Assembly: GCA_963082975.1 (NCBI GenBank)
Contig: OY720345.1
Coordinates: 15,774,491-15,838,490, forward strand
Origin: Labia minor
Taxonomy: Eukaryota > Arthropoda > Insecta > Dermaptera > Spongiphoridae
Reading direction: 5' to 3'
Length of the DNA: 64,000 bases
Shown here: positions 1 to 64,000 of the stretch, in pieces
Layout of the letters: every line of letters starts with the position of its first letter
How positions within the stretch are numbered: the first letter of the stretch is position 1
Notes under the pieces: generated by a model
Told to the model about the DNA's origin: nothing
Database searches by the model: none
Seen by the model: only the letters and a program-made list of their open reading frames with translations
Made by a program: the position numbers and the translations under genes

Positions 1-252
1 TTTTTACCGCGGCACACTTTTAACGGTTTAAAAATTTGGCGGCACACAAAGAAAAAGATAAGTGTAAAAGTTTACCATATTAAAAAATGTGGTCCCAAAA
101 ACGATTTACCTTTTTTTTTTTAGAATTGAAAAAATTTAGAAAAAAAAGTCGGAAATGTTAAGAGCCTCTTTACATTTGTAATAATTTGGCGGCACATTTT
201 GATAATCACGCGGCACACAAAAGTGCAGCAGCACAGTGGTTGAGAATGACTG
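1..252. mobile_element. hAT-type transposon, one end only
   Basis: The interval carries several GGCGGCACAC-like motifs and finishes in a terminus that reads CAGTCATTCTCAACCACTG on the minus strand. That is the usual form of a hAT-superfamily end (CAGTG.TTCTCAACC). The other end lies before the window, so length and target duplication cannot be checked. No transposase coding is seen. It is probably the tail of a non-autonomous copy. Confidence 0.6.
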
Positions 253-1290
253 TTTTAAATGAATATAAATAAATAATAATACATTTTTTAATACATCTTA
301 ATCAGTCTATAATTATATTTGCATTATAAATTTTTCCAAATAATTAAATAAATAAATATTTGTAAAATTAAAATGAATAAATAAATTTTATAATTTCTAA
401 TTTAATTAATTTTTATTTATTTTAATGTTGGTAAAATAAATTACTTTCAATTAACAAAATATAAACTTATTAAAAATGAAAATAGAAATCTCGTAATTTA
501 TATGATATAACAGATGATTAGTTAAAATTATATCTTTAAGACATTATAAATTTTCACTTTTAAAGAGAAAATTAATAAAATGTCGGATTTTATCTTTTCA
601 TCGTACAAAAATGCAAAAGAAATTAAATCTGATTATATATTACATGATTTTATTACAACTTCAATTGAATTCCAATCAAAGTGTAAATTATCCTTATTGG
701 CTAACACATTCGCCCTTCATGATAAACTGGCGACTCATCCATGCCGATATGGTCATTAGATATGCAGGCGTTTGTATTCTTTTTAATTGGATGTCGCATG
801 CGATTTTATCGTAGCCCCCTCAAATGCCCACACGTCGCTTCAACACTTTCCTCTTTACTCTTTCTCTCTCTACAAACTTAAAAAAAAAAGAAAAAAAAAA
901 TATTAAATAAATAGAATTGAAATCAAATTGCAACAACAAGCAAAATAAAAGATTTTTCACAAATAGAATATCTATTAAATATAATGACGTTTATATCAAT
1001 ATATACAAGAAATATTTATTACTAAAAACATATAACTCAATTCTATTGAATGATTTATTTATTTATTAAATTATGAGTCCAATGTTTGTAAAAAAATAAA
1101 TAATATTATGTCAAATTTAATCCAAAATAGACACTAAAATTTTTCCATAATAAATAATTTGTAATAAAAAACCAGCTCATTACATCAAAATACTGCAAAA
1201 TAAAACCTAAACTTCCCAGTTTAAGACAATATTTATTTATTTTTTTATTTATAGAATATTTATTAAATCCTAACAATTTTATCATAGAAA
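253..1290. other. AT-rich intergenic DNA, no gene recognised
   Basis: Mostly A/T runs. A short less AT-biased patch at about 690-850 has weak coding-like composition, but it has no recognisable motif and no splice-supported frame. Nothing else is seen. Confidence 0.5.
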
Positions 1291-1735
1291 AAAAAAATTA
1301 TTTTGTCTTTGTGTTATATAGGTGTGAGGCATGGTCTATGACCTTAGGAGACGAGAGTAGATTTATACTATTTGTGAATAGAATTCTTTGCAGTATTTAC
1401 GGACCAAAGATAGATGAGGTCGCCCACGAATGGTGGAGAGTGCATAACAAGAAATTGCATGACTTATATGCATCTCCAGAAATAGAGTTATAAAATCGAA
1501 AAGGCTGCGATGAACGGGGCATGTGGCTAGAATGAGAGAGGAAAAATAACAAAAAATATATTGGTTGGGGAGACCGATTGGGAAACGTCCGCTAAGAACG
1601 TGGTTGGTGGACAATTTAGGAAGGCACGTAAGAGAGATGAGAGAGGGTAGAAATTGGATTGGTGTCGCTCAGGATAGGGACACTTGGAGAAATGTGGTTT
1701 CTGCGGACAAGAAACCGGCGATCGACGATATGAAG
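1291..1735 (+). pseudogene. Non-LTR retrotransposon fragment (C-terminal tail of endonuclease-reverse transcriptase)
   Basis: Broken frames spell the conserved tail that follows the reverse transcriptase in many arthropod endonuclease/RT retrotransposons: an EAW(S/T)..DE.R stretch, then NRIL..IYGPK.DE, W.RVHNKKLHDLY, later a GKRPL...W motif and finally AQDRDTWR. At least one stop and frame change separate the two halves (1311-1493 and 1565-1768). Endonuclease and RT domains are absent, so this is a dead fragment. A second diverged copy of the same tail lies at 56110-56500. At its 3' end it joins a Helentron-like element around 1710-1735. Confidence 0.75.
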
Positions 1736-2069
1736 GGAAGGGTTATTTTCACACCAAATTTCACATGAGGAGATTTTTTACATATCACCACGAAATTTTA
1801 TTGGTTTTATCCTCGAGAAAAATCATCTTTATTAGTTTTTTCTTAATTTAAAATTATATGACGTCATCCAGCCATTCATGACGTCACAGCCTGTTCTTAC
1901 ATATATATTATAAATAAAATAAAATTAAAAATATTTATGTTCTATCCATATCTGTTTTTAATTACATTAATAGATATATTAAAATTATTTGAAATTGTTT
2001 CTGTAGCTGGAAATTAATTTACTTCAAACCGTCGGTCGGTTCGGACCTGGCCACAGGTCAACTTATTTC
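1736..2069 (+). mobile_element. Helentron-like short element, family A, 3' half
   Basis: Matches the 3' half of the complete copies at 15024, 45767 and 49071. It has the block with two TGACGTCA-type sites, then a subterminal inverted repeat (ACCGTCGGTCGGT, 2028-2040), then a terminal hairpin GACCTG-GCCA-CAGGTC and the end CAACTTATT. The 5' half with the GTCY microsatellite is missing and is replaced by the non-LTR fragment. Confidence 0.7.
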
Positions 2070-2093
2070 TCTAAGTTGAGGATATTTATTTTA

Positions 2094-3123
2094 AAGGGAT
2101 AGCGAATCTATGGCACGTTTGAAAAATTTCATGGAACGCATAAAGACAAAATTATTTTTTAAATAATTATAACATTTTTCAATAGAAATGAATTAAATTG
2201 AAAAATTCACATTCAAATTACAATTTATGAAATTTCAAGTACTGAATATTTATTTATCTATCTTAGCAGATTAAACCGGCAAATTGATATTTTATTACTG
2301 AAATATCGCTTCAATACCCTCGCAATATAAAAACATTCATGATAGATTCAGTGTATACCGTTTGGATTTCTATTAATGTCATTGCATGTTGTTGCTGTAC
2401 AAATCGCATTGTTCTGGATTTCAAATTTTTTGCAAATCTTCACTATTCATGTCCTGGAGAATCCAAATATGACTTTTTTATTTTTCATGTCTATCATTTA
2501 ATTTGTCTGTTTGTTTGGGAAATTGTGAAGTTTTCAACTCAAAATGGATTGGGGCGATTCTCTTATTTTAATATATGCTGTAGATTTTATCAATTTTTAT
2601 TAAAAAAAAAAAGAAAAATTAATTTTTTTTAAAAAAAGCTTTACTTTGCCCATAAAACGGTTGAAGAATAGTGCCAGAATCACAATCTTTTTCTAGAATT
2701 TAACATAGCATTATAAAAACAGAAATTGTAAGTGGTTCACGGTATTAAATATAAATTTTGCTATTTGGTCATTATCCACAACTAAAAACTACAAACTAAA
2801 ATCAACTAAAGAATTTTCATACAATAAAAAAAATAATAATAGACAATTTTAGGAAAGATATATTTTTACCACAAATAAATTATAAATTTTTTATTAATTA
2901 TTTTATTTCTTAGGTATAAAGTTTAATATTTAAAATTAAAACACTTTTATACATGACAGAGTTAGAAGTTATATAAAAATATTCGCGATAATATATTCAA
3001 GCTAAATGGGGTACAGGTGGTAGAGAAAAAAAATCATAACAATTTTGTGGCACGTTAGTTATTTTTTAAGAGACTTTTTTATAATTTTGTGGCACGGACA
3101 TTGAAAAAGGTTCGCCATTCCTG
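2094..3123. mobile_element. hAT-like element, about 1 kb, no transposase
   Basis: The left end reads AGGGATAGCGAATCTATGGC and the right end, reversed, reads CAGGAATGGCGAACC with GTGCCAC nearby. These are imperfect inverted repeats of the CAGGGATGGCGAACC type found on hAT elements. The exact ends and the 8 bp target duplication cannot be fixed because the flanks are T-rich. The 97-codon frame at 2339-2632 lies inside and resembles no transposase that I know. Confidence 0.5.
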
Positions 3124-3683
3124 GTTTATTCTATTGACTCATTATACCAGAAATAAATTATCACCTCTTTGGGCGAGATTGATTAATTTAATTAATATGT
3201 GGAGGAAATGATAATATGGTCCATTACTTCGAAAGCATATTAATACGCGTAGTGTGTATTCCTATTAATATATAAGTACATATAGTGGAATATACACACA
3301 ATAAATACCTTTTACACTAATTTACTTTCTTATGAAATATAATTTAATTTTTAATACTATTATCATTATTTATTGTATAAAATTTATAAATAATAATAAT
3401 CAATATAAAATTATCATATATCATTTACTTATATGAATTTATTAAAAGTTTCCACTTAGGTTTAAAATAATAAATAAAAATCCGAAAATCTAATAAATTT
3501 AAATATAAAATAATAAATATTATAATATCATTTATAGATGTATTTAGAAGAGTTAAATTGCGATATTTAGTACACATAATTTTTAAATTTAATTTGAAGT
3601 TAGACAAAGTAATTTTTTCTGAATTTTGTAATTAAGTAGAATTGAAAATTCATAGAAATTGGGAGTTTGATTTTAAGTAATTC

Positions 3684-3714
<31 letters not shown>

Positions 3715-3861
3715 TCTGCAAAAATATGTTGCTGAATATAGAGAGTTATTTTTAAGGCCTCCTTATTTGAATGAATATTGCCATTTTATTAGCCACGTGT
3801 TTGTACAATTATTAATAGAAAATAGAAAAATTAAAAACAAATGTTAAAAACACGACTCATG
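3124..3861. other. AT-rich DNA, no gene recognised
   Basis: Simple A/T sequence with a long T run near 3686-3707. No motif is recognised. Confidence 0.5.
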
Positions 3862-3937
3862 ACAATTTTCTGACACGTTAGTTACTTCAAAAAGATTTTA
3901 TATAATTTTGTAGCAAAGGTTCGCCATCCCCGTTCTA
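3862..3937. mobile_element. Relic of the hAT family present at 2094-3123
   Basis: A short stretch repeats the right end of the 2094-3123 element: a GACACGTTAGTTA-like motif, then AAAGGTTCGCCATCCC. Only the terminal part is present. Confidence 0.5.
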
Positions 3938-4078
3938 AACCATTCATCAAATTTTTATTCACTTTCAATTCTTTCACATCTTTCGAATATCTTTTTATAA
4001 CGTTTTTCTTAACTTCACTCGTCTCTCTGTCTGTGCAATTTACTTCCTTTATAGAGCTATAATTCATATATATATATA

Positions 4079-4644
4079 CGAGGTAGGGTCAAAAAGTTCG
4101 CGGAATTGGTTATTAAAAATTTATTAAAAATATTTATAACATTCTTACATTATTTCCCTTCAAAATACTCTCCTCCTGCATCTACACATTTATTCCACCG
4201 TTCATATAATTGTTGGAAACACTCTTGAAAGCCGTTTTTTGAAAGTTCCTTCAGCGGCTCCGTCGCATTTTCAATCACCTCTGACTGTTGTGCGACCGTC
4301 GCGAAAACGCTTATGCCACTCGTAAACTGCTGTTTTCTTCATCGCAGAATTTCCGTATGCTTTTTTTAGCATCTCAAGAGTCTCCGAGGGTGATTTATCC
4401 AGCAACACACAGAATTTAATATTGCCACGCTGCTCTAATGACGACATTGCACAATCCGACGAAAGAAAGAAACTACGATCTACAATATTAAACACCGAAC
4501 GCACGGAACCAACTACAACTGCCTGCTAACCTCAAAAGCACATTCACTACCAGTTATGCCAACCTCACAAACAAAAATTTCCCTTTCAGCTAAGAAATAC
4601 TTGACTATAAGCGACCATTCCGCGAACTTTTTGACCCTACCTCG
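4079..4644 (-). mobile_element. Internally deleted mariner element
   Basis: Inverted repeats of about 28 bp start CGAGGTAGGGTCAAAAAG on the left, with the same sequence reversed on the right. They are flanked by TA on both sides (4077-4078 and 4645-4646), the mariner/Tc1 target. The element is 566 bp against about 1.3 kb for an intact mariner. It holds the two extremes of a transposase gene with the middle missing. Confidence 0.9.
4150..4504 (-). pseudogene. Mariner transposase, N-terminus fused out of frame to C-terminus
   Basis: Read on the minus strand, the N-terminal DNA-binding region is clear: EQR.NIKFCVLLDKSPSET, LKKAYG..AM, VYEWHKRFRDGR. The catalytic DD34D core is absent. Just beyond the N-terminal part, one frame over, the normal C-terminal end follows (YERWNKCVDAGGEYFEG, then stop at 4150). 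The gene therefore suffered an internal deletion whose junction lies around 4270-4290 and shifts the frame. It cannot make active transposase, but the ends could be mobilised by a related enzyme. The start may be the Met at 4504 or the one at about 4446, which is the more usual mariner start. Confidence 0.85.
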
Positions 4645-4646
4645 TA

Positions 4647-5170
4647 TATACTAAATTACATACTACACTAAAACACTTCATTGACAAGTAACACTATTTC
4701 TTCTAATACAATCAACCATTTTGGATTTGATTGATAATATGTAAATTTAATAAAAATTCTTTTAAATTTTGATACACACTTTGATATAAGTATATTACAT
4801 CGAAAAATAATAAAATATTAATTTCTTAGCTCTTAACCTATCAATTTTATTGCATGATAAAAAAAATTGTCAGTTTATGTGTTTAATAAAATTTTTATTA
4901 TTACAAAATTTTGACTTGATTTTTCATATAAATAAATAAAACTAAATGCGCCCAACGTTTTTCGTTGAATATGAATCAATTCATCCATAAACTTTGTCAG
5001 GCTTATAGAAAAATTATCTTATTCTTTTTAGTCCATGAGAAAAACGTTATTTTATAAAATTTTTTTATATTTAAGTATATTATTATTTTTTAAACTTTTA
5101 AAAATAAAAAAAAATTATCAATTAAATTATTATTCTATTAGTCGTCTATCTATTCTATCTATTTATTATT

Positions 5171-5210
<40 letters not shown>

Positions 5211-5975
5211 TAAATATAATTACTTGCTTCTTTCGTTTTTCAAATATATCCTATTTTGATGGCTTCATCTTTGAGAGTATATATATATATATTCTATAAT
5301 TGAAGGTGGAAAGTTGCCTATAAAATAATAATTATTTACGGTTTTAATTATCAATGATAGACATCGATGTTTTAATTATTCGTCGAATGTACTTTTGGAC
5401 CTCCATGCAAGAGAGCCATAGTGGATTTTTTAATTGAGTCCCGATGAGGACGTTATTAAAAGTGATAGGAGGACATGAATGTGACGGTGGGGTGGGGGTC
5501 AGGGGGGTGGAGAATAGAGAGATTCTTTCCAAACGCCATCCAACAAATGATCGATTGAATATTAACGTAAAGCAATTTTTCGTCCAAGATTATTCTACCT
5601 CCCCTCTCCCCTTCTCTCTTTTACCCACCCCTCTTCATCTCTCCCTATCTACATAGGTACACCTCACACGTAAAACAAATGGGGTTCAAAAAGGTTAAAT
5701 TATAGTAATAGGAAAGTTGCCGTTAGGTCGCGCATCCCGTGGCCCGAAATCACTGGGAAGAAGCCATTTCATGAAAATCAGCGAGCAAAGTGCACGAAAA
5801 CCCATACTACAACAACAACAACAACAACAAAAATAAAAAATAAAATTAAAATAAAAACATAAAAGACAAACGTTTCACTCCTGAAAAATAGAAATGATAC
5901 AAAACATCCTGGCTATCCCATCCATATATGGATTGGTTATATCCTATCCTATTCATTCCCATTTTACTATTAAAG
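4647..5975. other. Intergenic DNA with AAT microsatellite, no gene recognised
   Basis: Contains an (AAT)n run at about 5178-5206 and a (TA)n run at 5279-5291. The patch 5340-5700 is less AT-rich and has open frames on both strands, but neither frame shows a known domain. Confidence 0.5.
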
Positions 5976-6740
5976 CAGTGGCGTACCTAGAACTTTTGCC
6001 GCCCGGGGCGATCTCCAGTTTGCCGCCCTTTTTATTATAAGTCAATCAAATAGTGGTATTTATAAATTAATGCACATAAATAAATTATTAAGTTATTTAA
6101 TCAATATTAATTAATACACAGAGAGAGTAAATTTTTTTACACATATTTGTATGCACTCGTGAACATATATTAATATAATATTTACTCTTCTAGCTTTCAT
6201 ACTAGAAAAATCGTGTATAATAATGCTCTCAAAATTTATATTTATATTTTTTCCGCCGGCCCTGCTTTTCAAAAGAAAAATCGATGATTTAAAAAAATAT
6301 TGGTATATCACTTCAAAGTAATCATATAAACTTTTCAAAAGAAATGACATTTATAAACTGATATCAAAAAATTTTAGTTAGGAAAAATTGCTGAACAAAA
6401 TCGTAAAGATGCGTTTACGAATTCAACGAATTTTAATGAATACAATAAAATAAAATTATTATCCTGTTCTTGGAATTAGAATTCAAAATTTACACTAAAA
6501 TGCATTTATATACACCGAGGAATAATATTCGAAATCATATAGTTAATCATAATTTATATAAATCAAATAGTAAACTTATAATAATCATAATAATCATTTA
6601 TTATTCAAGAAAGAAAAAAAATAAATATGAAATGAATAAGTTGCTTTTTACAACTATAACTAAATATAAAAAATGCCGCCCCAAGATAAGTGCCGCCCGG
6701 TGCGGACCGCACCCTCCGCACCCCCCTAGGTACGCCACTG
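5976..6740. mobile_element. hAT element with GGCGTACCTAG ends, copy 1
   Basis: Inverted termini CAGTGGCGTACCTAG and CTAGGTACGCCACTG, typical of a hAT family. The flanks share ATTAAAG (5969-5975 and 6741-6747), probably an 8 bp target duplication that has lost one base. The inside is AT-rich with GCCGCCC-type motifs at both ends. A nearly identical copy in the opposite orientation is at 57301-58054. Both retain a frame of about 76-79 codons beginning MSFLLKSLYDYFEV (here on the minus strand, 6111-6350), which I do not recognise. Confidence 0.85.
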
Positions 6741-6747
6741 ATTAAAG

Positions 6748-8348
6748 TATAAATGAATTAACATTTCGTATGAAAATTAATAACTTGCGATCTTTTAACA
6801 GTTAATAATATTTATAAAGAGAAAAGATTATTTTATTCATTGGAAGATAAGATAACAACAACCTAAGCAAGATTATTAAATTATAATCAGATAGGCAAAA
6901 TAAATAAATAAATAAATATGCAATTTATTTCTTTAATATAAATAAATTGAAATTTAATTTTTCTTTAAATAAAATAATTGAATTTGTTGAACGTTACAAG
7001 ATTTAATAGATAGGATCTATGATGATACATTAGTAATGAGTATAAAATTTTTCCATCCTCACATTATCAATTTTCTACAAGGTACAAAAATTATATAATT
7101 TATTATTTAAAAGTTACGTATATTATTCAATTACTGCTTTACACAATTGATAAAACGAACTCGTCTTTTCCCTCTCTAAAATAAAAAAAAAAACATTTAA
7201 TTTTTATTTTTTCAATACGTATCTAATTTAATCAACTAATAAATATCTAATTAATAAATAATTTTTTATTCTCCATTTTTCCTAAATGGTATTCTCGCAA
7301 ATATTGTTAATAATTTTTCTATTTATTCAAACAAGAGGAACTTCCAATTTATCACTCTAATTTCGTTATTTTTCAATTTCCAGAAAAATTATATTTTCTT
7401 ATTCTCGCGTTCTATAAAATCATAAACCACGCCTCATATTCATATAATACGAACATCAAAATATTTTATCAAATGTTTTATAGAATTTCATTCTTTGATA
7501 ATTATTCGGATGATATACTACATAATAATATCCACTACATGATTGTAATGATAATTTAATTAATTCTCAAATATCGTCTTAAATGACTATACATTTTATA
7601 AGTAATTATAAATTTTTTTTTTATTTTCAAATTTCTCTTTTGTATTTTAAGATTTTACGTATAAATTTGATTTTTTTCTTTCTATCAAACTTTAAATTTA
7701 ATTATTTATTAAATATGTAATTTATGTAATTTAAATACCATTTTATATGATCTATGATTCTATGATATTTGAATGATTTAGAAATCAAAATATAATAAAG
7801 CATAATAGTTTTTAATACTAATAAATTGGATACTGATCACATAATCTTTAACAAAATTTATAATTATGTTTGTGAATTAATAATTTCATAAGATCTTCTA
7901 TGATTAGATATCTTCACTATTTTAAATTTCATAATTAGTCCTATTATTATAACGTTTTTATTAACTTCGCTTCATGTCTGTCTGTCTGTCTGTTCGCTCT
8001 TATGACAAATTGAAATCGATTTTTCACTAACTTTAAATTAAGATAGACTTTTGAAAATTTTTATAGATATTTCAATGGATCCCTAGAAGATATGGAAGAA
8101 ATATAATTAAATTATAATTAATTAATTGTAATGTAATTAGTGATTAATTGATCTTAGTATTTGAATTTTCATTCATGCTATCTGAAGGATAAATATTGAG
8201 TTGATTTTCATTTTGAAAATAATTCAAAATAATTTTTAACATTAAAAGAGGAATTTTTAATTAACATAATAATTATAATAAATATATTTTAAAGACATTA
8301 CTTCATTAATAACATTTACTTAATATAATTATAATCATTTTTACAACA

Positions 8349-8379
<31 letters not shown>

Positions 8380-8793
8380 AATTGATATTTTTTTTTCAAT
8401 TATTAATCACACAGTTATTCTGAATTGAAATGGAATTCTTATTGAAAAAATTTTAAACATAAAATTTTATATAGAATTATAGAATTTTATACGGCAATGT
8501 TTGTCTTGTAAAATGATTTCCCTAAAATTATCTCTAATTCAAATTGTATTGTATTTCTTTAATTTGCATTCCACAAATATACATAAATACTTTCATTTTT
8601 GTAGATATAAAGATTAGAATTAATCCACCCCCCTCCCCAACTAAACTAAAAGCTAAAAAAGTCATTTTCGTTAATGGTTATTGATCTTTTCAATATTTTT
8701 ATTGGTTTATATGGATTGCAATTGTCTCTCTGTTATATCTATTTATACAAACCAAAACAATACAGCCAAATCGTATAAAGATATTTAAAGAAG
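6748..8793. other. AT-rich DNA upstream of the channel gene
   Basis: No gene recognised. It contains a (GTCT)n run at about 7976-7992 followed by Helentron-like wording, probably an old short element, and a (TA)n run at 8350-8373. The promoter of the channel gene must lie here, but I see no convincing core elements. Confidence 0.4.
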
Positions 8794-11700
8794 ATGTCGT
8801 TTTTATTAGAATATCTTAAACAATTTGCCAATGAAACAAGTCTCCATGGATTTAATCACCTGCGAGCGAGGCATACAACCTGTTTGGAAAGGTACTCAAG
8901 TATTTTTTTCTTATTAAAAAAAAAAAAAATATACAGAAAAAATACTTGAATAACATTACAATTTGCATTTATTTAGCACACAATATTTTTTTTTTCTTTT
9001 CATTTAATTAACAAAAATATAATAAATAAAATCAATTACTAAATATAACTACATATTAATTAATATTAACTTCTCCTTCTTTCCCCTTGTTCTAAGGAAA
9101 ATGGAAATTTTGTTGTTTTTATACGTGTTTTTTTTTTATTTTTCAAATAAATTGTGAAAAATAAACTCCTTTATAATGGATTTTGATTTTTTTTTTTCAT
9201 TTTACATCATCTTAACACAATTTTAGATAATAAATAATATTACATAAATAAATAAAGGAAGATATGTTTAATACTCTTCATGTGTGGCCATCATTATTAT
9301 GATAATTAAATAACCGGCTGGGAGAAGAAAAAATAAAATGTTAGAGTAGAGGGAAAAGAGAAAGAGAAAGAGAATAAGGAGAAAGGGGTGGATGAGTGAG
9401 TTGGTATTTCATTTCATTATCAAAATTAAATTGAAACTGAAATTAATTATTATTAATCGAAAGAATAAATTACTTAATTCATTGATTTAAAATATTTATT
9501 TAATTATTTAAAAACAAAAATTATTTATTAAATTGATATCGTATTTTTTTTTATTGTAAAAAATTACTGTTTAAGCGAAGGCTTGGTTTGATAAACATTA
9601 TTCGGACTCTTCTAAGAAAGTTAATCATTGAGAAGTGGTTTGCTAACTTTAAAGGGAGCCAAATGATGCCAATGAGGCTGTCAATGACGAAAAATAATTT
9701 TGAATGACCGTAAAGTTGATTTAGTTAGCTGCAGTGGTGTATTGGGAGGGGAAAGCGGGGGAACGACGTTCCCTTACTTTTTTTCAGAACCGGAACCCGT
9801 TTCAATACTTTTTCATGTCCCGACAAATCCCACTTAAATCTACTGTTAGAATTTCTTTTTTTGTGTTCGTTAATATTTTGTTTAGTAAGAATAAGAAAAA
9901 ATAAAAACTTATATGGAAAAAAATAGTTTGCTGAAAGGACTTTTTTGCTTCCACTATGCGTTCCCTTACTTCTTATTTTGCCACATCACTGGTTAGCTGA
10001 GATTCCAAACAAATCAATATAATATATGAATATTTGGACCTGCGAAAACTATGTGCAAGGTGACGGCCGCATATTAATGTCAAAATTTATTTATAACAAA
10101 TATGGATATACAAAACTTCTTCAATCTACAGGCACTTGATCGTACTTATGAGGATTGATTGTCGCTTTGTTCTTTCTTGATGGTCAAAGCGATCTGCTAG
10201 CAGATGATGAATAAAATAAGAAGGATAAAAGAAAGAATATAATTGTTGTAAAATTAATAAGAGGAATTTTGTTTCGTTCATTTTTGCCTGCTCGAAAAAA
10301 CAACAACATTGTAATGATAAAAAGCAGTCTCTAGCAATATTTAACCGTAATAATCCCAAATTTTTTCATTAATATATTACAATGGGTAAATCCTGGATTT
10401 ATCATTACAGTCCGACAGTCAACCAAGTGGACTGTAAATGAAGAATTAAAATTAAGGCGCGGAAAGGTGCAACAGTCGACTGGAAAGGTTTTGACAACAA
10501 TATTCTAGAATGAGTTTAGTATTACATTCATCAATTACTTCAAAAGGAATCAGACTATCAACAGAAAATTATACTTGGTATTATCGGAGCGTTTAAAAAA
10601 TGAACTCAAGATAAAAGGTTCATTTTGAAAAAAAAAATGTTGTTTCATCAATACAATGCGCATCTGTCACAAATCAATAAAAACGATGGTTAAGTTGTAT
10701 GATTTGGACTTCGAATTGCTTTTAGACTTTTTTTCTTTGCAGGTCTCAAAGAAAGTCCACTGGAAAAAAACTTCAGCACTGATGAAGAGGTAATCACCGA
10801 ATCTAAGGTCATTTCGAGGCTAAAGGGAAATTATACTATAAAAATAGTATCGAAAAATTGTATATCCACTATCCATTACATAATCGATGTATTTTTTGCT
10901 TTTGAAGGCAACTATATTGAATAAAAATATTGATTTTTAGCCTATGGTCTTTTCAGCTCAACTGTTACACGAAAATAAAAGTTATAAAAAATTTGCATAT
11001 TTAAAAGTAATTAGTAACAAATTAAATCTTGTATATAATAATCACCAAAATTATCTACCTTCTTTTGGATCTTCCGCTTTGGACAGCTTCCAACGGCACT
11101 GTCCATCTGTGATGCAAACTAGAAGAAAACCTACAGCCGACTGCAGAGACAGAGAATCTGATGCCGGAGTAGAGGGAGTTGATGGAATTTTGGGATTTGA
11201 TTAGGGTTTGGGACACAACTTCCTCAATGGAAGGCGAGGCAAATTAGTGGCTTTCCTGAGCAGCGTTGCTTCCTTCCCTAAAGTGAACCTAACTCTATCC
11301 TGATCATAGAGAGTGTCCACCCACTACCTCTAATCAGTTAATATGTCTATATATATATATATATTAATTTGTAAAATAATAACAACAGAATTTATTATAT
11401 CCAAAAAGGCATAATTAATTTTCAAGTTTATTTCTTTTAAATTATTTTACAAGTTATAAATAAATAAAATACATATAAATGGATAAATAATAAAATGAGT
11501 AAATTAGATGTCGATAACACATATAAATAGATAAATAATAAATGAGTAATTAGATGTCCGCTAGAGGGTGATATAAGTAGGTGGAGGTAAATATAAATAT
11601 TTTACATATATATATACAAATATAGCCATATTTTGCTAATATATGTCTATTATTATATTCCCAAATATTGTAATTCAACAATTTTTATTTAAATGATAAA

Positions 11701-14700
11701 AAACTTTCAATAATTTAAACAATCCAAAATAAAACTAACTTTTTATAATCTATAATATTCAATTTCAAATTTATTAATATATATAATAAATATAATCCAA
11801 TAAATTTTCCATTTTAAATCCATTTTTTTAGCCCATATGGTTGGGTTCGTTTACAATGATGCTTTTATTGAATTTAATATACCTTAAGATAGAATAAATG
11901 AGACTATTACACATAATAAATATGGAAAATATTAATAGTTTTTTTTATAATTTGTTTCAGAATATTTTGGAGTTGTGCAATCCTTGCAGCAGCTATTGGC
12001 GCAATTTTTCTTATCTGGAGCAGTATTTATCGATTCCGACAGAATCCAACTGTGATTAGTATTGAAACAGGATACAGGGAGTGGATAGTGCCATTTTTTG
12101 GGTTCACTATGTGTTATGATAGCAAAGTTGATTCAGATAAAGCCAATCAATTCATAATTGAGTAATTATCATTAAGAGAAATCATTATCGTAAATTAAAA
12201 CAATTATATTACAAATACAAATATTACAATATTTTCTAGGCATTGGATAAAAAATGATTCATTGGAGAATAATAATAAATCAATTTTCGATTATTATAAA
12301 CGTTTCATTAATCTTGTATTAAATATTAATTATAAAAATTTGCATTATTTTGAAGAATTCATAGATGATAAAAAATTATCTAATGTTGATATGCTATTTT
12401 TGGCAAATTCGGTAAATTTTAATATATTTATTTATTTTATTATTATTATTATTATTTTAATTTATGATTTTTTAAAATAGAATGATCAAAGACCGAGTTA
12501 ACTGATAATTTAAAGGTAAATATGAGAAAATTGGGCGAACATACAAAATGTATAGATCTGGTTTAGAATTGTGACGGTTAAAAGATTGCTTAGATTTAGA
12601 TTGTGATTGCTGAGGATATTAATTTTGAAGTTCACTACGATACATAGACAAATAAATTTCATTATTAGGACATTTTTAACACAATCGATATAGTATACAT
12701 ATTTTACTAAATGATAGGATAGAGTTTTAGTACAAATAAGAAAAGCAAAGAAAGATGAAAAATGATAAATGTATCAATTTGTGTTTCAAAAACAATTTCT
12801 TTACGTTGGGGTTACGTTTCCAAAAACACGACGCAAAGTCAATTAAGATTTTCTAAGCAAACCATTTAAAGATCGAAGATAGGGTTTCAGGGTTACGAAA
12901 ATACTACTTTTTAAAAAGAAAATTGAACAAAGTAAACATTTAACAAACAAAAATAATATAAAATTTTATCACATACATACAAAAAACAAAAAACAAATGT
13001 ATGCAATTAATTTCTGAAAAACAAAATTAAAATTAATCACTATCTGATGAGTCCATAGTGGTTGTTGTCGTAAGTCGGTTTTCTTTTACAAAACATTGAA
13101 CCAATAATTGCTGAACATATTATTAATGAATTTACACATCTAGATGAAACAAGCAATTCAATATATAATTAATATCGATTCAAAAATAAATTAAAATTAA
13201 TAAATAAAATAAATAGTAATAAATAAAGTAATTAGAATTAAAAAATACTATGTACAAAATTTGTGATGATCTCACTAGTAAACATAATTTTTTTAAATAT
13301 TATTTTCTTACACATTATATTTAATTTTTCACTTAATTTTGATGTGCGTGAAGCTAGCACCGCCATTTTATAATTCCCGAAAAAACTAATTGTGCTATGT
13401 AGTGTTAAGTTTGTGCTACGTTGTGCCGCAAACGCCAGTCGCCCATCTCAAAAACAAACCGGAAAATAATAAAACTCGATTTTTTTGCTGGCACCGCCAT
13501 TTTGTTTTTCCAAAAAAATTAAAAAAAAATACAAATAATTAAAGAATAGAAAATATTTTTTGGTAGTACGTTAAAATGAAATTTTATGTAACGTTGGAAC
13601 AACAAACTTGCGTTTAAAAAATGTCTTTACCAAACAGGTGTGATTCCGTTGATAGTTCACAAAATACTAATAGTTTCTACATATTGAAAAAAGGAAATTC
13701 CACGCACATTTAATTTTCCACAAAACATATCAACTTGGTGTACATTTTGGGATACCCTTCCAGAGAAAAAAAAGAAAATTTAAAAAAAAAATAAAAAAAA
13801 AATTAAAGACTCGAACCCAAAACAACGTAACCTCTAAAATCTAACGACGCACAGTGGAAATTAGTACTAATTAAGTAGCGACTCAATTTCGAAAAAACGA
13901 ACCAAACGCAAAGCGAGATATTGGTGTATTCAGTGGCGTAACTAGGGGGAGCAGGGGGGGACATACGTCCCCGGGCGCCAAGTTTAGGGGGCGCAAAATT
14001 AGGGAAGCCAATTTGGAACAAAAGAAGAATTAATATTTAAAGTTAAACTGTATTTTGTGTAAGTCAATAAATATTATTTATACGCTTATTAAAATCTGTT
14101 AAACCTGTTTCGTTATTTGTCATTAATATTCTTTAAAAAAAATTAAATTATATATATATATACGAAAGGGGGCGCTGATTTCTCAGTTGCCCCCAGGCGC
14201 AAGAACCTCACGGTACGCCACTGGGTGTATTTGAAATGAATTCAAAGAAAATGAAAATGAATTCAATGATGTTGAACTTAAGAGCTATCATACTACCTTA
14301 CCAGGACAGCGGGCACATTCTATTGTTTTTTTTAAATCAAAAACGGTTGACGGATGGTTTGGTGCCCTCTAGAATAGTAAAAAAAAAATATTTTTTTTTT
14401 AAATTTTAAAGAATCATTCATGATTGATTGAATGAATTATAAAATTATTTCATTTTTTCAAATTCTTACTTATAAATCAATTGTTTATCTTTTACACTTT
14501 AAAAAAAACAAAAAAAATACAAATACGAAGCAACTTCTGTACCTCAAGAATTTATTTTTTGTTCTAATTGGAGATTAATAGTCGTAATTTTATAGAAGAA
14601 TTTCTAAAGTATTTTTCACTAAATACCTACCAATTGCCTTTCAATTTATTTTTCTAAGAATATTTGAATTATTTTCATTTTTTTTTTTTTTGAAGGTGCT

Positions 14701-17700
14701 CCGTTCCGTTGAATATAAATCGAGCCCAAGAATGAAACACCAAGACACTCTAACGGAACGGGGTATTTGTCACGCATTTAATAGCCACAATTCCAGATAT
14801 TTTGCACCTAGGTATAAATAAAACTATCAAATAAAAGTTTATTTATGATGTGTTGTGTGGTTGATTTTGTTTTTTTTTTTAAACATAAAAAGAAATTGTT
14901 CAATTTTCAGTAAAGTGAGATTGAAGAGAAAAGAGAATAACAGGATTAATTGTTCCTTGGGTATTCAGTGTATAGCACAATTATGGGATATGCCAGATGA
15001 TGTTCAGGTAATTACAATTTTCTACCAACTGACGATTGTAAGGGAGGTATTGTTTGCACACCAAATTTCACATGAAGAGTTTTTTACATATCTCCACGAA
15101 TTATGCATTTTGTTTACAGAAAAAAGTATTTTTAGCAACATGTCTGTCCGTCTGTCCATCCATCCGTATAAATATGTACAACTTGAACGGCTCAACGGAT
15201 TTTGATAAAATTTGGTATATTTACTTAATGCATCAGTATGATGAATTGATCAACTTTTGGTGCAAATCCGGAATCCGGAAGTGGTAGTATTTGCGATCGA
15301 CCATAGGAAGGAAAGGGTTATTTTCACATAAAATTTCACAAGAGGAGATTCTTTACATATCTACACACAGGTTGTATTGGTTTTATCCTCGAGAAAAATC
15401 ATCTTCATTAGTTTTTTCTTAATTTTAAATTATATGACGTCACACAGTCCTTCATGACGTCACATTCAGCGGCTCCTTATATATTATAAATAAAATAAAA
15501 TTAAAAATATTTATATTATATCTCTATCTGTTTTTTTATTGCATTAATAGATATATTAAAATTATTTGAAATTGTTTCTGTAGCTGGAAATTAATTTATT
15601 TCAAACTGTCGGTCGGTTCTGTGCCTAGCCACAGGTTAACTTATTTTTTTTTAACAACAAGTAAATCCTAAATAATAAATAAATAAATATTTTTTTTTCT
15701 TTTTAATACTTATTTTATAAAAAATATTTTTATATTTTCTTTTATAAATCATATCATAAATTAATTTCTTAATTGTATGTTGATAAATGCTTTTTTTAAT
15801 TTTCTTAAAGGTAATTTATTGTCTTGCCTATATTCGATGGTTAATTAATAATTATCGAGGCTGTACCAATGTCCATCAACTATGCTTGGCATGCTCCGTT
15901 GATTAACGTCCAATCAACACACACGTTCTTGTTGCAGATTTACATTCATCCAAACGACGAGTTGGCTAACGTGCAAATAACACCCATCTATGCTAAGCAT
16001 CGTTTTATGTTAGAGTATGAATACACATTTAAACAGTTGGTGGCATCGTTAGCTGTACGTCAATTGAGTGTTAAACAGAGGGGGTGTGTCTACCCGGAGG
16101 ATGGGCCAGCCATTCGATTGCCAATTACAACCTATAATATCTGTCGTATGCGTTGCAGAATGACAATTGCAATTCACCTATGCGGATGTTATCCTTATTT
16201 TTATTCTCCACTCAGACAAAGTAAATTTTTATATTTTATCAATTTTAATCAATCAATTCAAAATCGATTATAATTTTGTAATTAGTATATTTTTACGTGC
16301 CGATGTTAGGAACGGAAGGTATTATTTTTTTCATACCAAATTTCAGATGTGGTGATTTTTATATATCTCCACGAATCATGCATTTTCTTAAGAGAAAAAA
16401 AGTATTTTTAGCATCATGTCTGTCTATCTGTCCGTCTGTCCATTGTGTGTCCGTATTGAATGGCTCAAAGGAATTTGATAAAATTTGGTATATTTACTTA
16501 ATGCATCACTAGTATCAATTAATCAATTTTTAGTGTATGTCCGGGAACCGGAAGTGATAGTTTATAAAGTATTAATTTTATATTCATTGTCCGAAATTTT
16601 TTATTACATTAAACTAACTTGTGAAATAACAATTACATATATTATATATAATGTTGTTTTTAATTATTTTTAAATCGTCGTTCGGTTCTGTACCTGGCCA
16701 CAGCTCATTTTTATAGGAAGAATTGTTTTCAACCAAATTTCACTTGTGGAGATTCTTAAATATCTCGACGAATCATGCATTTTGTTAACAGAAAAAAGTA
16801 TTTTTAGCATGATGTCTGTCCGTCCGTATAGATGTGTACAGCTTGAACGGCTCAACAGATAGTAATAAAATTTACTATATTTACTTAATGCATCAGTAAG
16901 ATAAATTCATCAACTTTTGGTGTATAACCGGAAACCAGAAGATATTGATCTTATACAGTTATTGGTAGTTTTTTTTCTAATTAAATATTAAATATTATAT
17001 TATGAAAAGTTTTGAATTCTTATAATATCCTATATCTACAGCAATAAGACTAGTAAACTCTATTGTCTTTGCTGAAACAAAGTTTTTGGCGCCACCATGC
17101 GAGTGCAGGCAGTAGCTAATTGAAAAAAAATCGGGCTTGTGTGTGTGTGTGTTTTTGCCTGGTTTTTGCATGCAGAGTTATCGGTTATGCGCCTGCAGCG
17201 CATCTTAACGGTGCCACATAGAGACATCACATTAAAAAAGAAATGGTTTCACCGATTTCTAAGGAATTGGGGGGCCCTTATCTACAGTAACTCATCATTT
17301 TACAATTAACTAAGCACATTTTTCATACATTTCATAAATATATGTATATAGTGTATGCTTTATATAAGCAACTCCATTGAACCACAAAAGTTGCTTATAG
17401 GTAAAGGTAAAGGTAAAGGAGTATAAAAATACTTTCAAGTATTAATTTAAAAAAAATAAGTTGCTTATATAGAACAGTTGAACTAATAAAAGTTGCTTGT
17501 ATAGAGGTTTTCTATATAGAATGTTACTTATAGAGTGGTCGCTTATCTAGATTGTTCACTGGATATATATATGTATATATATATAAACACCTAAAAAACA
17601 AGATATATTTTATAATTTATTAGTGATTACTTATTAAAAATTCCTCAATTGAAAATTATTATATTGAATTTAATATTTAATAATTAAAATAAATATAAAT

Positions 17701-18201
17701 ATATTTTAAATTTAAAAGAAAAAATATTTTTAAAATATAAATTATTTAAAATCATTCATACAATATTTATTTAAAATCATTTCTTTAAATTTCTTTAGAA
17801 TTTTGTAGTCTTCTATATACGATATATTATATAATTTTCAAGAGAAGCCTGCCATAATGATACAAAAATATATAATAAAATAATATTTTCTCTCACTTCA
17901 GACAAAATAAAAATTCCTAATTCAATTTCAATAAATATTCTTTTAAATTCTTTACTAGAATTTTCAAAAAAACGATTTTAAAAATATTAGAATAAATGTA
18001 TATGGATGTGTTGAATTCTGATACACTGTTGAATGATTTTGTCCAGATCTCATGCCTCTTCTGAAGGAGGGTCGGAAATAGATCAGAAGAAGGGGAAGAG
18101 CCAATAAGAAGTGAGAAAGCTAGAGCGCTGAAACCAATAAATAGGTCTATATTTAATGGATTTTTTTTTTGTATCTAACTGGTTGGATTAGTTAGGCGGG
18201 G

Positions 18202-18244
<43 letters not shown>

Positions 18245-21200
18245 TTCATCCAATAAAAACAATCACATGCCACCATCAGGAAGAAATCAAATCGAGTGTC
18301 CACGCCCCAGGTTAGCCAACATCACAAGAAATATTAATCGGAGCATAAAAAAAAAAAATTAATTAATAATTTTTGTTGATATCACAATTATTTTCTAATA
18401 AAATGAATAATCAATTTATTTTTTATTTTATTCTATAAATTAGATAAATTTTTATATTTTTTGTTTTTTTTTCCATTTCTTTTCTGAATTTATAATTAAA
18501 AAATAAAATAAATTAAATATATATAAGTATATTAAATATACGAAATATAGTAAGTATTAATAGATCGTTTTAGAAATATGTGAAATATAAGAATTTAAAA
18601 ATTTATTTATTAATTAATCAAATTGAATATTTAAATATAAAATTTAGCTATTTGAAAAAACTTTATTATAAAATTCATTTCAATATATATATATAATTTT
18701 ATTTTTACAGACAGAACAATAATTAAAATAAAATGATTATTTTGATTTTTACTATCTCGCCAGAGTGTAAGTATTGCGATCACGCGAAAATTTTCGATGT
18801 TGAGATTTTGATGTTTTTAAACGTTTTGAGCTAGAATCATGAAATTTGTTACATGGGCATTATTCAAAATTTGTAGTTTTCTCTGAACTTTTGAGAAATA
18901 TAGCTCAATCAAAAGAGGGTCATTACCTACCTAGAGCACAACGTTTTGATATTTTTTCCTCTAAAGTGACCGTAAAAATAAAGATATATGTTTGATAGTT
19001 TTTCACATGATTAAAAATTGTATAAAACTGCTATATATAGAATTTCAGCTTGATTGAATCGCTGAAAGTACCAGAATTAATTTTTTAACACTGCAAATCT
19101 CACGCGCTAACACGTGACGTGGTGCCATTAACAAAGAGCCAAACACGCGCTAGTTTAATAAATATTATTTATTAATTTTAATTTATAATTAATTAATTTT
19201 AATTTAAATATAATATATTATGTTATTTAATCCAAATCAAAATGCGAGATATTCGAGTGGAGACACTCCAGCTTATTATTTATTAGTTTATTTTATTTAT
19301 TTTATTTCATAATTTTCTATTTGTTTTTTTTCAACATAGACATATTCTTTTTCCAATAATCATTCTGTCCTTTTCATTAAACTCAGAGCACCATTCTTCA
19401 TTTTCTTCCATCTTTCCTTATATAAATCAGTAAAAGTGATCAAGTAGTCTACGTTTAGATCATTTATCATTTTTACACATAGGCATCTCGGTTAATTAAT
19501 AAAAAGGACCCACCTTGCAGTGCTTGTTTGTGATGTTTAAATAAATCTACCATCCACAATTTAATTGACTATTATAAAAAATACATTTTCTTAAATAAAA
19601 AAAAAAACAAACATTAAAAAAAATATTTTTTTTTTAAATATACGAGGTTTGTTCAAATGAAAAGGTGAATTTTCAATTATTTCGAAAAGTATTTATTTAT
19701 TCAACAATATCCATTTTGTCCCTTTCAAAGTAATTCTCCTCAGATATAATGGCCTTATGCCAGCGCTTCTTCCAATCGTCGAAGCACTTCTCAAATGCGC
19801 TTTTCGGTATGGTCATCAGCTCGTTCTTCGATTCCCACTTTATCTTATCATTTGTGTCAAAACGCTTTCCTTTCATTGGTCTCTTCTGTTTTGTGAATAG
19901 GAAAAAGTCGCAGGGAGCCAAATCTGGAGAATACGGTGGTTGAGACATGAATACGGTATTGTTTTTGGACAAAAGATGTGTGAGCTGGTGCATTATCGTG
20001 AAGCAGAAACCATGAATTGTTTTTCCACAATTGCTTCATGCAAACGTTGCATAACTTCCTTGTAGTATTCCTTATCAACAGTACGACCTGTTGGCAAGAA
20101 TGCACTACGACATTGTAATCGAAGTGAGCAAAACCTTCAAATTGGTTCGTACTTGGCTTGCTTTTTTAAAGCACTTCTTCCAATTACTTAGAAACATTTT
20201 GTGAGACAAAGTAGACTGACTCTTCGAATACCACAGTCAACTTTTTAACTTTATTAAATTTTTAACGCAAAATTTAATACAGATTCTTTAAAAAAACGAA
20301 GAACACACAAAAAAAGACTAACTTTTCCAGTTGTCAAAAACAAACTACTAATCTAATACCTCGTAGAAATGATGAATAAACACTAACAATAAGAGTTCTA
20401 TTTCTATATTTGGTATAACATTTAAATATATCATTTTATCTACTTAAACAATAGTTATATTATTGATTGTAATAATATTTCTAAAGTTTATTTATACTTC
20501 AATTATAGAAAACTTTTTAAAGTAGTTATTTATCGAAATTCATCAATAATTTGTTTGTTTATTATTTACATTTATTTATCATTATAGATTTCGAAATATA
20601 ACAAAAATTATGATTTTTTTTTTGTTTAAAGTTTAATTGGTCTTGAAACTGAACTAAACCTTAATAATAATTATGTTGTTGATTAGTATATAATATTTCT
20701 GTTCATATAAAATTTAATTATTAATTTCATACAACTTGAATAAAGGTCAATCTTGCCCTTGATGCTTTGTTCTTTCATTCATTTATCTACTTTTCATACA
20801 AGATACCTTCATATACATTAGATACTAACCTATTTCATATCATTTTTTTCTTACTTTGTCAATGCAGGCCATTGACACTATGAACATTTCATTACATTAT
20901 TATTACACATTATTCTGTATTGCATATCTATGGAAAAATAGAAAAATCAATGCAGGGCAGAGGTGGGCAAAATCCGGCCCTTTTGCTTATTTTATTGGGC
21001 CCATTGAAAATGTTTGGCTCTTATCGATCGATAAAAAGGTAAAAAAAAAATTCCGATTTGGCTCTTAAATATTTTCGATTTTTCGTTCAATATGGCTCTA
21101 AAAAAAGGTAATTTTTTTTATAAATGTCCCGGTTTGGTGTTTTCGAAATCTGGTCACCCTAGGTATGGTCTATAGACATTTTGAAAATTTCATTTTGGCC

Positions 21201-22377
21201 CGCGCTTAAAAATATTTTCCCACCCCTGATACAGGGTATTGACATCATATAAATAAATATTATTTCAGCATATATTTAAGTATTTCATGGTTCAGACAAA
21301 TCTACTTACCTATTTCTTTCTTGTAATCATTCATATTATTTAATAAAAATTATTTTCTTTCATCCACCACTGTCGTTTTCCAATTGGTTCCCCTTGAAAA
21401 TAAACACACATCACACGTTTGTAATTTTCTTGATTTAATGACAATGAACAATTGATACTAGAATTCAAAAAAAAAAACACATTTTCATTTACAAAAATTT
21501 CAATTTTAAATTATTTCTTTGTAGGTTTTCAAAGAAAGCATAAGCAATGCAATTCAAAAGGATTATTTTGTCTTTCACGTCATGCAAGTACTCTTATTCA
21601 TTTAATTTCCGGGAATAAAACGGAAATCAACTGCCACTGTTTGCCCAACTGTGAAACAACAACGTATATTCTCATGACATCAAGTAGTCAAAAGACGTTA
21701 GTACCAATAAATATATCAATACAATTTAATTTAAAAAAAATGTTCCATGTTATTAGTTTCGACTTGATTTGCTGGTAATAAATAAACAATTCAATTAATT
21801 TAATCAACTCTTTTTCAGGAAATCTAGTTTTGTTTATTTTTGTAATTTCACTTACCACTTAAATATATACCTATTATTTTTTTCAAATTCCATTACAGAT
21901 ATCCTCCAATGGAAATTCTTCGTCAAGTTCGTTGGGAAATACCTCGAATGAATACAAAACGTTATTATCGTAAAATATTATATACTATAGAAGATTTATT
22001 AGGTAAATATAACAATTATTTAAATTATTAATATTTATTACCATTTTGTTCATTATATTTATTATCCAAATATATATATATATATATATATAGGTGTATA
22101 CGCATATACGTAAATTTATGTGATCTTCAATTTTATTATTAATAAAAATTATAAATATACTCTACAAATATACATAACTAATATTTTATCACCTAAAAAA
22201 AATAATATAATTTTCTTTATTTATTTTGTTTTAGTTTCATTTGGAGGAATTGCAGGTTTATTTTTAGGTTGCAGTATTATCAGTATTATTGAAATTATTT
22301 ATTATTTTACATTTCGTTTATTTTTCCTTCTGGTTAGAAAAAGGTTGAAATATAAAAAAATGCATAAGAGAAAATAA
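8794..22377 (+). CDS. Pickpocket-like DEG/ENaC sodium channel subunit, nine exons
   Basis: A two-transmembrane amiloride-sensitive-type cation channel subunit, expected in the plasma membrane. The proposed exons, all with GT/AG borders and matching phases, are 8794-8891, 11961-12161, 12240-12411, 14696-14811, 14911-15007, 15938-16220, 21525-21696, 21899-22002 and 22235-22377, about 461 codons. Exon 1 has the cytoplasmic motif F.NETSLHGFNHL. Exon 2 has TM1 and the family hallmark NPTVISIETGYREWIVPF. Exon 4 has TERGICHAFNS. Exons 6-7 hold the cysteine-rich ectodomain (RGCVYPEDG, CGCYPYFYSP, CLSRH, CHCLPNCE). Exon 9 has TM2 with FGGIAGLFLGCSIISIIE, where GCS sits at the usual G.S selectivity filter. 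The protein is shorter than most pickpockets (500-600 residues). A cysteine-rich exon before exon 4, or a piece between exons 5 and 6, may be unrecognised, and exon 6 may start earlier. Introns are crowded with transposons. Confidence 0.88.
9545..10940 (+). pseudogene. Degenerate mariner transposase, split by a hAT MITE
   Basis: Lies in intron 1 of the channel gene. Scattered over three frames are WFANFKGSQ, ILNDRKVDL, CENYVQ, FHQYNAH, LHDLDFEL-like wording, NEEVI-like text and a final EGNYIE-type ending, in the order of a mariner transposase of roughly 345 residues. Many stops and frame changes show it is old. The MITE at 9732-9992 interrupts it between the HTH region and the core. The stretch 10130-10370 does not fit the transposase and may be a further insertion or a rearranged segment. 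Confidence 0.7.
9732..9992. mobile_element. hAT MITE, 261 bp
   Basis: Ends CAGTGGTGTA and, reversed, CAGTGATGTG. The 8 bp target duplication GTTAGCTG is perfect (9724-9731 and 9993-10000). It contains two copies of GTTCCCTTACTT near the ends in inverted context. It has no coding sequence and inserted into an already present mariner. Confidence 0.88.
10941..11960. other. Rest of channel intron 1
   Basis: A less AT-rich island at 11060-11330 has an open frame, but I recognise no domain. It reads more like transposon sequence than an exon. The remainder is AT-rich. Confidence 0.45.
12412..12799. other. Start of channel intron 3
   Basis: AT-rich, with nothing recognised. A missing cysteine-rich exon of the channel could lie anywhere between 12412 and 14695, but I could not find one. 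Confidence 0.4.
12800..13930. repeat. Dispersed repeat of about 1 kb, copy 1
   Basis: Shares long stretches with 30985-31870: the motif AAGATCGAAGATAGG, the passage around CTGATGAGTCCATAGTGG, GATCTCACTAGTAAACATAA and the tail AATTAGTACTAATTAAG. Copy 1 has about 350 bp (around 13340-13690) that copy 2 lacks. No coding domain or terminal repeats were identified, so its class is unknown. A hAT MITE is inserted at its right edge. Confidence 0.7.
13931..14223. mobile_element. hAT MITE, 293 bp
   Basis: Ends CAGTGGCGTAACTAGGG and GGTACGCCACTG, with a perfect 8 bp target duplication GGTGTATT (13923-13930 and 14224-14231). Lies in channel intron 3. Non-coding. Confidence 0.92.
14232..14695. other. 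End of channel intron 3
   Basis: AT-rich with several poly-T and poly-A runs. A good polypyrimidine tract precedes the exon 4 acceptor at 14694-14695. Nothing else is seen. Confidence 0.45.
15024..15645 (+). mobile_element. Helentron-like short element, family A, complete copy
   Basis: Starts with a diverged copy of the 5' terminal motif ACCGACCGACGAT (here ACCAACTGACGAT) and carries a GTCTGTCC-type microsatellite near 15140-15170. It also has CGGCTCAACGGATTTTG, the TGACGTCA block, the complementary subterminal motif GTCGGTCGGTT near 15608 and a terminal hairpin before AACTTATT. Short asymmetric inverted repeats, a GTCY tract and a 3' hairpin are the hallmarks of non-autonomous Helentron elements (DINE-1/HINE type). 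It sits in channel intron 5, a few bases after the donor. Confidence 0.8.
16290..16714 (+). mobile_element. Helentron-like short element, family B, complete copy
   Basis: Shares its 5' half with family A, including the GTCTGTC microsatellite, but has a shorter and different 3' half. It ends with TCGTCGTTCGGTTCTG and then the hairpin CTGTACCTGGCCACAG, followed by CTCATTTTTAT. The same 3' end occurs at 47666-48149, which defines the subfamily. In channel intron 6. Confidence 0.72.
16715..16970 (+). mobile_element. Helentron-like element, 5' half, directly after the previous copy
   Basis: Restarts the family wording (GGAAGAATTGTTTTCA, AAAAAAGTATTTTTAGCAT, GTCTGTCCGTCC, CAGCTTGAACGGCTCAAC) immediately where the previous copy ends, so the two lie head to tail. 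The 3' half is missing. Confidence 0.65.
16971..18750. other. Channel intron 6, middle part
   Basis: A less AT-rich patch at 17075-17275 includes a (GT)n run and looks like an unidentified transposon end. A (CT)n-(CA)n microsatellite lies at 18198-18245. No exon is recognised. Confidence 0.45.
18751..19271 (+). mobile_element. Helentron-like short element, family C
   Basis: The 5' end ACTATCTCGCC is mirrored by a subterminal GCGAGATA(T) near the 3' end, followed by the hairpin GAGTG-GAGA-CACTC and the final CAG. The flank before the 5' end is a T run, the usual Helentron target. Three other copies are at 42509, 58319 and 59619. Non-coding. Confidence 0.78.
19641..20365 (-). mobile_element. 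Truncated mariner element
   Basis: Bounded by ACGAGGTTTGTTCAAATG on the left and ACGAGGTATTAG (reversed) on the right, each next to TA. The inner repeats match only weakly, so the right end may be rearranged. Contains the C-terminal half of a transposase on the minus strand. Lies in channel intron 6. Confidence 0.75.
19697..20105 (-). pseudogene. Mariner transposase, C-terminal half
   Basis: Shows W.NNSWFLLHDNAPAHTS (second catalytic Asp), then, in another frame, PPYSPDLAPCDFFLF (third catalytic Asp), RPMKGKRFD, CFDDWKKRWHKAI and NYFERDKMDI before the stop at 19697. One frame change separates the two catalytic parts and further damage lies upstream of 20105. The N-terminal HTH half is absent. 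Confidence 0.88.
20366..20949. other. Channel intron 6, AT-rich stretch
   Basis: Nothing recognised. Confidence 0.45.
20958..21228. mobile_element. hAT MITE, 271 bp
   Basis: Ends CAGAGGTGGGCAAA and, reversed, CAGGGGTGGGAAAA. The target duplication is ATGCAGGG/ATACAGGG, 7 of 8 bases (20950-20957 and 21229-21236). It contains repeated GGCTCT wording also found in the elements at 31225 and 41554, and an internal TGGTCACCCTAG piece from another hAT end. Confidence 0.85.
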
Positions 22378-22378
22378 A
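22373..22378 (+). promoter_or_regulatory. Candidate poly(A) signal overlapping the channel stop codon
   Basis: AATAAA overlaps the TAA stop of the channel gene, and the mariner at 22394 begins 16 bp after the stop. The gene either uses this signal with a minimal 3' UTR or terminates inside the transposon. Confidence 0.4.
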
Positions 22379-22393
22379 ATATATTTGTATATA

Positions 22394-22971
22394 AGAGGGC
22401 AATTCACAAAGTAGGTTACGTTTTGGAATTAAGGCAAAACTAGTACAGGAAAATGTTTTTTATTATACACATTTGAAAGAGCAACTAAAATACTATTTTT
22501 TTACATAATCGCCAAAAAAGTTGAGATATTTATCGTAGCGATGAACGAGCTTCGAAATTCCTTCCTCATAGAAATCCGCCGCCTGAGTGTTCAGCTAGTC
22601 AGTCATGGCATGTCACGTGTTTCAGCCATGTCTCGTCTCACGTTACGATTCGATCAAGGAATGAATCACCGTGGTACTCGTAGGCCTCCGAAAATGATAA
22701 AGAGGCAGCCATTCACTGACCCTTGTGATGGTCTGTCAGAAGCTTTGGTACCCACCTGGCACAAATCTTATGGTACACTCAGGCGGCGGATTTCTATGAG
22801 GAAGGAATTTCGAAGCTCGTTCATCACTACAATAAATGCCTCAACATTTTTGGCGATTATGTAGGTAAATAGTATTTTAGTCTCTCTTTCAAATGTATAT
22901 AATAAAAAACATTTTCCTGTACTAGTTTTGTCTTAATTCCAAAACGTAACCTACTTTGTGAATTACCCTCG
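22394..22971. mobile_element. Mariner derivative with 197 bp inverted arms
   Basis: Flanked by TA. The first and last 197 bp (22394-22590 and 22775-22971) are inverted copies of each other at high identity with no net indel. Each arm encodes, reading outward, the same mariner C-terminus (DFYEEGISKLVH then FGDYV and a stop). The 184 bp centre holds a mid-transposase fragment on the minus strand (KLLTDHH, FLDRIVT, DETWLKH). The 5' part of the transposon has thus been replaced by an inverted copy of its 3' end. No active enzyme can be made. Confidence 0.85.
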
Positions 22972-22977
22972 TATATA

Positions 22978-24264
22978 GTATATATATATACCGACCTCTA
23001 TTTGATCATAAATGTAAAATTATAGAATAAAATAACTAATGTATTAACCAAAAGAAAAAATTGAACTTTCAAGGTCCATGTATATAATCAATATTATTCT
23101 ATCTTTAATAGATATTACATGTAATTTATTACTATACATTAGTATAAACACAATTAATATTTAATTATTATTTATAAGCACAAATGTAATGTAAAAATTA
23201 ATCATTAATAATAAATAAAAAAGAAATTGTGGGAAGCATTTTAGATTTTTTTTTATTAACTAATACAAAAAATTAATATTATAATCTGAAATTAATTATT
23301 AACTACATTTATTAAAATGAAATTATTTTTAAAATTTATTGGAATATTAAAATAAAAGATGAGATGAAGGGGGAATTGAAGAGATGTCTTGCAATTATGC
23401 AGTTTTTATTTTAGTAATGAATATTAATAATAATCAATAATTATTTAATAATATTTTGTATTGTCTTATGCTGATATCTTTTCATATATTAATAAATTTT
23501 CTACTTAAATGATATATTGCCTATATTTTAAATAAAATAAAATAATAAATAATATTAATTAAATAAGTATTTTAATTGAAATTATTAAATTAATTAAATA
23601 TTTGTAAAAAACAAAAAATAATATTGGTAAAATATAATATCTAATAATATTCATCATTTAATATTTAGAATTATCAAAATAAAAAAAAAAAATGAAAGAA
23701 TATACATATAATAAAATGTAAAAAAATATATAATAAAATAAATATTGATATACGTATAATCTTTTTTAAAAATATATTAGAAAATTTTGAGGAAATTGTT
23801 TTCTTATTAATTGTGTATATAATCTATAATGATTAAATAAATTATTTAAGCCATTTCAAGTCAATTCATTTTTCAAATGAATCCTGCATAATCTGCTTAA
23901 TCAACCATATACATCTCAGTTAGGTAATTAAATATTTAATTAATAATTAAAATCTAGAATAGAAATATATTCTATAAATATTGTAATAATATAATAGAAT
24001 AAAGTGTACTTGTACGGAAACAAAGTAAAAAAAAAAGAAGAGGGATTAGAGAGGGTTGCAATGATTAATTATAACAACTATTGTAATTTAAATCACAAAC
24101 CTGAAATAAAAAATTTTTCAAAGATAAATAAATCAAAAAAAAAAACAACAAATTTATAATATTTTATTTAATTATTTTTTTTTTTTTTATAATTTTATTT
24201 TTTATTATTTTTAATCATCACACATTATAATTATGTAATTTTTCACATAATTTATTATACAATT

Positions 24265-24300
<36 letters not shown>

Positions 24301-24844
24301 ATTTGAATGATTACATTTTGTTTTAAGTATATATATGCTAAATATGCTTGCGTAAAAAATTAAGGCACAACTAAATTAATGGACGCGTTGCTTGTGGTGT
24401 TATATTATTATTATTAATTTTATTTCTAAAGAGATAAAGTTAATATATATATATATATTATTTATTAATGAAATCACAACAATTTGTTTGTCTTTCATTC
24501 GAATGAAATGGTATCATATTTTATGTTGAGGGTTAGATAACGTGAAGGCATTCTTTTATTTAAAGAATTATTTAAAAAGCAAAACTAGAAATATATGTTT
24601 TAATTTACTATTATACTTGTAGAAGAATTTTGATTTAAAAAAGCGATTCATTCTACTAATATAAAGAAGAAAATCACTAATTTATAAAAAAAAAATATTA
24701 AAAAAATTGAAAATACTATAATATAGGAATTAAGGCAAATCGTTTACACTTTTTCCACTCTTACTAAATTCCTCCATCCGCCACTTTATGTTTTACTCTC
24801 TAATTTTATAATCTTTTTCCAATTCCTTCACACATACTATAGTC
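22978..24844. other. AT-rich intergenic DNA between the two host genes
   Basis: No gene recognised. (TA)n runs lie at 24269-24297 and 24443-24458. Confidence 0.5.
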
Positions 24845-25129
24845 GAGGAGGTAAGAGTTGGTGCATGAGGCGACCCCACCCTCAGTTCCCGCGCTTGCCT
24901 CTACCATTCCTACTAAACCTAACATAACCTCGATAAATATTGTAAGAAGTGGGTGAATCTCAACTAATGAGATGTCTAATTAAAAAAAAAAAAAAATAAA
25001 ATAAAAATCTTTGTCAAAATTACTTTTTTTATCACCTGGAACGTTTGAGAGAGTAGAAGAGTGTGGTGGAGGAGGGGGTAGCCCGCCTCTCCTGCCCGCC
25101 ACCCCTCATGCACCAACTCTTACCTCCTC
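24845..25129. mobile_element. MITE with 26 bp perfect inverted arms
   Basis: Arms 24845-24870 and 25104-25129 begin GAGGAGGTAAGAGTTGG and are perfect complements. The flanks read CTATAGTC and AATTATAG, so TA is a possible target. The interior is GC-richer than the surroundings and has no coding. Superfamily unknown. Confidence 0.6.
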
Positions 25130-26639
25130 AATTATAGTTCGTGAGATTTTTATTATCAATTTTGGATAATTTGATTATTCTTTCAAAAGATCCTTTTGAT
25201 CATTCTCTCCTCATCTCTTCCATAAGAAATAAAATTTTTCCACAATTTATAATTTTGTATTATTTTTTAATAATTGTATCTAAGTAAATTGTTTATTAAT
25301 TTTTGTTTGTCTCTCTCATTTATATTTTGTTGTAATAATTGAAATAATTTTCATTTTTGTAGTACATATTACAGATAACTGATAACTCATTCAAAATACA
25401 CTCTTTTTACATATTTTTAATTTTTCAATCATACAACATATAATAATCATTCGTTATTTTTATTATTATAAATCGATCATATTTGATTGAGATATTTTGT
25501 GACAGATTTTAATATTTAATGAAAGTTAGAGAAATATTTAAAAAAGATAATTTTGATTTTTAATATATATTTCCTATGTATAGGATCATATATATATATA
25601 AAGTCAAAGATATTAAATGTCATCTTTGCCCCTTAAATTTAGGCAAATTAAATTTTAATATAATAACCACTATATAAAAGAATAGAAGAATTATATTATA
25701 TTTATTATTTATCATCAATTCCTCTATATTTTATATAAAAAAAATGTTTTATTTTTTTAATAATGTAGTAAAAAAGTAAATTATAATGATAAGGTAGTAT
25801 AAAAATATTTATTTATTTTAAATAAAGCACATTGGAGGAAAAATATTTTATATTTCTCTATAATATTCATAATCATATTATTATTATTAGAAATAAATTT
25901 ATTTATTTATTTATTTATTTATATATTGTATGAAAATAATAATAATAAAATTTTCTGAAAGGAGTGTATTTTTATCAAATGTTTACATACAATTTCAGGC
26001 GGATTTCTCATCTTTCTTATTTATATACGAATGTATATATTATTTATTTTTTTCATATATTAATAATTCAATACAACCATTCAATTTATTCATTTGTTGG
26101 TGTTCAAAAAAAAAAAAAAAAAAAAATGAAGCAATTACTAATTATACACAGGATGTCTCAAGACACAATAATATCCACTGAATAGCGACAACTCAGATCA
26201 CCTTATATAATTCAATCTATGTATATAAAATATAAAAAGGTGAATAAATATTAAAATGTTTGTGAAGTAGAGGTGAGAGGGGCAAACCTCTTTTGTGATA
26301 AAATGTTAAAATTTATGATCTAACGATTAGTAATAGCTATAAATGGATATGAAATGATTTTATGTTTATCTATCTCGGTTTTATGATTAGATTTTATCTA
26401 AACAAAAAGTGCAAGAAATTAATTTCAACAATTTAATTTTCATACATTTGTAATTTTTAATATAATTATCCTGGGATAAGCAGAAATGCCCTTAATTATG
26501 TTTAAACATAAATGGCATAAAATCAGAATGCGAATTATTATTTTTATATATGAATATATTTTGATTGTATATTTTATCGTATTATACTATCAAAAATTGT
26601 ATATATATGTATATACATTTGTATTTTTGAAATATTGAA
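25130..26639. other. AT-rich intergenic DNA
   Basis: No gene recognised. It has (TA)n and (TTTA)n runs and a poly-A of about 21 at 26106. Confidence 0.5.
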
Positions 26640-27210
26640 TTGAAATATTGATCTGTATTGGTTGCAACCTCGTGAAAAATCATCTTTATTATTTTTTTCT
26701 TAATTTAAAATAGGAAATTTAAATGACGCCAGCAACTACGTCTGACACTGATTCCTTAAATACAAAATATTTTAAATAATATAAAATTAAAAATAATGTT
26801 ATATCCATATCTGTTTTTCTAGTGTATCAATACGTACTTTTAAATTGTTTGAAATTGTTTCAGAACGTTTATTAGTTTTTTCTTAATTTAAAATTAGGAA
26901 ATTTAAAGGACGTCAGCTACTACGTCAGACCGAGCGCTTCCTTAAATACAAAGTATTATGAATATAAATAAAGCCAAATTACGAAATATAAGTATAGTAT
27001 GTTATATCCACAGGCCATACTTTTCTGTCTTTCAGTGCATTAATACATACGTTTAATGGCTGTATGTTTTATGGCTATTTTTTTTAAATTGATGTTCTTT
27101 TAAATTATTTTAACGGCGGCTTGGTGAACCATGTATTCATATTATCAGCCAAACCTGATAATAAGGAATAAGTTTTTTTAATAACCGAGACTGAACCAGG
27201 TAGTACATCT
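26640..27210 (+). mobile_element. Degenerate Helitron/Helentron-like sequence with a duplicated module
   Basis: The module TTAGTTTTTTCTTAATTTAA followed by a GACGTCAGC-type site, shared with families A and D, appears twice in tandem (about 26690-26780 and 26870-26950). The end near 27150-27205 resembles the family D 3' end (CAGCCAAACCTGATAA, then GAACCAGGTA). No coding sequence. Confidence 0.5.
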
Positions 27211-29630
27211 TAAAAACCGATTTTCTTCTCATCTATTTTGGTATATGACCAACAGTACATTAGATTATAGTACTTAATATATGATAAAAAGGAATTTAAA
27301 AAAATACTAAAAATAGCTAACTTGTATTAAATAATGAGATCATATGACCTACCATAGTTTCATATTTTATGATTCTAATTCTTATTATGGAATCTGAATA
27401 ACTCTTCTATTATTACAGTAGTAATTTAAGATTCTGCACCATTAAAAAACAAATTCTTTACTTTTCACACATTTTTATTAATATTAAATATTATTAGTAT
27501 TGCGACACCCTGTATATTGTATATATATATATATATCCTTAACTACACATTGGATTTAAATATTAAATTAAATATAAATATTTCTCTAAATATTATAATA
27601 ATAATAAAAATAATAATGTCATAGTCATGTTTATGTCATAGTTAAGTTTTTTGTTAAATTTTTGGAAAAACTACAATAATACTTTATAATTAATTAATTT
27701 TATGTATATGATTGAATATTATTATTATTATTATTATTATTGTTATTATTATTGAATATTAATATAGAAATCTGATAAAAATTTCAAAGATATTTCATTT
27801 TGTGTGTGTTTTTTTTAACTTTTCTTCATTCCATAGACACTATTTATTTACTGTTGTTTTGTTTTTTTAGTGCAATTTGATAGGAACACGAAGATTTGGA
27901 TTATCAGAACGCGTAGTAATTAGATTAGTAATTGAAAAAAAAAATTAAAAATTGATTTTTACTTTGTTTTTTTTTAGAAATATTTTTTTATCAAATTATT
28001 TATTATTTTGATTTGACAAATCATATCAAAGCTCAATTGATTGGTAGATGAATATATAATAATAAGAATACTATAGATGACCATATCTTAAGACGTGAGT
28101 TTCGATTATTTATATAAAATACAAATGAAAAAAAAAAAATTAACCAATTTTTTTTTTAATTTAATCTTAAAATAAAACAAATTTTATTTTTTATTTTTTA
28201 TAATAGATAATCTAAACTTAATTCTATGTCATTTCAAAATTGTTTTAATTGAACACCAAATTATATACAATATCATCCTTCATCCATGAAATTTAATGAC
28301 GAAATGAAATTTATTTCTTAACAACTTTTGTCCATTTTAACCCGCATCCAAAATTAAAAAAAAATGTCATTAAATTATCATTTTAAATACATTTTCAGAT
28401 ATTTGAATAATAACAACCTTAAATATACATTTATAATTAATTTAAAGAAATATAATAAATAAATTGATAATTAATTAAAGTAAATTAATTTAGAAAAATT
28501 TAAATTTTTTTTTTTTCAAAAAAAAAACAGGTCATAATATTTGAAAAATGTTCTGGGAGCCAACAGTTAAAATTTTTTATATTTTAGTTTATATTTTTAA
28601 GATGAATTTAAACATTGATAAAAAGAGATAAAATTTCAATTTGTTGCTGAAGTGTCTCGAGCTTTAAATAATAATATTAATAATAACATTTGAATTTTTT
28701 AAAATTTTTTTTTTTATTTATTTATAAAACAATTTATTTTTTAATTCCTCCTGTTAAGATGTTTCAAAATAGTGTCTATATCTCTCTTAACCCTTTATAT
28801 AATTATATAATATTATAAATATACATATATATATATATATACATACATACTGGAGTAAGAGTCAGCGTCCAGTCAGCAGGATTAATAGAAGGTTTACAAA
28901 TTAAACACACTCCAAATTTTTTTTCTTCAATCAATGTGGACGTTTCGGTCCCGTAACAGAATTATCTTCATGACTTTAGTTTTGTTACTTTTCATATGTA
29001 GAAAGTGACAATTGATCAATATATTGATGATTTATATGATCTATATCTATTTTTCATGCTGGCTCTTCACTAACCTCTAGTAAACATTTACAAGATCATC
29101 GGATATATGTAAAAATATTTAAATATATTCATATTTAATAGAATTTTATAAAATGTTAACTTGATTATAATTAGTTAGTACTTTTAAACAATTTTTTTTT
29201 TATTAACAGTAAATATTAAGTAAACTGATTTTAAAATTAAAATAAAATTTTTTAAAAATTTGTTTTTGTAGCAATAAACAAATATTTTTACAATAAAATA
29301 TCTTATTATGATAATCAATTAACAATTATAAATATTAACTTACGGTTAAGATTAATTAATTTTTAATCAAATTATCAATATAGGTAGTATTTTATTAAAA
29401 GTAAAATCCTCAATATTATAAAATATGTATATTTAAATATTTTGACATTATATATAAATATATTTAATCAATTATAACAGTTATTATATATATATTATAT
29501 ATATATTTATTAAAAAACTTTTAAATATTCTTTTTGAAAATATTTTCATTTTTTTTTTATTTTATGTTCTCTTTCTCTATTTTTACAATCATTTTACATT
29601 ACTCTCCATACCCTGCTCATTTTATTATAT

Positions 29631-29675
<45 letters not shown>

Positions 29676-30984
29676 TAAACTCTCACCTTGATGGTGTAAT
29701 TATCACATACATTTTATATCTTTTTTATTAAACACAACCTTCGTTATCTTTGACTTTATATTATTTTATGAAATGATTATTATTTATCCTATGAAGTTTT
29801 TAAGGAATGAATGCAAAAAGTTAATGAAATAAAAAAAAAAAATTGAATACCAATAACAGGGGAACACTATACTCTTAATTCTTTTTTATTAATTATTTTT
29901 TATTTATTAATTCTTCTTTATTAATTTTTTTTTTATTCTTATTTATCTTCAATATAAAAAATAAAATGGAATGTAGTTGGAAAAATTGCTAGTTACTAGG
30001 ATTAATAAAGCATTTGGCTCTAAGTTTGTATATATATATATATATATTATATATTATTTATATATATATATATATATAAAGAGAGAATTATTATTGTAGT
30101 ATAGTTGGAAGTCTCTCTTGTGCGTGCGTCATCTTCATCTTCTTCTTTCTCATGTCCTTCATGACTTAAAGGAACATTCATCCCCCTTTTTTTTACACCC
30201 CCTTCATTTATATTTGATGAATACTTTCTTTTTATGGGGCTAAAAAAATGAAATCAATTTTATTACATTTCATTAAAAGGAAAAAAGAAAATAAAAAGAA
30301 AACTTTTCATCATTCAAATTAATTGCAATTGCAAATCCACAGAGAACCAACTGCCATCATTCATTATTGCTTAAAAAAGAAAAAGAAAATAAATAAATAA
30401 ATAAATGAAAAAGAATCAAATGGAGAAGTGGAAAATTTATTATTAACGATGTGAAAGATTTAATTAGGACAGGAATATTATAATTCATATCCAATGATGT
30501 TTTATGCGAGACGAATATTTAATTTCATTCCCTCTTTTCTCTTTCTCTCTATATCACATTTCTATTTCTATTTCGATACTATAAGTTAAGTGTGTGTATA
30601 TATATATAGAAAGAGAAGAAAATGAAATGATGCAAGTTTCTCTATAAAAAAAATATATATAAACATGTATTGTATATCAAAATAGAAAAATACTTTTTAT
30701 ATCTATTTATAAATATATATAAATATATAAATATATATATATATACCAATGTACCAATACCTCACTTTGGGTAGCGGCTACTTTCTCAAAAAAAAAAAAA
30801 AAAAAATCTCGTCACTGGACGCTCGAACAGTGCAGTCGCTTGATAACGATTGCAGAAGTAGCAATGTATTTTTTTGAATAAATTTAAAATAACAAATATC
30901 AATATGTGGTTTTATTTACAAAATTCCCTTATAAATAAAAACAACCACCAAAGCTTTAATAATTTAATATCTATGAATTAAGAT
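27211..30984. other. AT-rich intergenic DNA with long (TA)n runs
   Basis: Long (TA)n at 29636-29673 and 30030-30078, (ATT)n at 27717-27752. Minus-strand wording at 28931-28972 (GAAACGTCCAC preceded by TTCTGTTACGGGACC) resembles the hammerhead-bearing part of Penelope-like elements. No gene is recognised, and I did not find the last exon of the phosphatase here. Confidence 0.45.
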
Positions 30985-31870
30985 TGTCTATAGCAAACAT
31001 TGTAAAGATCGAAGATAGGTTCCAGGGTTACGAAAATACTACACTTTAAAAAGAAAATTGAACAAAGTAAACAATTCAAAAACAAAAAAAAAATAAACAA
31101 AATAAACTATTCAATTAAATTATGGAAAAAAAAAAAATTAAAATTAATCACTGTCTGATGAGTCCATAGTGGCTGTTGCCGTAAGTCGGCTTTCTTTCAC
31201 AAAAAATTGGTCCAATGTTTGCTAAACTAGGGTGACCAAACGTCCCGTTTTTAGGTGTTCTGTCCCGGAGTCCTGAAAAAAGTCTTCGGGACAGCCTATT
31301 GTCCCGTTTTTTTTTAATTTATTTATTTAAGAGACTTTTTTTCAAAATTTTTTCAATTTGGTTCTAAAAAAAAGGTAAAACGTTTTTTCTGGACTAAGCT
31401 CTTAAACACAATTTGTACTTTTTTTCAAAAATTTTTCAATTTGGTTGTAAAAAAAAAAAAAAAAAAGATAAACCTTTATTGAATTTACACATCTAGGTGA
31501 AACAAGCAATTCAATATATAATAAATATCTATTTAAGAATAAATTAAAATTAATAATAATTAAATAAATAAATTAAAATTACAAAATACTATTTACAAAA
31601 TTTGCGATGATCTCACTAGTAAACATAATTTTTTTAAATATTATTTTGTTACACATTGTATTTAATTGTTCACTTAACATTCCACTTAATTTTCCACAAA
31701 ACTTATCACCTTGATGTACATTATGGGATACTCTTCCAGAGAAAAAAAAGAAAATTTCAAAAAAAAAAAAAAAAAATTAAAGACTCGAACCCCCAGTGAA
31801 AATTAGTACTAATTAAGCAGCGACGCAACTTCAAAAAAAGGCAAAAAAAACGACGCATAGTGAGGTATGG
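30985..31870. repeat. Dispersed repeat of about 1 kb, copy 2
   Basis: Partner of 12800-13930, with the same order of shared motifs. It lacks the block corresponding to 13340-13690 and carries a hAT-like insertion at about 31225-31480. Confidence 0.7.
31225..31480. mobile_element. hAT-like fragment with CTAGGGTGACCA end
   Basis: The left end reads TAGGGTGACCAAACGTCCCG, a common hAT terminus. A second CCCGTTTTT passage and GGTTCTAAAAAAAAGG wording follow. It interrupts dispersed repeat copy 2 relative to copy 1. The mirrored right end is not evident, so the element is truncated or composite. Confidence 0.55.
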
Positions 31871-32432
31871 TGTATACAGAAATACCAATTATCGAAATAT
31901 TAATCTTTAATTTGAATCTACTATAATCCCTAAAAGAATCGATTTTTTTTTTAAATATTAATGAAAAAATAAAATTAGCAAAAATTCTTATAAATTCAAA
32001 ACATGAATATTGATTCGAGCTGTTGGTCAAGATTTATAATTTTGGTTCTCTGTGGTTCTCTATAGATAAAAATTAAAAAAATATAAAAATTTTTTTTTAT
32101 TTAAACCAAATTATTATAAAATTTAATAATGGTTTAATGATAATTGTTATTTATTTTCTTTAAATTATAATATTATTATTATTAATAAGTTTTTTAATAA
32201 TTTTAATAAGTTAATTAATTAATTAATTAATAAAAATCGTAATTAAATATAATTAATTAATTTTAGAGATTAGTGACAAATTATTTTTAGATTGATGAAA
32301 GTATTTATATTTTAATAAGTAAATTATAAATCAATAATTTTTTTTTTAAATAAATATTATGTATGTTATTATAATGTAGAATATTTTATTAAAAATATTT
32401 TAGAAAATTATTTAAATATTATTTTGACTTAC
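31871..32432. other. AT-rich DNA downstream of the last visible phosphatase exon
   Basis: No terminal phosphatase exon could be recognised. It must lie here or further left. Confidence 0.4.
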
Positions 32433-49034
<16,602 letters not shown>

Positions 49035-49070
49035 TCAAATCCATTTTTCTATTTCTTAAATTAGCATTTT

Positions 49071-49706
49071 ACCGACTGACGATTGTAAGGGAGGTATTGT
49101 TTTCACACCAAATTTCACATGTGGAGTTTTTTTACATATATCTCCACAAATTATGCATTTTGTTAACAGAAAAAAGTATTTTAGCATGATGTCTGTCCGT
49201 CTGTCTATCCGTCTGTCTGTCCGTCCGTATAGATGTGTACAACTTGAACGGCTCAAACGGATTTTGATAAAATTTGGTATATTTACTTAATGCATCAGTA
49301 TGATGAATTGATCAACTTTTGGTGCAAATCCGGAATCCGGAAGTGGTAGTATTTGCGATCGACCATAGGAAGGTAAGGGTTATTTTCACATAAAATTTCA
49401 CAAGAGGAGATTCTTTACATATCTACACACAGGTTGTATTGGTTTTATCCTCGAGAAAAATCATCTTCATTAGTTTTTTCTTAATTTTAAAATAGGTGAG
49501 GTCACTCAGCCCTTCATGACGTGACAGCCAGCAGCTCCTTATATATTATAAATAAAATAAAATTAAAAATATTTATGTTATATCCATATCTGTTTTTTAT
49601 TGCATTAATAGATACATTTTAATTATTTGAAATTGTTTCTGTAGTTGGAAATTAATTTATTTCAAACCGTCGGTCGGTTCTGCGCCTGGCCACAGGTCAA
49701 CTTATT
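49071..49706 (+). mobile_element. Helentron-like short element, family A, complete copy
   Basis: 5' ACCGACTGACGATTG after CATTTT, a GTCTGTCC/GTCTATCC tract at 49192-49225, subterminal CCGTCGGTCGGTT and the hairpin GCCTG-GCCA-CAGGT before CAACTTATT. It starts 69 bp upstream of the first visible phosphatase exon. Confidence 0.85.
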
Positions 49707-50596
49707 AAATCTATTTAAGATTATAGAAAATATATAGTTATAAAAGTTGCTATTTATACATGTAATTTTGTATAATAATGAAAAAGCTGAAATTTACTTT
49801 AATGATTTTCAAAATATTCCGCCCCTCCCAAGATAAATACACTTTTGCATGTATCTGCACCAATTTTTGAAATATTTTTTTTTCAGCCGATTGATGTTAA
49901 GATTAAAACAACCCTCGTATATTCATAATATAATACATAAATTAATAATGATTATTAATTAATTAATTAATATTTAGTTTTAAATTTGATAACATTTTAT
50001 TTAATCATCATAATAAACAAACAAAACCCAGATGAAATTGATAATTCGTAATTTTATAAATTTCAAAATTTATGTTTTAATGTATATTACATTATTAAAT
50101 CATAGAATCTTTATACTTTTCTTCCTAATTACATCAAAACATTCGTATTATTGAATTTATTCAACATATAAACTAGTATAATAATTTAATAATAATTTAA
50201 TTCATTTTTAATAATTTTAAAATGTAGATGGTAGAAAGTTTGTAGATCGTAGAAAGTTAAAAACTATTTTTTTTTAGGTGGAGGGCGGTAAAGGAAAGAG
50301 AGGGTTTAAATATTGTAATTTCAATTATAATGTTTTAATTTTGAATTATTGTGGATTAAAATTAAAGAAATATTATATATAAATTAATAATTTATTTCCT
50401 ATTGATCAGTGTTTAATTATCTATAATTTTGGAACTAATGAATTTGAAAGTCGTTACTCCCCAGCAACTTTCAAACAATATACGAGGTTTGTTCGGAAAA
50501 TACGTATAAAAGTGGAATAATAAGTTTATTTTACAAATATTCAGGTATTATAAACATATTATAATATAAACCAATTTATATATATATATATATATA
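49707..50596. other. AT-rich DNA with mariner-like single ends
   Basis: ACGAGGTTTGTTCGGAAAAT at about 50482 is a mariner-type left end without a partner, and AACAACCCTCGTATA near 49904 is a right-end-like motif. No phosphatase exon was recognised here or further right. Confidence 0.45.
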
Positions 50597-50995
50597 CAGA
50601 GGCGGATTAAACGCCGGGCGGACCGGGCGCCCGCCCGGGGCCCACCGAAACCTAAATAAAAATATTTCCTTAAAAAAAATTTGAAAAAAATGTTGAGTTT
50701 ATGGATAATCGGAGTTTAAATAAAACAAGTTATTTTTGATATAGATCTTTATTGAACAACAGATCTTTATTCGGTCGTGTTTGAACCCCGACTAACTTAA
50801 GAAAAAATAATCAATTTTGGGTCTCGGTGACCACAGTAAAAATTATGTATTTTTTACATAAGTACTACATATGTAAGTATAAAACAGCCTAAATTATAAT
50901 ATAAACAAAATTTGTCTTTCAATTATAATTGTAAATAACAGAAGGCCCATTTCAATTTTACCGCCCGGGGCCCCCAATCAACTTAATCCGCCACT
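50597..50995. mobile_element. hAT MITE, about 400 bp
   Basis: CAGAGGCGGATTAA at the left and TTAATCCGCCACT at the right, with GCCCGGGGCCC motifs inside each end. The flanks are (TA)-rich and the target duplication is unclear. The Helitron at 50999 begins almost immediately after. Confidence 0.75.
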
Positions 50996-51897
50996 ATATC
51001 TTATATATAAAATTCTCGTATCACAAAACTTTGAAAAAATACTCCTCCGAAACGGCTGGACCGATTCTTATGAAATTTTTTATGTATATTCAGTAGGTCT
51101 CAGGGCATGTCAGATTTCCTTTATATAACCGCTAATTGGTAAGGTGTGTCCAGGGGGTGGAATTTAAATAAAATTAGTATAGATACAATGTTAGATCATA
51201 GAGGCGCTGGTGGCGATAATTTGACATGTATAAAAATTCTAATAGGGGACTTGCTAACAATACGTCTTCATGGGTGAACCGTCTAAGGCAGAGGTGGCCA
51301 ACCCAAATGATCTTACGGGCCACTTTGGAAATGTATCATAACTTCGCGGGCCGCATATAAAATTATACATACTCATATTAGATTTAGACCCATTATAGAT
51401 ATTGTTTGGTGTGACAAATTTGAAAAATAATGAATTTTTATTATGTTTACTATTATTTTTACATATAAACATATATAACAGGGGTGGCCAACACGTCGAC
51501 CGCAAAGGCTTAAAAGTAGCCCGCGAAGCCAAAGTTGGACAATTTATTATAACTTAAATAAATCTTTGAAATTCTTTATTCTATAATTTAATCGTACAAT
51601 AATAAATTATTTGTGAAACATAGACATACTGTTTATATTTATCCTGATAAGATAAACAATGTAGTAATACTGAACGCGCTCTGTCGCGCTAGTTGGTAGC
51701 TGTGTGGCCGTGTGTCTCAAATTGCTTTTTCTCTGTCAGGGCGCATATCAGTATCAGTGTGTGTTAGAGAGATTGTAAAGTGACAGCCAGTGAAGTGACA
51801 GTCAGTGATAGAGAAAAGAAGTTATTGTTTTAAATATTCCGTAATAATATCTTTAGTAGGTAAATTCTAAAATAATATTTAACCCTGTTATTTTAGA

Positions 51898-53706
51898 ATG
51901 AATAATCCAAGTACAAGCCGGAAAAAAACGTATCATTATCACAGTGAATGGGAAGAAGATTATTTCTTTACTAGGATGAATGATATGTAAATGTATCTGT
52001 TTTATTTGCAATGCAACACTAGCTTTGTCTAAGAAAGAAAAAGTTAAAAGACATTATCTATCAAATTATAAAAATTACGAAGAAGATTATCCACGTGGCA
52101 CTGCGTTAAGAAAAGCAAAAGTGTAACAACTGAAGGCACAAATAACTGCACAACCAAATAGTTTTTCAAAATACAATACAAATTCGAAGACAGGTACGAT
52201 TGCTTCATTCAAAGTTGCTGAAACAACAAACCGTTTCAAGATGGGGAAATATGGAAAGAAGCATTCATTAAAGCTGAAGAAGAATTGTTTCAGAATTTTA
52301 AAAATAAATCTGAAATAATAACATCAATCAAAAATATGTCGTTATCGCGAAATACAGTTATGCGTAGAACAGAAGGAATGAGCCGAAATCTTGAAGACAT
52401 TTTACATAAAAATATTAATAAATGAGTTTTATTATCATTGCAGTTTAACGAATCTATGGATTATACGGGTACTGCACAATTATGTGTTTTTATTCGAATT
52501 GTTTTCGATGATATGTTGGTTACAGAAGAATTATTAACTATTATTCCAATGCATGATGATGATGAAAAGTTAAAAATCTATATTTTATAAAATTAAATTT
52601 TAATTTGAATCTGTTCTAAAATTAATTAAACTTCATTTAAATTAATAGGAATAAATAAATTTACAATTAATTCTTGATTGAGGGATGATTTCGGTGGTGA
52701 CGCCGGTCGACGTCTTTGACTGGAAAGGGAATGCGAACTAACTGCGCTCGAAGCTGCTCCCCGGCAGGCAGGCAGACAGGCCAGGAGGGAGGGTGGGTGG
52801 GGAGAGGTGAGGTGAGAAGAGGTGGCGGAGGGGGCCAACATGGCGGCAAATCTTTTCAATCTGTCAAAATTCAATAATTAATATTTAATCAACGAAGCAC
52901 CGTAAAATTATATAATAGTAGTGAAAATGAATCTACGTTTAATAATTAATCGATTCGTATAGGTTTTATCTGTTGTTATGAGGCAAGATTTTTGTTGAAC
53001 TGTAAAAATAAACCAATATTAAAATTAATTAAAAATTTCCATTTAATGATACAAAAAATCAATTTTATTTAGAATCTGGCTAAAATTATGGTCAATGGAT
53101 TGTTCTTGGTCACCATTTACAAGATTTAGTCAAAAATTTTACTAAAATGAAAAACATTGATTTTATTGGTTTTTCCTAATTCTCCAAAGCGTTCTATAAA
53201 TATGAGTTCCAAGTTTTTACTAATATGAAGCGTAGGAGAGGTGGGTCCTCTCAGAGGCACATAAGACATGTCTCACTCGTGAATATATGGGGTTTTGCTA
53301 GTCGAAGGGTTGACGTAATCTGGGTATATTTGAATTCACCCCCCTCAAAATATATATAGGAGACTCTTATAGAGTCTCCTATAAGAGACAAGATTTCAAT
53401 TTTTTTTCTTTTTAATGAAGCTATGCTAGGTATTCTCCTTCATCCAAATAAATTTCATTTTTTGAATGATCAGGGGAGGGGGGGGAGAGTAAGAGTAAGG
53501 GAATAGATGGAAAGGCGTCAATGGCTAAAGGACATGATTCCTCCAGGTAGAAGAGGGATTTAGAAGAAATCATGAGCTCACGTGAGGGCAGGGACGCCAA
53601 TCCCTGAAATAGAATTCTTTTCTACTGGTTTTATAGAAAAGAATCTACTCGCTACCCGGGATATTATTTTTAAATTTATTAAAAAATAATTTTAGATCAT
53701 AATCAT

Positions 53707-53744
<38 letters not shown>

Positions 53745-54718
53745 ATTACATCTTTTATATACCATATATTTTATTATATTTTTCTTATCCCGATAATTTA
53801 TATACTTAATATCCAAGGGCTTCCCTTTCTCAATACACCCATTAGTCCTAGACTACTCTACTCTACCCAAATTTCGCCTCTACCTCCCCCTCCTCTCATA
53901 TCATATCCATTCCAAAATGAAGTATTTATTTTAATTGAAGTTATAAATTTAAATGAAAAATATCAGCCCTTCCATTTACAATTTTTTTTATTAATATTAT
54001 TATAATAGTTAAAACTAACATATCTTTCATATATCTAAGAACATATATAAATATATTATTGATTTAAACTTTCTATATTTTAGTATTTGACTATATAATT
54101 AATAATATATAATTTTTTCCCATTTTTTAGCACTTTATTACAAACATATTATATATTTTATTTTTTTATTCTTTGATCAAAAATAATATATATATAAAAT
54201 ATATTTATTTATTACATAATAAATAGATAATCGTATTATTATTTATAAGATAAATAAATAAAAATAAATTCAATTGAATTAAAACGATTGTGTCAAGATT
54301 CAACATTTCAATTCATACTTTTGTTCGCTCAATCAAATTGAAAAAGAACACAAATGAACTGTTACTTCATACTGATGTAAGATGGTTAAATCGTGCTACA
54401 TTTTTAGCAAGATTTAGAGAACTTCTGCCACAAATAACCTCATATTTACAATCTAAAGGTAATTCATATCCGCAATTAAATGATCAAGAATGGCTTCTTG
54501 ATCTTGCTTTTTTCTGCAATGTTACTGAAAAATTAAACCAATTAAATTAGCAGCTACAGGGAAAAGGTACAACAATAATACATATGATTAGTATTTTGAA
54601 GTCATTTAAGGAAAAATTAAATATGCTTGCAATGCAACTAAAGCGTCGTAATTTAAAGCTCAGAAACTTGACAATTTTCTTCTTTTCTGCTCTTATGCAA
54701 TGCCAGGTTTCATCCAAA
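51898..54718 (+). pseudogene. hAT transposase of the ZBED5/GTF2IRD2-like type, broken
   Basis: From an ATG at 51898 the frames give TYHYHSEWEEDYFFT, then after one shift CICLICNATLALSKKEKVKR (zinc-finger-like), DYPRGTALRKAKV, and further on WKEAFIKAEEELFQNFKN, SLSRNTVMRR, QFNESMDYTGTAQL and LLTIIPM. The text then breaks at about 52570. It resumes at about 54290 with FNISIHTFVRS, LLHTDVRWLNRATFL, RFRELLPQI and DLAFFCNVTEKLNQLN. Several stops and shifts exist in each part. The piece between LTIIP and HTDVRWL (catalytic-core residues) is lost and replaced by unrelated DNA. Confidence 0.82.
52590..54280. other. Foreign DNA inside the hAT transposase, with a CpG-rich patch
   Basis: This stretch interrupts the transposase. 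52680-52860 is much less AT-rich than anything around it and contains CpG sites and a YY1/Pleiohomeotic-type site AACATGGCGGC at 52837-52847, reminiscent of a gene promoter or first exon. 53340-53395 has a palindromic AGGAGACTCTTATAGAGTCT. The rest is AT-rich, with (TA)n at 53708-53741. Origin unknown. Confidence 0.5.
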
Positions 54719-55372
54719 TAAAAATTGTATGCTTAAAATTTGTTTTGTTCGTTTTTATTTCTTAACATTGTATTTTTTAAAATTTTAATAAATATTGTTA
54801 GAATTCATAAAAAATATCGTCGGCTTAGATTGCAAACCTGCTAACTCATATTCAGCATATTTTGCACAACTTTCTTAAAACACATAAATTTTTTGCTTGT
54901 CACGTGATTTCAATTAAATAGGTGCATAATAGCGGTGTTTCATAGCCAATGTAAGGTGTTTTTCTCTTCCTAATAGTGTGAAAATGTAATTTTTGACCAA
55001 AAGTGAAGGTTTGCAATTAAAATCGGCGATATAACTTCTTTAATTATCTTCTAAAATTTTAAAATTATTTGCCCATATCCATAGTCGACCGCAGACTATA
55101 ATTTATTGAAAAAGTAGCCCCTAAAAGCTAAAAGTTTGGCCACACCTGATATATAATATAATAATAATGATACTCAATGCACATTGTAAAAAATATATAA
55201 TACTAAAATAAAAAAAGAAACAACGAAATAAAAAAAATGAAATCATATTTATTTCACTAGTGCGATATTTGTTTCATGAGGGCGCACAATATAAATCTCG
55301 CGGGCCGCTAAAATGTTAATATCGGGCCCCATGCGGCCCGCGGGCCGCGGGTTGGCCGCCCCTGGTCTAAGG

Positions 55373-56109
55373 CTTTATTTTATGACTTTGCACTCTCAGT
55401 TCGAAACTCGCAAAGGCACATTTTTTTTAAGTATTATATATTTTTTTTTACTAATTTATTAATTTTTATTATTTTAATATTTTATTAAATTATTTTATTT
55501 TATTAAATTAAATTTTATTTTATTAAATTAATAATTATGTCAATTAATTTTTTGTACATAAATAAACATATATAAAAAACTATAAGATTAATTGAAATAT
55601 TGTAAATTAAAGAAAAATAAAAATAAAAATATAAATATTAAAAACATCTTTTTTATTGTATTCTTTGCGCTGCTAAATGACAACATGTTTATATCAAATT
55701 TTTAAGAATTAATTTCTGCGGTTATTGATTAGATATTAATAAAATTTATAGTCTATGAACAGAAATGAAAAATTCTAAAGTCTCTTTTGGATTCTTGAAA
55801 CACGAATATACGCAAAAAAATTTAAATTCTGAGGAATGTGCAGATAAAAATCTTTTTATATATATATTGATATTTACAATATCTCAATTGATCTTATTGG
55901 TCTTTTAAACTTTGAAAACATTCACATTACGGCTATAATTTAATACTATTAATTTTTAAGATTATGTAAGTAAATCATTCTAATCTAGTTTGAAATTAAT
56001 AGTGATAAGACAAAATAATTAGTATCAGAGCGAATAATATTTGCAAAGAATTTAAATCGAGGTTGAAATCGGGAAATTATTATCAAAGGGGATCAAAATT
56101 ATTAAATTC
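55373..56109. other. Helitron body right of the hAT insertion
   Basis: AT-rich. CTCAGTTCGAAACTCGC near 55398 resembles a B box. No coding recognised. Confidence 0.4.
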
Positions 56110-56500
56110 TTAATTGTATTATATGGGTGAGAGACATGGTCTATAACCCTGGGAGATGAGAGTAGATTCAGCGTATTTGAGAATAGGATTCTTCCCAGCA
56201 TTTATAGGCCAAAGAAAGATGAGGACATCGGGGAATGGCGGAGACTGCATAACAAGGAATTGCATGACATCTATGCATCTCTAGATATAGGTTATAAAAT
56301 AGAGAAGGCTGGGATCGTCAGGGCACATGGCTAGAATGGGAGAGGAAAAATATATTGGTGGGGAGTTCGATTGGAAAACGTCCGTTTATAAGACCAATTG
56401 TGAACATGGTGGACAATATAGGAAGGAACGTGAGAGAGATGGGACAGGGTAGGAGTTAGATGGTTATAGCTCAGAATAGGGACCCTCGGGGTGGTACAGG
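56110..56500 (+). pseudogene. Non-LTR retrotransposon tail inside the Helitron
   Basis: A second copy of the sequence at 1291-1735. It reads ETWSITLGDESRFSVFENRI, then GEWRRLHNKELHDIYAS, then GRKIYW-like and further-shifted frames. More complete in its first half than copy 1, broken in its second. It ends 5-10 bp before the Helitron terminal hairpins, which fits capture by the Helitron. Confidence 0.75.
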
Positions 56501-56554
56501 GGGCGGAGCCCCCGTCTAGGTGTGCAGAGCGCCGAAGGCGCTCGGAGCAGCTAG
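56499..56554 (+). other. Helitron 3' terminus with two tandem hairpins
   Basis: The first hairpin GGGGGC-GGA-GCCCCC (56499-56513) is followed by GTCTAG. The second hairpin GAGCGCC-GAA-GGCGCTC (56527-56543) is followed by GGAGCAG and the terminal CTAG. Either could act as a rolling-circle end signal. Confidence 0.78.
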
Positions 56555-57292
56555 TATATATTTATATATGAGTAACATAAAGTTTTCAATTCCAAAACAA
56601 ATAATTACTACATTAATTTAATAAATTATTACAATAAATTAGAAAATTCAAAATTCTTTTTTTTTCTTTTTTCTCAATACAATTTATCCTGATAAAATAA
56701 ATTTGAAATTTTTACATCTTCCTTCTCTCCCCACCAAAAAATAAAAACAAAACAAAACAATCAAAAGATAAATCGGGATTCCTTAACATTCTTCTCTTCT
56801 CTCTCAGCACACCTTTCTAGTTGTGAATCTTTTATGCAATTTGCATTTATATTGATCATGACAATTATCCACTACGTGCTTCTGAATATGAATTTACAAA
56901 ATACTCTCTCCAATCAACCGACTCTAAGAATGCAATTTTATTTATTATAAAATAAACTCTTGATCAAATTTTTTTTTAAAAAAAGTACTAAATATAAATG
57001 CTTATATGAAATAATTAAAATTTTAAATTTCACTTTATAATAAATTTTTTTAGGCTTTAGCTTGGAAATTAAAATTTGACTATTTCTTAAAAACACATTC
57101 AAAAGAAAATCCTAAAGGTTGATTTTTTTTAAAAAATGAAGTCCATAGTTTACTAATCTTTACTTTTTTTTGAATTGTAGAGGATCACGAAAATATTTTT
57201 TTAAACATGTAAATACATTATACATAAATTTAGCATTATGATAAATATTTGGAATGAATTAGGGATATTCGTATTTATTATTTGAATTATCA
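56555..57292. other. AT-rich DNA, no gene recognised
   Basis: Nothing beyond A/T runs is seen. Confidence 0.45.
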
Positions 57293-57300
57293 GTCAGAAG

Positions 57301-58054
57301 CAGTGGCGTACCTAGGGGGGTGCGGTGGGTGCGGCCCGCACCGGGCGGCACTTATCTTGGGGCGGCATTTTTTATATTTAGTTATAGTTGTAAAAAGCAA
57401 CTTATTCATTTCATATTTATATTTTTCTTTCTTGAATAATAAATGATTATTATGATTATTATAAGTTTACTATTTGATTTATATAAATTATGATTAACTA
57501 TATAATTTCGAATATTATTCCACGGTGTATATAAATGCATTTTAGTGTAAATTTTGAATTCTAATTCCAAGAACAGGATAATAATTTTATTTTATTGTAT
57601 TCATTAAAATTCGTTGAATTCGTAAACGCATCTTTACGATTTTGTTCAGCAATTTTGCCTAACTAAAATTTTTTGATATCAGATTATAAATGTCATTTCT
57701 TTTGAAAAGTTTATATGATTACTTTGAAGTGATATACCAATATTTTTTTAAATCATTGATTTTTCTTTTGAAAAGCAGGGCCGACGGAAAAAATATAAAC
57801 ATAAATTTTGAGAGCATTATACACGATTTTTCTAGTATGAAAGCTAGAAGAGTAAATATTATATTAATATGTTTACGAGTGCATACAAATATGTGTAAAA
57901 AAATTTACTCTGTGTATTAATTAATATTGATTAAATAACTTAATAATTTATTTATGTGCATTAATTTATAAATACCACTATTTGATTGACTTATAATAAA
58001 AAGGGCGGCAAACTGGAGATCGCCCCGGGCGGCAAAGTTCTAGGTACGCCACTG
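57301..58054. mobile_element. hAT element with GGCGTACCTAG ends, copy 2 (inverted)
   Basis: CAGTGGCGTACCTAGG and CTAGGTACGCCACTG, with a perfect 8 bp target duplication GTCAGAAG (57293-57300, 58055-58062). 754 bp, reverse orientation to 5976-6740 and nearly identical to it. The frame MSFLLKSLYDYFEV (57690-57920) is on the plus strand here. Confidence 0.93.
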
Positions 58055-58318
58055 GTCAGAAGTAAAGAACATATTTAAAATCATTTAATTATAATTAGAA
58101 TCAATATCAAAAAATATATAGGTATTTAAAATTAATATAAATACATCAATTTTTAAAAGTTTTGTCTAAACAAATGTATTTTCCTAAATTTTTTGATTTA
58201 TTTATATTTAATATCTAAAATAATGATACATTTAATATTTTATTTTAATTTTGTTTGCATTTAATACAATAATAATTGAGATTATATGTTATTATAGGTT
58301 AATTTAAAATTCAATAAG

Positions 58319-58590
58319 CTGGAGTGTCTCCACTCGACTATCTCGCAATTCGAATTGGATTAAATAACATAATATATTATATTTAAATTAAATTTAATTA
58401 ATTATAAATTATAAATTAAAATTAATAAATAATATTTATTAAACCAGCGCAAGTTTGGCTCTTTGTTGTTGGCACCTCATTACGTGCTGGCGCGTGATTT
58501 GCAGTGTTAACAATAATTTCAGTGATTCAATCAAGCTGAAATTTTAGATATAGCAGTTTTATACAATTTTTAATCATGTCAAAATGTAAA
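58319..58590 (-). mobile_element. Helentron-like short element, family C, 3' part
   Basis: Starts CTGGAGTGTCTCCACTCG (the 3' hairpin end reversed), then ACTATCTCGC and the family body. It breaks off after about 270 bp near AATCATGTCAAAATG. Confidence 0.75.
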
Positions 58591-59618
58591 ATAGTAAAAA
58601 TGTATAAGATCCCTTTCAGTTTGTATAAATTCCTTAATTTAATTAATTTATATTAGAATATTAGAAATTATTTAAATTTACATCTAAAAAAGTCTTATTT
58701 TTTTTTATATTTGAACCCATAGAAATCTGCAGCTTTGGGGAGTCTAAACTGTTATATAAATATTATATAATATATCAATATGCTAAAATTTCCATGAATA
58801 TCAATAAGTAAAATTTATTTCACTATTTATTCATAAATTATTAAAGTATAAATTATTTGGAATGTCAACATAACTTAAATATGCTTCCTTAATTTTTTTT
58901 CTTATGCATACATATATCCATATTTATATTTAGTCTACGACAAGATATATTTTAGTATTTTTTTTTTTAAATTTAATTATAATTCCATATTTCACACCTT
59001 GATCTTTAATTTATAGATGTTTAAATTTCAATTAGTACTTTTACTAGAAATTAAATAAGTGGTGAAGAATTATTCATATATTATATTTAATAAATAAATA
59101 AATAACGAATAAAAAAACTTGTTTGAAAAAGTTATTAAAAAAAAAAGAAGTTTTTCATTTTGCGACTGGAGTGGTTGGATAGTTAAGTTTAAGAATTATT
59201 AATATGCATAGTTTTAGGATAAAGAAATGGTCGTTTTGGTAATAATATTTATCTATACGTTTGTTTTTTTCTATAGGCCTTTGGGACCAATTGAGATTTA
59301 TCATTTTTTATTAAAAAAATAAAAAATAAAAATTTTTCGAATACAGAACATTTATACTTTTGAAAATTATTTTTAAGACTAGTTTTTTTTCCAATTTCAA
59401 TTATCTCTTTTCTGAATTTTTAAATTTTCATTTTTTTTTTTCATTTGAAGGGGAGGGAACTTCCCGGACATTTTACTGTGTGTGTGTGTGTGTGTGTGAT
59501 TTATGAAACAACAAAAAATTTTATAAATAACTAATTAAGTATCAATTTAATTAAATTATGATTTATACATTGATATTTTTTAAATACATTGTATATATTG
59601 TAATTAATTATAAATTAG
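58591..59618. other. AT-rich DNA, no gene recognised
   Basis: Contains a (TG)n run at 59478-59497. Confidence 0.45.
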
Positions 59619-60209
59619 CTGGAGTGTCTCCACTCGACTATCTCGCAATTTGAATTGGATTAAATAACATAATATATTATATTTAAATTAAATTTAATTA
59701 ATTATAAATTATAAATTAAAATTAATAAATAATATTTATTAAACCAGCGCATGTTTGGCTCTTTGTTGATGGCACCACGTCACGTGTTGGCGCGTGAGAT
59801 TTGCAGTATTAAAAAATTAATTCTGGTACTTTCAATCAAGCTGAAATTCTATATATAGCAGTTTTATACAATTTTTAATCATGTGAAAAATTATCAAACA
59901 TATATCTTTATTTTTACGGTCACTTTAGAGGAAAAAAAATCAAAACGTTGTAGGCAATGACCCTCTTCCGGTTGAGCTACATTTCTCAAAAGTTGATAGA
60001 AAACTACGAATTTTGAATAAAGCACCAAATTTCATCATTCTAGCTCAAACCGTTTTTGCGTAATCTTGTCTACATACATACATACACACACACACACATT
60101 TTTCTCAACCTTAGCGAAAATGATTCAGGAACCTTCAAAACGTATAAAAACATCAAAATTTCAACATCGAAAATTTTCGTGATCGCAATAATATCTCTGG
60201 CGAGATATT
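59619..60209 (-). mobile_element. Helentron-like short element, family C, complete copy
   Basis: Begins CTGGAGTGTCTCCACTCG and ends CTCTGGCGAGATAT, the reversed 5' end. A (CA)n tract near 60070-60100 corresponds to the (GT)n of the 42509 copy. The body is closely similar to the other copies. Confidence 0.8.
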
Positions 60210-60799
60210 TAAAAGTCCCACAATCGAAATTACAGGATTAATAAGAAATTTTTCATAAATTTTCTATGCTAACTCGACTACAATTTATATTTTGATTATT
60301 ATTTAACCTTCTACAATTCTCAGTTATTTTTTATACATTTTTTTTTATCCCTTCTTATGGTCCATTCCTAATCTTTAAATCTAAAATAAAAATAACAAAA
60401 AAAAAAAAAAAAAAGAAAAATAGAATCATCAAACTTATCGTTGGAAAAATTTAGGTCAATGTTTTTGGCAAGATGACATGAAATATTATATGTATCATTT
60501 CAAGTGAAATTTATTAATACTATTATACACGTAATTTGATTATATGTTAAAAAAAAAACGGTTGAATAAAAATTGTGAATAAATATTGTTTATATTTTAT
60601 ACCTGAGAATGAGTGGGATGTATACATACATACATAATTCGTTCGTAATTTTTATATATAAATTAATAAATTAATTAACACCAACTCACACTTTGAAAGT
60701 CACTTAAATATAATAATTGGTAATTCAATAAATTGAAATATTTTAATACTATATAAGGTGTACCAGTAGTTGACACTATAAGGACAACTTTATGAAAAA
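60210..60799. other. AT-rich DNA, no gene recognised
   Basis: Poly-A at 60396-60414. No exon or element was identified. Confidence 0.45.
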
Positions 60800-60900
60800 A
60801 ATAAGTTGACCTGTGGCCAGGTCCGAACCGACCGACGGTTTGAAATAAATTAATTTCCAGCTACAGAAACAATTTCAAATAATTTTAATATATCTATTAA
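60800..60900 (-). mobile_element. Helentron-like short element, family A, cut by the gypsy LTR
   Basis: AATAAGTTGACCTGTGGCC, then GAACCGACCGACGG and the family body in reverse. It stops exactly where the LTR begins (ATTAA|TGTTG). The missing remainder should lie beyond the 3' LTR, outside the window. Confidence 0.8.
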
Positions 60901-61654
60901 TGTTGTAATATTTTAATTTATAAATATTTTTATATATTATATATAATATATAAAAATAAATATAAATCGATTTTTTAATTAATAATATTTCTAAAATAAT
61001 CGAGATTCGCAGAAGAGGGGAGTAAGGTGAACAAAGTACTTGAGGGGTCGATTGGTAGGTTCTGGGTGCGTGGAGGACATTCAAGAAGGAATCGTCTTGG
61101 TGTGCGGGCTTGCCTGTGAGTGTGACCCTTTTCCCTTCCCCGCTGCACGTCTGGCCTATACTCAGAGGAGTGCGTATATATATTTGGTTTAAAAGTGATT
61201 ATTTGTGAAGTGTTACAATAAAATTTATATTATTTATCAAACAATATTAAATTAAGTGTTAATTAGAATTTATATTTGTACTTATCAATTAATAAGTAAT
61301 ATAAATTCACAAGTTAAATAGTGTTAAGTGAAGATTAAAACTAAGTCAAGAAATCAAGTTAATTTGATTGGTGTTATAAATAAATAAGTTATTTTTATAG
61401 AATTAAACTATATTGTATTATATTAAGAGTAAATATTTATAGTTGTTAATTTTAGTAATATATTAGTTAATCAATTATTTGTATGTATAAAATATATTAA
61501 ATTAAGTGTATCATTTTAGTTATAAGGATTACAACTAAATGTTAATTTAAAATTTTATTAAATTTTTTATTATTAAATCAAATAATTTAATAATATGTAC
61601 ATTAATAAAAGTTAGTGGTGTCTTAATTTAACAACAATATTTTCCCACACTACA
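60901..61654 (+). repeat. Gypsy-class 5' LTR
   Basis: Starts TGTTGTAATATT and ends CCCACACTACA (TGT...ACA). A GC-richer core at about 61005-61165 is followed by GCGTATATATATTTGG (possible TATA) and AATAAA at 61218. The left border is set by the interrupted Helentron-like copy. The right border is set by the primer site and may be off by a base or two. Confidence 0.75.
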
Positions 61655-61656
61655 AA

Positions 61657-61674
61657 TGGTGTCAGAAGTGGGAT
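61657..61674 (+). other. Gypsy-class primer-binding site
   Basis: TGGTGTCAGAAGTGGGAT, beginning TGG a few bases after the LTR as a tRNA 3' end complement should. The tRNA was not identified. Confidence 0.6.
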
Positions 61675-61758
61675 CTTTGCAACAAGAAGTGTTAATAGAA
61701 CCCATCACAAAAAGTAAGTGCAATTAACTTTTATAACTTATTATACCATTAAATCACA

Positions 61759-62733
61759 ATGCCGCCAAAAGTTGACCCTGAAACAGTCTCGGATGTATTA
61801 AATGAATTGAAAGATCATCTTTCAAAAATAAGTATTCAATCAACTAGTACTATGTCTGCAGCTCCTGATTTGTCCCTACAAGCCCTCGTTCCATCTTGGT
61901 CCGGTTCATCCGAGTCAGAACCTATTGAGTCATTTTTATTAAACTTTGATAGAGTTGCACAGTTAGGTGGATGGTCAATAGTTCAAAAGAAGCTTATTCT
62001 TCTAATGAAATTGAAGGATAGAGCAGCTTTGGGTATTAAAGATGAATGGACATATGAGGAATTAAAACAAGAGTTAACTAAGAAATTTGAAAGACCTTCA
62101 ACTAAACTTTTATTGAAAAAGAAACTACTAAATCTATCACAAAACCCTGAGGAGAGTGTACGGGAGTTCGCAGATAGAATTATTAATGTTCAGAGTTTAG
62201 CATCCAAGGAAGGAGTAAAGGAAGATGAAACAACTATGTTAGAAATTTTTCTATTAGGTTTAAGAGGAAAATTAGGAGTGGAGGTTAGATGTAGTTCACC
62301 CACTACTTATGAAGAGGCGTTAGATAGAGCTATAAAAAGAGAGCGCGAATACAATGAAATTTCTCCTATAATGGGAGTAAGTGAAGCTTCTTATATAAAT
62401 GAGCAGCAATGTATTTGTTGTGGCTTGAAGGACCATTGGATGGCCGATTGCAAGAGCCCAGTTGCAGTTGCTTTGTTAAAAACAAATGAACTTAGCAATA
62501 ACTGCCAAGTTACGGGTTTATCATCAATAAGATGTTTCAATTGCAATCAGGAAGGCCATGTAGCAAGAAACTGTAATAAAAAAAAACAGGTTGTGAGCGA
62601 TAAGCAATGTTTTATATGTGGGAGCCCAAGACATTTAGCTAAAGAGTGTTCTCGTAGATTTGATAGAAATTCTAATCGCATCCCTCGAGGTACTAACAAT
62701 AACCAACGATACCCAAAAGATCAGGGTCGTTAG
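61759..62733 (+). CDS. Gag polyprotein, 324 codons, three zinc knuckles
   Basis: Structural protein that would package the element RNA into cytoplasmic particles. The N-terminal region (about 1-60) is polar. Residues 60-200 form a retrotransposon-Gag capsid domain with W..W-type wording (LVPSWSGSSESEPIESFLLN, LKDRAALGI, VREFADRI, MLEIFLLGLR). Three CCHC knuckles follow: CICCGLKDHWMADC at 218-231, CFNCNQEGHVARNC at 259-272 and CFICGSPRHLAKEC at 284-297. Three knuckles is more than the one or two usual in this class. It ends at TAG 62731-62733, just after a -1 frameshift site. The frame is intact and the start ATG is the first after the primer site. Confidence 0.93.
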   Translation: MPPKVDPETVSDVLNELKDHLSKISIQSTSTMSAAPDLSLQALVPSWSGSSESEPIESFLLNFDRVAQLGGWSIVQKKLILLMKLKDRAALGIKDEWTYEELKQELTKKFERPSTKLLLKKKLLNLSQNPEESVREFADRIINVQSLASKEGVKEDETTMLEIFLLGLRGKLGVEVRCSSPTTYEEALDRAIKREREYNEISPIMGVSEASYINEQQCICCGLKDHWMADCKSPVAVALLKTNELSNNCQVTGLSSIRCFNCNQEGHVARNCNKKKQVVSDKQCFICGSPRHLAKECSRRFDRNSNRIPRGTNNNQRYPKDQGR

Positions 62734-64000
62734 GATTCCCTGACCGAACGACCCAAAATAAAGAGAACAGTAGACGAGTTCCGTCTGTTCTGAAAGGGAA
62801 ACCTGCAGGGGTCATACTGACAATGTTATGCCAAGATAAAGCCTATCATTTATTGGTGGATACAGGAGCAGATATTTCTATATTAAAAACTCCCATTGCG
62901 GGGGTGAAAATTCATCAATCAAATATAAAAGCTAAAGGGGTTAGTGGAGAAGTATTAGTGGTTAGAGGAGAACAAAATGTATTAGGTAAGATAGATAATG
63001 TGGATATCGAACATAGATTTCTAATTGCATCTATAGAAACACAACATGATGGACTCGTTGGACTGGATTTCCTAGAAGCGGTAGGAGCTGTTATCGACTG
63101 CACTAACAGAGAAACCAAAATATCAAAAATAAAAACAAACCGTTCTCCTTATAACGAGACTGGGCAACAAGTATGTTTGATTGAAAAAGTAATTTTACCT
63201 CCTTGGAGTGAATTTGTTTGCTCCGGAAGGTTAACTAAGGGAAGGGGCAAGAATATTGCAGGTGACTATATTCTAGAGCCTCAAAACGAAACTCTTATTC
63301 CGATGAGAGTTGCACGGTCAGTAATCCGATTAAAGGATAATAAAATTCCAATCAAATTAATAAATACTAGTAATAGTAACATTACTCTCCCCCGAGGTAA
63401 AGTAATCGGAACACTTAGTAATATAGCCGAAACATTAAGCGATTTTGGACCTGGTGAAGAAGAAGAATATTTACAAAAGTTGCGACAGGGAATGAATAAA
63501 ATACATGAGGCAGTACTTAAACGTGAACAGAAGCAAAGAGAACGAAGAAACATATTAAGAAACAGAGGCAGAAAGGAAAGATCTTTTGTTAGAGGCGATT
63601 GGGTTTGGCTTTACGTTCCGTCTATTAAACCGTCAGAGGCAAAAAAATTTCGGAAACCCTGGAAAGGACCTTTTCAGGTAACAGAGAAATTGTCAGATCA
63701 AGTTTACGAAATAGAAACATCCCCAGATAATCGCTTAAGAGTTCACATCAACCGATTAAAACTCTCCACAATCAAGGGTAAATCTACTAGTCCGATTTCA
63801 GAGAAAAATGAAAACCTCTTTAGTCATCCGACTAATGAGCCTATTGGAGTCTGCATTGGTGCTGATTTGATTATGACCAAGGGCTTAGCTCTCGAAGTTA
63901 GAGAGAAGTTCAATGGATTAGACACTCTTAAAGCCAAACAACCCGAAGAGGGTAAAACCCTAAAATTAAATAGAGGAAGTAGAAAAATATACTACTTGGT
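62703..64000 (+). CDS. Pol-frame remnant: protease, integrase C-terminus, macro-like domain (partial at window edge)
   Basis: Open in the -1 frame from about 62703 to the last base, with no stop, reached by frameshifting from Gag. The aspartic protease has LLVDTGADISIL near 62853-62890 and GLDFLEAVGAVID near 63057. The linker that normally leads to reverse transcriptase follows (PRGKVIGTLSNIAE, to about 63428). RT, RNase H and integrase zinc and catalytic domains are missing. The text resumes at about 63450 with KLRQGMNKIHEAVLKRE, FVRGDWVWLYVP and KPWKGPFQV, the GPY/F-type integrase C-terminus, without loss of frame. After a short linker comes NLFSHP, then GVCIGADLIMTKGLALEVRE and IYYLV, matching the start of TARG1/OARD1-type macro domains. 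The stop is beyond the window. Confidence 0.85.
62712..62754 (+). promoter_or_regulatory. -1 ribosomal frameshift signal at the gag-pol junction
   Basis: The heptamer C CCA AAA (62712-62718) is in the Gag reading phase (X XXY YYZ form). After a 5 nt spacer, GGGTCGTT (62724-62731) can pair with AACGACCC (62747-62754) as a perfect 8 bp stem. A competing stem TCAGGG/CCCTGA also exists. The Pol frame is -1 to Gag and closed by stops before about 62703, so the shift must happen in this short overlap. Confidence 0.82.
63804..64000 (+). other. Macro-domain-like segment (TARG1/OARD1 type), N-terminal half
   Basis: About 65 residues are visible. NLFS.P begins the first strand as in TARG1-type domains (G.LF..P), then CIGADLIMTKGLALEVREKF corresponds to the ADP-ribose-binding loop and first helix (C.S.D..MG.GIA..FK.KFG). 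L.AKQPEEGK and RKIYYLV match the following strands. The catalytic lysine expected just after the YYL(I/V) strand lies outside the window. Alternative: a different ADP-ribose-binding macro subfamily. Confidence 0.75.

What the first reader, a model, noticed from the sequence alone, without database searches (positions are those of the whole stretch)
63804..64000. A macro domain fused to the Pol frame of a gypsy-class retroelement
In the same open frame as protease and the integrase C-terminus, the sequence continues as NLFSHP...CIGADLIMTKGLALEVRE...IYYLV, closely following the N-terminal half of TARG1/OARD1-type macro domains, which bind or cleave ADP-ribose on proteins or nucleic acids. Macro domains are known from several RNA viruses as counters to host ADP-ribosylation. 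I know of no standard gypsy lineage carrying one. If real, the element may oppose PARP-type host defence or process ADP-ribosylated nucleic acid. The frame is intact, so it is not an obvious decayed accident.
Basis: partly seen in the sequence, partly recalled or inferred. Interest (0 to 1): 0.88.

Follow-up and report, generated by a model that had tools for sequence, protein, structure and literature searches.

The report
ADP-ribose macrodomain inside gypsy retroelement Pol
A group of recently active jumping genes in this animal genome carries, right behind its integrase, a domain related to a cellular enzyme that strips ADP-ribose tags, possibly to undo a host defence; the copy in the window is a damaged, shortened member.

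Summary
The frame at 62703-64000 runs on past the window edge to 64823 (706 aa) and completes a TARG1/OARD1-type macro domain (E 2.2e-17; the 65 window residues alone 4.6e-6).

It is no private accident. Two searches list 119 such macro places in this genome, in at least five families: A (the window's), B, C, D, F, 21-42% identical in the domain. Of 107 RT matches at 59% identity or more, 106 have a macro place downstream; of 43 at 50% or less, none. The positions of TARG1's catalytic dyad are invariant in all five families. Family C also has a baculovirus-F-type envelope gene, at 59 of 59 macro places.

Two corrections. The window copy is a recent insertion with a private 2355-bp deletion that removes RT, RNase H and most of integrase. 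Family A has lost the glycine-rich PRxGCG loop, so its activity is doubtful; B and C keep it.

Hydrolase function is inferred, not shown. Nine open-library searches showed no report of a macro domain in gypsy Pol.

The parts
60900..60903 (.). 4-bp target-site duplication ATGT, left copy
   Evidence: the right copy ATGT follows the 3' LTR in L009
60904..61654 (+). 5' LTR, 751 bp, TGTAAT...ACTACA; identical over 751 bp to the 3' LTR (L009:3375-4125)
61657..61675 (+). probable primer-binding site TGGTGTCAGAAGTGGGATC (tRNA not identified)
   Evidence: sequence and position after the 5' LTR; inference
61759..62733 (+). gag: Retrotrans_gag and CCHC zinc knuckles
   Evidence: Pfam on the matching frame of family A copy L022
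62712..62718 (+). CCCAAAA, slippery heptamer in gag frame for a -1 shift into pol (shift not shown)
   Evidence: same heptamer in L022 and in C (L043), GGGAAAC in B (L042)
62703..64000 (+). pol-like frame, open past the window edge to 64823 (706 aa, against 1490-1491 aa in 12 of the 20 further family A copies fetched)
62832..63092 (+). aspartic protease (weak, below Pfam cut-off in family A)
   Evidence: RVP E 6.3e-4, gag-asp_proteas E 2.7e-4; RVP over cut-off in B and C
63458..63467 (+). AGAAGAAGAA, 10-bp microhomology at the join of a private in-frame 2355-bp deletion (RT, RNase H, integrase core missing)
   Evidence: of 40 genome matches to the 130-bp join only the window's spans it
63666..63761 (+). 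integrase C-terminal domain (KPWKGPF, GPY/F-like)
   Evidence: PF22938 E 4.2e-10
63813..64000 (+). N-terminal part of TARG1-like macro domain; it continues to about 64211, and an acidic linker and basic GRPPKRK tail follow to 64823

Best explanation
The window edge cuts through one deleted copy of a young Ty3/gypsy LTR retroelement family. It belongs to a clade of elements whose Pol carries a captured TARG1/ALC1-like macro domain behind the integrase C-terminal domain, in A and C ahead of a basic tail. Shown here: the fusion, its recurrence in at least five families, its restriction to one RT clade among the matches scored, the retained Lys/Asp dyad positions, and recent insertion of family A (and of the one B copy examined). 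Inferred: the domain comes from an animal TARG1 gene, most likely in one capture before A split from B and C. Inferred: it travels with integrase as part of the pre-integration complex. Inferred: in families B and C (perhaps D and F before decay) it removes ADP-ribose that host transferases place on the element's integrase, on other proteins of the complex or on cDNA/RNA ends, and so opposes an ADP-ribosylation-based restriction. In family A, with the glycine loop lost, it may bind or act differently, or be on the way to losing activity.
For: Domain identity: TARG1 E 2.2e-17 for A, 1.6e-19 for C, 1.6e-35 for the five-family profile, next best chain 5m31 at 5.6e-13 (labelled Appr-1-p processing domain protein, the name DarG is recalled). 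Recurrence: 119 macro places, 25 A, 31 B, 59 C, one D, one F and two decayed or partial ones. Clade restriction: 106 of 107 against 0 of 43 RT matches; macro-less ends of six other copies, L046 and L048-L052, read by eye. Dyad positions invariant in 5 of 5 families at 21-42% identity, and neither is among the variable codons of 12 A copies. TARG1 K84A and DarG K80A fail to rescue cells from DarT, while the active forms remove ADP-ribose from DNA (passages of PMC8501950). Lys84 and residue 125 form the dyad, and TARG1 also cleaves ADP-ribose from nucleic acid ends (passages of PMC7050489). Constraint in A: pN/pS 0.28 between subfamilies A1 and A2. Recent movement: 12 of 16 LTR pairs without a substitution, 15 of 16 with matching 4-bp TSDs. 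The host has PARP-domain matches at five places and its own TARG1-like gene (L045).
Against: No activity, expression or structure was measured or predicted. Family A, the window's family, has lost the PRxGCG loop. Within subfamily A1 pN/pS of the macro is 0.55, on very few changes; the 9 nonsynonymous and 7 synonymous changes at 15 variable codons of A differ from neutral expectation only at p 0.06. Pfam's macro model does not recognise A and matches D only below its cut-off; F was not scanned with it. The tree puts A with animal TARG1 rather than with B, C, D and F, so two captures are not excluded. D and F are each known here from one decayed or frame-shifted copy.
Confidence: 0.5

Rival explanations
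1. Reader, not eraser: the macro domain tethers integrase to ADP-ribosylated chromatin or to poly-ADP-ribose at damaged or open DNA, and so chooses integration sites, as the chromodomain at the integrase C-terminus does in chromoviruses.
For: Position directly after the integrase C-terminal domain, the same place as the chromodomain (PMC3605345, start of abstract seen). Family A keeps the domain but lost the glycine loop. A basic GRP tail follows in A and C and also in the macro-less relative L052.
Against: The catalytic Lys and Asp positions are invariant in all five families, which binding alone would not obviously require. Insertion sites were not examined beyond the 4-bp TSDs and 8-bp flanks, which look simply AT-rich.
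Confidence: 0.25
2. Passenger: a host TARG1 gene piece was captured once and hitch-hikes in Pol without a selected function.
For: Loss of the glycine loop in family A; weak constraint within subfamily A1; D and F copies decayed.
Against: Macro frame kept open in long Pol frames of A, B and C although the domains have diverged to 26-39% identity between these families; catalytic positions invariant; pN/pS 0.28 between A1 and A2.
Confidence: 0.15
3. Two or more independent captures of TARG1 by related elements, A separately from B, C, D and F.
For: In the unrooted tree A groups with host and human TARG1 (98/97) and B, C, D, F form the other side.
Against: Same insertion place behind the integrase C-terminus; A and C tails share a GRPxKRxIxNFHKRK-like end; RT topology (A,(B,C)) agrees with one early capture; with no outgroup beyond TARG1 the same tree also fits one capture.
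Confidence: 0.2
4. Assembly chimera or chance similarity.
For: None beyond the location at the window edge.
Against: 119 places, and the same organisation in family A copies flanked by different target-site duplications; 0 of 2000 shuffles.
Confidence: 0.01

Closest known systems
TARG1/OARD1 (ALC1-like class macrodomain hydrolase)
   Same: Aligned end to end over about 133 residues, Lys84 and residue-125 positions kept in all five families, PRxGCGxD loop kept in B and C
   Different: A module of a retroelement polyprotein, not a free-standing enzyme; A lacks the glycine loop, D has GCRRD and F TRLGCGQD; activity not tested
DarG macrodomain antitoxin (5m31; name recalled)
   Same: Second-best solved relative of the five-family profile (5.6e-13); equivalent catalytic lysine, acts on ADP-ribosylated DNA (PMC8501950, passages)
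   Different: Bacterial toxin-antitoxin setting; far weaker similarity than TARG1
Fish epsilon-like endogenous retroviruses with macro domain ORFs (Basta et al. 2009, known to me only through a sentence of PMC4977317)
   Same: Retroelements that carry macro domain proteins
   Different: Described there as additional open reading frames in vertebrate retroviruses; here the domain is inside Pol, behind integrase, in Ty3/gypsy elements. The original paper was not read, so its domain could not be compared
Chromoviruses (chromodomain at the integrase C-terminus)
   Same: Extra chromatin-related domain in the same position behind integrase
   Different: No chromodomain match in the frames scanned; a macro domain instead
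Errantiviruses (insect gypsy with F-type env)
   Same: Family C has a Baculo_F env ORF after pol
   Different: C gag has CCHC knuckles and C integrase a GPY/F-like motif, both said to be lacking in errantiviruses (PMC2577118, passages); in A the 3' LTR follows pol within 65 bp, leaving no room for env

Membership tests
Ty3/gypsy LTR retrotransposon | Order gag-PR-RT-RNase H-integrase between LTRs, TG...CA ends | tested here: met
   for full-length A copies (Pfam on L022); the window copy itself lacks RT, RNase H and integrase core
Ty3/gypsy LTR retrotransposon | Short fixed-length target-site duplication | tested here: met
   4 bp at 15 of 16 family A LTR pairs found among 21 copies
TARG1/ALC1-like macrodomain hydrolase | Sequence similarity over the whole domain, nearer to TARG1 than to other solved macro domains | tested here: met
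TARG1/ALC1-like macrodomain hydrolase | Catalytic Lys84 and acidic residue 125 | tested here: met
   invariant K68 and D109 of alignment A2, 5 of 5 families; numbering counted from the aligned human row
TARG1/ALC1-like macrodomain hydrolase | Glycine-rich PRxGCG loop before the aspartate | tested here: inconclusive
   kept in B and C, altered in D and F, lost in A; importance of the loop recalled
TARG1/ALC1-like macrodomain hydrolase | Removal of ADP-ribose from substrate | not testable with these tools
   needs biochemistry
Errantivirus (for family C) | Baculovirus-F-type env after pol | tested here: met
   PF12259 E 4.1e-28 in L043; env beside 59 of 59 C macro places
Errantivirus (for family C) | Gag without CCHC knuckles, integrase without GPY/F | tested here: not met
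   zf-CCHC E 1.9e-11, two stretches; KPWKGPY in C integrase; criteria from PMC2577118
Chromovirus | Chromodomain at integrase C-terminus | tested here: not met
   Pfam shows none behind integrase in A, B or C

The most novel reading that the evidence does not exclude
A clade of Ty3/gypsy retroelements, including an envelope-bearing, virus-like branch, carries a working ADP-ribosyl hydrolase inside its integrase polyprotein and uses it to erase host ADP-ribosylation from the pre-integration complex or its nucleic acid. It would be a counter-defence not known from gypsy elements, and evidence that animals restrict retroelements by ADP-ribosylation.
Probability: 0.4. Interest if true: 0.92.

Novelty: new variant of a known kind. 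Interest (0 to 1): 0.76.

Why it matters
Macro domains are known in several RNA viruses (recalled), and ADP-ribosylation has been linked to retrotransposon silencing (SIRT6 modifying KAP1 at L1; PMC4695847, passages). A young gypsy clade that carries a TARG1-like domain directly behind integrase makes an open question testable: whether hosts ADP-ribosylate retroelement complexes or nucleic acids, and whether retroelements remove the mark. Macro-less gypsy families in the same genome, and family A with its altered loop, provide natural comparisons.

Tried and rejected
Chance match and assembly chimera were rejected by the copies and shuffles. Frame decay as the cause of the fusion was rejected: 12 of the 20 further A copies fetched have a Pol frame of 1490 or 1491 aa with the domain in frame. 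A deletion shared by a non-autonomous subfamily was rejected: 1 of 40 matches spans the join.

Searches for relatives of the macro domain outside this genome found nothing: three scans of viral contigs and one of genome contigs. These collections hold viral and prokaryotic contigs, so this says little about other animals. The stretch behind the slippery site folds unremarkably (z -1.61, 12 of 200 shuffles fold as well).

Literature: searches in the PMC open library listed no paper on a macro domain in gypsy Pol. One search listed 25 of 31 papers and 10 of 1,102, and most papers were seen as listings only. The nearest is one sentence on fish retroviruses (PMC4977317). PMC11642819 and PMC2825203 were opened by passages and are unrelated. 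Subscription papers and Repbase were not searchable.

Rows dropped: from the macro lists I left out the host TARG1 exons (C2:49803561, C2:49803925), two 22-residue family C fragments (C2:51601117, C5:37698955) and one weak match (C2:71977424), and counted split copies once. Among 21 family A copies, 5 had no usable LTR pair (L026, L030, L035, L037, L038); L027 was counted as a pair although its 5' LTR end is broken. One RT row at 59% (C10:23540129, a 328-aa frame) has no macro. The 63 env places were merged by me from 116 matches; one of the four without a counted C macro (C2:51601761) lies beside a dropped fragment.

Full report
What the window holds. The last 3.1 kb of the window is the left part of an LTR retroelement inserted at a 4-bp duplicated site ATGT. 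The 5' LTR is 60904-61654. Gag is 61759-62733 and a pol-like frame starts at 62703 in the -1 frame, with a CCCAAAA heptamer at 62712-62718. The contig beyond the window (L009 = C2:15836001-15845999) continues the pol-like frame to window coordinate 64823, followed by a 3' LTR identical over 751 bp to the 5' LTR and by the second ATGT. The whole copy is 4732 bp.

The macro domain. The frame from about 63813 matches TARG1/OARD1. The 65 window residues alone give E 4.6e-6; the completed domain gives E 2.2e-17 over residues 5-135, with no other solved macro domain among its 8 matches up to E 1. Pfam's macro model stays silent on this copy. The family A domain (from L022) scores 180 against the host's own TARG1-like gene (L045), and the best of 2000 shuffles scores 53.

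The window copy is a deletion derivative. Of the 20 further family A copies fetched, 12 have pol frames of 1490 or 1491 aa; in L022 these include RT, RNase H, integrase zinc finger, core and C-terminal domain, and then the macro domain. The window copy lacks 2355 bp between two 10-bp AGAAGAAGAA repeats, in frame. The join is private: of 40 genome matches to it, only the window's spans it. A template jump during reverse transcription is a likely cause (inference).

Recurrence and clade. Macro queries from A and C list 119 places in this 604-Mb genome, counted after I left out host exons, tiny fragments and one weak match (see Tried and rejected): 25 A, 31 B, 59 C, one D (C10:8881012), one F (C1:112428075) and two decayed or partial ones (C1:71058890, C4:41012768). 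The counts are lower bounds, because the tool scores only its best candidates. Using the RT of family A as query (150 of 1419 candidates scored), 106 of 107 matches at 59% identity or more have a macro place 0.5-7 kb downstream on the same strand, and 0 of 43 at 50% or less have one. This rests on macro places that the A and C queries could find; a very diverged macro could be missed. As a direct check I read the ends of six other copies: L046 and L048-L051 show no macro-like frame behind integrase, and L052 (RT 47%) has only a basic RGRPKKK tail (by eye). RT identities are A-B 60%, A-C 60%, B-C 68%, and 34-38% to L046. The macro domain is therefore a mark of one clade of gypsy elements, placed behind the integrase C-terminal domain. 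The tails of A and C end alike (GRPPKRKIFNFHKRK and GRPKKRTIWNFHKKK).

Catalytic residues. In the five-family alignment eight columns are invariant, and two of them align with human TARG1 Lys84 and residue 125. TARG1 K84A and DarG K80A cannot rescue cells from DarT, which modifies DNA (PMC8501950, passages). Lys84 with residue 125 forms the dyad (PMC7050489, passages; that text calls it Glu125, while the human row has Asp there; numbering by my count). Neither position is among the 15 variable codons of the macro in 12 A copies. The PRxGCG loop is kept in B and C, partly altered in D and F, and replaced by SKEDLV or SKKDLV in A. A's activity is thus doubtful.

Selection and age. Among 21 family A copies examined, 16 gave LTR pairs: 12 without a substitution, 3 with one, and one broken copy (L027) with five; 15 of 16 have perfect 4-bp TSDs. 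The one family B copy examined (L042) has identical 292-bp LTRs and TSD CAAG; in the one C copy (L043) the 503 bp of LTR inside the locus are identical, its far end lying outside. These insertions are very recent. Between subfamilies A1 (8 copies) and A2 (4 copies) the pN/pS of the macro region is 0.28, against 0.12 for RT, 0.06 for RNase H and 0.25 for the tail; within A1 it is 0.55 on very few changes. My count of 9 nonsynonymous and 7 synonymous changes gives p 0.06 against neutrality. Stronger evidence for function is the survival of open frames and dyad positions between families.

Family C is virus-like. L043 has a separate 612-aa frame after pol with a Baculo_F match (E 4.1e-28). In the genome, 59 of 63 Baculo_F places (merged from 116 matches) lie next to a counted C macro, and 59 of 59 C macros have one. 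C gag has CCHC knuckles and its integrase a GPY/F-like motif, unlike errantiviruses as described in PMC2577118 (passages), so C looks like a separate env-bearing branch.

Origin. The nearest solved relative is animal TARG1, and the host has its own TARG1-like gene (C2:49.80 Mb, L045). The macro tree (8 rows, unrooted) separates host TARG1, human TARG1 and A from B, C, D and F. Rooted on TARG1, this agrees with the RT tree (A,(B,C)) and one capture, but a second capture for A is not excluded.

Mechanism. Shown: fusion, recurrence, clade restriction among scored matches, dyad conservation, recent mobility. Inferred: release with or beside integrase, and removal of ADP-ribose from the complex. 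The host has PARP-domain matches at five places, some of them with stops inside the matched stretch. Links between ADP-ribosylation and retrotransposon silencing exist in mammals (PMC4695847, passages). The chief rival is a targeting reader, by analogy with chromodomains.

Novelty. Nine full-text searches listed no paper on a macro domain in gypsy Pol; they cover open PMC papers only, and two of the lists were cut. The nearest precedent is macro domain ORFs in fish epsilon-like retroviruses (PMC4977317, one passage, citing Basta et al. 2009, which I could not read). The element type is known; the added domain in this position appears to be a new variant. Insect is likely from the F-type env, but that is inference.

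Noticed in passing
window 34236-37991 (+): A long open frame of 1251 aa that reads like a Ty1/copia gag-pol (CCHC, integrase and RT motifs seen by eye in the translation).
   Followed up: no
L043:7493-9328 (+): Baculovirus-F-type env gene in family C; 59 of 63 F-type env places found in this genome belong to macro-carrying elements.
   Followed up: partly
L022-L040, family A pol 3' third: Synonymous divergence between subfamilies A1 and A2 is 0.04-0.06 from about the integrase C-terminus on but about 0.016-0.018 in PR and RT, suggesting mosaic subfamilies by recombination.
   Followed up: no
L036, right of 3' LTR: The right flank starts AAATGGTG, like the start of the primer-binding region, instead of a target-site duplication; perhaps a tandem or circle-derived insertion.
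   Followed up: no
L052:3-635 (+): A macro-less relative (RT 47%) also ends its integrase in a basic RGRPKKK tail, so the AT-hook-like tail may predate the macro insertion.
   Followed up: partly
L042 gag-pol overlap, 2927-2936: Family B has AAAGGGA and GGGAAAC rather than CCCAAAA at the gag-pol overlap.
   Followed up: no
L027:4939-8136: A second strongly shortened family A copy (3198 bp between LTR ends, TSD ATAA, broken 5' LTR end), so internal deletion is not unique to the window copy.
   Followed up: no
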